From Acidimicrobiia bacterium (lineage in GTDB: Bacteria > Actinomycetota > Acidimicrobiia > IMCC26256 > DASPTH01): a stretch of 52,125 nt of DNA. Made by a program: the position numbers and the translations under genes. The stretch covers positions 1-52,125 of the forward strand of contig JBBDHW010000002.1 of assembly GCA_040880805.1 (NCBI GenBank), in the 5' to 3' direction. Shown here piece after piece: positions 1 to 52,125 of the stretch; position 1 is the first letter of the stretch; every line of letters starts with the position of its first letter. The notes beneath the pieces were generated by a model that saw only the letters and a list, made by a program, of their open reading frames with translations, made no database searches and was not told the DNA's origin.

Positions 1-4
1 TGAT

Positions 5-60
5 CATTCGCTCGCTCTCTGCGAGGCGGGATACCCGCCTCGCGGCTGTTCGCTCGCTGG
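5..60 (+). repeat. Family-1 hairpin repeat, copy 1
   Basis: Copy 1 of an intergenic hairpin element found at least eight times in this window. The core at 21-43 is a perfect inverted repeat, GCGAGGCGGG and CCCGCCTCGC, around ATA. TTCGCTCGCT flanks it on both sides (7-16 and 49-58). A following CTCGCTCCGCTCGCT block at 71-85 also occurs beside copy 7 (26757-26771). The first ten bases of the window match the ten bases starting at the helicase stop codon (26687), so a plus-strand gene may end with TGA at 1-3; that is inference. The rest of 1-110 shows no gene. Confidence 0.8.
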
Positions 61-110
61 CGTTCCTCCGCTCGCTCCGCTCGCTACGTCGCCGCGAGCG
101 CCGGACCTGC

Positions 111-869
111 TTACCTCATTGTTGAGCCGCCGTCGACGCTGAGCACCTGGCCGTTGACCCACTCGGCGTCGTCGGACATCAGGAACGCGACGGCCGCGGC
201 GATGTCCGTGGGCTCACCCAACCGCGTGTGCGGCACCCGTGCGAGCACGTGGTTGGCCATCGTCCCCGCCAGCACGGCGGGGGTGAGGATCAGACCCGGC
301 GCGACCGCGTTCGCCCGGATGCCTTCCTTCCCCCATCGCGAGGCGACGTGCCGAGTGAGCGCGGTCAGGCCGCTCTTCGCGATCGCGTACGAGGGCCGTT
401 GCGGTTCGCCGATGAAGGCCGCCGCGGACGCGGTGTAGACGATCGCGCCGCCTCCGCGCGCGACGAGCCGGGGGAGCGCGTGCCGCGTGCACAACACGTG
501 ACCGCGGAGGTTGACCGCGAGCGTGCGGTCGAAGATGTCGAGCGACACCGTCTCGACGTCGGTGTCATGGCCGATCGTGTCAGGGTCGAGTGCGGCCGCG
601 TTGCAATGCAGCAGGTCGAGGCCGCCATATTCGTCGACGGCCGCAGCGATCAGCCGGGCGACCGACTCCTCGTCGGTGATGTCGAACGCGACGTCGACGG
701 CGCGACCACCGGCTTCGGTGATCTGCGCCGCGACCGCGCGCGCCGCGTCCGCGTTCACGTCGCCGACGACAACCGCAACTCCCTCTTCGGCGAGTCGGAC
801 GGACGACGCGGTACCGATCCCGCCCGCGCCACCGGCGACCACTGCAACTTTGTCCGTGAGCCCACGCAT
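111..869 (-). CDS. SDR family NAD(P)-dependent oxidoreductase
   Basis: A 252-residue short-chain dehydrogenase/reductase, the usual length for classical SDRs. The N-terminal Rossmann motif GGAGGIG is followed by an acidic residue at the end of the second strand (VGDVNADAA), the catalytic Ser lies in YTASAAA, the catalytic pair is YAIAK, and the C-terminus ends in the common VDGGSTMR pattern. It should oxidise or reduce a carbonyl/hydroxyl substrate in the cytoplasm; the substrate cannot be told. The ATG at 869 is chosen because it starts MRGLTDKVAVV just before the nucleotide-binding motif; the frame is open further upstream into repeat sequence that is unlikely to be coding. It is divergent from the radical SAM gene. 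Confidence 0.88.
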   Translation of the reverse strand: MRGLTDKVAVVAGGAGGIGTASSVRLAEEGVAVVVGDVNADAARAVAAQITEAGGRAVDVAFDITDEESVARLIAAAVDEYGGLDLLHCNAAALDPDTIGHDTDVETVSLDIFDRTLAVNLRGHVLCTRHALPRLVARGGGAIVYTASAAAFIGEPQRPSYAIAKSGLTALTRHVASRWGKEGIRANAVAPGLILTPAVLAGTMANHVLARVPHTRLGEPTDIAAAVAFLMSDDAEWVNGQVLSVDGGSTMR

Positions 870-888
870 CGCGGCAACGTAGTACCGC

Positions 889-952
889 CTCTCTTTGGTC
901 GCTCGCTGCGTCAAGCGGGCGGGGGTATCCCCCGCCCGTAGCGAGCGACCAA
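889..952 (-). repeat. Family-1 hairpin repeat, copy 2
   Basis: The largest copy of the element, lying between two divergent genes. The outer stem is TTGGTCGCTCGCT (895-907) against AGCGAGCGACCAA (940-952), and the inner stem is GGGCGGGGG (917-925) against CCCCCGCCC (929-937) around TAT. A 19-base stretch at 889-907 is identical to 45015-45033 in copy 8. Its place between divergent starts argues against a simple terminator role. Confidence 0.85.
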
Positions 953-982
953 GGATTTTGGGACTGGTAGGCTGGACTCCAG

Positions 983-2929
983 ATGTCAAACCTGTGGCCA
1001 CGGGTGGAGCCCCTCTTGGCCAGGGTCGAGAAGCCCGCTCGCTACATCGGGATGGAGCGGGGGAGCGTCCAGCCGGAACATCGGCAGCACCTCATTGCCT
1101 GGCTCCTCGTCTATCCCGACACCTACGAAATCGGCCTACCCAACCAGGGGCTCCAGATCCTCTACGAGATCCTGAACGAACGCGACGACGCGGTTGCCGA
1201 ACGCGCCTACGCACCCTGGATCGACATGACCGAGGAGATGCGAAAGGCGTCTGTGCCGCTCTTCTCGGTCGACACCCATCACGACGCCGGCGCGTTCGAC
1301 GTCGTGGCGTTCGGGCTCGCGGCCGAGCTCGTGTACACGAACGTGCTCGAGTGCCTCGACCTCGCGGGGATTCCGGTTCGTGCCGAGGAACGCCGCCCGC
1401 AGCATCCGATCGTCGTCGCCGGAGGGCACTGCGCGTTCAACCCCGAGCCGATGGCCGACTTCGTCGACGCGTTCGTGATCGGCGACGGCGAGGAGGCCGT
1501 CGGCGAGATCAGCGAGATCGTCGGGGAGTGGAAGCGCTCCGGTCGCACCACTCGGGAGGGCGTGCTGCGCGAGCTCGCGACGATCCCCGGCGTGTACGTC
1601 CCCGCGATGTACGAGGTCGACTACGACGGCGAGTTCATTCGTTCGATCCGTCCCCGCTTCCCCGACGTGGCCGAGCGCGTCGAAAAGCGCACCGTCGCCG
1701 ATCTCGCCGAGTGGCCGTATCCGAAGCAGCAGCTCGTTCCGTTGATCGAGGTGGTGCACGACCGGCTGAACGTCGAAGTGTTCCGCGGATGCACGCGCGG
1801 CTGCCGCTTCTGTCAGGCAGGGATGATCACACGTCCCGTGCGCGAGCGGCCGGCGGAGCAGGTTCGAACGATGGTGCGCGACGGCCTTCGCCGCACTGGT
1901 TACGACGAAGTCGCGCTCACGTCGCTGTCCACCGCCGACTTCTCGGGCATCGACGGGTTGGTCGCGGGGCTCGTGAACGAGCAGGAGGGCTGTGGCAACG
2001 TCAGCCTCTCGCTGCCGTCGCTGCGGGTCGACGCGTTCACGGTTGGGATCGCGAGCGAGATCCAGAAGATTCGACGCACCGGGCTCACGTTCGCGCCCGA
2101 AGGCGGAACGTGGCGGATCCGGCAGGTGATCAACAAGCTCATCACCGACGACGATCTCTACGCCGCGGTCGACGGCGCGTTCTCTCAGGGCTGGCAGCGA
2201 GTGAAGCTCTACTTCCTCACCGGCGTCCCCACCGAGGCCGACGCCGACACCCTCGGCATCGCGGAACTCGCGCGTGAGGTCGTCGCCATCGGCCGGAAGT
2301 ACACCAAGAAAGCCAGTTGCACGGCGTCGGTCGGTGGGTTCGTGCCCAAGCCGCACACGCCCTTCCAGTGGTTCGGCCAGAACTCCGTTGCGGAGTTGCA
2401 GCGGAAGGTGAATCTGCTGCGCGACTCGCTCAGACGGTCGGGTGCGCAGATCCGGTGGCACGACCCCGCAGCCACGTTTGCCGAGGGCATCGCGAGCCGG
2501 GGTGACCGGCGGATCGGACGCGTGATCGAACGCGTGTGGCGGCACGGAGGCACGTTCCAGGAGTGGAGCGAACGCTTCGACCTGGCGCGCTGGCTCGACG
2601 CGATGGCCGCCGAGGGCCTCGATCCCGACTGGTACGTCACGAGACACCGCACCCGCGACGAGATCCTGCCGTGGGACCACATCGCGGCCGGCCTGCACCG
2701 CGACTTCCTGTGGGACGACTGGCAGGCGGCCCTGCACGAGCACGGGCTCCCCGACTGCCGGTGGACGCCGTGCTACGACTGCGGGGTGTGCACCGGATAC
2801 GCCCTCGAGCACGTGGTGGCCTCCGGCGTGCCACCGGCCGGGGGCAGCCAGGGCACCGGCCAGGGCCTCTCGTTCGGTGCGGGCACGGTTGCCATGCCCG
2901 TGCCCGTGACGATCGGGGGCCCCAGATGA
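983..2929 (+). CDS. TIGR03960-type B12-binding-like radical SAM protein
   Basis: A 648-residue radical SAM protein. The N-terminal half resembles the B12-binding-like region of this family (VYPDTYEIGLPNQG near residue 48). The iron-sulfur/SAM motif C270-x3-C274-x2-C277 lies in FRGCTRGCRFCQAG. The C-terminal part has another cysteine cluster, CYDCGVC. Together with the next gene it forms the TIGR03960/TIGR03936 pair, which is conserved upstream of rne, rplU and rpmA in many bacteria; the biochemical role is not known to me. A -10-like TAGGCT at 968-973 precedes the ATG by nine bases. Family assignment is strong, function is open. Confidence 0.92.
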   Translation: MSNLWPRVEPLLARVEKPARYIGMERGSVQPEHRQHLIAWLLVYPDTYEIGLPNQGLQILYEILNERDDAVAERAYAPWIDMTEEMRKASVPLFSVDTHHDAGAFDVVAFGLAAELVYTNVLECLDLAGIPVRAEERRPQHPIVVAGGHCAFNPEPMADFVDAFVIGDGEEAVGEISEIVGEWKRSGRTTREGVLRELATIPGVYVPAMYEVDYDGEFIRSIRPRFPDVAERVEKRTVADLAEWPYPKQQLVPLIEVVHDRLNVEVFRGCTRGCRFCQAGMITRPVRERPAEQVRTMVRDGLRRTGYDEVALTSLSTADFSGIDGLVAGLVNEQEGCGNVSLSLPSLRVDAFTVGIASEIQKIRRTGLTFAPEGGTWRIRQVINKLITDDDLYAAVDGAFSQGWQRVKLYFLTGVPTEADADTLGIAELAREVVAIGRKYTKKASCTASVGGFVPKPHTPFQWFGQNSVAELQRKVNLLRDSLRRSGAQIRWHDPAATFAEGIASRGDRRIGRVIERVWRHGGTFQEWSERFDLARWLDAMAAEGLDPDWYVTRHRTRDEILPWDHIAAGLHRDFLWDDWQAALHEHGLPDCRWTPCYDCGVCTGYALEHVVASGVPPAGGSQGTGQGLSFGAGTVAMPVPVTIGGPR

Positions 2930-2942
2930 AGGGCACCGCCCA

Positions 2943-3686
2943 ATGAAGGGCTCGGAAGGCTTCCCGGTGCGGCTGCGCTTCACGAAGCGTGGGAAGGTGC
3001 GGTTCGTGTCGCACCGCGATGTCGCCCGCGCCTTCGAGCGGGCGTTCCGCATCGAGCAGCTTCCGCTCGCGTTCACCCTCGGCTTCGCGCCGCGCCCCAA
3101 GGTGAGCTTCGGTCTCGCGCTCTCGGTCGGTCACGAGAGCGACGCCGAGTACCTCGACTTCGAGTTGCGCGAGGTGATCGACGCCGAGGGTTTGCCGGGC
3201 CCGATTTCCGACGCACTGCCCGAGGGCATAGAGGTCACCGGTGCGGCCGGGCTCGTCGACCGCGCCCCCGCCCTCCAGGAGTCGGTGACCCTCGTCGAGT
3301 ACCGGCTCACCGCGTGCGATGCCGACGACCGGATCGTCGGTACCGATCGGCTGCAACTGGCTGTCGGCCGTGCGCTTGCGAGCCCCGCGCTTCCGGTCAC
3401 GCGTACCCGCAAGGGCCGCGAGAGCACCGACGACATCAAACCTGCCATTCGCACCATTGAGCTCAGCTGCGACGAAGAGGGTCTCCCCGCACTCGAGCTC
3501 ACGCTGTCAACGCAATCCCGCGGCGCCCGTCCCCGTGAGGTGCTCGACGCCCTCTCCGGAGACGGCATCGTCCTCACCGAGCGCCGCGTGCTCCGAACTG
3601 CACAATGGATCGAGCGCGACGGCGCGCGGTTGGAACCGCTGGAAGCCGACGTGCTCGCGCGCGCCCAGGAGGCGCGCGCATCATGA
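2943..3686 (+). CDS. TIGR03936 family radical SAM-associated protein (DUF2344)
   Basis: A 247-residue protein starting 13 bases after the radical SAM gene. The N-terminal signature RFTKRGKVRFVSHRD and the following FAPRPKVSFG are typical of DUF2344 proteins, which occur either as separate partners of TIGR03960 radical SAM proteins or fused to them. There is no signal peptide or membrane segment. The tandem layout with RNase E/G, L21 and L27 suggests a link to RNA or ribosome metabolism, but this is inferred from context only. Confidence 0.88.
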   Translation: MKGSEGFPVRLRFTKRGKVRFVSHRDVARAFERAFRIEQLPLAFTLGFAPRPKVSFGLALSVGHESDAEYLDFELREVIDAEGLPGPISDALPEGIEVTGAAGLVDRAPALQESVTLVEYRLTACDADDRIVGTDRLQLAVGRALASPALPVTRTRKGRESTDDIKPAIRTIELSCDEEGLPALELTLSTQSRGARPREVLDALSGDGIVLTERRVLRTAQWIERDGARLEPLEADVLARAQEARAS

Positions 3687-3698
3687 GAGAAGGAATCG

Positions 3699-5654
3699 AT
3701 GTCCGACGACACCATCCCGGAGGCCGAAGAGGCTTCCAGCCCCGTGGACACGCCGAGCGCGTCCTCAGCCGATGGCGTGCCCGGTGAGCGCACCAACAGC
3801 CCCGACGGCGACCAGCCGCCTCGCCCACGTCGTCGGCGCGGCTCGCGCGGCGGACGCAACCGTCGCAAGAAGCCTGCGTCCGTAACTGCCGGCTCCGACG
3901 AGGCCGCGCGTCCCGCCGGGTTCGTTCCGCACGACTACACCGACGCAGCGGCCGATCGTGGCCTCACCACCGAAGACGTCGCCGACGTCGCGCGGGAGGA
4001 GGCCGGGCTCCCGGCACCGCCCCTCGTACCCCAAATTGGTGAGAGCAGGATCGGCGAGAGCCGGCCCGCGCCCGGCGAGGCGCGGCCGAGGATCGGCGAC
4101 ACCCGGCCGGCTCCGGCCCCGGCGGCCGTCGCCGGCCCAGGGAAGAAGCGTCGCCGCCGCGGGGGCGGCCGCGGCCGCGGACGCGGGACCGGAACCGGCG
4201 ACGGGAACGGCGACGGGAACGGCGGCGGGAACGGGAACGTCCCCAAGGCCACCGGAGGCGCGGCCCCCGTCGATGACGTCATCCGCGCCGATCTCGGCAT
4301 GGGGGAGCCGCCCGCGCTCGATCTCGACGACGACGTCCTCGAGCGCCGCCGCGGCCGCACCCGCAAGGGGCGCCCGGCGGGCCGCTACCTCATGTGCGTG
4401 CACGTGCTCGAAGGCGGACACACCCACATCGCGGTCCTGGAGGGCCGGAACCTCGTCGAGCACACCCTCGCGACACCTACGGGCAACGAGTCGATCGACG
4501 GCAACATCTACCTCGGCCGCGTACAGAACGTGCTCCCCGGTATGGAAGCCGCCTTCGTCGATATCAGCACACCGAAAAACGGCGTGCTGTACCGCGGCGA
4601 CGTCGCGTTCGACGCCAGCGACGTGGACGGTGGCGGCAGGCCGAAGATCGAGCGCATGCTCAAGAACGGGCAGTCGGTCGTCGTGCAGGTCACGAAGAAC
4701 CCGATCGCGCACAAGGGCGCGCGTCTCACGCAAGAGGTGAGCCTCGCCGGTCGGTTCCTCGTGATGGTGCCGGGTGAGCCCGAGACCTACGGGATCTCGA
4801 AGCGCCTGCCCGACGACGAGCGCAAGCGACTCCGCCGAATCCTCGATGCGCTGCGTCCTGCCGACGCGGGGCTGATCGTGCGCACCGCGGCCGAGGGTGC
4901 GACCCGCGAGGAGCTCGAGCGCGACGTGCAGCGGTTGCGCAACCAGTGGGAGCAGATCTCGGCGCTCGCGGCGAAGTCGAAGGCGGCGAAGCTGCTCTAC
5001 CAGGAGCCCGATCTCGTGCTCCGCTTGATCCGGGAAGAGTTCACGAAGGAGTACCGAGGGATCGTCATCGACGACCGGGCCCTCTACGAGGAGACGCGCT
5101 CGTACGTCGAGGCCATCGCACCCGAGCTCGCCGATCGCGTGGAGTTCTACGACGTCGAGGAGGAGGGACTCCCGATCTTCGAGCGGTCCCACATCTCCGA
5201 GCAGCTCATGAAGGCGCTCGACCGGAAGGTGTGGCTGCCGTCGGGTGGTTCGCTCGTGATCGAGCGCACCGAAGCGCTCACCGTGATCGACGTGAACACG
5301 GGCAAGAACGTCGGCCGCACGAACCTCGAGGAGACCGTGTTCCGCAACAACCTCGAGGCGGCCGAGGAGGTCGCCCGCCAGCTCCGGCTGCGCGACATCG
5401 GCGGGATCATCGTGATCGACTTCATCGACATGGAGATCAGGAACAACCGCGACGAGGTGATGCGCGTGTTCCGTGACGCTCTCGGGCGCGACAAGACCCG
5501 CACTCAGGCCTTCGACATGTCGGAGCTCGGCCTCGTCGAGATGACGCGGAAGCGGATCTCGGAGGGGCTCGTCGAGTCGTTCAGCGAGACCTGCCCCACC
5601 TGCCACGGCCGGGGCTTCTTGCTCGACGAGTCGCTGCTCCGATCGATGGACTAG
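3699..5654 (+). CDS. rng: Ribonuclease E/G family endoribonuclease
   Basis: A 651-residue Rne/Rng endonuclease for mRNA decay and rRNA processing. The first ~220 residues are low-complexity and charged, with arginine/lysine patches, Gly-Asn-Asp repeats and an IGESR/IGDTR repeat. An S1-like RNA-binding region follows (GNIYLGRVQNVLPGMEAAFVDI near residue 267). The two metal-binding aspartates are visible in LTVIDVNTGKN (~530) and IVIDFIDM (~574). The Zn-link motif CPTCHGRG is at ~632. The catalytic core is complete and the C-terminus stops soon after the Zn-link, so any scaffold tail is N-terminal, as in other actinobacterial enzymes. An AAGGA-type ribosome site precedes the ATG. Confidence 0.93.
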   Translation: MSDDTIPEAEEASSPVDTPSASSADGVPGERTNSPDGDQPPRPRRRRGSRGGRNRRKKPASVTAGSDEAARPAGFVPHDYTDAAADRGLTTEDVADVAREEAGLPAPPLVPQIGESRIGESRPAPGEARPRIGDTRPAPAPAAVAGPGKKRRRRGGGRGRGRGTGTGDGNGDGNGGGNGNVPKATGGAAPVDDVIRADLGMGEPPALDLDDDVLERRRGRTRKGRPAGRYLMCVHVLEGGHTHIAVLEGRNLVEHTLATPTGNESIDGNIYLGRVQNVLPGMEAAFVDISTPKNGVLYRGDVAFDASDVDGGGRPKIERMLKNGQSVVVQVTKNPIAHKGARLTQEVSLAGRFLVMVPGEPETYGISKRLPDDERKRLRRILDALRPADAGLIVRTAAEGATREELERDVQRLRNQWEQISALAAKSKAAKLLYQEPDLVLRLIREEFTKEYRGIVIDDRALYEETRSYVEAIAPELADRVEFYDVEEEGLPIFERSHISEQLMKALDRKVWLPSGGSLVIERTEALTVIDVNTGKNVGRTNLEETVFRNNLEAAEEVARQLRLRDIGGIIVIDFIDMEIRNNRDEVMRVFRDALGRDKTRTQAFDMSELGLVEMTRKRISEGLVESFSETCPTCHGRGFLLDESLLRSMD

Positions 5655-5696
5655 AGTTCGGGCCTTCCTGGCACGTTCTGAGGGGTTTCCCGCGCC

Positions 5697-6077
5697 ATGT
5701 ACGCAGTGATCAAGACCGGCGGCAAGCAGTACCGGGTCGAGAAGGGCGAGCGGCTGGAGGTCGAGCTCGTGGGTGCCGACGACGGTGCCCAGCTCGAGCT
5801 CACGCCCGTCCTGCTCGTCGACGGCGACAAGGTCCTGGCCACACGCCACGAGTTGGCGAACGCCGTCGTGAAGGCCAAGGTCGTCGGCGCGACGCGCGGC
5901 CCGAAGATCGACGGGTTCATCTACAAGCCCAAGAGCAACAACCGCCGGCGCTACGGCCACCGCCAGGATCTGTCGGTGCTCGAGATCACCGCGATCAACA
6001 AGGGCCGGGCACGGTCACGGTCAACGCCGGCCGCGGCCGCGGCCGATGACGCTCCCGAGCCCGGTGAGGAGGACTGA
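5697..6077 (+). CDS. rplU: 50S ribosomal protein L21
   Basis: A 126-residue L21 with the characteristic start [18 protein letters not shown] and the [21 protein letters not shown] segment that contacts 23S rRNA. It is about 20 residues longer than the usual ~103 because of an acidic, alanine-rich tail ([15 protein letters not shown]). The stop codon overlaps the rpmA start by one base (TGATG), which implies translational coupling. Confidence 0.97.
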
Positions 6078-6331
6078 TGTCGAAGAAGAAGGGCGCGGCA
6101 TCGTCACGAAACGGCCGCGACTCCAACGCGCAACGCCTCGGTGTGAAGGTCTACAGCGGAACGTCGGTGCATGCGGGCACGATCATCGTGCGTCAGCGCG
6201 GCACGAGGTTCCATCCCGGTGAGAACGTGGGCAAGGGCTGCGACGACACGCTGTTCGCCAAGTCGCACGGTGTCGTGAAGTTCGGCTACCGCAAAGGCCG
6301 CAAACTCGTCGACATCATTCCGTCGAGTTAG
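6077..6331 (+). CDS. rpmA: 50S ribosomal protein L27
   Basis: An 84-residue L27 with the near-invariant block [16 protein letters not shown]. The N-terminus begins MSKKKGAAS, without the cleavable extension seen in Firmicutes. It ends sharing four bases with the convergent amidohydrolase stop. In many genomes obgE follows directly; here three accessory genes intervene. Confidence 0.97.
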
Positions 6332-7524
6332 GCGACTTCCGGGCCGACCCCGGCGGCGATCGGGGCGAGCTGGTCCAGGTCGAAGCCGTAGACGCGAGCG
6401 GCGTTGCCGCCCAGGACCTTGTCGACGTCGGCGCGCGGCATCCCTACGATGCCATCGGCGATTCGGTCCTTGCTGTGCGGCCACGTTCCTTCGAAGTGCG
6501 GGTAGTCGGAACCCCACATGAGGTTGTCGATCCCGACCTGGTCGTGCACGCGGCGGTCGCCGAGCCCCCCGTTCACAAAGCATTGCCGGTGCCAGTACTC
6601 GATCGGCTTCAGCGGTAGGTCGTCACGCAAGTAGGTGAAGTGATCCATGCCGTGGATCATGTCCATCGTGTCGAGCACGTCGGGCACCCACGTCGCACCC
6701 TGTTCGACCAGGGCGAACTTCAGTGTCGGGTGACGTTCGAAGACCCCGGCCCAGAGCAGGTACCAGAGCGGCCGGTGCGCGAACCACAGCACTTCGGTCA
6801 TGAAGATGCCCATCGCGCCCGGTAGGTCGAAGTCGTACACCGGGCTGTCGCCCGAATGGACGTTGACGGGCTGCTCGAGCTCCGCGCACGTCTGCCAGAT
6901 CGGCTCGTAACGCGGATGGTTGTACGGCGGCAGCTCACCGGTGCTCGCCGGCAGCAAGATTCCGCCGCGCAGTCCTGCGTCTTTCGCCCAGCGGATCTCC
7001 TCGACTGCGCGGTCGATGTTGTCGAGGTCGACGAGCGCCACGCCCGCGTGGCGGGCCGGGTCGTGGGAGCACAGGTCGGCGAGCCAGCGGTTGTAGGCGT
7101 GCAGGCCGGCGGCACGCAGCCCGGCGCGCTGGCTCTCCGCGAACGGGGGGCTGTCGTTGACCTTCTGCAGCCCGCCGGGGAAGAGCACGTCGCCGACGCA
7201 GCCGTCGGCCTCGAGTTCCTTCAGCCGAAGCGTCGGGTCCCACGAGCCGGTCGACGCGTTTCCGATCACGGTGCTCTCGACCGCGTGGCCTCGCTCCTCC
7301 TTGGCCTGGCTCTGCACCTCTTGCGTGAACAGACGGTCGGCGAGGTCGGGCAAGTCGTCGGCGGCTGCAGCCTCGGCGTCGGCCGCGAGCGCGGTCTCGA
7401 ACGGCTGCCGGTACTCGGGGTCGAGGTACGGCAGGTACTCGGCCTGCGGGGCACCGGTGTGGGTGTCGGCGGAGATCACGAGGAGACGAGCCACTTGCCT
7501 GTCCTTTTTGGGCGAGTAACGCAT
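6328..7524 (-). CDS. Amidohydrolase family protein (amidohydrolase 2/ACMSD-like)
   Basis: A 398-residue TIM-barrel metal-dependent hydrolase or decarboxylase. The N-terminal SADTHTG corresponds to the first metal-ligand strand, NVHSGDS supplies a histidine in the middle, and [14 protein letters not shown] near the C-terminus holds the conserved aspartate and family signature. The long insert after DPEYRQPFE is typical of a mycobacterial/acidimicrobial subgroup of unknown substrate. The ATG at 7524 is chosen because a -10-like TATCAT lies six bases upstream; the frame remains open upstream but would run through the divergent promoter region. The divergent TetR regulator probably controls it. 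Confidence 0.85.
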
Positions 7525-7609
7525 GTGTCGATGATAACAGCACTCGACTGTCGTGACCTCGGCCAGCCTTTGGCCAGTGGAGTCGCCGTTGGATGGCACA
7601 ATGCAGCGC
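7525..7609. promoter_or_regulatory. Divergent promoter region between amidohydrolase and TetR genes
   Basis: On the minus strand TATCAT (plus positions 7531-7536) sits six bases before the amidohydrolase ATG. On the plus strand CACAAT (7597-7602) sits seven bases before the proposed TetR GTG. Both spacings fit leaderless transcripts. No clear -35 hexamers or palindromic operator were found. Confidence 0.45.
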
Positions 7610-8275
7610 GTGAGCATTCCCGAGACCGCGCAGGACTGGCGCGAGACGGTGGCGGCCAGGTCCGCCGAGCCCATCGGTCGTCGAGCCGGCGAGCGCGCCG
7701 TCGCGCAAGCGGAGCGGATCGTGGAGGCGGCGTGGGTCGTCTGGGACGAGGCGCCCACCGGCGAGTTCACCCTCGAGCAGGTTGCGGCGCGAGCGCGGGT
7801 GTCGCTGCGGACGATCTACCGGTACTTCCCGAGCAAGGACGAGCTGCTGCTCGCGGTGTTCGCCGATCGCGTGCAAGCGGGCGCGGCGTGGCTGCGGGAC
7901 CACGTGGGTCCGGAATCCGACCCGAAGAAGCGGCTCGAGCTGATGGTCACCGGCCTCTTTCGCGCGTCTATCGATCGCGGCGGGGTGTCCTTCATGGCCG
8001 CGATGAGCGGCGAAGTCGACAGGCTGGGCGCGAGTACACCGGTCGCGGTCTCCGCCGCGCTCGAGCCCCTCGTCGCGTTGTTTGCCGCGGAGCTCGACGC
8101 CGCAGTCGCTGCCGGTGTCGTAGAGCCCGTCGACCCGCGCGACGCGCCGCTGCTGCTCCAACTCGTGATGGCAGGCGTCGGTCAACACCTGCGCGCCGGC
8201 GGCTCGGCCGACAGAGACGCGGAACATCTCTGGCGCTTCTGCGCGCGCGCTGTCGGTTTACGAGAGCGCAACTGA
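7610..8275 (+). CDS. TetR/AcrR family transcriptional regulator
   Basis: A 221-residue regulator. The N-terminal helix-turn-helix is clear: FTLEQVAARARVSLRTIYRYFPSKDELLLAVF, which matches the TetR recognition-helix pattern. The C-terminal ligand and dimerisation half is alanine-rich with no recognisable subfamily. The GTG at 7610 (MSIPETAQDW) is preferred because of the -10-like box seven bases upstream; an in-frame ATG lies three codons earlier at 7601. It is divergent from the amidohydrolase, the classic position for a local repressor. Its 3' end overlaps the convergent solute-binding protein gene by 18 bases. Confidence 0.87.
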   Translation: MSIPETAQDWRETVAARSAEPIGRRAGERAVAQAERIVEAAWVVWDEAPTGEFTLEQVAARARVSLRTIYRYFPSKDELLLAVFADRVQAGAAWLRDHVGPESDPKKRLELMVTGLFRASIDRGGVSFMAAMSGEVDRLGASTPVAVSAALEPLVALFAAELDAAVAAGVVEPVDPRDAPLLLQLVMAGVGQHLRAGGSADRDAEHLWRFCARAVGLRERN

Positions 8276-10036
8276 TCCGCTGCCGTTTGCCTTCGCAATG
8301 AACCCTTCGGGACTGGGCGTGCCCGACTGGCCAGGTCCGCCATGGCTCGGGCAATCGTTGCAGTCACCGGCGTACTTGGGTAGAGGCGTCGGGCTGGTGT
8401 CGAACTGCATCACGGACGCCGACTTGTCGAACCACTGCAAGCGCTTCGTCGGCCAGGTGCCGGCGTGGTAGCGCCGGGCGTTGTTGAGGAACCACTCGAC
8501 GCCCTTGCCCTCGTTCCCGAGGACCTGCGTGGGACCCGTCGTCTCCGTGTCCCACCAGACCGGCGCGTAGTCGAGGCCGAGCAGCATGTACTCGTCGTAG
8601 GGCAATCCGGGCGTCTTGCCGAAGCCCTCGAGGAAGCTGACGGGATCGTTCGACGCCGCGCCGCCACTCGCCGGTGTGGAGAACAGGCCCTGCCGGAACG
8701 TCTTCGGCGTGAGGTTCGGCCCGGCCGCGTGGGTCCCTCGTAGCAACCAGAGAAGTTGGGACGAGGCGATGGTGTTCTCGGTGCCGCGCTTCTCGCCCCA
8801 GTACCAGTTGAGCTGGTCGGCGAGCGTGGCGTTGGTCTTCTGCCCTGGTGGAGGAGTCGGTTCGGGCAGGGTGTACGGGAAGAAGTTCGTGATCCCGAAC
8901 GCATGCGCGAACTGCTGCGTGTCGTACGAGCGCGCCAGCAGCGCGAAGTCTTGGTACACCATGCCGGTCATGAACCACTCGGGAAACCATTCCTGTTTCG
9001 TCGCGTTGTCCAACACCGCTCTTGTCATGGCGACATCCGTGAACAAGATCACGTTGTTCACGCCGGCCTGCTTCATCTTGGTGACGATCACCGGTGCCGC
9101 TTCCTGCGCCACGGCGTCGTCGCCGACCGTGCTACCCGGGCCCTGGTAGGGGTAGGCCCCGGTGAGCTTTCCGCCGTACCGTCTGAGCTGACCCCTGAAC
9201 CCGGCGATGTCGATGGCGTTCTCGAGATAGACCGCGGCGAACGTGCGCGTCTGCCTGCCGAGATCTTCGCTGCCCGCGAACTGCGCCTTCTTGTTCACGA
9301 GCTGCTTGCCGATCACCTCGCCCGCATTGATCGCGGTGGCCTGGGCGTCGGTCTGTCCCCACCGGTACGGAGCCTGCGCGAGCGCCTTCGCGGTGGTGGT
9401 CGACGGGCCGAACACCAGGATCTTCGCCTTAGCCAGCTCCGCGTCGAGGACGTCGCCACCTCCGATGACGGCGAACGGCTTCTCCGCCTTGATCGTGACC
9501 GCGTCGGCGCGCTGGGCGGCCTCGTCGTCGCCGGTCGACGCAACGAACTTCACTTCGATGTCGCGGCCCCATGTCTCGTACCACCTCATGCGTGCGAGCA
9601 GCAGGTCGTGGAACGCGTCGGCGTCGGTTCCCTTCGAGTTGTCAACGCGGTTCTTCGGACCGGCACTCGAGTTGGCTGCCTGGCGCGGATCGGGGGTGAC
9701 GAACACCACCTTGATCCTGTCGGCCGTGACTCCCTGCGATGTCGCGCCGCCGTTAGCGGCGCCCTCGGGCCACGGCTTCACGCAGACCGGTCCCTCGGAT
9801 CCCCCGCCCACGGTGGTGGTGTCGAATCGTCCGAAGGGCCCGAACGCCTCCCCCGTGTTGCACTTCGGGTTGTCGAGCGCGGCTGCGGTGCCGATCCCCG
9901 AACCGGGCGTGGGCTTCCCGACGCCCGGCGGGCGCTCGACGCCGGCCCGGGCGTGGCCTCCGAGCGTCGCGCCCGCCGCCAGGGTAACGACCGCGAGTGT
10001 CACGAGGCGCACGGCAGTTCCTCGACGGTGCTGCAT
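8258..10036 (-). CDS. Secreted ABC-type substrate-binding protein (type 1 periplasmic fold)
   Basis: A 592-residue exported protein. The N-terminus has a Sec signal (RR, then VRLVTLAVVTLAAGATLGG, then AR-A) without a lipobox cysteine. The mature part carries features of Leu/Ile/Val-type binding proteins: RIKVVFVTPDP at the first strand, FAVIGGGDVLDAELAKAKI, and VIVTKMKQAGVNNVILFTD. It is longer than typical binding proteins (~400), with an aromatic-rich C-terminal extension. No permease or ATPase gene is adjacent, so the transporter partner, if any, is elsewhere. The ATG at 10036 gives the signal peptide directly. The ligand is unknown. Confidence 0.78.
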   Translation of the reverse strand: MQHRRGTAVRLVTLAVVTLAAGATLGGHARAGVERPPGVGKPTPGSGIGTAAALDNPKCNTGEAFGPFGRFDTTTVGGGSEGPVCVKPWPEGAANGGATSQGVTADRIKVVFVTPDPRQAANSSAGPKNRVDNSKGTDADAFHDLLLARMRWYETWGRDIEVKFVASTGDDEAAQRADAVTIKAEKPFAVIGGGDVLDAELAKAKILVFGPSTTTAKALAQAPYRWGQTDAQATAINAGEVIGKQLVNKKAQFAGSEDLGRQTRTFAAVYLENAIDIAGFRGQLRRYGGKLTGAYPYQGPGSTVGDDAVAQEAAPVIVTKMKQAGVNNVILFTDVAMTRAVLDNATKQEWFPEWFMTGMVYQDFALLARSYDTQQFAHAFGITNFFPYTLPEPTPPPGQKTNATLADQLNWYWGEKRGTENTIASSQLLWLLRGTHAAGPNLTPKTFRQGLFSTPASGGAASNDPVSFLEGFGKTPGLPYDEYMLLGLDYAPVWWDTETTGPTQVLGNEGKGVEWFLNNARRYHAGTWPTKRLQWFDKSASVMQFDTSPTPLPKYAGDCNDCPSHGGPGQSGTPSPEGFIAKANGSGSVALS

Positions 10037-10135
10037 CGCGTCTCCCTCCGGTCGGCGCTCGGGTTCGAGGATAACGTCTCTGCACAATAGAACAACAGTC
10101 ACGTGCCAGAAGCGGTTACTCCGTATCCTTGAGCT

Positions 10136-11389
10136 GTGCCGGGCAACTTTGTCGACGAGGTCCAGGTGAACGTGCGCGGCGGCGATGGCGGCGCGGGCGT
10201 GGTGTCGTTCCGCCGCGAGGCGCACACGCCGAAGGGCGGTCCCGATGGCGGCGACGGCGGCTCGGGTGGTGACGTCCACTTCGTCGCCGACCGCAACGTC
10301 GCGTCACTGCTCTCGTTCCGCGACCATCCACACCGGCGAGCGCCCTCGGGCAAGCACGGCACCGGCAAGCAGCGCCACGGCGCAACCGGCGACGACCTCG
10401 TCGTGACGGTCCCCGAAGGCACCATCGTGCGGGCGCGCGACGGCGAGCTGCTCGCCGACCTCGTGCACCACGGCGACCGCTTCCTTGCCGCGCACGGCGG
10501 CCGCGGGGGGCGTGGCAACGCGCGCTTCTTGTCGAACGCGCGCCGCGCGCCGGGCTTCGCCGAGCAGGGGGAGTATGGCGAGGAGCGCTGGCTGCGGCTC
10601 GAGGTGAAGCTGGTCGCCGACGCCGCTCTCGTCGGGTTCCCCAACGCAGGGAAGTCCACCCTGATCTCGGCGGTGAGCGCGGCGAAGCCGAAGATCGCCG
10701 ACTACCCGTTCACCACGCTCGAGCCGCACCTCGGTGTCGTGCGGTTCCAAGATCACGAGTTCGTGCTCGCCGACCTCCCGGGCCTCATCGAAGGTGCGGC
10801 TGCCGGCAAGGGGCTTGGCCACACGTTCCTCCGCCACGTCGAGCGCGCTCGCGTGCTCGTGCTGCTCCTCGACCTTGCGAGCGTGGACGGGCGCTTACCG
10901 GAGGACCAGGAGCGCGTCCTGCTCGACGAGCTCGAGCAGTATCGCCCAGAGCTGCTCGAGCGTCCCCGTCTCGTCGTCGGGAGCAAAGCCGACATCGCGA
11001 CGTCGGAGCTGCACGACCCTGACTCGTTCACCGTGTCGGCCGTCACCCGGAGCGGACTCGACGCGTTTCTCGGACGCCTCGGCTCGCTCGTCGACGAGGC
11101 GCGCGCCGCGGAACCGGAACCCGAGACCGAGCCGTTCGTGGTACTGCGACCGGCGGAGGAGGGATTCACGGTGGTTCGTGACGACGCCGGTGCGTGGCGC
11201 GTGTCGGGACGCAGCGCGGAGCGAGTGGTCGCGATGGCCGACCTCACGAACGAGGAAGCAATCGAGTACGTGCAGGTCCGCCTGCGCCGCATGGGCGTCG
11301 AGCGCGCGCTCGCCCGCGCGGGCGCACGTGAGGGTGATGTCGTACGCGTCGGGCCGGTGGAGCTCGAGTATCAGGAGGGCATCTCCTGA
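10136..11389 (+). CDS. obgE: GTPase ObgE/CgtA
   Basis: A 417-residue Obg GTPase involved in 50S subunit maturation and stress control. The glycine-rich Obg fold occupies the first ~155 residues (NVRGGDGGAGVVSFRREAH). The G domain has Walker A GFPNAGKST near residue 166, the switch region DYPFTTLEPHLGVV and DLPGLIEGA. The C-terminal OCT domain is present (FTVVRDDAGAWRVSG...). The start is GTG, with a -10-like TATCCT (10124-10129) exactly six bases upstream, so the message is probably leaderless. The stop overlaps the proB start by one base. Confidence 0.96.
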   Translation: MPGNFVDEVQVNVRGGDGGAGVVSFRREAHTPKGGPDGGDGGSGGDVHFVADRNVASLLSFRDHPHRRAPSGKHGTGKQRHGATGDDLVVTVPEGTIVRARDGELLADLVHHGDRFLAAHGGRGGRGNARFLSNARRAPGFAEQGEYGEERWLRLEVKLVADAALVGFPNAGKSTLISAVSAAKPKIADYPFTTLEPHLGVVRFQDHEFVLADLPGLIEGAAAGKGLGHTFLRHVERARVLVLLLDLASVDGRLPEDQERVLLDELEQYRPELLERPRLVVGSKADIATSELHDPDSFTVSAVTRSGLDAFLGRLGSLVDEARAAEPEPETEPFVVLRPAEEGFTVVRDDAGAWRVSGRSAERVVAMADLTNEEAIEYVQVRLRRMGVERALARAGAREGDVVRVGPVELEYQEGIS

Positions 11390-12477
11390 TGTCGACCGCC
11401 GTCGTCAAGATCGGTACGTCGTCTATTACTTCGGCCGGCGGCGAGCTCGACGACGCCGCACTGCTGAAGCTCTGCCGCGAAGTCGCGACGGGCCGTGCCC
11501 GCGGCCACGAGGTCGTGCTCGTGTGCTCGGGAGCGATCGCGTCCGGGCTTCCGGCGCTCGGATTCCGGACGCGCCCGACCGATGTCGGCCTATTACAGGC
11601 AATCGCCGCCGTCGGACAACCGCGCCTGATGGAACGCATCGGCGCGATCTTCGGGCAGCACGATCTGCTCGCCGGTCAGGTGCTCCTCACTCCACACGAC
11701 TTCGGTGTGCGGTCGCAGTATCTCCATGCCCGCGACACGCTGCGACGGCTACTCGACCTCGGTGTTGTCCCGGTGGTCAACGAGAACGACACGGTCGCCG
11801 ACGACGAGATCCGCTACGGCGACAATGACCGGCTCGCCGCGCTCGTGTCCCACCTCGTGCAAGCCGACGTGCTCGTGTTGCTCACCGACACGCCCGGGCT
11901 CTTCACCGCCGATCCGCGTTTGGACGAGGGCGCGTCGCTGATCGAGGAGATCGTCGAGGTCGACTCCGCGTTGGAGGCGGTTGCCGGCGGCACCGGTACC
12001 GAGCGCGGCAGCGGCGGGATGGCGAGCAAGCTCGCCGCGGCGAAGATCGCCGCATGGTCCGGTGTGCGCGCGGTGATCGCGGGCGCCGACGTACCCGACG
12101 TGGTTGTCGACGCGATCGAAGGCCGCGCGGTCGGCACTGCAGTCCGTCCGAAGCCGGAGCGACTCCCGAGCCGCAAGTTGTGGATCGCGTTCGCGCGCGA
12201 CGCGGCCGGGCGCATCGTCGTCGACGACGGCGCGCGCCGGGCGCTGTGCGCGGACAACCGGTCGCTCCTGCCCGCCGGCGTGCGCGAGGTTGAAGGCGCG
12301 TTCGATGCCGACGACGCGGTCGAGATCGTCGGCGCCGACGGCCGGCCGTTCGCGAAGGGACTCGTTCGCTACTCGGCGGCGTCGCTGCGGTCGGTCGCCG
12401 GCCGCCACACCGGCGAGCTGCAGGAGGGACTTCCGCACGAGGTCGTGCACCGTGACGACCTTGTCGTTCTGCCCTGA
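11389..12477 (+). CDS. proB: Glutamate 5-kinase
   Basis: A 362-residue kinase for the first step of proline synthesis from glutamate. The amino acid kinase fold begins [41 protein letters not shown] and the TGGMASK-type loop ([13 protein letters not shown]) are the substrate and nucleotide loops. A C-terminal PUA domain ([12 protein letters not shown]...) makes it the long, full-length form. Translation is probably coupled to obgE through a TGATG junction. proA follows after a ~410-base structured spacer. Confidence 0.95.
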
Positions 12478-12489
12478 TCTCCTGCACTA

Positions 12490-12540
12490 TTGCTCGCTCG
12501 CAGCGAGCCGGGATACCCGGCTCGCTGACACTCGCTCGCC
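12490..12540 (+). repeat. Family-1 hairpin repeat, copy 3
   Basis: This copy lies 12 bases past the proB stop. The core is AGCGAGCCGGG, ATA, CCCGGCTCGCT (12502-12526), a perfect inverted repeat. TTGCTCGCTCGC lies on the left and CACTCGCTCGCC on the right. Confidence 0.82.
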
Positions 12541-12553
12541 TCCGTCTCCGCCA

Positions 12554-12834
12554 CGAGGAGGGGCTCATCCGCCACCGAGCGTGCGCCCCACTGCTCGCGA
12601 GAGGGAAACGCGCACGCGTGCTCTTGCGCGCGGCGGTGGCGTCCGTCACACTCACCCCCGTAACTCGTCGCCGACCGACGGGGGGAGAGTCCTCGGGCGA
12701 GGGCTTCGGCGGCCGGCGAGGAGCGGGAGAAGGCGAGACTGGGTCGCCTCCGGCCGCTGCGCCGTTCGGCAGCGCGGCTCGAGTTGGCGGCGCGGTCTCG
12801 CCCCTCCCGAAGGTCTCCAAGCTTCCCCTCCTCG
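12554..12834. other. proB-proA spacer with nested inverted repeats
   Basis: The 410-base gap between proB and proA contains no convincing gene. Apart from hairpin copy 3 it has nested complementary blocks. The outer pair is CGAGGAGGGG (12554-12563) with CCCCTCCTCG (12825-12834). The inner pair is CGGGAG plus GGCGAGAC (12723-12738) with GTCTCGCC plus CTCCCG (12795-12809). The inner pair would form a 14-base-pair stem with a small internal loop and a 56-base apical region. It could be a structured leader for proA, a processed RNA or a decayed element. TACACT (12874-12879), seven bases before the proA ATG, suggests that proA also has its own promoter, downstream of this structure. Confidence 0.4.
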
Positions 12835-12886
12835 CGCGTCTCCTTTGCGGAACGGCGCGAAATACGCCCCGATTACACTGCCTGCG

Positions 12887-14140
12887 ATGTCCGTGCCCGC
12901 CGTCGTGTCGGAGTTGGGGCGGCGAGCGAAGACCGCGGCGACGCGTCTTGCTCGCGCGTCCACGGCCGAGAAGAACGCGGCCCTCGCCGCAGCGGCCGAT
13001 CTGCTCATCGATCGCGCCGGCGAGATCCTCACCGCCAACGCCGCCGATCTCGATGACGCGGCCGCAGCCGGCATGGAGTCCGGACCGCTCGATCGTCTTC
13101 GCCTCACCGACGCGCGTCTGGCGGGGATGGCCGAGGGCCTTCGTGGCGTCGCGCTGCTCCCTGACCCGGTGGGCGAGGTGCTCGACGGCTGGCAGCGCCC
13201 GAACGGGCTGCAGATCGAACGGGTCCGCGTACCGCTGGGTGTGGTCGCGATCATTTTCGAGAACAGGCCGAACGTCACGAGTGATGCGGCCGGCATCTGT
13301 CTCAAGTCGGGCAACGCGGCGCTCTTGCGCGGCTCCGCGACCGCCTTGCGGTCGAACATCACGATCGTCGAGGTACTGCGCGACGCGGCCACCAAGGCCG
13401 GGCTCCCGGCCGACTGTGTCGTACTGGTCGACGACGTGCGCCACGAGACGGCCGTCGACTTGATGCAGCTCGACACGGTCGATTGTCTCATTCCGCGTGG
13501 AGGCCACGCGCTCATCCAGAGCGTTCGCGAGCACGCGACGGTCCCGGTGATCATCGACGGTGACGGCAACTGCCAGATCTATGTGGATGCGTCAGCCGAT
13601 CTCGATCGCGCTCTCGACATCGTCGTGAACGCGAAGACGAGCCGCCCGAGTGTCTGCAATGCTGCCGAGTCACTGATCGTCCACGAGTCCGCGGCCGATG
13701 CGTTCTTGCCACGCGTGTGCGAGGTGCTCGCGGAACAGAACGTCGAGCTCGTAGGCGACGCGGGCGCGCGCCGCCGCTGGTCCGCCATGGGCGAAGCCAC
13801 CGACGACGACTACGCGACCGAGTTCCTCGCGCTGAAGCTTGCCGTCGCGGTGGTGCCCTCGCTCGACGCGGCGATCGACCACGTGAATCGATTCGGCTCG
13901 GGGCACACGGAGGCGATCCTCACTCGCGACCTCGGCGCGGCGCGGCGGTTCACCAACGAGGTCGACGCGGGCACGGTGATGGTGAACGCGTCCACTCGCT
14001 TTGCCGACGGCGCCGAGTTCGGTTTCGGTGCCGAGATCGGGATCTCCACCCAGAAGCTGCATGCGCGCGGCCCGATGGCGCTCCGCGAGCTCACCACTTA
14101 CAAGTACGTCGTTTGGGGCGACGGCCAGATCAGGAACTAG
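12887..14140 (+). CDS. proA: Glutamate-5-semialdehyde dehydrogenase (gamma-glutamyl phosphate reductase)
   Basis: A 417-residue NADPH-dependent reductase for the second step of proline synthesis. The aldehyde dehydrogenase superfamily fold shows [32 protein letters not shown] and the catalytic cysteine near residue 256 in RPSVCNAAE. The C-terminal [18 protein letters not shown] is diagnostic of ProA. The ATG at 12887 gives the usual N-terminus; the longer open frame upstream runs through the repeat-rich spacer and proB and is rejected. Confidence 0.95.
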
Positions 14141-14145
14141 AAACA

Positions 14146-14196
14146 CGCGAACGAGCGTGAGCGAGCCGGGTACCCCGGCTCGTAGCGAGAGAGCAG
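14146..14196 (-). repeat. Family-1 hairpin repeat, copy 4
   Basis: This copy follows the proA stop in reverse orientation. The core is CGAGCCGGG, TAC, CCCGGCTCG (14162-14182), perfect. The flanks are GAACGAGCG on the left and TAGCGAGAGAG on the right. The MoxR ribosome-binding site starts only a few bases beyond it. Confidence 0.8.
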
Positions 14197-14209
14197 TAGA
14201 GCGGGAGAG

Positions 14210-15097
14210 ATGGCAGAGCGTTTCGAGAGTGTCGATGACGTGATCACACGGCTGCGCGGGGCCGACTATCTGTGCGACGCGGGCATCGCCGGCGTGGTTT
14301 TCCTCGCCGACCGCCTCGAGAAGCCGGTGCTCGTCGAGGGGCCCGCCGGTGTCGGCAAGACCGAGCTGGCGAAGGCGATCGCAACCGTCACCCACGCGCG
14401 GCTCATCCGTCTCCAGTGCTACGAGGGGCTCGACGAGGCGAAGGCGCTCTACGAGTGGAACTACAAGAAGCAGCTCCTGCGGATCCAGGTCGATCGCGAG
14501 CACGAGACCGACTGGTCAGAGGTGGAGTCCGACATCTTCAGCGAGCCGTTCCTCCTCACGCGGCCGCTGCTCGAGGCAATCCGGTCGGAGGAGCCGGTCG
14601 TGCTCCTCATCGACGAGGTCGACCGGGTTGAGATCGAGACCGAGGCGCTCCTCCTCGAGGTGCTGTCCGACTTCCAGGTGTCGATCCCCGAGCTGGGCAC
14701 GATCGTGGGCGCGCAAGAGCGGCCGATCGTGATCCTCACGTCGAACAACACGCGCGAGCTGTCGGAAGCCTTGAAGCGTCGCTGCCTCTATCTGCACATC
14801 GACTACCCGAGCCTCGAGCGCGAGAAGGACATCGTGCGCGTGCGCGTACCCGAAGTCGACGAGGCGCTCGCCGAACAGATCGCGCGCGTCGTACGGTCGA
14901 TCCGATCGCTCGAGCTCAAGAAAGCGCCGTCGATCTCGGAGACGATCGACTGGGCGCGCACGCTGCTCTATCTCGGCAAGCCGCAGATCGATCCCGCAGT
15001 GATCGGCGAGACGCTGCACGTGCTGCTCAAGTACCAGTCCGACATCGCCAAGGCGCGCAAGGAGCTCGAGGTCCCCGAGCCCGAGGCAGCCGTCTGA
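14210..15097 (+). CDS. MoxR-family AAA ATPase
   Basis: A 295-residue AAA+ ATPase of the MoxR type. Walker A is GPAGVGKT, Walker B is VVLLIDEVDR, the sensor-1 region is ILTSNNTRELSEALKRRC, and the C-terminal lid is present. MoxR proteins work with VWA-domain partners as chaperone or metal-insertion systems. The next gene, five bases on, encodes such a partner, so the pair is almost certainly an operon. The sequence is closest in appearance to the CoxD-type subgroup linked with CoxE, although no CO dehydrogenase genes are in the window. A GGGAGAG ribosome site directly precedes the ATG. Confidence 0.92.
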   Translation: MAERFESVDDVITRLRGADYLCDAGIAGVVFLADRLEKPVLVEGPAGVGKTELAKAIATVTHARLIRLQCYEGLDEAKALYEWNYKKQLLRIQVDREHETDWSEVESDIFSEPFLLTRPLLEAIRSEEPVVLLIDEVDRVEIETEALLLEVLSDFQVSIPELGTIVGAQERPIVILTSNNTRELSEALKRRCLYLHIDYPSLEREKDIVRVRVPEVDEALAEQIARVVRSIRSLELKKAPSISETIDWARTLLYLGKPQIDPAVIGETLHVLLKYQSDIAKARKELEVPEPEAAV

Positions 15098-15102
15098 CGC
15101 CC

Positions 15103-16560
15103 ATGCCGCCGACTGCTGCCCCCACGCTCCTCGACGTCCTCCAGGGATTCGTCCACGAGCTGCGCGCCGCCGGGCTCCCGGTCTCGATGACCGAGAACCT
15201 CGACGCGATGCGCGCGATCGAGCACGTGCACATCGACGACCGCGAGCTCTTCAAGGGCGTGCTCAGCACGACGCTGGTCAAGCACCATCGTCACCAGAAG
15301 GCCTTCGACACCGTCTTCGACGTCTACTTCTCGCTGTTCAGTCACGGCATCCCCGACGAGGACGGGGACGGCGCGGAGGGCGGCGGCGAGGAGATCGACA
15401 TGTCGGGCGAGGGCCAGATGGGCGCGGGCGACGGCTCTGGTTCGCCGGTGTCGCGTGAGGAGCTCGCGGCGATGCTCCTCGCCGCGCTGATGAACATGGA
15501 TCGCGACGAGCTGCGCCGGTTGGCCGCGATCGCCGTGCAGCAATTCGCGGGTATGGAACCCGGCCGCCCCGTCGGCGGCACCTACTACCTGTATCGCACG
15601 CTTCGTATGCTCGACCTCGACGACCTCGCGATGAAGCTCATGGGGTTGTCGCGCGACCAAGGAGAGGTCGGCGAGGGGCAACTTGCCGAGCGACTCGCCC
15701 GCGAGGAGGTCGACTCGCGCTTGAAGGAGCTGCGCGAGCTCGTCGAGGAGGAGATCCGCCGTTTGCTCGTCGCCGACCGTGGCGTGGAGGCGATGGCCCG
15801 CACACTGCGCAAGCCACTCCCTGAAGACATCGAATTCATGCACGCCTCACGCGACGAGATGCTGGCGTTGCAGCACGCGGTGTACCCGCTCACGCGCGCG
15901 TTGGCGGCGCGGCTCGCGCAGCGCCGCCGTCGACGGAACCGCGGGCACCTCGACTTCCGCAAGACGGTGCGCGCGTCGCTCTCGTACGGAGGCGTTCCGG
16001 CCGAGCCAAAGTTCCGGAACCCCCACCCGTCGAAGCCCGAAGTGATGGTGGTGGCCGACATCTCGGGCTCGGTGGCAAGCTTTGCCCGCTTCACGCTCAT
16101 GTTCGTGTACGCGATGGCGGCCCAGTTCTCCAAAGTCCGGTCGTGGGTGTTCATAGACGGCATCGACGAGGTCACCCGCTTCTTCCACGAGTCCGACGAC
16201 GTGTTGGAAGCGGTGCACCGGGTCAACACCGAGGCCGACGTGGTGTGGGTCGACGGCCACTCCGACTACGGACACGCCTTCGAGGTGTTCCACCAGCGGC
16301 ACTACTCGGAGATCACGCCGAAGACGTCGATCATCCTGCTCGGCGACGCGCGCAACAACTACCACGCGTCGCAGACCTGGGTGGTCGACGAGTTGCGCAA
16401 GCGCGGCCGCCACGTCTACTGGCTCGATCCCGAACCGCGTAGCTACTGGGACACCGGCGACTCGATCGTGTCGGAGTACGGGCGCTACTGCGACGGCGTC
16501 TTCGAGTGTCGCAACCTCCGCCAGCTCCAGAAGTTCGTAGAAACCGTCGCCGAAGGCTGA
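15103..16560 (+). CDS. VWA domain-containing CoxE-like protein
   Basis: A 485-residue partner of the MoxR ATPase. The N-terminal half is helical and charged, with an acidic glycine-rich stretch near residue 90 (GDGAEGGGEEIDMSGEG). The C-terminal von Willebrand A domain carries a MIDAS metal site, DISGSVASF. Further conserved positions are HSDYGHAFEVF and ILLGDARNNY. It has no signal peptide, so it is cytoplasmic, as in CoxE-type proteins. It probably presents a substrate to the ATPase. A 51-bp family-2 repeat follows eight bases after the stop. Confidence 0.9.
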   Translation: MPPTAAPTLLDVLQGFVHELRAAGLPVSMTENLDAMRAIEHVHIDDRELFKGVLSTTLVKHHRHQKAFDTVFDVYFSLFSHGIPDEDGDGAEGGGEEIDMSGEGQMGAGDGSGSPVSREELAAMLLAALMNMDRDELRRLAAIAVQQFAGMEPGRPVGGTYYLYRTLRMLDLDDLAMKLMGLSRDQGEVGEGQLAERLAREEVDSRLKELRELVEEEIRRLLVADRGVEAMARTLRKPLPEDIEFMHASRDEMLALQHAVYPLTRALAARLAQRRRRRNRGHLDFRKTVRASLSYGGVPAEPKFRNPHPSKPEVMVVADISGSVASFARFTLMFVYAMAAQFSKVRSWVFIDGIDEVTRFFHESDDVLEAVHRVNTEADVVWVDGHSDYGHAFEVFHQRHYSEITPKTSIILLGDARNNYHASQTWVVDELRKRGRHVYWLDPEPRSYWDTGDSIVSEYGRYCDGVFECRNLRQLQKFVETVAEG

Positions 16561-16567
16561 CCCCCCC

Positions 16568-16618
16568 CGAACCTGCGTCGTTCAAGGTCGTAGAGCAACC
16601 ACGAGCGACGCAAGTTCG
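16568..16618 (+). repeat. Family-2 51-bp inverted-terminal repeat, copy A
   Basis: A 51-base element with near-perfect inverted ends, CGAACCTGCGTCGT and GCGACGCAAGTTCG. Its reverse complement aligns without gaps to copies B (36150-36200) and C (37163-37213). It fills almost the whole gap between the convergent VWA and ACT-protein genes; the ACT gene stop codon begins at the very next base. Confidence 0.85.
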
Positions 16619-17263
16619 CTATCCGTCGAGCATCGTCCAGGCTCGATCGGCGATCCCTGCGAGCGCGAGGAGCTGGGCGCGCTCGCGCCGACGGAAGGGA
16701 TGACCGTCGCGTCCCACGAGCAGCGTGACCCCATGGTTGGCGAGCGTTGCCACCGCGAGGTCGTCGGGTCCCGTGGTGCCGCCCGCGACCAGCGGCGACG
16801 CGGCGGTGCCGCTGTGGAGCGCCTCGAGCACGCACGAATCGGGCACGTAATCACCGCTCGACGCGAGCACGGTGCCGGTCGTGAGGAGCGCGCTCCAGTC
16901 GGCGAGAAACTCGGCGCGGATCTCCACGACCAGCGTTTCGTGCAACACGGTGACCGTGGGCGCCGAGCAGAGCCGCGCGGCCGACTCCAGCGCGTCGAGC
17001 CGCGGATCCGGGAAGTGCTCGACCTCGCGCACCTCCTCGACGCTGACCCCGTCGACCTCTTCGATCTCGCGAACGAGGATCGGGACGGCGGCCGGATCGG
17101 CCAGTTCCACCGCGAACTCGTCGACTGCCACGCCGTTTCCGTGCTCGAGCACGTCGATCCCGACGATGTCGCCGTCGACCGATCCGATCCGCGACGCGAC
17201 GAGCCCGAGCGCGCCGGGGCGGTCGGGGAGCCAGACCCGAACGAGGACGTGGAGCGTGTGCAC
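16619..17263 (-). CDS. ACT domain-containing protein
   Basis: A 214-residue protein with an N-terminal ACT domain (LHVLVRVWLPDRPGALGLVASRIGSVDGDIVGIDVLE). A middle part (~residues 70-130) resembles a weaker second regulatory segment. The C-terminal ~80 residues (DDLAVATLANHGVTLLVGRDGHPFRRRERAQLLALAG split here by family) are not assigned by me. ACT domains usually bind amino acids, but no enzyme is attached. The GTG at 17263 is chosen because it starts VHTLHVLVRV and because TACCAT lies six bases upstream. It is divergent from nadD. It may regulate a neighbouring pathway; the function is unknown. Confidence 0.75.
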   Translation of the reverse strand: MHTLHVLVRVWLPDRPGALGLVASRIGSVDGDIVGIDVLEHGNGVAVDEFAVELADPAAVPILVREIEEVDGVSVEEVREVEHFPDPRLDALESAARLCSAPTVTVLHETLVVEIRAEFLADWSALLTTGTVLASSGDYVPDSCVLEALHSGTAASPLVAGGTTGPDDLAVATLANHGVTLLVGRDGHPFRRRERAQLLALAGIADRAWTMLDG

Positions 17264-17338
17264 GACACGATGGTACGGACCGAGATGACGTGCATGTTTC
17301 GGGCCGGTGAAGACACGGCATACCCGTACACTCCCCGT

Positions 17339-17920
17339 GTGGAACGGCTGGGAGTGTTCGGTGGCACGTTCGATCCCGTGCATGTCGCGCACATCGTCGT
17401 CGCGACGGAAACGCGCGCCGCGCTCGGACTCGACCGGGTACTGCTCGTCGTCGCCGGCGACCCGTGGCAGAAGCGCGGCAACGTGATCGCCTCCGCGCGC
17501 GACCGCCTGATGCTCGTGGAGGCAGCCGCTGATGGCGTCAACGGCGTCGAAGCCTCCGCGATCGAGGTGGAGCGGGAGGGTGCATCGGTCACCGCCGACA
17601 CACTTGAAGCTCTTGCGGGCGCGCACCGCGAACTGTTCCTCGTGCTCGGCGCCGACGCGGTTGCCAACATGTCGACGTGGCGACGGCTCGACGACACGCG
17701 CAAGCTTGCGACGATCGTGGTCGTCGAACGCCTGGGTGACGCGTACGCGGAGCCACCCGGCTCGGGATGGAAGGTCGAGCGCGTCCCGATCCCACGCCTC
17801 GACGTGTCGTCGACGGACCTACGCGATCGGTTGGCGAGCGGCCGGCCGGTCGACGGCCTGATCCCGCCGGCCGTCGTGCATGCCATCGACGCGCACGGGC
17901 TCTACACTGGCGACCGATGA
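17339..17920 (+). CDS. nadD: Nicotinate-nucleotide adenylyltransferase
   Basis: A 193-residue enzyme that adenylates nicotinate mononucleotide in NAD synthesis. The nucleotidyltransferase motif GGTFDPVHVAH is at the N-terminus and the second signature SSTDLRDRL near the C-terminus. GTG at 17339 is the start: TACACT (17327-17332) lies six bases upstream, consistent with a leaderless message. rsfS follows, as in many bacteria. Confidence 0.94.
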   Translation: MERLGVFGGTFDPVHVAHIVVATETRAALGLDRVLLVVAGDPWQKRGNVIASARDRLMLVEAAADGVNGVEASAIEVEREGASVTADTLEALAGAHRELFLVLGADAVANMSTWRRLDDTRKLATIVVVERLGDAYAEPPGSGWKVERVPIPRLDVSSTDLRDRLASGRPVDGLIPPAVVHAIDAHGLYTGDR

Positions 17921-17939
17921 CGACCCGGATGCCCGCCGG

Positions 17940-18323
17940 TTGACCGCGCAGGCTCCCGACGCGTCCCGGCGAGCGGCGATCGCGGCTCGGGCCGCCTCCG
18001 ACAAGAAGGGCACGGAGATCGTCGTGCTCGACATCGGCGAGATCATCTCCATCACCGAGATGTTCGTGCTCGTCAGCGCGACCAACCCTCGCCAGGTGAA
18101 GACGATCGCCGAGGAGGTGGAGGTCGCGCTCAAGGCGTCGGGCAGCGTTGGACCACGCTCGATCGAGGGTCTCGACGACGCCACGTGGGTCCTGATGGAT
18201 TTCGGCGACGTGATCGTCCACGTGTTCCAGACCGAGACGCGCGAGTACTACGACCTCGACCGCCTCTGGGCAGACGCCCCGGTTGTCGAATGGGAAGAGA
18301 ACGCCGCGGCTCAGTCGAGGTAG
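17940..18323 (+). CDS. rsfS: Ribosome silencing factor RsfS
   Basis: A protein of about 127 residues that binds L14 and blocks subunit joining under starvation. The core ARAASDKKGTEIVVLDIGEIISITEMFVLVSA (two adjoining segments) and FGDVIVHVFQTETREYYDLDRLW are diagnostic. The start is uncertain. TTG at 17940 gives the normal distance to the AARAASDKK helix; an in-frame ATG at 17880 would overlap nadD by 41 bases. The 3' end overlaps the convergent hisF by 13 bases. Confidence 0.9.
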   Translation: MTAQAPDASRRAAIAARAASDKKGTEIVVLDIGEIISITEMFVLVSATNPRQVKTIAEEVEVALKASGSVGPRSIEGLDDATWVLMDFGDVIVHVFQTETREYYDLDRLWADAPVVEWEENAAAQSR

Positions 18324-19105
18324 GGGCGAATCAGCACGCCGCGCTCGCGCAGGCCGTCCTTCAGCTCGCGGACTCCGAGGTTGCGCTCGAACCGCGGCGA
18401 GTAGAGGATCGAGCTGATGATGGCCGCCGACGCGCCGCCCGCGGTGAGGCCCTCGGCGATGTGGTCGACGGTGCCTGCCCCGCCGGACGCGATCACCGGC
18501 ACGTTCACCGAATTGGCCACCGCGCTCGTGATGTCGAGGTCGTAGCCCGACGCGGTGCCGTCGCGGTCGATGCTGTTCACCACGATCTCGCCCGCCCCGA
18601 GCTCCTCACCGCGGCGGACCCAGTCGAGCGCGTCGAGCCCCGTGGCGAGCCGGGCGCCGTCGATGAACACCTCGTACCTGCTCGGGAACCCCGCGCGTAC
18701 GCCGACGTGCTTCACCTGGGTGCTGAGCACGATGCACTGCCGGCCGAAGGCTTCCGCGCCCTCGCGCAGGATCTCCGGATTGCGGACCGCCATGGAGTCG
18801 ACGCTGATCTTCTCCGCGCCCGCCTTCAGCACCTCGAACATGTCGTCGACCGACCGGATCCCTCCGCCTACCGTGAACGGCACGAACACATGGTGGGCGA
18901 CGCGGCGCACGGTCTCGAGATCGATCTTGCGCTTCTCGGCGCTGGCCGTGATGTCGTAGAAGACGATCTCGTCGATCTGGTCGTCGTAGAGACGCGCCGC
19001 GAGGTCCTCGGCCGGAGCGACGTCGATGTTGTCCTGGAATTGTTGTGCCTTCGTGACGCGACCCGCGATCACGTCGAAGCACGCGATGAGTCGCTTCGTC
19101 AGCAC
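18311..19105 (-). CDS. hisF: HisF-like imidazole glycerol phosphate synthase cyclase subunit (variant)
   Basis: A 264-residue (beta/alpha)8 barrel clearly homologous to HisF: RLIACFDVIAGRV, FYDITASAEKR, VPFTVGGGIRSVDDM, NSIDRDGTASGYD and VIASGGAG. D11 is conserved and the aspartate of SIDRDGT is present. At the position of the second catalytic aspartate (D130) there is Gln (CIVLSTQVKHVG), and the ligand-contacting Asn103 is Asp (KISVDSMAV). The sequence belongs to a non-canonical HisF clade and may not carry out the standard cyclase step. It overlaps hisH by seven bases, so the two are co-translated. No other his genes are nearby. Confidence 0.85.
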   Translation of the reverse strand: MLTKRLIACFDVIAGRVTKAQQFQDNIDVAPAEDLAARLYDDQIDEIVFYDITASAEKRKIDLETVRRVAHHVFVPFTVGGGIRSVDDMFEVLKAGAEKISVDSMAVRNPEILREGAEAFGRQCIVLSTQVKHVGVRAGFPSRYEVFIDGARLATGLDALDWVRRGEELGAGEIVVNSIDRDGTASGYDLDITSAVANSVNVPVIASGGAGTVDHIAEGLTAGGASAAIISSILYSPRFERNLGVRELKDGLRERGVLIRPYLD

Positions 19106-19728
19106 GGGGGATCCCACTGCGCGAAGCCGCGAAGGAGGGCGAGCCCCAGCGGGCCACTCTTCTCCGCGTGGAACTGTGTCGCGAAGACGTTGTCGCGTGC
19201 GACCACCGAGCAGAACTCGTCGCCGTAGTCGGTGATCCCGAGCACGTCGTTCGAGTCGGTCGGCGCGCAGTAGTACGAGTTCACGAAGTAGAAGTACCCG
19301 CCGTCGGACAGTCCACGCGTCACCGGGTGCTCACGCGCGAAGCGCACCGAGTTCCAGCCGATCTGGGGGACGCGGCGATCGTCGGGGAACCGCCGCACCG
19401 CGCCCGGCACCCAACCGAGGCACGGCGTGTCGCCCTCCTCGCTGTACTCGAAGAGCACCTGAAGACCGATGCAGATGCCGAGGAACGGCACCCGATCGCC
19501 GAGCACGCGGGCCGACAGCGCGTCGACGAGGTCTTGTTCAACGAGTGACGCCAGCGTCGCGCGGGCCGCGCCGACGCCGGGAAGGATCAAACGGTCAGAC
19601 CGCCTCAAATCGCCAGCGGTTCCCGCGAGACGGCACGGCAGGCCGAGGTGCTCGAGCGCGTACATCACGCTCGGCGCGTTCCCGGCCCGGTAGTCGATCA
19701 CGTCGATCACGCTGGCCCTCTCGTTCAC
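19099..19728 (-). CDS. hisH: HisH-like glutamine amidotransferase subunit
   Basis: A 209-residue class I glutamine amidotransferase. The nucleophile elbow is GICIGLQVLF, the His/Glu pair is in FHAEKSG (usually FHPEKS), and ILPGVGAA provides the oxyanion region, so ammonia production should be intact. With the downstream HisF-like barrel it would form a HisHF complex. The start is GTG at 19728; a -10-like TACCCT lies nine bases upstream. Standing alone without other histidine genes, the pair may be a paralogous HisHF used elsewhere, as known for HisHF homologues in sugar amidation. Confidence 0.87.
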   Translation of the reverse strand: MNERASVIDVIDYRAGNAPSVMYALEHLGLPCRLAGTAGDLRRSDRLILPGVGAARATLASLVEQDLVDALSARVLGDRVPFLGICIGLQVLFEYSEEGDTPCLGWVPGAVRRFPDDRRVPQIGWNSVRFAREHPVTRGLSDGGYFYFVNSYYCAPTDSNDVLGITDYGDEFCSVVARDNVFATQFHAEKSGPLGLALLRGFAQWDPPC

Positions 19729-19791
19729 GATCGACCGAGGGTACCTTGAGCCTCAACTGCTCTCGCCTCAACTATTCGTACAGGTGTTCCG

Positions 19792-21279
19792 ATGACTCGC
19801 GAGATGCGGTTCCGCCCCCTCACTGCCCTTGTTCTCGTCGCGGTCGTCGCGCTCGCCGGTTGTGTGCCGTCCGACGGCTCGCCGGGATCGCCGGGTGTCC
19901 CGATGATGGGGCAATCGCGCCTGACCGCCGGCGAACTGGTCGCGTTCTACCGGTCTCACGCACCCGCGAGCCTCCCGTACCGGGCTGAGGGCGCGACGCT
20001 GGAGCAGCTCGCGCAGATCTTCGTCGACGAGGGCAACCGGTACGCGGTGCGAGCCGACATCGCGTTCGCGCAGTCGATCGTCGAGACCGGATGGTTCAAC
20101 TTCCCGGACTACGGGATCGTGAAGCCGTGGAACAACAATTTCGCGGGAATCGGCGCGTGCAACTCGTGCGGCAACGGCTTCCAATTCAGTAGTGCGTCGA
20201 GCGGCGTACGCGCGCAGATACAACTCCTGCGGAACTACGCCGACATTCTGTCGCGCACGACCACGATCCCCGATGCGCCCGTACCCGAGCTGTGGGGCAG
20301 TAATCCCACAACCGCGGCGTACAACTTCGACCACTTCTTCGCGAAGGGCCGCGCGCCGCTCTGGAACAACATGGGGAACGGGAACTGGGCGAGCGCGCCC
20401 AACTACGCCACCGTCGTGCTGCGGGTCTACAACGAGATGCTGACGTCGAGCGGGCAACCCGGCCAGTGCCCACCCGACGGGCTGCTGTTCGGTCGGCTCA
20501 CCGAGGTCGGTCCGTGCCCAGTGGGGCTCCGCCAACCCGGTCGCGCGGTCGCGGGAAACTCGTGGGGTGGCTACTACGTGCTGAACGGCGACGGAACGGT
20601 GCTCGCGTACAACCGTGCGCCCTCCTTCGGTGCGCCGCGCTTCGACTGGGATCTCGCGCGTGACATTGCGGTGATGCCCGACGACAACGGATACGTCGTG
20701 CTCACCGGTGTCGGCACGGTGCACAAGTACGGGTCGGCCGCCGCCCCGTCGACGCTCGGGACGCTCGGTTTCCCGTACTCGCCCGGCAACGACCGTTCGC
20801 GCTCGATCGCGATCACGCCCGACGGGAAGGGCTACCTCGTGCTCCTTGCCGACGGGACCGTGTCGAAGTGGGGGAGCGCAGCGAGCGGCGCGCTCGCCGA
20901 CCTCGGATCGCCGGCGTTGCCCGACAATGCGCGCGCCATCGCGGCGATGCCCGACGGCGCCGGTTACTTGGTCCTCGACGGCATGGGGACCGTGTACAAG
21001 TACGGCAGCGCGACGACGGGACGCGTGGGGTCGGGCACCACTCCCCACTTCGATCTCGATGTGGCGCGCGACATCGTGATCCTCTCGGGTTGGGGAACCG
21101 GCTTCGGGTACTTCGTGGCCGACGCGTGGGGGGGCGTCTGGTCGACGCAACAGCTTCCGTGGTACCGCAATCCGAGAGGGCAGCTCTTCGCCGACCGTTG
21201 GCGGGCAGTCACCATCATCGGCGGCAAGCCGTTCATGGTGCGCAACGACGGCACGACGGCTGCGGGCGTTCCCGGCTGA
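19792..21279 (+). CDS. Lipoprotein with glucosaminidase domain and C-terminal propeller-like repeats
   Basis: A 495-residue exported lipoprotein. The signal ends in the lipobox LAGC at residues ~21-24. A glucosaminidase-type peptidoglycan hydrolase domain follows (residues ~40-230), with the catalytic-type SIVETGWFNF and NNNFAGIGACNSCG. The C-terminal half has several ~50-residue repeats of the pattern GYYVLNGDGTV, GYVVLTGVGTVHKYG, GYLVLLADGTVSKWG and GYLVLDGMGTVYKYG, which probably fold as a beta-propeller. A role in cell-wall remodelling at the envelope is likely. It is divergent from hisH. Confidence 0.83.
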   Translation: MTREMRFRPLTALVLVAVVALAGCVPSDGSPGSPGVPMMGQSRLTAGELVAFYRSHAPASLPYRAEGATLEQLAQIFVDEGNRYAVRADIAFAQSIVETGWFNFPDYGIVKPWNNNFAGIGACNSCGNGFQFSSASSGVRAQIQLLRNYADILSRTTTIPDAPVPELWGSNPTTAAYNFDHFFAKGRAPLWNNMGNGNWASAPNYATVVLRVYNEMLTSSGQPGQCPPDGLLFGRLTEVGPCPVGLRQPGRAVAGNSWGGYYVLNGDGTVLAYNRAPSFGAPRFDWDLARDIAVMPDDNGYVVLTGVGTVHKYGSAAAPSTLGTLGFPYSPGNDRSRSIAITPDGKGYLVLLADGTVSKWGSAASGALADLGSPALPDNARAIAAMPDGAGYLVLDGMGTVYKYGSATTGRVGSGTTPHFDLDVARDIVILSGWGTGFGYFVADAWGGVWSTQQLPWYRNPRGQLFADRWRAVTIIGGKPFMVRNDGTTAAGVPG

Positions 21280-21307
21280 TCCCCGTTGCCCATGAGTGCC
21301 TGACGAC

Positions 21308-21354
21308 GGGTCGCTCATTACGAGCCGGGATACGCGGCTCGCGGCCGTTCGCTC
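21308..21354 (+). repeat. Family-1 hairpin repeat, copy 5
   Basis: This copy lies between two convergent genes. The core CGAGCCG, GGATACG, CGGCTCG (21321-21341) has one mismatch in the inner arm relative to the other copies. GGGTCGCTC lies on the left and GCCGTTCGCTC on the right. It ends one base before the dehydrogenase stop codon. Confidence 0.78.
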
Positions 21355-22440
21355 CTAGAGGACGACGACCGAGCGGAGCACCTCGCCGCGCTCCATCTTG
21401 TGGAACGCCTCCTCCACTTCGTCGAGCGCGATCGTCTCGCTCACGAACCGATCGAGGTCGAGCCGACCCGCCAGATAGAGATCGATCAGCATCGGAAAGT
21501 CGCGCGACGGTAGGCAATCGCCGTACCACGACGGCTTGAGCGCCCCGCCCCGCCCGAAGAAGTCGATCATCGGCAGCTCGATGCGCATCGCCGGGTCGGG
21601 CACACCAACCTGCACGACGGTCCCCGCGAGGTCGCGCGCGTAGAACGCCTGCTCGAGTACCTCCGGGCGCCCGACTGCCTCGATGCACACGTCGGCACCG
21701 TTGCCGTCGGTGAGCGCCTGGATCGCTTCGACTGCATTGGTCTCACGCGAGTTGACGGTGTGCGTCGCGCCGAACGCGCGCGCCAGCGCGAGCTTGCGGT
21801 CGTCCACGTCGACGCCGATGACGACGGTCGCGCCCGCGAGCCGGGCACCCGCAACGGCGGCATTGCCGACGCCGCCGCATCCGAACACCGCGACGGTGTC
21901 GCCGCGTCCGACGCCGCCGGTGTACATCGCCGCGCCGAGGCCGGCCATCACCCCGCAGCCCAGCAATCCGGCGGCCTCTGGCCGTGCGCGGGAGTCGACC
22001 TTGGTGGCTTGGCCCGCCGCGACGAGGGTCTGCTCCGCGAACGCGCCGATGCCGAGCGCGGGCGTGAGCGGAGTGCCGTCGCCGAGCGTCATCTTCTGCG
22101 TGGCGTTGTGGGTCGCGAAGCAGTACCACGGGCGGCCACGGCGGCACGCACGGCACGCACCACACACCGCGCGCCAGTTCAGGATCACGAAGTCGCCGGG
22201 CGCGAGATCGCGCACATCGGGTCCGACCGCTTCGACGATCCCCGCCGCCTCGTGACCGAGGAGAAACGGGAACTCGTCGTTGATCGTGCCCTCGCGGTAG
22301 TGCAGGTCGGTGTGGCACACACCGCACGCCTGCACGCGCACGCGTGCTTCGCCCGAACCGGGATCGGGTACGACGACATCTCGGATCTCGACCGGCGCGC
22401 CCTTCGCGAGCGACACCACTCCTCGCACAGTTGTCGGCAT
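21355..22440 (-). CDS. mscR: S-(hydroxymethyl)mycothiol dehydrogenase
   Basis: A 361-residue zinc alcohol dehydrogenase of the mycothiol-dependent formaldehyde dehydrogenase type. It oxidises the adduct of formaldehyde and mycothiol. The catalytic zinc ligands lie in CGVCHTDL and GHEAAG, the structural zinc cysteines in [16 protein letters not shown], and the NAD-binding GCGGVGNAA near residue 190. The near-invariant segments [31 protein letters not shown] and [10 protein letters not shown] point to this family rather than generic dehydrogenases. It implies that the host makes mycothiol, an actinobacterial trait. Confidence 0.92.
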
Positions 22441-22478
22441 GGAGCTAGGTCTACCCGACTTCGCCGCTGCGCCGCACG

Positions 22479-22526
22479 CGAGCGAACGGCTGCGGACCGG
22501 GTATCCCGGTCCGCAGTGAGCGAACC
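22479..22526 (-). repeat. Family-1 hairpin repeat, copy 6
   Basis: A perfect inverted repeat, CTGCGGACCGGG, TAT, CCCGGTCCGCAG (22490-22516), flanked by GAGCGAAC on both sides. It lies between two minus-strand genes, upstream of the mycothiol dehydrogenase. The arm sequence differs at several positions from the other copies, yet pairing is kept throughout. Confidence 0.83.
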
Positions 22527-22531
22527 ATGTT

Positions 22532-22558
22532 CAGGTACCTGCGCCGCGGTCGCTCGCC
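22532..22558 (+). repeat. Truncated family-1 hairpin repeat
   Basis: A half copy directly next to copy 6: CAGGTACCTG apex, then GCGCCGC and GGTCGCTCGCC. The right arm is the same as in copy 7 (26719-26728), but the left arm is missing after four bases. It ends one base before the EEP hydrolase stop codon. Confidence 0.6.
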
Positions 22559-22559
22559 T

Positions 22560-23282
22560 CTAGCCGACAGAAAGCGTTGCTCGCACGGGGCGGTGGTCGG
22601 AGCCGACGTCTGCGAGCACTGCGCTGTCCACGACGCCGATCTCGGGGCGCACGAGGATGTGGTCGATCTGGCTGTGCGGCATGCTCGCCGGCCATGTGCG
22701 CCCGCGCACGGCGCGATGCCATCCCGGCAGGAACGTGCGCACCGCGGGGCCCCAGAAGTTGCAGTCACCCGCGACGACGGCCGGCCGGCCCGGCACGGGG
22801 AGCTGGCGCGCCAGGTTACGGAGCTGGATGGGTGGGCCGTGGGGCAATCGCGAGGTCAGATGCAGCCCGACGAGCTCGACCGCGTTGCCCGCGACATCGA
22901 GCTCGATATGGAGGGCGCCCCGCTCGGGCGCGGGGTCGGCCACCACGCGCCCGACGGGCAGACGCGCGACCAAACGCGCGGGCAGCTTGCTGATGATCGA
23001 GAGCCCCACGGTTCCCTGACCGCTCCCGTCGCGCGGCACGTGCGGCCACGGGTGCAACGTGCCCCGCCCGAACGGGAGCTCGAACACCTCGGCGCCGAGG
23101 TCGGCGGCCGCGACGTGGACGTCCGCCGGGCCGTCGTCGGGCCACCACGTCTCCTGCACCACGATGACGTCGGCGTCGAAGCCGCGGAGCACCGCCGTCA
23201 GGTCGTACGGTGCGCATACCCCGTGGCGCCTCGGTCGGAGCCCCCCATGCGCGTTGAAGCTGACGAGCGTGAAGGTCGGCAT
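22560..23282 (-). CDS. Endonuclease/exonuclease/phosphatase (EEP) family protein
   Basis: A 240-residue cytoplasmic EEP-fold metal hydrolase. The family motifs appear in order: FNAHGG, VVQETWW, GLHLTSRLP, AGDCNFWGP, QIDHILV and SDHRPV, so the catalytic Glu, Asp/Asn and final Asp-His are all present. There is no signal peptide. The substrate could be DNA, a phospho-lipid or another phosphodiester and cannot be predicted. It lies downstream of the two-component genes on the same strand with a 16-base gap, so co-transcription is likely. Confidence 0.85.
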   Translation of the reverse strand: MPTFTLVSFNAHGGLRPRRHGVCAPYDLTAVLRGFDADVIVVQETWWPDDGPADVHVAAADLGAEVFELPFGRGTLHPWPHVPRDGSGQGTVGLSIISKLPARLVARLPVGRVVADPAPERGALHIELDVAGNAVELVGLHLTSRLPHGPPIQLRNLARQLPVPGRPAVVAGDCNFWGPAVRTFLPGWHRAVRGRTWPASMPHSQIDHILVRPEIGVVDSAVLADVGSDHRPVRATLSVG

Positions 23283-23298
23283 GGGGAAGCGCAGTCTC

Positions 23299-24594
23299 TC
23301 AGACCGCGGGCAATCTCACCGTGACCCGCGCGCCGCCGAGCGGTGCATCGTCGATCGTGATTGTGCCGCCGTGCTGCTCGGCGATGGCCCTGACCATCGA
23401 GAGCCCGAGACCCAGGCCACCGGAATCGCGTGCGCGGCCGTCGTCGAGACGGGTGAAGCGGTCGAACACGCGCTCGCGGTCTTCGGGCGGGATGCCGGGT
23501 CCGTCGTCGTCGACGACGAGCTCGACGATGCCCGACTCGCTGTCGTTGTGGAGCTCGATCGCGACCTGCGTGCGAGCGTGCCGATCGGCGTTGTCGAGCA
23601 CGTTCCGCGTCATCCGCGACAGCTGCTCCCGACGCCCATGGACGCGCCCCGCGGACACCCGGGTTGTGTCGATCGGCACGTGGTGGCCGCGCAGGGCCTC
23701 GTCGAGCACCAGCTCGTCGAGGTCTACCTCGGGCAATGACTCGACCGGGGTCCCGCCTTCGATCTCGTCGATGCGCGCGAGCTCGAGCAGCTCGGACACG
23801 GTGTCTTCCATCCGCGCGTCTTCGGCAAGCACTCGCCCGGCGACGGCGGCCCAGTCGGCGCGATCCGTGTTGCGCAGCGCGACTTCCACGTTCGTTCGGA
23901 TCGACGCGAGCGGGCTGCGCAGCTCATGGGACGCGTCCGACACGAACTGACGCTGGCGTTGCGATGATTCCTCGAGTCGTCCGAGCATCGCATTCATCGT
24001 GCGCGCAAGGCGGCCGACTTCGTCGTCGGTATCGGGTTCGGGCACGCGCCGATGGATCGTGGAGCCCGTGATCGACTCGGCCTCCACGCGGATCGCTTCG
24101 ACCGGTCGCAACGCGCGCCCCGCGAGGTACCACACGGCCAGAGCCACAAGGGCAACGAGTGCCGGCACCGCGAACCACATGATGTGCGTGAGCTTCTCGG
24201 TGGTGCTGTCCACTTCGGCCAGTGACCGTTGCGCGACGACCGTGACGTTCCCGGCGGCGGTCTGGATCACCACACGCGAATCGAGGTAGCCCTCGCGATG
24301 AGGCGGCGGAACCCGGACCGGGTGGAATCGGCCGTCGATACCGAGTACATAGGCGCGCTGGTACTCGTTGGCTTGCGCATCGTTCTGTTCGAGTGCTGCC
24401 GCGAGCTCCTCGAGTTGCGCGTCCTGTGTCGATTCGATCTTGTTCACCAGATTGCTGTGGACGACCTTCACAAGGCCGAACGCAGCGGCGCTCAACGCGA
24501 TCGCGAACACGAGCGTCGCCACGAACGTGAGGCGCACGCGCACGGTACGTGGCCACCATGCGCGGCGGGTGGCCGTGACTTCGATGGCCATCAT
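23299..24594 (-). CDS. HAMP domain sensor histidine kinase
   Basis: A 431-residue membrane sensor kinase. Transmembrane segment 1 is near residues 20-42 (VRLTFVATLVFAIALSAAAF), an extracytoplasmic loop of ~115 residues follows, and segment 2 is near 150-170. A HAMP region (GRALRPVEAIRVEAESIT) leads to the H-box SDASHELRSPLASIR. The N-box NVLDNADRHA and G-boxes DDGPGI and GGLGLGLSMVR complete an active kinase core. The ATG overlaps the response regulator stop (ATGA), so the two proteins are coupled. The signal is unknown. Confidence 0.92.
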   Translation of the reverse strand: MMAIEVTATRRAWWPRTVRVRLTFVATLVFAIALSAAAFGLVKVVHSNLVNKIESTQDAQLEELAAALEQNDAQANEYQRAYVLGIDGRFHPVRVPPPHREGYLDSRVVIQTAAGNVTVVAQRSLAEVDSTTEKLTHIMWFAVPALVALVALAVWYLAGRALRPVEAIRVEAESITGSTIHRRVPEPDTDDEVGRLARTMNAMLGRLEESSQRQRQFVSDASHELRSPLASIRTNVEVALRNTDRADWAAVAGRVLAEDARMEDTVSELLELARIDEIEGGTPVESLPEVDLDELVLDEALRGHHVPIDTTRVSAGRVHGRREQLSRMTRNVLDNADRHARTQVAIELHNDSESGIVELVVDDDGPGIPPEDRERVFDRFTRLDDGRARDSGGLGLGLSMVRAIAEQHGGTITIDDAPLGGARVTVRLPAV

Positions 24595-25265
24595 TCGTCG
24601 CCGACCAGGCGGTATCCGGCGCCGCGGACGGTCTCGATGCTCTCGGTGCCGAACGGCTGGTCGATCTTCTTGCGCAAGTAGCCGACATAGACCTCGACGA
24701 CGTTTGGATCGCCCTGGAAGTCGATACCCCACACGTGGTCGAGGATGTCGGCTTTCGACGCGACGTTGCCGTCCTTGCGCATCAGGAACTCGAGCAGCGC
24801 GAACTCGCGCGCGGTCAGCCGGATGTCGGTGCCGTTCCGTCGCGCGCGCCGGGAGCCGGGATCGAGCTCGAGCGTCCCGACCCTCAGCACGTTGGGTCGA
24901 GGTGGCGCGCCACGGCGGATGAGTGCGCGCAACCGAGCCAGCAGCACGACGAACGAGAAGGGCTTCGAGAGGAAATCGTCGGCGCCGGTGTCGAGCGCCT
25001 CAGCTTCGTCGTACTCGCCGTCCTTCGCGGTGAGGATCAGGATCGGCGTCCACACACCTTCGTCGCGCAACGTTCGACATACCTTGTAGCCGTGCATCCC
25101 GGGCAGGAGCACGTCGAGCACGATCGCGTCGTACGACCCTTCCCGGCCGCGCCAGAGTCCGTCATGACCGTTGTGCACGACGTCGACGTCGAAGCCTTCG
25201 GCAGTGAGGCCGTCGGCGATCGCAGCCGCGAGGTGTTCCTCGTCCTCGACGACCAGGAGGCGCAT
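24591..25265 (-). CDS. OmpR-family response regulator
   Basis: A 224-residue two-domain regulator. The receiver has the acidic pair VVEDEEHLA, the phosphoryl-acceptor Asp in DAIVLDVLLPG, the Thr in ILTAKD and the Lys in FLSKPF. The C-terminal winged helix is typical (LTAREFALLEFLMR, VYVGYLRKKID, TVRGAGYRL). ATG at 25265 starts directly at MRLLVVEDEE; CACAAT lies seven bases upstream. It is the first gene of a probable three-gene operon with the sensor kinase and EEP hydrolase. Confidence 0.93.
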   Translation of the reverse strand: MRLLVVEDEEHLAAAIADGLTAEGFDVDVVHNGHDGLWRGREGSYDAIVLDVLLPGMHGYKVCRTLRDEGVWTPILILTAKDGEYDEAEALDTGADDFLSKPFSFVVLLARLRALIRRGAPPRPNVLRVGTLELDPGSRRARRNGTDIRLTAREFALLEFLMRKDGNVASKADILDHVWGIDFQGDPNVVEVYVGYLRKKIDQPFGTESIETVRGAGYRLVGDE

Positions 25266-25519
25266 AGGCTGAATTGTGCCGGGTGGCGCCATGTGCCGCG
25301 GCGCGACCCCTCAGGTGTCTCTCAGGGGCGCCAAACAGCGGCTATCCTGACAACAGCGAGCCAAGACCTTCGCTCGCGGGTCAATCCTCACCGCTTCGTC
25401 CTTCGCGTCGATGCCGTCTCGATGGTGCAGCACCGAGTATCGACCCACCGCCCTTGCGATCAGCCGCGGCGGGCACCATCAAGACCCCCACAACGACGAC
25501 GAAAGCGAGCACTTCCCCG
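25266..25519 (+). promoter_or_regulatory. Long leader region upstream of the DEAD-box helicase gene
   Basis: This 254-base gap holds no convincing gene. TATCCT at 25343-25348 could be a -10 box, which would give a leader of about 165 bases before the helicase ATG. Long leaders are known for cold-inducible RNA helicase messages. No strong hairpin was recognised and the start codon lacks an evident ribosome site. Confidence 0.3.
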
Positions 25520-26689
25520 ATGAGCACGACCTTTGCGGGGCTCGGCCTCCCGGCCGACCTCGTCACCGCCCTCGCGCGTGAGGGTATCGACGAACCATTC
25601 CCGATTCAGTCGCTCACGATCACCGACGCCCTCGCGGGGCTCGACATCTGCGGCAAGGCCAAGACCGGCTCGGGCAAGACCCTGGCTTTCGGGCTGCCGC
25701 TCCTCTGCCGTATCGGCCAGGCCGGACCGGGTCACCCCCGTGCGCTCGTGCTCGTGCCGACTCGTGAGCTGGCCAACCAGGTAACCACCGCGCTGCGCGT
25801 GCTCGGAAAGGTGAGCGACCGCAAGGTCAAGGCCGTGTACGGCGGCGTGTCGATGGACCCACAGGTCGAGGCGTTGCGCAAGGGCGTCGACGTCGTCGTC
25901 GGCACGCCGGGCCGGCTGATCGACCTGATGGAGCGGGGCGAGCTCTCGGTCGGCGAAGTCGAGGTGCTCGTCATCGACGAGGCCGACCGGATGGCCGACA
26001 TGGGTTTCATGCCGCAAGTGCAGAAGATCCTCTACCGGATGCAGCAGCCGCATCAGACGATGCTCTTCTCCGCCACGCTCGACGGCGCGGTCAAGCGGCT
26101 CGTCGAGCGCTACATGGACGATCCCGTGCAGCACTCGGTCGCGGAGACCGAACCCACGGTCGAAGAGATGGAGCACCGGTTCCTCCTCGTCCACCAGATG
26201 GACAAGGTCAAGGTTCTCGCGTCGATCGCACGCGGCGTGGAACGCACGCTCGTCTTCGTGCGCACGAAGCGCGGCGCCGACCGGCTCGTGACCCAGCTCC
26301 AGCGCGAAGGTGTGCGCTCGCTGGCAATCCACGGCGACCTGCGCCAGGGGGCGCGCGAGCGGGCGCTGGCCGACTTCATCGCCGGCAAGGTTTCCGTGCT
26401 CGTCGCCACCGATGTTGCCGCGCGCGGCATTCATGTCGATGCGGTCGACGTGGTGGTGCACTACGACCCCGCCGAGGATCACAAGGCGTACCTCCACCGC
26501 TCGGGCCGCACGGCGCGCGCGGGGGAGAGCGGGGTCGCGGTCACGCTGCAACTCTGGAACCAGGAGAACGACACGCGGGTCGTCCAGCGTCGCCTCGGGC
26601 TCCAGATCCCGGTGGTGGAGGTCTTCTCCAACGACCCGCGCCTCGCTGATCTCGCGAACTGGGATCCCGCCGCCGTCCTGGCGTCCTGA
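25520..26689 (+). CDS. DEAD-box ATP-dependent RNA helicase
   Basis: A 389-residue helicase core without a long C-terminal tail. The motifs are complete: Q-motif region FPIQSLTI, motif I KTGSGKT, motif Ia [14 protein letters not shown], motif II DEAD in [13 protein letters not shown], motif III SAT, motif [16 protein letters not shown], motif [12 protein letters not shown] and motif [12 protein letters not shown]. It is a general RNA unwinding enzyme for ribosome assembly or mRNA turnover. ATG at 25520 is the only methionine start before the Q-motif. Hairpin copy 7 follows directly after the stop. Confidence 0.93.
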
Positions 26690-26692
26690 TCA

Positions 26693-26741
26693 TTCGTCGC
26701 TCGCTGCGGCGCAGGGTACCTGCGCCGCGCACGCTCGCTCC
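26693..26741 (+). repeat. Family-1 hairpin repeat, copy 7
   Basis: The core GCGGCGCAGG, GTA, CCTGCGCCGC (26706-26728) is perfect. TTCGTCGCTCGCT lies on the left and CACGCTCGCTCC on the right. The additional CTCGCTCCGCTCGCT block at 26757-26771 matches the one beside copy 1. Confidence 0.83.
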
Positions 26742-26837
26742 TGGCGAGCGACTCGGCTCGCTCCGCTCGCTCGTCGCCGCGTCCGATTCGGCACAAAACG
26801 GGTGGGGAATCGTCGACCCGCGTGCCACGATGGGTGC

Positions 26838-28046
26838 ATGAGCCGAATCTCGCGTCGTGTCGCCGCCATCACCGAGTCCGCCACGCTCGCGGTCGACGCG
26901 AAGGCCAAGGCGCTCCAGGCAGCAGGCGAGGACGTGATCGGGTTCGGTGCCGGGGAGCCCGACTTCCCCACGCCCGCGCACATCGTGGACGCCGCGCTCG
27001 CTGCGTGTCGGCGTATCAGCGACCATCACTACACGCCCACGGGCGGTTTGCCGCAACTCCGTGCCGCGATCGCGGCCAAGACGCTGCGCGACTCGGGGTA
27101 TGTCGTCGAGCCGCAGCAGGTCGTCGTCACGAACGGCGGGAAGCACGCGGTGTACAACGCGTTCCAGACGCTCCTCGACCCCGGCGACGAAGTGTTGCTT
27201 CCGGCGCCCTACTGGACGACCTATCCGGAGTCGATCGCGCTCGCAGACGGCATTCCGGTGGTGTTGCCCACCACGGAAGCCACGGGGTTCCGTGTCGCCG
27301 TCGAGCAGCTCGACGCGGCATGGACGCCCCGCACCAAGGCGCTGCTGTTCGTTTCACCGAGCAACCCGACCGGCGCGGTATACCCACCCGAAGAAGTCGA
27401 TGCGATCGGTCGGTGGGCCGTCGAACGCGGTGTCTGGGTGATCACCGACGAGATCTACGAGCACCTCACGTACGGCAACCATCGATTCACGTCGATGCCG
27501 GTCCTCGTCCCCGAGCTCGCCGACACGTGCGTGGTGCTCAACGGCGTCGCCAAGACGTACGCGATGACCGGGTGGCGTGTCGGCTGGCTCATCGCGCCGC
27601 CCGACGTGAGCGTCGCCGCGGTGAACCTGCAGTCGCACCAGACATCGAATGTCGCCAACGTCTCGCAGCGCGCCGCGCTCGCGGCGGTGGGCGGCGACCT
27701 CGCGGCCGTGGCGGAGATGCGGGCCGCCTTCGAGCGGCGCGGCCGCGTCATGCACGAGATGCTCGTGGCGATTCCCGGCGTCACCTGCCTCGAACCGGAA
27801 GGTGCCTTCTACTGCTTCCCGTCGTTCGAAGGGGTGCTCGGGCGCGAGCTCGCGGGTGGCACGCCCACCTCCAGCCTCGAACTGTGTGAGCTCCTGCTCG
27901 ATGAGGCCAAGGTCGCGGTGGTGCCCGGAGAGGCGTTCGGTGCGCCGGGGTACGCCCGGCTCTCGTTCGCGTTGGGCGACGCCGCGCTGGTGGAGGGAGT
28001 CGAGCGCATCGCCAAGCTGCTCGGTGGGCGCAGCACCGACGTCTAG
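26838..28046 (+). CDS. Pyridoxal phosphate-dependent aminotransferase (aspartate aminotransferase type)
   Basis: A 402-residue class I aminotransferase of the bacterial aspartate aminotransferase Ib group. Visible features are [29 protein letters not shown], the Asn in [10 protein letters not shown], the Tyr in DEIYEHLTY, the PLP-binding Lys near residue 239 in [13 protein letters not shown], and the Arg near the C-terminus in YARLSFA. Substrate specificity is not settled by sequence. ATG at 26838 is six bases after a -10-like CACGAT. serA follows after ten bases. Confidence 0.88.
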
Positions 28047-28056
28047 TGTCGGTTTG

Positions 28057-29643
28057 ATGCAACGCGTTCTCGTTACCGAACGGCTCGCGGAGAGCGGGCT
28101 GGAAGCGATGTCGGCCGCAGGGCTGGAGGTCGACGTGCGGCTCGGGCTTTCGCCGAAGGAGGTGCTCGACGCGGTACGTGGGGCGTCGGCGCTGGTGATC
28201 CGCAGCGCCACGCAGGTGACGGCGGAGGTGCTCGAGGCCGGCGACGAGCTGATCGTGGTCGGCAGGGCCGGGATCGGTGTCGACAACATCGACATCGAAA
28301 CCGCCACCCGCCGCGGCGTCATGGTGGTGAACGCGCCGAACTCCATCGCCCTCGCGAACGCGGAACACACGATGGCGATGCTCCTCGCGATTGCCCGCAA
28401 CATCCCGCAGGCCAACCGCGATCTCCACCACGGTGAGTGGAACAAGGACAAGTGGGAGGGCGTCGAGCTGAACGGCAAGACGCTCGGCATCGTCGGGCTG
28501 GGTCGGATCGGCGTGCTCGTCGCCCAGCGCGCTCACGCGTTCGGCATGCAGATCATCGCCCGCGAGAACTACGTGAGCGAGGAGCGCGCCCGGCAGCTCG
28601 GGGTCACGCTGGTCGGCTCGCTGGAGGAGCTGTTCCGCCAAGCCGACTTCGTGACGGTGCTCGAACGCAAGACCCCCGAGACGATCGGGCTGATCTCGGG
28701 CGACGTCCTCCGTCACGCCAAGCCCACGTTGCGCATCATCAACACCGCCCGCGGCGGGCTCATCGACGAGAACGCGCTCACCGACGCGATCCGCGAGGGG
28801 AGAGTCGCCGGTGCCGCGCTCGACGTGTTCGAGACGGAACCACTCACCACCTCGCCGCTGTTCGAGCTCGACTCCGTGGTGGTCACACCCCACCTCGGCG
28901 CGTCGACGAGCGAGGCGCAGGACAAGGCGGGTCAGACCATTGCCGAGCAGGTCCTGCTTGCGCTGCGCGGAGAGTTCGTTCCGTTCGCGGTGAACCTCGC
29001 TGCGGCGGAAGCGAGCGCGACGGTGCAGCCGTTCATGCCGCTGGCGGAGCGGCTCGGAGGGCTGTTCACCGCGTTGGCCGGGGGGCTCGTCGACACCCTC
29101 GAGATCAGCTACGAGGGGGAGATCGCCGGGTACGACTGTCGCGTCCTGACGCTCGCGATCCTGAAGGGCGTGCTCGGCCCCGCCACCGACGAACCGGTGA
29201 CGTTCGTGAATGCGCCGCAACTCGCGTCTGAGCGCGGTCTGGTCGTGCGCGAGACGACTTCGTCGGAGGCACGCGACTACGTGAACCTCATCGAGCTCCG
29301 CGGGCACACCGCCAACCGGAGCACGCACGTCGCGGGCACGCTGTACGGCAAGCAGGACGCGCCGCGGATCGTCGCGATCGACGACCACATCGTCGACATC
29401 CCGCCGTCCAGTTACATGCTCGTGGTCCACAATGCCGACAAGCCCGGCATGATCGGCCGCGTTACGACGATCGTCGGCATCGACAACGGCATCAACATCG
29501 ACGAGCTCAAGGTGGGCCGCGGGCCTACGGGAGACGCGGCGTTGATGGTGCTCTCTACGTCCACGCCGGTGTCGGCAGAGGTCGTGGAACAGGTGCGGGC
29601 GCAGGACGGCGTCGTCGACGCGCAGGCGATCGAACTGACCTAG
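28057..29643 (+). CDS. serA: D-3-phosphoglycerate dehydrogenase
   Basis: A 528-residue long-form enzyme for the first step of serine synthesis. The substrate and NAD domains show VGRAGIGVDNID, GLGRIG, NTARGG with the catalytic Arg, FETEP with the Glu, and VTPHLGAST with the His. The intervening (ASB) domain (residues ~315-450) and the C-terminal ACT domain (YMLVVHNADKPGMIGRV) mark the actinobacterial type that is feedback-inhibited by serine. The strand after the Rossmann motif reads IIARENYVS where IAYDPYVS is common, so the acidic residue is Glu. TAGTGT lies seven bases upstream of the ATG. Confidence 0.94.
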   Translation: MQRVLVTERLAESGLEAMSAAGLEVDVRLGLSPKEVLDAVRGASALVIRSATQVTAEVLEAGDELIVVGRAGIGVDNIDIETATRRGVMVVNAPNSIALANAEHTMAMLLAIARNIPQANRDLHHGEWNKDKWEGVELNGKTLGIVGLGRIGVLVAQRAHAFGMQIIARENYVSEERARQLGVTLVGSLEELFRQADFVTVLERKTPETIGLISGDVLRHAKPTLRIINTARGGLIDENALTDAIREGRVAGAALDVFETEPLTTSPLFELDSVVVTPHLGASTSEAQDKAGQTIAEQVLLALRGEFVPFAVNLAAAEASATVQPFMPLAERLGGLFTALAGGLVDTLEISYEGEIAGYDCRVLTLAILKGVLGPATDEPVTFVNAPQLASERGLVVRETTSSEARDYVNLIELRGHTANRSTHVAGTLYGKQDAPRIVAIDDHIVDIPPSSYMLVVHNADKPGMIGRVTTIVGIDNGINIDELKVGRGPTGDAALMVLSTSTPVSAEVVEQVRAQDGVVDAQAIELT

Positions 29644-29648
29644 CGACG

Positions 29649-30020
29649 TCAGCGCTTGGCGGGGCGCAGGCCGTCGATCTCCGCGGCTTCCGGGGAGATG
29701 TAGCAACGATCGGCGTTCGTGCGGTCGTAGTTCGCTCCGCCCGGCACGTGGAAGATCCCGCTCGCCAGCTTCGCCTTCACGGGATGCGAGGCCGGGCACG
29801 TACCGCCGTCAGCCTCGACCCACGAAGTATCCGGTTTCGGGGGCTCGTTGCTCGGAGTGGGAACCGCGTTGTGCGGTTGCGGCGGGTACGGGAAGGGCTG
29901 GGGGTCCCACGTGACGCCGGTGTCGATCTTGCGGCGCTCGTAGGCGCGCCACACGGCATAGCCGGCGGCGCTGAGCGCGCCGAGACCGAGCAGACGCTTG
30001 AGGAAGGTCTTCATCGCCAT
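29649..30020 (-). CDS. Small membrane-anchored protein with sunset domain
   Basis: A 123-residue protein with one N-terminal membrane helix (LLGLGALSAAGYAVW, residues ~10-25), a proline-rich linker (DPQPFPYPPQPHN) and a C-terminal module, CPASHPVKAKLASGIFHVPG then YDRTNADRCYISPEAAEIDG. That pattern matches the so-called sunset domain seen in small actinobacterial surface proteins; the function is unknown. ATG at 30020 has a GGGAGA ribosome site. It is convergent with serA. Confidence 0.78.
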   Translation of the reverse strand: MAMKTFLKRLLGLGALSAAGYAVWRAYERRKIDTGVTWDPQPFPYPPQPHNAVPTPSNEPPKPDTSWVEADGGTCPASHPVKAKLASGIFHVPGGANYDRTNADRCYISPEAAEIDGLRPAKR

Positions 30021-30047
30021 GATTCTCCCACGTGATCGCCGAATGAG

Positions 30048-30083
30048 TTGACTCGACGCGCTCGCGCCTGGCAGACTGACTAT
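30048..30083 (+). promoter_or_regulatory. Candidate leuA promoter
   Basis: TTGACT (30048-30053) matches the -35 consensus well, and CAGACT (30072-30077) at an 18-base spacing is a weak -10. Transcription would then begin a few bases before the leader peptide ATG at 30087. Confidence 0.45.
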
Positions 30084-30086
30084 TCC

Positions 30087-30128
30087 ATGACGAAAGAACT
30101 GCGCACCCAGAGCCTGCTCCTTATCTAG
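30087..30128 (+). CDS. leuA leader peptide (attenuator)
   Basis: A 13-codon open frame, MTKELRTQSLLLI then TAG. It contains three consecutive leucine codons of three kinds (CTG, CTC, CTT) followed by ATC, plus an earlier CTG. It lies just ahead of two hairpins, the second followed by TTTT, and the leuA coding region. This is the layout of leucine attenuation described for actinobacterial leuA genes: ribosome stalling at the leucine codons when leucyl-tRNA is scarce would favour read-through. Confidence 0.75.
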   Translation: MTKELRTQSLLLI

Positions 30129-30130
30129 CT

Positions 30131-30190
30131 GCGAGCACCCCCCAGTGCTCGCGGACGCCTCCTCGTGCCTTTTGGGCCGGGGAGGCTTTT
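30131..30190 (+). terminator. leuA attenuator hairpins with terminator
   Basis: Hairpin 1 is GCGAGCAC (30131-30138) paired with GTGCTCGC (30145-30152). The terminator hairpin is GCCTCC (30157-30162) with GGAGGC (30181-30186), containing an inner GCC/GGC pairing, followed by TTTTCG. A competing pair, CCTCGTG (30161-30167) with CACGAGG (30204-30210), would cover the leuA ribosome site GAGGAAG, so translation may be controlled as well; that part is inference. Confidence 0.7.
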
Positions 30191-30223
30191 CGTTGCCCGA
30201 GAACACGAGGAAGCGAGCGTCTC

Positions 30224-31771
30224 ATGCCCGAGCATGTGAAGATCTTCGATACGACCCTGCGAGACGGCGAGCAGTCGCCGGGGATCTCCCTCGACGTGGG
30301 GGAGAAGCTCGAGATCGCAGAGCAGCTCGCCCGACTCGGGGCCGACGTGATCGAGGCCGGCTTCCCGATCGCGAGCCAGGGTGACTTCGAGGCGGTCGAG
30401 GCCATCGCCAAGGCCGTGCAGGCCACCACGATCGCGGGTCTCTCGCGCACCGCTTTCCAAGACGTCGACCGGGCCTGGGAGGCCGTGCGCCACGCGGAGA
30501 AGCCCCGTATCCACATCTTCATCGCGACGTCGGCGATCCACATGAAGAAGAAGCTCCGAATGACCGAGGACCAGGTGAAGAAGGAGACGGCGGCGGCGGT
30601 CGGGCGCGCCTCCGGCTACTGCAAGGACGTCGAGTTCTCACCCGAGGACGGCAGTCGCTCCGACGCCGACTTTCTCGTCGAGGTGTGCCAGCTCGCTGTC
30701 GACAACGGCGCGACCACCCTGAACATCCCTGACACCGTCGGATACGGCGTACCCGAGGAGTACGCCGAGCTCATCCGCTACGTGATCGAGCGCGTCCGCG
30801 GCGAGTTCATTGTGTCGACGCATTGCCACAATGATCTCGGCCTCGCGGTCGCGAACTCGTTGGCGGGCGTCGCAGCCGGTGCGCGCCAGGTTGAGTGTGC
30901 GATCAACGGCCTTGGCGAGCGCGCCGGCAACGCCGCGCTCGAGGAAGTCGTGATGGCGTTGCGCACGCGCAGTGACTACTTCGGCAACGTCGAGACGACC
31001 GTCTGTACCGAAGAGCTGGCGCGTACGTCGCGCCTCGTCGCGCGGCTCACCGGATACCCAGTGCAGTACAACAAGGCGATCATCGGCCGCAACGCGTTCG
31101 CGCACGAAGCCGGTATCCATCAGCACGGCGTGCTCGAGGATCGCGAGACCTACGAGATCATCGACGCGTCCACGGTCGGGCAGGAGGCGGCGCAGATCGT
31201 GCTCGGCAAGCACTCGGGCCGTCACGCGTTCACGGACACGCTCGAGAAGATCGGTCTGCACGTACAGGGCGACGCGCTGAACCAGGCCTTCGTGCGGTTC
31301 AAGGAGCTAGCCGACCGCAAGGTGCAGATTACGGAGGCCGACCTCGAGGCGATCGTCGCCGAGGAGCTCGGACTGGGCGTCGTGCACCGGTACACCATCG
31401 TGAGTCTCGAGTTGCGCGGCGGGACTGTCGCCACGCCGAGCGCGACCGTCGTGCTCACCGATGGTAGCGAAAAGATCGAGAGCGAGGGTTCGGGCAACGG
31501 GATGATCGACGCCGCCATCGACGCCATCTCACGCGCAACCGGCATCTCGGGGACAGTGCTCGATTTCAAGGTGTCGTCGGTCACCGGCGGCGGGGATGCG
31601 CTCGGCGACGTGGTGATACAGCTCGAGACCGACGGGATCAAGGCCTCCGGCCGTGGTGTCGCCACCGATGTTGTCGAGGCCTCGGCGCGCGCCTACCTCA
31701 GCGCGGTCAACAAGATCGTGCGGTTGCGCGAGCGGCCGGACCGTCGCCAGGTCGAAGAGGTGGGACCCTGA
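30224..31771 (+). CDS. leuA: 2-isopropylmalate synthase
   Basis: A 515-residue enzyme that condenses acetyl-CoA with 2-oxoisovalerate, the first committed step of leucine synthesis. The catalytic barrel shows [35 protein letters not shown] and [18 protein letters not shown] supplies further active-site residues. The C-terminal LeuA regulatory domain (residues ~385-505), which binds leucine for feedback inhibition, is complete. A GAGGAAG ribosome site lies ~10 bases before ATG. Expression is probably controlled by the leader peptide and attenuator upstream. leuC and leuD lie 5-7 kb downstream on the other strand; leuB is not in the window. Confidence 0.95.
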
Positions 31772-31848
31772 CCGACGAGCCGGCGATCGTCGGCCAGGCC
31801 CGCCGGCGAGCGACCGAGCTCGGCTTCGACCTGTCGAGTGAGCCCGGC

Positions 31849-32337
31849 GTGGGCGCGCTGCTGGCGGCACTCGCCGCCGCCGCGCCGTCGGATGCACGGG
31901 TCTGCGAGCTCGGAACCGGCGCGGGCGTCGGACTCGCGTGGATCGTGCACGGGCTCGGTGAGCGCGCTGATGCCTTGGTGTACACGGTGGACACGAACCA
32001 GGAGATGCTCGCGACGGTCGCGACGGCAGGGTGGCCCGGGTACGTCGAATTCGTCTGCGACGACGGGGCGCACGCAGTACAGGAATTCGCCCCCCTCGAC
32101 CTCGTGTTCGCCGACGCGCCTGGAGGCAAACTCGACGGGCTCGACGCCACGATCGCCGCGCTCGCGCCCGGTGGCGTGCTCGTCGTCGACGACATGGATC
32201 CGTCGCTGCACGCCGACGACGGCTACCTGGAACCGCTCGCCGCGGTGCGCGAGCGGCTCTTGGGCGATCCGGCGCTCGTTGCCGCCGAGCTCGACTTCGC
32301 GAGCGGTGTGATCGTGGCGACCAAGCGGCCCGCGTGA
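31849..32337 (+). CDS. O-methyltransferase-like SAM-dependent methyltransferase
   Basis: A Rossmann-fold methyltransferase with the SAM-binding motif VCELGTGAGVG, the acidic strand end VYTVDTN, and LDLVFADAPGGK plus GVLVVDDM typical of the class I O-methyltransferase_3/YrrM-like group. From the GTG at 31849 it has 162 residues, which lacks the usual N-terminal helix. The frame is open upstream to a CTG at 31768 ([20 protein letters not shown]), and that extension looks like the family N-terminus and overlaps the leuA stop as CTGA. The true start may therefore be CTG 31768. The substrate is unknown. Confidence 0.8.
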   Translation: MGALLAALAAAAPSDARVCELGTGAGVGLAWIVHGLGERADALVYTVDTNQEMLATVATAGWPGYVEFVCDDGAHAVQEFAPLDLVFADAPGGKLDGLDATIAALAPGGVLVVDDMDPSLHADDGYLEPLAAVRERLLGDPALVAAELDFASGVIVATKRPA

Positions 32338-32359
32338 GCAACTGCCCGGTGATCGACTG

Positions 32360-33142
32360 ATGGCCCGTGAACAGCGGCTCGTGTTCGGCGAGGTCGCAGA
32401 GCAGTACGACCGCGCTCGTCCGACCTATCCCGCTTCGCTGGTCGACGACGTCGTCGCCTACGCAGGGCTCCAGGATGGTGATCGACTGCTCGAGGTGGGC
32501 TGTGGGACGGGCAAGGCCACCGTGCTGTTCTCGGCGCGGGGCTTCCGCGTAGTGGCGTTGGAGCCTGACCCCGGCATGGCCGCCGTCGCGCGCCGGAACT
32601 GCGTCACGTTACCGGTGACGGTCGAGACCACGTCCTTCGAGAGCTGGACCGAACCAGGCCGGACGTTTCGCGCGCTCCTCGCCGCGCAGTCGTGGCACTG
32701 GATGCGCGCGGACGTGCGGCTGCCCAAGGCCCACGCGCTGCTCGACCCGGGTGGGGCGATTGCGTTGTTCTGGAACCAACCCGACTGGCCCGACTCGCCG
32801 CTACACCAGGCCATCGACGCCGTATACGGTCGGGTCGCTCCCGGTTTCGGCGACCGCACGCCGGGGAAGTCACCGCTGCTCGATGCCCGTGGACTCGGCA
32901 TCGACGAGCTCGCGTCGTCACCGCTCTTCGGCGACGTCACTGCTGTCGACCGCGCTTGGGATGCCGCCTACGACGCTCGTACGTATGTCGAGCTGCTCGA
33001 CACGCAATCCGGTCACCGGATGCTCCCGACCGAGGTGCGCGCCCGGCTGTACGACGGGATCCGCGACACGATCGAGGCTTCTGGCGGGACCATGACGGTC
33101 CGGTACGTCACGGATCTCTACCTCGCGCGCCGCGCCGGCTGA
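32360..33142 (+). CDS. Class I SAM-dependent methyltransferase
   Basis: A 260-residue methyltransferase. The N-terminus FGEVAEQYDRARPTYP is typical of a common actinobacterial family, followed by motif I LLEVGCGTGKAT, the acidic VALEPDPGM and post-motif AQSWHWM. There is no membrane or export signal. The substrate is unknown. The stop overlaps the next start by one base (TGATG), and all three genes from 31768 to 33552 appear to be one transcription unit. Confidence 0.87.
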   Translation: MAREQRLVFGEVAEQYDRARPTYPASLVDDVVAYAGLQDGDRLLEVGCGTGKATVLFSARGFRVVALEPDPGMAAVARRNCVTLPVTVETTSFESWTEPGRTFRALLAAQSWHWMRADVRLPKAHALLDPGGAIALFWNQPDWPDSPLHQAIDAVYGRVAPGFGDRTPGKSPLLDARGLGIDELASSPLFGDVTAVDRAWDAAYDARTYVELLDTQSGHRMLPTEVRARLYDGIRDTIEASGGTMTVRYVTDLYLARRAG

Positions 33143-33552
33143 TGGACGCCGACGAGATGCGTCGGCGGTTCGCGTCGGCGTCCCTCGCTCGACTGGGCTC
33201 GGTGCGACCCGACGGCCGTCCGCACTTGGTGCCCATCTGCTTCACCCTCGACGGCGACACGATCGTCTCTGCAGTCGACGACAAGCCGAAGCGCACGATG
33301 CAGCTGCGACGTCTCGACAACGTGCGCGCGTATCCGGCCGTCAGCCTGCTGGTCGACCACTACGACGACGACTGGACGCAGCTCTGGTGGGTCCGCGTCG
33401 ACGGGACCGCGAGGGTGCTCGAGGCGGGCACCGCGCGCGCGCGCGCGATCGACCTGCTTGCCGCGAAGTACGCGCAGTACCGCGCCCTTCGTCCGGAGGG
33501 CCCGGTGCTCGAGATCGCGGTCGAGGCGTGGCGGGGCTGGTCGGCGAGGTGA
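33142..33552 (+). CDS. PPOX-class F420-dependent oxidoreductase (TIGR03668-like)
   Basis: A 136-residue split beta-barrel flavin/deazaflavin-binding protein. LARLGSVRPDGRPHLVPICF is the characteristic N-terminal strand pair, and DDKPKRTMQLRRLDNVRAYP the cofactor-binding loop of the TIGR03668 type. It should use coenzyme F420 or a related cofactor to reduce an unknown substrate. ATG at 33142 overlaps the preceding stop. A short GC-alternating tract falls in the second half but keeps the frame. Confidence 0.88.
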   Translation: MDADEMRRRFASASLARLGSVRPDGRPHLVPICFTLDGDTIVSAVDDKPKRTMQLRRLDNVRAYPAVSLLVDHYDDDWTQLWWVRVDGTARVLEAGTARARAIDLLAAKYAQYRALRPEGPVLEIAVEAWRGWSAR

Positions 33553-33604
33553 CTACGGAATCAGAGCGGCGGACCCGCGCACGCGGCCGGTAGCGTCTCG
33601 CCTC

Positions 33605-34531
33605 GTGCCACCGCTGATCGAGGGCAAGGGTCTGACCAAGCGCTTCGACGACTTCGTCGCGGTCGACGCCGTCGACTTCGCGGTGGAGGAAGGGGAGTGT
33701 TTCGGGTTCCTCGGGCCGAACGGGGCCGGGAAGACGTCGACGATGCGCATGATCGGGTGCGTCTCACCCGTGACTGACGGCGAACTGCGGGTGTTCGGGC
33801 TCGATCCGAGCGTTGATGGGTCGAAGATCCGGGCGCGGCTCGGTGTGGTGCCCCAGGAGGACAGCCTCGACACCGAGCTCACCGTGTTCGACAACCTCCT
33901 CATCTATGGGCGCTACTTCGACCTGCCGCGTGCGGTGATCCGCGAGCGGACCGAGGAGCTGCTCGCCTTCATGCAGCTGTCGGACCGGCGCGGCGACCGT
34001 GTCGATCCGTTGTCCGGTGGCATGAAGCGCCGGCTCACGATCGCGCGGGCGTTGGTGAACCAGCCGGAGCTACTGCTCCTCGACGAGCCGACGACGGGTC
34101 TCGACCCGCAGGCGCGCCATCTGCTGTGGGAGCGTTTCTACCAACTGAAGCGGCAGGGCGTCACCACCGTGCTCACGACGCACTACATGGAAGAGGCCGA
34201 GCAGCTCTGCGACCGGCTCGTGATCATGGACGGCGGTCGCATCGTCGCCGAGGGCTCACCGCGCGAGCTCGTCGCGCGTTACTCGACGCGAGAGGTGGTG
34301 GAGCTGCGCTTTCTCGACCGCGACGCGCGCGACAAGGTGCTCCCGCGCATCACCGCCGCGGGGCACCGCGTGGAGGCGCTTCCGGATCGTGTGCTCGTCT
34401 ACACCGATGACGGTGATGCAATCTCCGAGCTGGTCGCGTCCGACGGCGTGCATCCCGACTCGATGTACGCGCGGCGCGGCACGCTCGAAGACGTCTTCTT
34501 GATCCTCACCGGCCGGACGCTCGAGGACTGA
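33605..34531 (+). CDS. ABC transporter ATP-binding protein (ABC-2/DrrA type)
   Basis: A 308-residue ATPase for an ABC-2 exporter. Walker A is GPNGAGKT, the Q-loop is in VVPQEDSLD, the signature is LSGGMKRRL, Walker B with catalytic Glu is LLLLDEPTTGLD, and the switch His lies in TTHYMEEAEQLC. The C-terminal ~80 residues are the DrrA-type extension ending in LEDVFLILTGRTLED. The GTG at 33605 lies eight bases after TAGCGT. It forms an operon with two permease genes; the cargo could be a lipid, polysaccharide or drug. Confidence 0.93.
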   Translation: MPPLIEGKGLTKRFDDFVAVDAVDFAVEEGECFGFLGPNGAGKTSTMRMIGCVSPVTDGELRVFGLDPSVDGSKIRARLGVVPQEDSLDTELTVFDNLLIYGRYFDLPRAVIRERTEELLAFMQLSDRRGDRVDPLSGGMKRRLTIARALVNQPELLLLDEPTTGLDPQARHLLWERFYQLKRQGVTTVLTTHYMEEAEQLCDRLVIMDGGRIVAEGSPRELVARYSTREVVELRFLDRDARDKVLPRITAAGHRVEALPDRVLVYTDDGDAISELVASDGVHPDSMYARRGTLEDVFLILTGRTLED

Positions 34532-34532
34532 C

Positions 34533-35309
34533 GTGGAGACGAAGCGCGTCGTGCGCGTGGTCGAGCGCGAGTGGGTGGTGTGGCGACGGCTCTGGCGCGG
34601 CTCGGTGTTCTCGTACGTGTTCGCGCCACTGCTCTTCTTGGGCGCGATGGGTATCGGGCTCGGTGATCTCGTGAACAAGCACCACGGATCGGTCGACGGC
34701 CTCGATTACCTCGAGTTCATCACGCCCGGCCTGATGGCCGCGAGCGCGGTGATGCAGGCCGCGGGCGAGTCGTTGTGGCCCGTGATGGGCGGCGTGAAGT
34801 GGATGGGCACGTACCACGCGGCGGTGTCCACCCCCGTCGAGTCGGGCGACGTCTATCTCGGACAGCTCTCGTGGACCGGCGTCCGCACGGTGATGTCAGC
34901 GACGGTCTTCCTCGCGATCGCCGCAATGCTCGGCGGCGTGCCATCGTTCTGGGGCGTCTTCGCGATCCCCGCGACGGTGCTCGGCGCGCTCGCCGTCGCG
35001 GGGCCTCTCTCCGCATGGGCGATCGAGCGCGAGAGCGACGCGGCGTTCGCCGTCGTCATGCGCATCGTCGTGTTCCCGCTGTTCCTGTTCTCGGGAACGT
35101 TCTTTCCGATCAGTCGGCTCCCCGACTGGCTCGAGCCGTTCGCGCTGCTGTCGCCGCTGTATCACGCGGTCGAACTGTGCCGGGACGCGACCACAGGTAC
35201 CGTCGACAGCTGGGCTGCGGTCCTCGGTCATGTCGTCGTCCTGCTCCTGTTCATCGCGTGGGGCGTGTGGCGGGGGCAACGCACCTTCAAGCGGACGCTC
35301 ACCCTGTGA
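34533..35309 (+). CDS. ABC-2 type transporter permease
   Basis: A 258-residue integral membrane protein with about six predicted helices, the first at VFSYVFAPLLFLGAMGIGLG and others in the segments ATVFLAIAAML, IPATVLGALAVAG and FPLFLFSGTFFPIS. The last of these is the hallmark of ABC-2 (NodJ/DrrB-like) permeases. GTG at 34533 is two bases after the ATPase stop. The stop overlaps the next permease (GTGA). Confidence 0.9.
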   Translation: METKRVVRVVEREWVVWRRLWRGSVFSYVFAPLLFLGAMGIGLGDLVNKHHGSVDGLDYLEFITPGLMAASAVMQAAGESLWPVMGGVKWMGTYHAAVSTPVESGDVYLGQLSWTGVRTVMSATVFLAIAAMLGGVPSFWGVFAIPATVLGALAVAGPLSAWAIERESDAAFAVVMRIVVFPLFLFSGTFFPISRLPDWLEPFALLSPLYHAVELCRDATTGTVDSWAAVLGHVVVLLLFIAWGVWRGQRTFKRTLTL

Positions 35310-36142
35310 CCGCCGGCGTCGACCTCGAGGTGCCGCCCGTTCGGGGGGCCTGGGCGCGTCGACTCGTTCCCGGCGGGATCGGGCGTGGCGCGCTCCGCGT
35401 CGTGGAGCGCAACACCACCGCGTATCGGCGCCAGTGGTACCTCTTCTTGACCGGCCTCATCGAGCCCGCGCTCTATCTCCTGTCGATCGGCATCGGCGTT
35501 GGTGGGCTCGTGGGGAAGGTGCCGGGGCCGGGTGGCGAGCCGATCGACTACAAGACGTTCGTCGCGCCCGGGCTGATGGCAGCCGCGGCGATGAACGGCG
35601 CCGTGCTCGACACCACCTTCAACTTCTTCCTCAAGTTCAAGTACGCGCACACGTTCGACGCGATGCTGGCGACGCCGCTACGAGTGCGCGACGTCGCGTA
35701 CGGGGAGATGACCTGGGCGCTGCTCCGCGGCGCGCTCTACTCCGCCGCGTTCCTCGTGACGATGGTGATCGTCGGTCTGGTGCATTCGTGGTGGGCACTG
35801 CTTGCCGTGCCCGCGGGATTGCTCATCGCTGCCGCGTTCGCGGGCGCGGGCATCGGCGGTACGACGTTCATGCGGTCGTGGATCGACTTCGACTACGTGA
35901 ACCTCGCGCTCATCCCTATGTTCCTGTTCTCGGGGGTGTTCTTCCCGCTGTCGCAGTATCCCGACGCGGTCCAGGTGATCGTGCGCGTCACGCCGCTGTA
36001 CCAGGGTGTGGTGCTCGAGCGGTCGTTCGTCCTCGGCCACGTGGAATGGTCGCTGTTCCTGAACGCGGCGTACCTCGTGATCATGGCGTGGCTCGGCCTC
36101 CGCGTCGCCACCCGCCGCCTCACGAGGATGCTCCAGCCCTAA
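35306..36142 (+). CDS. ABC-2 type transporter permease, second subunit
   Basis: A 278-residue permease homologous to the preceding one: VERNTTAYRRQWYLFLTG at the cytoplasmic N-terminus, PGLMAAAAMNGAV, and the FLFSGVFFPLSQYPD signature. Two different permeases with one ATPase imply a heterodimeric channel. The GTG overlaps the previous stop by four bases, so the three products are coupled. Copy B of the family-2 repeat begins eight bases after the stop. Confidence 0.9.
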   Translation: MTAGVDLEVPPVRGAWARRLVPGGIGRGALRVVERNTTAYRRQWYLFLTGLIEPALYLLSIGIGVGGLVGKVPGPGGEPIDYKTFVAPGLMAAAAMNGAVLDTTFNFFLKFKYAHTFDAMLATPLRVRDVAYGEMTWALLRGALYSAAFLVTMVIVGLVHSWWALLAVPAGLLIAAAFAGAGIGGTTFMRSWIDFDYVNLALIPMFLFSGVFFPLSQYPDAVQVIVRVTPLYQGVVLERSFVLGHVEWSLFLNAAYLVIMAWLGLRVATRRLTRMLQP

Positions 36143-36149
36143 CCCACCA

Positions 36150-36200
36150 CGAACTTGCGTCGTCTGTGGGCGCTATACGACCTTCAGCGACGCCCGTTCG
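36150..36200 (-). repeat. Family-2 51-bp repeat, copy B
   Basis: A 51-base element, ends CGAACTTGCGTCGT and GCGACGCCCGTTCG, aligned without gaps to copy C and to the reverse complement of copy A. The final eight codons and stop of the DUF559 gene lie inside it. It stands in the same orientation as copy C, so the two form direct repeats around that gene. Confidence 0.83.
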
Positions 36201-37123
36201 CGGGTGCGGCGGGCGTTCTTGACATTCCGGGCGAACTGGTCTCCTCTGCCGTAGCGGACGTCTTCGGCGGTGGCGACCAGTGGAAGCCACCCGATACCGA
36301 CGATGGCATTGCGGCGCCTGTTGTCGCGAACGTGCGCCTGGTTACCGACGTGATACTGGTAGCTGTCGTACTCCATGGCGATCTTGAGGTCTCTGTAGAC
36401 GAGATCGGGCCGCGCGAGGAAGTGTCCGGAGTCATTATGGATCGAGTATTGACGCTCGGGTTCGGGGAGTCCGTGAGCGCGCAGGACGCGCAGGAGCATC
36501 TGCTCGCGTTCACTCTCGGTGGGGAGGTACTGCGCATCCCGCTCGGCGAGCAACTCGCGAAGCACCTTGGTTCCCTTGCGTCCGCGTTTGCCGACTCGAC
36601 GGAGCATTGCGCACAGCTTGTCGAAGTCGGTCAGGTCGCGGCGCAGGGCGGAGTCGATGGCCAGGTCGACGGTGAAACGGCTGCACACTCCAGCGAGGTC
36701 GAAGATGGTGCGTTCGACCGTCGTCACCGGGATGCCATCAACGGTTGAGACGTCACGACTGCTGAGTGCTGTGGTCTCGTGCACTTCGACGCCGTCGTGC
36801 CGGGCTCGGCGCCAGCGAGGACACGTGATCTCCGCGATCTCTCTGCGTCGTCCAGGTAGCTCCCAGAGCGCCGCCGCCGACCGATGCGACGCGACCGCGC
36901 GGGTTCCGCCCGCCCAGCACGCCGCGAGGAGATCACCTCTCCACGACACTGGGGCGCCCGCGATCCGATACACCAAGTCATAGAGAGACTCCCACCGGCC
37001 GGTTCGCAACCGGTGCTTACGTTCACCGAACGAGACCCCGAGTTCCTCGAGATGGTGATGTCCGAAGATGCCGTGGTGCGCTTCGGAGGTCCGGGCGATT
37101 GCGGCGTCGACGTGCGTGTTCAT
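36173..37123 (-). CDS. DUF559 endonuclease-like protein with AbiEi-type N-terminus
   Basis: A 316-residue protein. The N-terminal ~60 residues (IFGHHHLEELGVSFGERKHRLRTG in two overlapping pieces) resemble the winged-helix of AbiEi-type antitoxin domains. The C-terminal ~110 residues are a DUF559/Vsr-like nuclease fold with the expected acidic residues in ARPDLVYRDLKIAMEYDSYQ and the following H-x-R pattern. It may act on DNA; the target is unknown. The codon and base use look less GC-rich than the neighbours. It lies between two direct copies of the 51-bp repeat. ATG at 37123 is chosen because it starts at the conserved N-terminus, outside copy C; other ATGs at 37156 and 37159 are possible. 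Confidence 0.82.
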   Translation of the reverse strand: MNTHVDAAIARTSEAHHGIFGHHHLEELGVSFGERKHRLRTGRWESLYDLVYRIAGAPVSWRGDLLAACWAGGTRAVASHRSAAALWELPGRRREIAEITCPRWRRARHDGVEVHETTALSSRDVSTVDGIPVTTVERTIFDLAGVCSRFTVDLAIDSALRRDLTDFDKLCAMLRRVGKRGRKGTKVLRELLAERDAQYLPTESEREQMLLRVLRAHGLPEPERQYSIHNDSGHFLARPDLVYRDLKIAMEYDSYQYHVGNQAHVRDNRRRNAIVGIGWLPLVATAEDVRYGRGDQFARNVKNARRTRERASLKVV

Positions 37124-37162
37124 ACATGGAGGAAGACGATCGAATCGGCGGATCATCACACA

Positions 37163-37213
37163 CGAACCTGCGTCGTCTGTGGGCGCTCTACGACCCTGAA
37201 CGACGCAGGTTCG
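37163..37213 (-). repeat. Family-2 51-bp repeat, copy C
   Basis: The best-preserved copy, with perfect 14-base inverted ends CGAACCTGCGTCGT and ACGACGCAGGTTCG. It lies four bases past the leuD 3' end and 40 bases upstream of the DUF559 start codon. Confidence 0.87.
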
Positions 37214-37216
37214 GTG

Positions 37217-37807
37217 CTAGGAGGTCGGGAGCCAGCTCGCCCTGCGCGATTCGTAGGCGGAGATCTCGGAGTGTTGGCGCAACGTCAGGCCGATGTCGTC
37301 GAGGCCTTCGAGGAGGCGGTGGTGATGGAAGTCCTCGAGCTCGAAGGGCTCGTCGAGGTCGATGGCGGGGACGGCGACACGCCGGTCGAGGACGTCGATC
37401 ACGATCTCGATCGTGGGGTCGTCCTCCACCGCACGCATGATGCGCGTAACGGCGTCAGCCGCCAGCGCAACGGGTAGCAGCCCGATCTTCAGGCAGTTGT
37501 TGCGGAAGATGTCGGCGAAGCTCGGCGCGATGACCGCGCGAAACCCATAGTCCTCGAGCGCCCATGGTGCGTGCTCGCGCGACGAGCCGCACCCGAAGTT
37601 GGGCCCCGCGACCAGGACCTGCGCCCCGTCGTAGTGGTCCTGGTTCAACACGAAGTCGGAGCTCTCGCGCCACTCGGAGAACAGGCCCTCGCCGAAGCCG
37701 GTGCGCTCGACGCGCTTCAGCCAATCGCTCGGGATGATCTGGTCCGTGTCGACGTTCGCACGATCCAGCGGCACCGCTCGCCCGATGATCTCTCGCACTG
37801 CTTCCAT
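37217..37807 (-). CDS. leuD: 3-isopropylmalate dehydratase small subunit
   Basis: A 196-residue swivelling subunit of isopropylmalate isomerase in leucine synthesis. Recognisable segments are NVDTDQIIPSDWLKRV, GPNFGCGSSREHAPWAL and IAPSFADIFRNNCLKIGLLPV. It follows leuC with a two-base gap, so they are co-transcribed. ATG at 37807 is the normal start; an upstream open extension would overlap leuC. Length and motifs are typical. Confidence 0.95.
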   Translation of the reverse strand: MEAVREIIGRAVPLDRANVDTDQIIPSDWLKRVERTGFGEGLFSEWRESSDFVLNQDHYDGAQVLVAGPNFGCGSSREHAPWALEDYGFRAVIAPSFADIFRNNCLKIGLLPVALAADAVTRIMRAVEDDPTIEIVIDVLDRRVAVPAIDLDEPFELEDFHHHRLLEGLDDIGLTLRQHSEISAYESRRASWLPTS

Positions 37808-37809
37808 GG

Positions 37810-39210
37810 TCAGTCCAGGTCGGCCGGCGTGGTGAAGCGACCGGCGATCGCGGTGGCTGCGGCGATCGCCGGCGATACGAGATGCGTGCGCCCGCCCTTG
37901 CCCTGGCGGCCCTCGAAGTTGCGGTTCGACGTTGACGCGCAGCGTTCGCCCGGCTCGAGCTTGTCGGGGTTCATCGCCAGGCACATCGAGCATCCGGCTT
38001 CACGCCACTCGAACCCGGCGGCACGGAAGACCACGTCGAGCCCCTCGGCCTCTGCGGCAGCTTTCACCGCCATCGAGCCGGGCACGACGAGCGCGCGCAA
38101 CCCCGGGCGCACCGTACGGTCGCGCGCCACTGCCGCCGCGGCACGCAGGTCTTCGATGCGCGAGTTGGTGCACGAACCGATGAACACGGTATCGACTTCG
38201 ATCCCGCGGATGGGGGTGCCCGCCTTCAGTCCCATGTACCGGAGCGCACGAACTGCCGACTCGCGCGCGTCGGGATCGGCGAACGATTCGGGAGCCGGCA
38301 CGACGTCGTCGATGTCGACGGACTGCGCGGGGTTCGTTCCCCACGTGACCGTCGGCCGGATTCCGGCGGCGTCGAGCACGATCTCCTTGTCGAAGGTGGC
38401 GTCGACATCGGTGACGAGCGACCGCCAGTCGTCGAGCGCCCGTTCCCAGTCGGCGCCCTTCGGCGCGAAGTCGCGACCTTCGAGGTAGGCGAAGGTCGTG
38501 TCGTCGGGTGCAACCAATCCCGCGCGCGCCCCTGCCTCGATCGACATGTTGCAGACCGTCATCCGGCCTTCCATCGACAAGGCGCGGATCGCAGAACCCC
38601 GGTACTCGATCACCGAACCGATACCGCCGGCCGTGCCGAGGCGGTTGATGATCGCGAGCACGACGTCCTTCGCCGTGACACCTGCCGCCAGCGAACCCTC
38701 GACGGTGACCGCCAGCGTCGACGGCCGCGATTGCGGGAGTGTCTGCGTGGCGAGCACGTGCTCGACCTCGCTCGTGCCGATTCCGACCGCGAGCGCGCCG
38801 AACGCGCCGTGCGTGGACGTGTGGCTGTCGCCGCACACGATCGTCATCCCGGGCTGCGTGAGGCCCTGTTCGGGACCGATCACGTGCACGATCCCCTGGC
38901 CCGGCTGGCCCATCGCGTACAGCCGGATGCCGAACTCCTCGCAGTTGCGCGCCAGCACCTGCATCTGCTTCGCCGAGATCGGGTCGCGCACCGGTTGGTG
39001 GATGTCGGTGGTGGGCACGTTGTGGTCCATCGTCGCGACGGTCAGGTCGGGACGGCGCACCGTGCGGCCCGCCATCCGGAGACCGTCGAAGGCTTGCGGC
39101 GACGTCACCTCGTGCACCAGGTGCAGGTCGACGTAGAGGAGATCGGGCTCGCCGTCGGCGCGATGGACGACGTGGCGCTCCCAGACCTTCTCGGAAAGCG
39201 TCTGCTGCAT
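37810..39210 (-). CDS. leuC: 3-isopropylmalate dehydratase large subunit
   Basis: A 466-residue aconitase-superfamily subunit carrying the 4Fe-4S cluster. The substrate and cluster motifs are [26 protein letters not shown] and [12 protein letters not shown], giving three cysteine ligands. ATG at 39210 is preceded by CAGAAT at six bases on the coding strand, consistent with a leaderless start. With leuD it completes the isomerase step after leuA. Confidence 0.96.
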
Positions 39211-39314
39211 GCGTCGATTCTGCCAGGCCGGGAGAGCGTGGGTCGCAACAAGAGCGCTGGGCACCGACCACGATCGACGCCGGTACCATCTCGACGGCGC
39301 AGGAGGTGTCCAGC
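39211..39314. promoter_or_regulatory. Divergent promoter region leuC / phosphodiesterase gene
   Basis: For leuC, minus-strand CAGAAT (plus 39217-39222) lies six bases before the ATG. For the plus-strand gene, TACCAT (39284-39289) and then a strong ribosome site AGGAGGTG (39301-39308), six bases before GTG, indicate a leadered message. It is one of the few perfect Shine-Dalgarno sites in the window. Confidence 0.5.
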
Positions 39315-40814
39315 GTGGGAGCAGACGTCGTTCTCGTAGGTCTCGACGGCGCGGATCGCACCGAGGTCGCGCGCCTCGCCGACGAGGGTCACCTGCCCGT
39401 GATCGCCGGCCTGCGTGCGCAGGGGCGGTGGGGCAGCGTGAACGCGTTCGACGGCCTGGGCGACGACGCCGCGTGGTCGTCGTTCGCCACGGGCACGACG
39501 CCCGGTCGCCACGGACGACACTTCTACCGTCACTACCGCCCGGGTACGTACGACTGGGTGCCGTCCAGCCGCGACGACATTCGGGGGGATCCGTTCTGGG
39601 ACACGCTCGCGGCGCGCGGTCACCGATTCGCCGTGCTCGACGTCCCGAAGGCGCCGATCGGCAGACACGCGGAGAACCTCGTCGTCGCCGATTGGATGAG
39701 CCACGGTGCCCACGAACTGCTCGCCACGTGTCATCCCGCTCCGATCTGGGGCGAGCAACTCGCCGGTTGGCTGGATCGTGACGAGACCACGTGGGACTGT
39801 CACGACGCCGGCTCCGACGACGACTTCGTCTCGAGCCTCCGCCAGCACGCTGCACTTCGTACTGACTTCGCGATCGATGTGCTCCAGCGCGCGCACTGGG
39901 ACGCGATCGTCGTTGTCTTCTCCGAGACGCATTGCTCAGGACATCTCCTCTGGGACCGGTTCGACCGAGTCGAAGACGTGTACCGCGCGGTCGACGCGCA
40001 ACTGGGCAGGCTTCTCGACGCGGCAGGCGCCGCGAGCACCGTGATCGCGTTTTCATTGCTCGGCATGGGGCGGCACTACTCGAGTGCGCAACTCGCCGAC
40101 GCGGTGCTCGAGCGCCTCGAGCCGGCATCAACCCGAGCGGAACTACCGTTGACGCGGCGCGGCCTCGACGCGGTGCGTGCGCGCATCCCGCGCGCGGTAC
40201 GCGACCGCATCCCGGCACGGGTCCGGCGCGTGGCGTCGAACTCGCGCGACCGCGAGTTCGGTCAACGACGGTTCTGGCGCGTCCCCACCGACCTGCCCCA
40301 CACGCCGATCCGGGTCAACGTGATCGGACGGGAGCCCTACGGGAAGGTCGCGCCCGGCGCAGAGCTCGACGCGTTGCGCGACGAGCTGCGCTCCGAGTTC
40401 CTCGCTCTCGTCGAACCTGGGACCGGCCGGCGGCTCGTGCGGGACGTGATCGTCGCTCGCGAGGCGTACCCGGGCGGCGCCCCGGAAGACTTCGCCGACC
40501 TCTCCGTCGTCTGGGACCGTACGCAGGCGCTCGCGTCGGCGAGCTCGCCCCGGGTCGGCGAGCTCCATGTCGTGCCCGACGCGTGGCGCCCCGGTGAGCA
40601 CCGCGACGGCGGTTGGCTGGCTGCTTCCGGTCCGGGTATCGCGCACGGGATCCTCGACGAGCCGGCGTCGGTCCTCGACTTCGCGTCGACGGTGGCTTGT
40701 CTCGTCGGCGCGTCGTTCGACCGTGAGGGCAGCGCGATCCCGGGCTTGGTACGACCTGCGAGCGCTCAGACGGTGGTGGGTTCCACGCTGAACGCAGACC
40801 AGAGCTCGGCGTAG
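39315..40814 (+). CDS. Alkaline phosphatase/type I phosphodiesterase family protein
   Basis: A 499-residue member of the alkaline phosphatase superfamily. [10 protein letters not shown] at the N-terminus supplies the first metal-binding Asp, and [15 protein letters not shown] holds the nucleophile threonine region. [19 protein letters not shown] is the middle metal-binding segment. Compared with typical members, the late histidine motif is weak: a short [14 protein letters not shown] stands where a SDHG-type motif is expected. There is no signal peptide. The substrate may be a nucleotide or phosphonate; unknown. GTG 39315 is fixed by AGGAGGTG. Its last 49 bases overlap the convergent ABC exporter gene. 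Confidence 0.8.
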
Positions 40815-43800
40815 CGTCCGCCGAGCTCGATCAGCTCGTCGTGGCCGCCCTGCTCGATGATCTGCCCGCCGTCGACCACGATGATCCGATCGGCGCCGCG
40901 CGCGGTGGGAAGCCGGTGGGCGATGAGCAACGTGGTTCGACCGGACGCGACGAGACCCATCGCCCGCTGGACCCGGGCTTCGGTGCTCAGGTCGAGGTTC
41001 GCGGTTGCCTCGTCGAGCAGCAGGATCGACGGGTCGACGAGCAGCGCGCGCGCCAGGCAGATGAGCTGGCGTTGCCCGGCCGAAAGTGATCGTCCGCGCT
41101 CGGTGACCGGATGCACGTAGCCGCCGGGCAACTCGGCCACGAAGTCGTGAGCGCCCACCGCCGTCGCTGCCTGCTCCACCTCGGCGTCGGTCGCGTCAGG
41201 CCGCCCGTAGGCGATGTTGTCGCGGATCGTGCCGGAGAACAGGAACGGTTCCTGCGGCACGTACCCGAGCCGCCGGCGGTAGGCGCGCAGGTCGAGCTCG
41301 GTAATCGGCGTGCCGTCGATCAGGACCCGGCCTGACGTGACGTCGTAGAAGCGCGCCACGAGCTTCACGATCGTCGACTTCCCTGCGCCGGTCTCGCCCA
41401 CCAGCGCCACGGTCTCGCCCGGTGTGACGGTGAGGTCGATGCCGTGCATGATCTCGACGCCGGTGTTCGGATAGCCGAAGTGCACGTTTTCGAGGGTGAT
41501 CGCGCCGGCGACGCGGCCAGGCTCGATCGGTTGCTCGGCGTCGGGCGTGGACACCTCGGTGTGCATGAGCTCGTTGATCTTCGTCATCGACGCGAGGGCC
41601 GACTGCCATTGGTCGAACACTTGCGACAGCTGCTGGATCGGCGCGAAGAACTGGTCGAGGAACAGGATGAATGTGAGCACGGTGGCACTGGTGATAACGC
41701 CGTCTTGTACGAGCGTGCCGCCGTACCCGAACACGATCGCGTCCGCGCATGTAGAGAGGAACATGATAAGCGGGAAGTAGAACGACTGGATTCGCTGCGT
41801 GGTGACACGGGCGTTCAGGTACTCGCCGGTGGTGCTGCGGAACGAGTCGATGTTCTTGTCTTCGCGCACATACGCCTGCGCGACCCGCACGCCTGAGATG
41901 TTCTCCTGGAACTCTGCATTGACGCTCGAGATGGCTTCGCGCGCACGCGTATACGCGCGAGAGGACACGCGACGGAACCACACGGTCGCGATGATGAGCG
42001 GTGGAAGGATCGCCATCACCGCGAGGGTGAGCTGCCACGACAGGATCGCCAGGACGATCAGCACCCCGACGAAGCTCATGATGCTGACCAGCGCCTGGAT
42101 GATGCCGGTCTGGAGGAGGTTGGAGAACGCGTCGACGTCGGTGGTCATACGGGTCATGATGCGACCCGCCATCTCCCGGTCGTAGTAGTCGAGCGCGAGC
42201 CGTTGCAGATGCGAGAAGATCCGGATGCGCAACGCGTAGAGCAGCCGCTCCGCGGTGCGGCCCGTGTAGCGCGTGTACGTCCACGTGAGCAGCCAGTCGG
42301 CAGTGACGGTGAGGAAGAAGAACGCGGACGCGATGAACAGCACCTTTTCCGAACCCTGGAGCACGCCGTTCTGCAGGCCGCGCTGGACGAGCAGGGGGCC
42401 GGCGAGCGTGACGAGCGTGTCGGCCACGATGAGGCCGAAGCCGATGAGCAGCTGTTTGCGGTAGGGGCGAACGAAGCGCCGGAGCCGGAAGGTCTCGTGC
42501 TTGTTCGCCTCCGCCGCGACGTCGACGTCGGGAAGGTCGTCGGCAGGCGGGAGCGCCTCCACCGCGGCCAGGAGTTCGGGCGTGATCTGGAGCGCGCCCG
42601 CCCGGCCCGCGCCCATGCCACCGCCCCCCCCGCCCCCGCCTCCGCCCCGCCCGCCGCCGCCGAGGACGGGGGCGACGGAGACGAAGGCCCGGGCGCCGTT
42701 GCCGTTGGAATCGTCGCGGCGCCAGAGGTCGGGGGTGACGCCGCCCGCAGCGACGAGCTCCTCGATCGCGTCGGCCTCGGCGTCTTCGCCCGGTCCCGAA
42801 AGCAGGGCGCGGTAGCGCGCCGAGGTGGCCATGAGCTCCTCGTGCGTACCGTCCTCGACCGCGTGACCGCGCTCCATCACGACGATCCGCTCGGCGAGGC
42901 GAAGTGTGGAGCGCCGGTGCGCAATGAGGATGGTGGTGCGGTGCTCCATGATCTCGCGCAATGTTGCGTGGATCTGCTCCTCGGTGCGCGCGTCGATCGA
43001 CGACGTCGCGTCATCGAGAACGAGGACGCGCGGATCGGTGAGCACGGCGCGCGCGATCGCGATGCGTTGCCGTTGCCCGCCCGAGAGTGTGAGCCCGCGT
43101 TCACCGACCACCGTGTCGTATCCGTCGGGCAACGCGGCGATGAAGTCGGACGCGCCGGCGACCTGCGCAGCGCGTCGGACGTCGTCGTCGGTGGCGTCGG
43201 GGCGCCCGTACGCGATGTTGTTCCGCACCGAGTCGGAGAACAGGAAGGCGTCCTCGAAGACGACCCCGACCTCTCGCCGGAGCGAATCGAGCGTGACGTC
43301 GCGCACATCCACGCCGTCGATCTTGATCGCACCCTCTTGCACGTCGTAGAAGCGCGGGAGCAGCAGGCTCACCGTCGACTTGCCCGAACCCGACACACCG
43401 ACGAGTGCGACGGTCTCGCCGGGGGCGACACGCAGCGAGAAGTCGGAGAGCACTGGTTCCGAGCGCAGGTAGCCGTAGTTGACGTGCTCGACGACGACCT
43501 CGCCCGCTGCGGCGACGAGCCGCGGCGCGCCCGGCTTCTCCTTCACCACCGGGTTCGAGTCGAGGATCTCGAAGATCCGCTCCGCCGCGGCGCGCGTCTG
43601 CTGGGACACCGCGATGATGTTGGCCATCATGCGCACCGGTGCGAGCAACTGCGCGAGATAGGTGGCGAAAGCGAGGAAGGTACCGAGAGTGATCTCGCCC
43701 TGGATGGCGAGGTAACCGCCGAACGCCAGTACGCCGACTTGGCCGAACGACGGGATGGCAGCGAGGAGCGACGAGTACTTCGCCTGGATCCGGATGTTGC

Positions 43801-44512
43801 GGACGCGTGACTGGTAGAGATTCTCGGCGACGTCGGCGAGCGAATCGATCTCGCGGTCCTCCTGACCGAATCCCTTCACGACTCGGACACCGCTGACGGC
43901 TTCGTCGACCACGCCGGCAACCTCACCGGCACGCTGGAGTGCGTCCCACTGCGCCGGGTACATCTTCTTGCGCAACCGCAGCGACACGAAGAGCAGCGCA
44001 GGCACGGTCAAGACGGTCACCAGGGTGAGCAGCGGCGACATCCAGAGCATGAAGAACAGCGACAGCAGGAGGAGGACGACGTTGCCGGTGAGCATCGGCA
44101 TGAAGTTGAGGAGTTGCTGCACGAGCTGGAGGTCGGAGCTCGCGCGCGACACGAGCTGGCCGGTTGGCAGTTCGTCGTGCCGTGCGAAGTCGAGGCGCTG
44201 GAGGCGTTCGAACAACGCGTTGCGCAGGTCGTTCTGCACGTCGATGCCGTAGCGCCCGCCGTAGTACCGCCGGATGTACTGGAAGAGGAAGTTCACTGCA
44301 GCGAGCCCGACGAGCAGGACCAGCAGCGGTCCGACCGGCTCGGTCTGTGTGGTGATCGTGTTGTCGAAGATCGCGCGCTGTACGAGCGGCAGGATCGATG
44401 TGATGACCTGGCCGAGGATCGCGACACCGAAGGCGATCAAGACTCCACGCTTGTGGCGTACCAGGAATGGCCACAACTTCCGGATCCAGCCCGGTTCGAT
44501 CGCCGCCTTCAT
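40766..44512 (-). CDS. Fused ABC exporter, two transmembrane-ATPase halves
   Basis: A 1248-residue protein with two complete half-exporters in tandem: TMD1-NBD1 (residues 1 to ~590) and TMD2-NBD2 (~680 to 1248). They are joined by a linker containing a GGGGRGGGGGGGGGG tract. NBD1 has Walker A GVSGSGKST and signature LSGGQRQRI, but Walker B is VLVLDDATSS, with Asp in place of the catalytic Glu. NBD2 has GETGAGKST, LSAGQRQLI and the normal ILLLDEATAN. This one-degenerate-site arrangement is known in heterodimeric exporters of the TM287/288 and LmrCD type, here in one chain. MarR is encoded just upstream, so it is probably a drug or lipid efflux pump under MarR control. Confidence 0.92.
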   Translation of the reverse strand: MKAAIEPGWIRKLWPFLVRHKRGVLIAFGVAILGQVITSILPLVQRAIFDNTITTQTEPVGPLLVLLVGLAAVNFLFQYIRRYYGGRYGIDVQNDLRNALFERLQRLDFARHDELPTGQLVSRASSDLQLVQQLLNFMPMLTGNVVLLLLSLFFMLWMSPLLTLVTVLTVPALLFVSLRLRKKMYPAQWDALQRAGEVAGVVDEAVSGVRVVKGFGQEDREIDSLADVAENLYQSRVRNIRIQAKYSSLLAAIPSFGQVGVLAFGGYLAIQGEITLGTFLAFATYLAQLLAPVRMMANIIAVSQQTRAAAERIFEILDSNPVVKEKPGAPRLVAAAGEVVVEHVNYGYLRSEPVLSDFSLRVAPGETVALVGVSGSGKSTVSLLLPRFYDVQEGAIKIDGVDVRDVTLDSLRREVGVVFEDAFLFSDSVRNNIAYGRPDATDDDVRRAAQVAGASDFIAALPDGYDTVVGERGLTLSGGQRQRIAIARAVLTDPRVLVLDDATSSIDARTEEQIHATLREIMEHRTTILIAHRRSTLRLAERIVVMERGHAVEDGTHEELMATSARYRALLSGPGEDAEADAIEELVAAGGVTPDLWRRDDSNGNGARAFVSVAPVLGGGGRGGGGGGGGGGMGAGRAGALQITPELLAAVEALPPADDLPDVDVAAEANKHETFRLRRFVRPYRKQLLIGFGLIVADTLVTLAGPLLVQRGLQNGVLQGSEKVLFIASAFFFLTVTADWLLTWTYTRYTGRTAERLLYALRIRIFSHLQRLALDYYDREMAGRIMTRMTTDVDAFSNLLQTGIIQALVSIMSFVGVLIVLAILSWQLTLAVMAILPPLIIATVWFRRVSSRAYTRAREAISSVNAEFQENISGVRVAQAYVREDKNIDSFRSTTGEYLNARVTTQRIQSFYFPLIMFLSTCADAIVFGYGGTLVQDGVITSATVLTFILFLDQFFAPIQQLSQVFDQWQSALASMTKINELMHTEVSTPDAEQPIEPGRVAGAITLENVHFGYPNTGVEIMHGIDLTVTPGETVALVGETGAGKSTIVKLVARFYDVTSGRVLIDGTPITELDLRAYRRRLGYVPQEPFLFSGTIRDNIAYGRPDATDAEVEQAATAVGAHDFVAELPGGYVHPVTERGRSLSAGQRQLICLARALLVDPSILLLDEATANLDLSTEARVQRAMGLVASGRTTLLIAHRLPTARGADRIIVVDGGQIIEQGGHDELIELGGRYAELWSAFSVEPTTV

Positions 44513-44970
44513 CGTGTGGCGCTGACTCCCATACCATCGGCTCGCTTGGTGTGAGCTCGTTCGCCTTGCGCGGTGAGGGCGCCGGCGAGCTGGTCGAGGG
44601 CGTCCTCGATCACCGACGTGTCGCGGACGTCGGCCAGGAGGGCGTCGAGCTTCTCGCGCATCGCGCGCTCCGCGACCTGGAGCGCCGCGCGTCCCGCCGA
44701 AGTGATGGTGAGCCGAACCGCCCGACGGTCGCCGTCGACCGACGTGCGGTCGACCATGCCGTTGGTGACCAGCGTCTCGACCGCGGCCGACACCGTGGGG
44801 CGGGCCAGCGCCAGCTGCCCGGCGAGGCTGCTGGCGCGCTCCTCACCGCGAACGATCAGCGCGAGCAGGCGGTACTGGGGAAGGGTCAGGTCGGCGCACG
44901 CCCGTTCCAGCTCACGCACGACCCAAACCAGGGTGAGGATGTCCCGGTCTTGCTCCGTGTGCTCGCTCAC
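44509..44970 (-). CDS. MarR family transcriptional regulator
   Basis: A 153-residue winged-helix repressor. LTLPQYRLLALIVRGEERASSLAG then LARPTVSAAVETLVTNGMVDR is the DNA-binding part, with the wing DGDRRAVRLTITSAG. The stop overlaps the exporter ATG (ATGA), so the regulator and pump are one operon. GTG 44970 has TATGCT six bases upstream. An inverted repeat across the promoter suggests autoregulation. Confidence 0.92.
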   Translation of the reverse strand: MSEHTEQDRDILTLVWVVRELERACADLTLPQYRLLALIVRGEERASSLAGQLALARPTVSAAVETLVTNGMVDRTSVDGDRRAVRLTITSAGRAALQVAERAMREKLDALLADVRDTSVIEDALDQLAGALTAQGERAHTKRADGMGVSATR

Positions 44971-44976
44971 GCTGAG

Positions 44977-45008
44977 AGCATAGCGAACAGTTCGGGAAGC
45001 TAACTGTT
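44977..45008 (-). promoter_or_regulatory. Promoter and candidate MarR operator
   Basis: The minus-strand -10 box TATGCT lies at 44977-44982. Upstream of it AACAGTT (44986-44992) and AACTGTT (45002-45008) form an inverted repeat with nine bases between the arms, covering the -35 to spacer region. This is the size and place expected for a MarR-dimer operator that represses the marR-exporter operon. Confidence 0.55.
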
Positions 45009-45013
45009 ACCTT

Positions 45014-45073
45014 CCTCTCTTTGGTCGCTCGCTACGAGCCGGGGATACCCCGGCTCGCTTCACGCTCGTTCCC
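45014..45073 (+). repeat. Family-1 hairpin repeat, copy 8
   Basis: The core CGAGCCGGGG, ATA, CCCCGGCTCG (45035-45057) is perfect. The left flank at 45015-45033 is identical over 19 bases to copy 2, and CACGCTCGTTCCC lies on the right. It is again between divergently transcribed genes. Confidence 0.85.
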
Positions 45074-45137
45074 AGACGACAGCCCCGTTTCACCTCCCTG
45101 TAACGAACACGAAACAACCGCTCCGTACGGTCTCGGG

Positions 45138-45662
45138 GTGGCGAACGCGCAGCCCCGAGCCGACGTCGTGTTGATCCGATGGCCCGAAGAAGGGGCGCGT
45201 CTCGAGAGCCTTCGGGCAACGGGTGCTCCCCGGCTGCTGCTCGTGGGCGAGAGTCTCGCGGCGCCCTCCTCGATCGATCCCCTCGAGGATTGGATTCGGC
45301 TGCCGGCCGCGGACGGCGACCTTCGTGCGCGCGTGGCCACGCTCCAGGCCCGCGGCAAAGCAGTCACCGCACCGACGGTCGACGCCGACGGGCTGCTCCG
45401 GCATCGCAAACGTTGGGTGACGCTATCGCCCGTCGAGCGAGCCCTCGTTGCAGCGATGGTCGACCGGTTCGGCGCGGTGGTCGGCCGTGACACGCTCGTG
45501 CGCCGGGCATGGCCGGGCGCCAGCCCCACTCGAAACGCACTCGACGTGCACATGCTGCGTCTCCGCCGTCGCATCTCGTCCCTGGGACTCGAGGTGCGCA
45601 CCGTCCGTGCCCGGGGGTACCTACTGCAAGAGGTCGAGGGGCGCGAGCCCGCCGGCGCCTGA
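45138..45662 (+). CDS. Winged-helix DNA-binding protein (OmpR/GlnR-like)
   Basis: A 174-residue regulator. The N-terminal ~85 residues look like a shortened receiver without the phosphorylation aspartates (PRADVVLIRWPEEG, RLLLVGESL). The C-terminal part is an OmpR/PhoB-type winged helix: TLSPVERALVAAMVDRFG, LDVHMLRLRRRISSLG and VRTVRARGYLLQ. The layout resembles atypical orphan regulators such as GlnR. GTG 45138 is preferred since TACGGT lies six bases upstream. The gene precedes the antiporter fusion by 14 bases and is probably co-transcribed with it. Confidence 0.82.
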   Translation: MANAQPRADVVLIRWPEEGARLESLRATGAPRLLLVGESLAAPSSIDPLEDWIRLPAADGDLRARVATLQARGKAVTAPTVDADGLLRHRKRWVTLSPVERALVAAMVDRFGAVVGRDTLVRRAWPGASPTRNALDVHMLRLRRRISSLGLEVRTVRARGYLLQEVEGREPAGA

Positions 45663-45676
45663 ATCAGGCGTAGTCG

Positions 45677-48379
45677 ATGGACGTCACCGGGGTTCTCCTC
45701 GACATCCTCGTCGTGCTCATCGCGGCGAAGCTCGCGGCGGAGATCGCCGAGCGCATCAACGTGCCTGCGGTGGTCGGCGAGATCGTCGCCGGTGTGATCA
45801 TCGGCCCCTCGGTGCTCGCTCTCGTCTCGTCCAACGAGACGTTGAGCGTCCTCGGCGAGCTGGGCGTGATCCTGCTCCTGCTCGCGGTCGGTATGGAGAT
45901 GGATCTGGGCGAGCTCGGCGCGGTCGGTCGTGCGTCGATGTCGGTCGCCGTGATCGGCGTGATCGTCCCGATGGTGGGCGGGTTCGTCGTTGCGAGCGCA
46001 CTGGGGCACAGCGACAACCAGTCGCTCTTCATCGGCGCCGCGCTCTCGGCGACGAGCGTCGGCATCACCGCGCGCGTGTTCAGCGACCTGCGCGCGCTCG
46101 CGACCGTAGAGGCGCGGACGGTGCTCGGCGCCGCGGTGGCGGACGACGTGCTCGGCCTCGTGATCCTCACCGTCGTCGTGCGCCTTGTCTCGGAAGGTTC
46201 CGTGTCGGTGCTCGACGTCGCGGGAATCCTGCTCGTCGCGATCGCGTTCCTCGTGCTCACCGTGGCACTCGGGTCGCGATTCGCACCGGGATTGTTCCAG
46301 TTCCTCGACCGGCACGCGCGGTCGGCGGGCACGCTCGTCGCGCTCGCGCTGGCCTTCACCCTGGCGTTGGCGGAGCTGGCCGATGCCGCGCAGCTTGCCC
46401 CGATCGTGGGCGCGTTCGTCGCCGGGCTCGCGCTCTCCGGGAGCTCTGCCGCCGAGCGGATCCAGCGCGAGCTCGCGCCTGTCGGCCACCTCTTCATTCC
46501 CGTGTTCTTCCTTCAGATCGGGATCGACGTGAATGTGGACGACTTCATTCGTCCCGAGGTGCTCCGGATCGCGGGCGCGCTGCTCGCAGTGGCGGTGATC
46601 GCCAAGGTGGTGGCTGCGGTGGGCGCCCTCGGAGCGCCCGGCGACAAGCGCCTCATCGGCATCGGGATGATCCCGCGCGGTGAGGTAGGGCTGATCTTCG
46701 CCACCATCGGCCTGCGCGAGGGCATTCTCGGCGGCAACCTCTATGCCGCGCTGCTGCTCGTGGTGCTCGCGACCACCTTGGTGACGCCCCCGCTGCTGCG
46801 CTGGCGTCTCCTCCAACTCCGTGCCGGGCAGAGCGCACGCGCCGACAGCAGCGCGCCCGAGCCCGAGGGGGGATGGTTGCGGCGCCATGACGGCGCCATC
46901 GACCTTGCGGCGGATCCTCCGGCGCAGCTCGCGTTGCATGTCGCGTTCGACGCCGCGCTCGCCATCGCGAGCGGTGCCCGTCCGGGGTCGAAGCTGCTCG
47001 ATTGGCTCGGAGTGTGGAGTGACACGCCGTTGCGGTTCGATGCCGCGGCCACGAAGAAGCTCTTCTCCGTTCTGGTCGACGGCGACCCGCGTGCCTGGCG
47101 GTTCCTCGAGACTACGGGAGTGCTGGAGCGTGCGCTTCCCGAGCTTGCCGACGCGGTTCGCCGCCGTCGCGACGATCCGTTCCTTCTCGATCCCGCGCAT
47201 GTCCTGCGGTTTGCGCTCGTCGAACGCATCCGCGAGCTCATCGACGCCGATCCCGTGGCCGCGGAGGAGCACGCGCGCCTCGAACATCCGGAGTGGCTGT
47301 TGCTCGCAGCGCTCATCCTCGAGACTGCCGGCGACGACTCGTCACCGGTAGAGCTTGCGCGCCGAATTGTTCACCGTCTCGACCTCGGTGCGGCTGCGGA
47401 ACAGGAGATCGCGTTGCTCGTGGGCGATTCGGTTCTGCTGCGGGGAGCCGCGCGCGAGGTCGACGGGCTCGTCGAGGAGCGGGTGTACCCGATCGCCACG
47501 CACCTCGAGCGTCCCGAGCGTGCCCGCGCGCTCTACCTGCTCACGCTCGCACTCGGTGACCTCGAACCGTGGGACCGCGAGCGCCTCGACGAGCTGTACA
47601 AGCTCGTGCTCGACCTGCTCGAGCAACCTGAAGTCACGGGGCTCGAGGCGCGCAACCTGATCGAGCGGCGCCGCGCCGAGGCGCTCCGGCTCGCGCAGGA
47701 CGGCCGCGCCGTGGCCGAGCGGATCCAGCACGCGCCGCGTGAGCTTCTGCTCATGCAGGAAGCACGCGACATCGCGCGACAGGCGAAGCTGCTCGAGCCG
47801 CTTCCCGCACGTGGGCGAGCGCGCGTCGCCGTACGTCCGCTCGACGACGGTGAGTGGGGGATCGACGTTGCGTCCCGTGATCGTCCGGGCTTGCTCGCGA
47901 CCGTCGCGGGCGTGCTCTCGCACCACGGCCTCGACATCCTGGACGCGGTCGTCGCGACCTGGGGCGACGGCGGCGCACTCGATTCGTTCCGCGTGCGCGG
48001 GACGTCGTCGCGCACCACGCCACCAAATTCGGAGGGGCTCGAGTCGTCGATCGTCACCGCATTCGATGCGCCTCTCGAGTCGCCGCCCAACCCCGACGCG
48101 GAGTTGTACTTCGACGACCACTCGTCGCCGTGGTACACGCTCTGCGAGGTCCGTAGCCCCGACCACCGGGGGCTGCTGCACGACCTGGCCGCGGGGATCT
48201 CGTCGGCGCGCGCCAACGTGCACATGGCGCGGCTCGCCACCATCGCGGGGAACGCGGTCGACCGCTTCGAGCTCACCGACCGGAACGGCCGCAAGCTCGA
48301 CGACGCGATGGAGGCCATGGTGGTCCGCGCGATCCGTGAAGGCGTGCGCCGCCGGCGCCTTCCGAGCTTGCGCCGCTGA
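45677..48379 (+). CDS. CPA2 cation/proton antiporter fused to a GlnD-like degenerate-HD and double-ACT module
   Basis: A 900-residue fusion. Residues 1-~385 form a CPA2 sodium or potassium/proton antiporter with about a dozen helices; the ion-site aspartate pair is D156-D157 (VADDVLG), and IPRGEVGLIF is the later conserved segment. The cytoplasmic remainder resembles the C-terminal two thirds of the PII uridylyltransferase GlnD. An HD-like helical part (~460-690; FLETTGVLERALPELADAV) has lost the metal-binding HD residues (ALILETAGDD where LLHDIGKG is usual). Two ACT domains begin near 726 (DRPGLLATVAGVLSHHG) and 819 (DHRGLLHDLAAGISSAR). No nucleotidyltransferase domain is present. A small-molecule-gated exchanger is the likely role. 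Confidence 0.85.
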   Translation: MDVTGVLLDILVVLIAAKLAAEIAERINVPAVVGEIVAGVIIGPSVLALVSSNETLSVLGELGVILLLLAVGMEMDLGELGAVGRASMSVAVIGVIVPMVGGFVVASALGHSDNQSLFIGAALSATSVGITARVFSDLRALATVEARTVLGAAVADDVLGLVILTVVVRLVSEGSVSVLDVAGILLVAIAFLVLTVALGSRFAPGLFQFLDRHARSAGTLVALALAFTLALAELADAAQLAPIVGAFVAGLALSGSSAAERIQRELAPVGHLFIPVFFLQIGIDVNVDDFIRPEVLRIAGALLAVAVIAKVVAAVGALGAPGDKRLIGIGMIPRGEVGLIFATIGLREGILGGNLYAALLLVVLATTLVTPPLLRWRLLQLRAGQSARADSSAPEPEGGWLRRHDGAIDLAADPPAQLALHVAFDAALAIASGARPGSKLLDWLGVWSDTPLRFDAAATKKLFSVLVDGDPRAWRFLETTGVLERALPELADAVRRRRDDPFLLDPAHVLRFALVERIRELIDADPVAAEEHARLEHPEWLLLAALILETAGDDSSPVELARRIVHRLDLGAAAEQEIALLVGDSVLLRGAAREVDGLVEERVYPIATHLERPERARALYLLTLALGDLEPWDRERLDELYKLVLDLLEQPEVTGLEARNLIERRRAEALRLAQDGRAVAERIQHAPRELLLMQEARDIARQAKLLEPLPARGRARVAVRPLDDGEWGIDVASRDRPGLLATVAGVLSHHGLDILDAVVATWGDGGALDSFRVRGTSSRTTPPNSEGLESSIVTAFDAPLESPPNPDAELYFDDHSSPWYTLCEVRSPDHRGLLHDLAAGISSARANVHMARLATIAGNAVDRFELTDRNGRKLDDAMEAMVVRAIREGVRRRRLPSLRR

Positions 48380-48383
48380 CCTG

Positions 48384-48442
48384 CTCCGCGGACTGGCTCC
48401 GCGGACTGGCTCCGCGGACTGGCTCCGCGGACTGGCTCCGCG
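48384..48442 (+). repeat. 13-bp tandem repeat
   Basis: Four and a half head-to-tail copies of CTCCGCGGACTGG, identical to one another, directly after the antiporter stop codon and ending 15 bases before the hydantoinase A start. The perfect identity suggests recent slippage; copy number may vary between strains. Confidence 0.9.
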
Positions 48443-48457
48443 TGCGAACCTTGGTCC

Positions 48458-50228
48458 GTGCGCATCGGGGTGGACGCGGGCGGGACGTTTACCGACCTGG
48501 TCGGTGACGACGGGTCGGTCGTGAAGGTCGCGTCGACGCCGGCCGATCCTGCCCTTGCGATCGGTGAAGCCATCTCGCGGGTCGCGGCTTCAGCACGAGC
48601 TGTTGGCGCACGGGACGACGGTGGCCACCAACGCGTTGCTCGAGCACAATGTTGGGCGCGTGGCGCTCGTCGCGACGCGAGGCTTCTCGGATGTGATCGA
48701 GATCGCGCGGCAGGCGCGGCCCTCGCTCTACGACCAACACGTCGATCGATCACCACCGCTCGTTCCGCGCGAGTCGCGTTTCGAGGTGGGCGGGCGACTC
48801 GACGGATCGGGTTCCGAAGTGGAGGCGTTCGACGGCCACGTTCCCGATATCGATGGTGTCGATGCGGTGGCGGTGTGTCTGCTGCACGCCGATCTCGATT
48901 CGTCGCACGAGCGCGCGGTCGCGCGAGCGCTTGTGGCGCAGGGACTCGACGTTGTGTGCTCACACGAGGTCTCACCCGAGTTCCGCGAGTACGAACGTAT
49001 GGTCACAACCGTTGTGGACGCCGCGCTCCGCCCGGTCTGCCGCGCGTACCTCCTCGGGCTCGGGTCGCTGGCAAGTGAGGTCTTGGTGATGACGTCGGCG
49101 GGCGGGCTCGTACCGCTCGAGGACGCGGTGACGCGGCCGGCTTCACTGTTGTTGTCGGGTCCCGTTGCCGGCGTGCGTGCGGCGGCCGTCGTCGCGGAGG
49201 CGTGCGGCTTTCCCGATGCGGTGTCGTTCGACATGGGCGGGACGAGCACCGACGTGTGCCTCGTTCGCGACGGTGCGCCGGACCCCGCGCCGGCGCTCGC
49301 TATCGCCGGGTACCCGATCCGGCTGCCCGCGGTCGCGGTGCACACGATCGGCGCGGGAGGCGGCTCGATCGCGCGGCTCGACAACGGCGGCGCGCTCGTG
49401 GTCGGCCCGCGCAGCGCCGGCGCGCGGCCGGGTCCGGCTTGCTACGGGCTTGGTGGTGAGCACGCGACGGTGACCGACGCCGACGTCGTGCTGGGCCGGA
49501 TTCCGGCCGAGACCGCCTTTGCCGCGCTCGGCCGTATCGATGCCGTCGCCGCGCGACGGGCGCTCGACGGCGCCGGAGTAGCCGCGGAGGGTGTCGTGGC
49601 CGTGGTGGACGCGTCGATGGAGCGCGCCGTCCGCGTCGTGACGGTCGAGCAGGGCGTCGATCCGCGCGACCTCGCGCTCGTTGCCTTCGGCGGCGCCGGC
49701 CCGCTGCACGCGTGCGGGGTGGCCGATGCTCTCGGGATGCGCACAGTGATCATTCCGCCCCACGCCGGCGTGTTCTCGGCGGTGGGGCTCGTGTCCGCGC
49801 CCCGGCGACGCGAGCTGGTCAAGACGTGGGCGACTCCCGCGTCGGTGGCAGGTCTCGACGGTGCCCTTGATACGCTCGGGCGCGACGCGTCGGCGGCGGT
49901 CGGTGGCGCCGAGCTCGTCGAGACCTTCGTCGACTGCCGGTACGAGGGTCAGAGCCACGAGCTCACCGTGCACCGCCCGGCCGGATTCCCCGCGGAACAC
50001 GAGCGGCGGAACGGCTTCGCGCGGCCCGACGCGCCGGTGGAGGTCGTCGCGCTCCGAGCGCGCGCGTCGCGCGCCGCGCCGCTGACCGTCGAACAACTCC
50101 CCGCAGTCGTGCGCCCGCGCGTCAAAGGGCCCGAGGTTGTGATCGAGCCCGACTGCAGTGTGTGGGTTCCCGACGGCTGGGTCGCCGAGCCTGGCGCGCT
50201 CGGCGCGTGGGTGATGGTGCGCGCATGA
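48458..50228 (+). pseudogene. Hydantoinase A/oxoprolinase subunit, frameshifted
   Basis: The N-terminus MRIGVDAGGTFTDLVGDDGS in one frame is the ATP-binding start of HyuA. From about 48585 the protein continues in the +1 frame with LQHELLAHGTTVATNALLE and runs to 50228, including SFDMGGTSTDV, GAGGGSIARLDNG and AFGGAGPLHA. Removing one G from the GCGG at ~48584-48587 would join the halves at a natural length (ISRVA then LQHELLAHG). The gene is thus either a fresh frameshift or a sequencing/assembly error. The intact enzyme would, with the next gene, open 5-oxoproline or hydantoin-like rings with ATP. It overlaps hyuB by four bases. Confidence 0.82.
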
Positions 50229-51802
50229 ACGCCGCCGAGCTCCAGATCCTGATCTCGCGGCTCACCGGCGTTGCGGAGGAGATGGGCGCGGTCCTGCGAC
50301 GCGCCGCCTACAGCCCGAACATCAAGGAGCGCGCCGACTGCTCCGCAGCATTGTTCACCGCAGCCGGGGAGCTGCTGGTGCAGGCGGAGCACATCCCGGT
50401 GCATCTCGGTTCGATGCCCGCGTCGGTAGCGGCTGCGATCGCGGCGGTCGGCGGTGAACCGCGACCCGGCGACGAGATCGTGCTCAACGACCCGTTTGCT
50501 GGGGGAACGCACCTCAACGACGTCACCCTCGTCTCCCCGTGCTTCGTGCACGGCGAGCTTGTCGGTTGGGTGGCGAACCGTGCACACCACGCCGATCTGG
50601 GAGGGATGGCCCCCGGATCGATGCCGCCCGAGGCAACCGAGATCTATCAGGAGGGGCTTCGCATCCCACCCGTCCGCCTCGACGACTCGGTCATCGAGAT
50701 CCTGGTCGCGAGCTCGCGCACACCAACCGAGCGTTCCGGCGACCTCGACGCGCAGCGGGGCGCCAACCGTGTCGGCGTCGAGCGCATGCGCGCCGTTCTC
50801 GAAGCATTGGGCCTCGAAGCATTGAGCGTCGAAGGGCCGGGTTTGGCCGAGCCGCTCGACGAGATCGTCGCCTACGGCGAACGCCGGATGCGGGCGGCGC
50901 TGGCTGCCTTGCCGGACGGCGAATGGCGCTTCGAGGACGTGCTCGACTCGGCCGGCCCCCGGCCGGCGCAGCAGTCCCCGACGCGCATCGTGGTCGCGTT
51001 GTCGGTGCGTGGCGATCGCGCGTCGTTCGACTTCACGGGCACCGATACTCAGCGCGCGGGAAACGTGAACGCGGTCGAGGCCGTGACTGTGAGCGCCGTC
51101 GCATTTGCGCTGCGCGCCGCGACGGATCCGACGATCCCCGCGAATGGGGGCGCGATGCGGCCCGTGCGCGTGATCGCGCCACCGGGCACCGTCGTGGCGG
51201 CCATCGCGCCGGTGGCCGTCGGCGCCGGGAACGTCGAGGTGAGCCAGCGCGTCGCCGATGTGTGCCTCGGCGCGCTCGCGCAGGTTCTCCCGGGGCACGT
51301 CGGCGCCGCGAACCAGGGCACGATGAACAACGTGCTGCTCGGTGGAGATGGATGGGTGTATTACGAGACCATCGGCGGCGGGCAAGGTGCGCGTCCGTGG
51401 GCCGACGGCATGAGCGGCGTACACACTGCGATGACGAATACGCGGGACACTCCGGTGGAGGCGCTCGAACGCGAGTTGCCGCTCCGTATCCGGCGCTACT
51501 CGCTCCGCCGCGGGAGCGGTGGTGCCGGGGCGTACATCGGAGGCGACGGCATCGACCGCGAGATCGAGATGCTCGACGACGTGACGGTGTCGCTGGTGAC
51601 CGAACGACGCGACCGGGCACCGTGGGGGCTCGACGGCGGCGCGCCCGGCGCGACGGGCGAGAACTGGCTCCTTCCCGGCGGCGAGGAGTTCGAGGCCCGG
51701 CGCGTGCCCGACAAGTGCACGCTTCAGCTTCGCGCGGGCGACGTGCTGCGGATCAGGACGCCGGGTGGCGGCGGGTACGGACGCGCACCCAAAGCCGGAT
51801 GA
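50225..51802 (+). CDS. Hydantoinase B/oxoprolinase family protein
   Basis: A 525-residue partner of hydantoinase A. Characteristic segments are ISRLTGVAEEMGAVLRRAAYSPNIKERADCS (read as two adjoining pieces), GDEIVLNDPFAGGTHLNDVTL, NRAHHADLGGMAPGSMP, GTMNNVLLGG and the C-terminal RTPGGGGYG. ATG at 50225 overlaps the HyuA stop (ATGA). The exact substrate (oxoproline, hydantoin or acetophenone-like) is unknown. The gene is intact, unlike its partner. Confidence 0.9.
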   Translation: MNAAELQILISRLTGVAEEMGAVLRRAAYSPNIKERADCSAALFTAAGELLVQAEHIPVHLGSMPASVAAAIAAVGGEPRPGDEIVLNDPFAGGTHLNDVTLVSPCFVHGELVGWVANRAHHADLGGMAPGSMPPEATEIYQEGLRIPPVRLDDSVIEILVASSRTPTERSGDLDAQRGANRVGVERMRAVLEALGLEALSVEGPGLAEPLDEIVAYGERRMRAALAALPDGEWRFEDVLDSAGPRPAQQSPTRIVVALSVRGDRASFDFTGTDTQRAGNVNAVEAVTVSAVAFALRAATDPTIPANGGAMRPVRVIAPPGTVVAAIAPVAVGAGNVEVSQRVADVCLGALAQVLPGHVGAANQGTMNNVLLGGDGWVYYETIGGGQGARPWADGMSGVHTAMTNTRDTPVEALERELPLRIRRYSLRRGSGGAGAYIGGDGIDREIEMLDDVTVSLVTERRDRAPWGLDGGAPGATGENWLLPGGEEFEARRVPDKCTLQLRAGDVLRIRTPGGGGYGRAPKAG

Positions 51803-51827
51803 GTCGGGGCCCGATCAGTCGGCCCGA

Positions 51828-52125
51828 TCAGTCGGCCGGGCGCACGCTCAGGACCTCGACCTGGAAGGTGCGGCGCGGGCCCTCGTAGCCGACGGTGGCT
51901 CCGGGGCCGTGGCCGAGCAACGCCCGGCCGAGCGGTGACGATGTCGACAGCACGTCGAGCGTCTCGTGGCGCTCTTCGATCGAGCCGACGAGATAGCTCG
52001 TGGACTCGTCGTCGCCCTCCATGCGGATCTCGACGATCGTGCCCGGCCCGACGACCTCACCCGGTGCGCTCTCGACCACGACGGCCGTCTTGAGCATCTG
52101 ATCGAGCTGGCGGATCCTTGCCTCG
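51828..52125 (-). CDS. greA: GreA/GreB family transcription elongation factor, partial
   Basis: The C-terminal part of a Gre factor, cut by the window edge. The visible start EARIRQLDQMLKTAVVV is the end of the coiled coil, followed by the FKBP-like globular domain: VGPGTIVEIRMEGDDE, YLVGSIEERHETLDVLSTSSPLGRALLG (read as adjoining pieces) and VGYEGPRRTFQVEVLSV. GreA rescues backtracked RNA polymerase through the missing coiled-coil tip. An internal ATG at 52097 is not the start. Confidence 0.88.
   Translation of the reverse strand, partial: EARIRQLDQMLKTAVVVESAPGEVVGPGTIVEIRMEGDDESTSYLVGSIEERHETLDVLSTSSPLGRALLGHGPGATVGYEGPRRTFQVEVLSVRPAD

Follow-up and report, generated by a model that had tools for sequence, protein, structure and literature searches.

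Ligand-gated CPA2 exchangers with RCK domains are already known. Among them, the K+/H+ exchangers KefC and KefB join a CPA2 membrane domain with a QD ion-site motif to a C-terminal cytoplasmic RCK domain that acts as the ligand-binding sensor. It has been described that KefC is inhibited via this C-terminal domain, which touches the transporter (PMC11150392). NapA, a CPA2 Na+/H+ antiporter from Thermus, has no cytoplasmic sensor domain. As regards ion coupling, an aspartate and a lysine at the DD/K places (D6-D7/K8 of the CPA motif) denote electrogenic CPA2 exchangers, and the Na+ type is recognised by a non-polar residue at the fourth position of the unwound TM4 segment (PMC6181914). At the level of nitrogen sensing, GlnD is regulated by glutamine (PMC4285133), and its ACT domains are considered to be glutamine sensors; a glycine in their first beta-alpha loop, conserved in GlnD, lies where PGDH binds serine (PMC3173338). 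In actinobacteria, glnD is located within an amtB-glnK-glnD operon (PMC4285133). GlnD-type ACT domains without a transferase also exist in plant ACR proteins (PMC3173338), for example ACR11, a two-ACT-domain protein of the chloroplast that lacks a transporter domain. No precedent for an antiporter with a GlnD or ACT regulatory domain was found in the open-access literature, which likewise yielded nothing useful on the ammonium antiporter AmhT, and we found in it no earlier report of a CPA2 exchanger carrying a GlnD sensor.

Architecture of the fusion protein

Such an arrangement is present in an uncultivated actinobacterium, in a stretch of 52,125 nucleotides that was analysed as a whole (hereafter the window). 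An open reading frame at 45677-48379 (+), with an ATG start and zero internal stops, encodes 900 amino acids in which a NapA-type CPA2 antiporter is followed by the C-terminal half of GlnD, as defined by domain matches and full-length homologues. The original prediction had read this frame as a single antiporter protein with a D156-D157 pair, continued by a region in the GlnD order from which the nucleotidyltransferase and the HD metal residues were missing, and the open reading frame together with the Pfam, TIGR01693 and NapA matches described below bore this reading out.

The antiporter domain occupies residues 7-377 (45695-46807, (+)) and is supported by Pfam, a NapA profile, Foldseek and residue conservation. 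Pfam assigns residues 18-375 to Na_H_Exchanger (E 2.7e-62), and residues 7-377 match the solved NapA chain 4bwz (E 3.8e-60), while the best Foldseek neighbour of the membrane part is NapA 5bz2 (TM 0.91 by target length), followed by KefC. Like NapA, the fusion has a whole membrane domain with the DD motif and the TM11 lysine; it shares with KefC and KefB the CPA2 domain and a C-terminal cytoplasmic ligand-binding domain, putative in this case, but differs from them in having DD instead of QD at the ion site and the GlnD order of HD, ACT and ACT instead of an RCK sensor, and no Pfam match to an RCK/KTN domain was found in it. The predicted aspartate pair is present and, together with K310, R334 and E336, invariant across 27 of 27 fusions. 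The intact ion-site residues D156-D157-K310 are best explained by an active NapA-type cation/proton antiporter. Its TM4 segment reads A125-T-S-V128 and coexists with the D-D/K ion site, a motif that fits the Na+ rule (PMC6181914) and suggests an electrogenic exchanger of Na+, or another cation, for H+, with NH4+ or K+ as candidate alternatives to Na+.

The GlnD-derived module comprises residues about 396-890 (46862-48346, (+)), as delimited by TIGR01693, hhalign, the column test and AlphaFold2. Residues 449-888 match positions 369-847 of TIGR01693 UTase_glnD, the profile of the [protein-PII] uridylyl/adenylyltransferase GlnD (E 3.7e-34), Pfam detects ACT in two stretches of the C-terminal half (E 1.4e-11), and the family alignment of this half aligns with the true GlnD of the window's own genome (hhalign probability 99.5%, E 1.2e-22); the domain search proposed for the C-terminus thus returned significant GlnD and ACT matches. 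The GlnD match starts only past the place of the transferase, and the antiporter precedes it, in keeping with the predicted absence of that domain. The score of the fusion against TIGR01693 is 118.1 bits, against a curated equivalog cut-off of 519.4, and therefore the protein is not a GlnD. Like GlnD, it displays an HD-like helical domain and then two ACT domains with their loop residues kept, but it lacks the nucleotidyltransferase and the HD catalytic residues and is joined to a membrane antiporter.

The fate of the two parts of the module is different. The helical domain, of the uridylyl-removing HD type (residues 456-706, 47042-47794, (+)), is degenerate: six catalytic His/Asp columns that are conserved in 29-30 of 30 GlnDs are kept in only 0-2 of 32 fusion modules (0, 0, 1, 1, 0 and 2 at alignment columns 127, 132, 134, 180, 190 and 222), as foreseen for the HD metal residues, and the HD-pair aspartate still aligns in 25 of the 32. 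Residual GlnD enzyme activity was rejected, since the transferase is missing and the HD catalytic residues are gone. ACT domain 1 (residues 715-795, 47819-48061, (+)), identified by Pfam, columns and AlphaFold2, carries the loop D735-R-P-G738-L-L, with D735 in 32/32 modules and G738 in 28/32. ACT domain 2 (residues 809-888, 48101-48340, (+)), supported by the same three sources, carries D829-H-R-G832-L-L, with D829 in 31/32 and G832 in 30/32. Further ACT columns are equally kept (A851 in 32 modules, D862 in 30, F864 in 32 and K873 in 31), and within the loops residues 736-737 and 830-831 are variable. This loss of HD columns with retention of most ACT columns indicates that the enzyme is dead and that the sensor loop residues are under constraint.

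Structure prediction, another of the checks proposed with the original prediction, gave a helical domain followed by two beta-alpha-beta ACT units (AlphaFold2, module alone: mean pLDDT 90.8, pTM 0.85); for the full-length protein, modelled with 27 family members, mean pLDDT was 83.9. By Foldseek, the helical part of the module model resembles the tRNA-processing enzymes 3wfp and 3wfr, and the ACT part resembles proteins with ACT domains in tandem, SerB2 and the glycine-cleavage repressor among them, as would be expected from a GlnD half; PDB sequence searches turned up no solved GlnD. Among the Foldseek neighbours are proteins of other pathways that are regulated by amino acids, such as SerB2, aspartate kinase and threonine dehydratase. 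ACT domains bind many amino acids. Given this variety of ligands and the variable loop positions, the module might sense a non-amino-acid signal or an amino acid unrelated to nitrogen status, a reading that we regard as very unlikely because the descent from GlnD and the linkage to amt and PII genes described below point to nitrogen.

The GlnD-derived half might also be a structural or vestigial tail, needed for dimerisation, stability or anchoring, with no ligand gating of transport. KefC constructs without the C-terminal domain aggregate (PMC11150392), an indication that a tail of this kind can be required to keep the protein stable. In line with a tail, sequence divergence is faster in the module than in the antiporter, with pairwise identities of about 0.38-0.42 and 0.60, respectively, and no ACT domains are encoded at five related loci. 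These antiporters of the fusion family have a shortened C-terminus; three of them are still located beside an Amt gene (L144:7723-9501, L145:7369-9147 and L137:7435-9417) and the other two are L155:4012-6201 and L156:6062-8017. They may represent ungated forms; some lineages can thus do without ACT sensing, and these loci weigh most heavily against an essential sensor. However, the retention of ACT loop residues in 28-32 of 32 modules after the loss of the HD catalytic residues is a contrast unexpected for a vestige, and both ACT domains fold with high confidence in AlphaFold2, so that a mere tail is an unlikely explanation.

Origin and distribution of the fusion

An exact-peptide scan of one genome per species, covering 84,980 species and constituting the whole coverage outside Actinobacteria, recovered six full-length relatives (L004-L009). 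The only one with a non-actinobacterial title (L008, labelled 'Acidobacteria') groups inside the fusion family. Searches of the window's phylum and class added more. After removal of duplicates, 30 ACT-bearing fusion loci were collected, mostly from the window's class and some of them from fragmented metagenome assemblies, a number that answers the question of spread raised with the original prediction. Within the window's class, the fusion was detected in 25 of 296 sampled genomes from many families, counting two truncated copies, and one family of another class (f24) carries it as well. In the module profile search of this class sample, nearly all the fusions scored E 1e-96 or better, the two truncated copies being weaker, whereas true GlnDs ranged from about E 1e-74 down to the cut-off of 1e-25. 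In one genome (G369), an antiporter end lies near a GlnD match on one contig and a module end lies beside Amt on another, which suggests a single fusion gene cut by a contig break.

In a tree of 62 modules, the fusions form one clade (100/97) against 30 GlnDs, and in the antiporter tree their membrane halves likewise group together (99/97), apart from 21 solo antiporters. One clade for each half argues for one ancient fusion event, the simplest reading of these sequences for all the loci. An assembly chimera absent from relatives had been named as an outcome fatal to the original prediction, and a chance read-through would be an artefact of similar kind. Full-length fusions occur instead in many other genomes: about 30 relatives share the identical junction, both halves have a single origin and the frame has no internal stop. 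No evidence supporting an artefact was found, and its probability is practically nil.

A stand-alone relative of the module was also observed. L029 (1447-2844, (-), in genome G042) is placed between the fusion clade and the GlnDs in the module tree and represents a soluble relative of the sensor module; like the latter, it has a degenerate HD and two ACT domains without a transferase, but it has no antiporter domain and no antiporter gene alongside. It adjoins a ROK-type sugar-kinase gene, identified by reading the sequence. By profile score, the GlnDs of family f87 (L064-L067, 215-246 bits) are among those nearest the fusion module, and their transferase and HD motifs are intact.

Ammonium transporters, PII proteins and the upstream regulator

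Like glnD, the fusion keeps company with amt and glnK. In a clustering of the genes around 27 fusion loci, Ammonium_transp (Pfam, E about 1e-100) directly neighbours most fusions and PII genes (E 1.9e-31) appear in several of the operons. Of the 30 full-length fusion loci, 19 have Amt as an immediate neighbour or one gene further off; among the remaining 11, one has PII adjacent (L129) and 10 have neither. PII genes are found in or next to the fusion operons of L005-L008, L078, L086, L088 and L129. Gene order varies: in L005 and L007 it is regulator-fusion-amt-glnK, followed by glnD on the opposite strand, in L082 regulator-amt-fusion and in L086 fusion-PII-amt. This linkage, which was not available to the original prediction, supports its proposal of a nitrogen connection. 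It is seen in two bacterial classes and extends to the deep f24 branch (L071, L072). The fusion loci without linkage are those of the window's clade and L073, yet L125 and L126 keep Amt within the window's clade, a confinement which argues that the loss of amt linkage is secondary.

The window's genome contains an ordinary amt-glnK-glnD cluster (G000:C55) and a second Amt away from the fusion (G000:C62, L117). The latter, an ortholog of the fusion-adjacent Amts, falls in an 18-member Amt clade (100/100); 14 of the members are fusion-adjacent, and the remaining four belong to genomes from the window's clade. Within the class sample, this type of Amt is associated with the fusion, being present in 15 of 25 fusion genomes and in 21 of 271 others (Fisher p 1.4e-9, uncorrected for phylogeny).

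The presence of PII genes in or near several fusion operons raises the question of how the module would receive its signal. GlnD uses PII as its substrate, and control of membrane transport proteins by PII has been described (PMC4285133); the dead HD might accordingly serve as a docking site for PII (GlnK), placing the antiporter under PII control instead of direct ligand binding. Nevertheless, three near-complete genomes (G145, 98%; G188, 97%; G465, 96% complete) carry the fusion and Amt but no PII and no true GlnD. A PII-dependent mechanism therefore cannot be general, and docking as the sole mechanism, weakened by these genomes, appears quite unlikely; the same genomes argue for direct sensing.

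Upstream of the fusion, at a distance of 14 bp, lies a short PhoB/OmpR-type winged-helix regulator (45138-45662, (+); GTG start chosen by homology) that matches Pfam Trans_reg_C (E 1.9e-12). This gene had been called GlnR-like, a name of which the PhoB/OmpR winged helix stood and the GlnR identity was not established: its N-terminal part of about 70-100 residues gives no Response_reg match in Pfam, and other PhoB/OmpR proteins head the results of a PDB profile search. Homologues of this regulator precede the fusion in the window's clade and the amt-fusion pair in L082, and they flank PII/Amt genes without a fusion in L132, L141 and L147; this company of amt and PII genes makes a nitrogen link of the regulator plausible. 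A sigma-70 promoter scan gave no candidate.

Downstream, four to five tandem copies of a short, GGCTCCGCGGACT-like unit of about 14 bases (about 48380-48441) lie between the fusion stop and a hydantoinase/oxoprolinase A gene (48458-50228, (+)). This gene is split over two frames, with Hydant_A_N positions 1-51 in one and 58-172 in the other, and is therefore frameshifted by error or decay; hydantoinase B (50162-51802) is whole.

Candidate mechanism of gating and its meaning

Taken as a whole, the fusion is probably an active NapA-type antiporter that uses a GlnD-derived pseudo-enzyme as its sensor, likely gated by glutamine and partnered with Amt. The descent from GlnD and the conserved ACT loop residues make gating by glutamine, or by a similar amino acid, plausible. 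Glutamine or a related amino acid would bind the two ACT domains, and the ligand-bound pair would bring the dead HD-like domain up against the transporter or draw it away. The altered contact between module and transporter could then switch transport on or, with the opposite sign of gating, off, in a manner comparable to the RCK domains of KefC with AMP and glutathione. In the cell, the exchanger may serve ammonium uptake by Amt, so that ion/proton exchange would follow nitrogen status in parallel to the control of Amt by GlnD-GlnK. A bolder and tentative version, possible rather than probable, is that of an exchanger class in which a captured GlnD sensor lets intracellular glutamine gate transport directly and which is equipped with its own Amt. 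In the genomes devoid of PII and GlnD, such an exchanger would be the sole GlnD-type nitrogen sensor; the cation that it exports might even be ammonium itself, in which case the protein would act as an ammonium relief valve.

If glutamine is indeed sensed, nitrogen status would directly control an ion exchanger without the participation of PII, in bacteria that use Amt for ammonium, and the module would offer a small and separable system for learning how GlnD-type ACT domains read glutamine. Through the fusion, cells may thereby couple their ion or pH balance directly to the supply of nitrogen.
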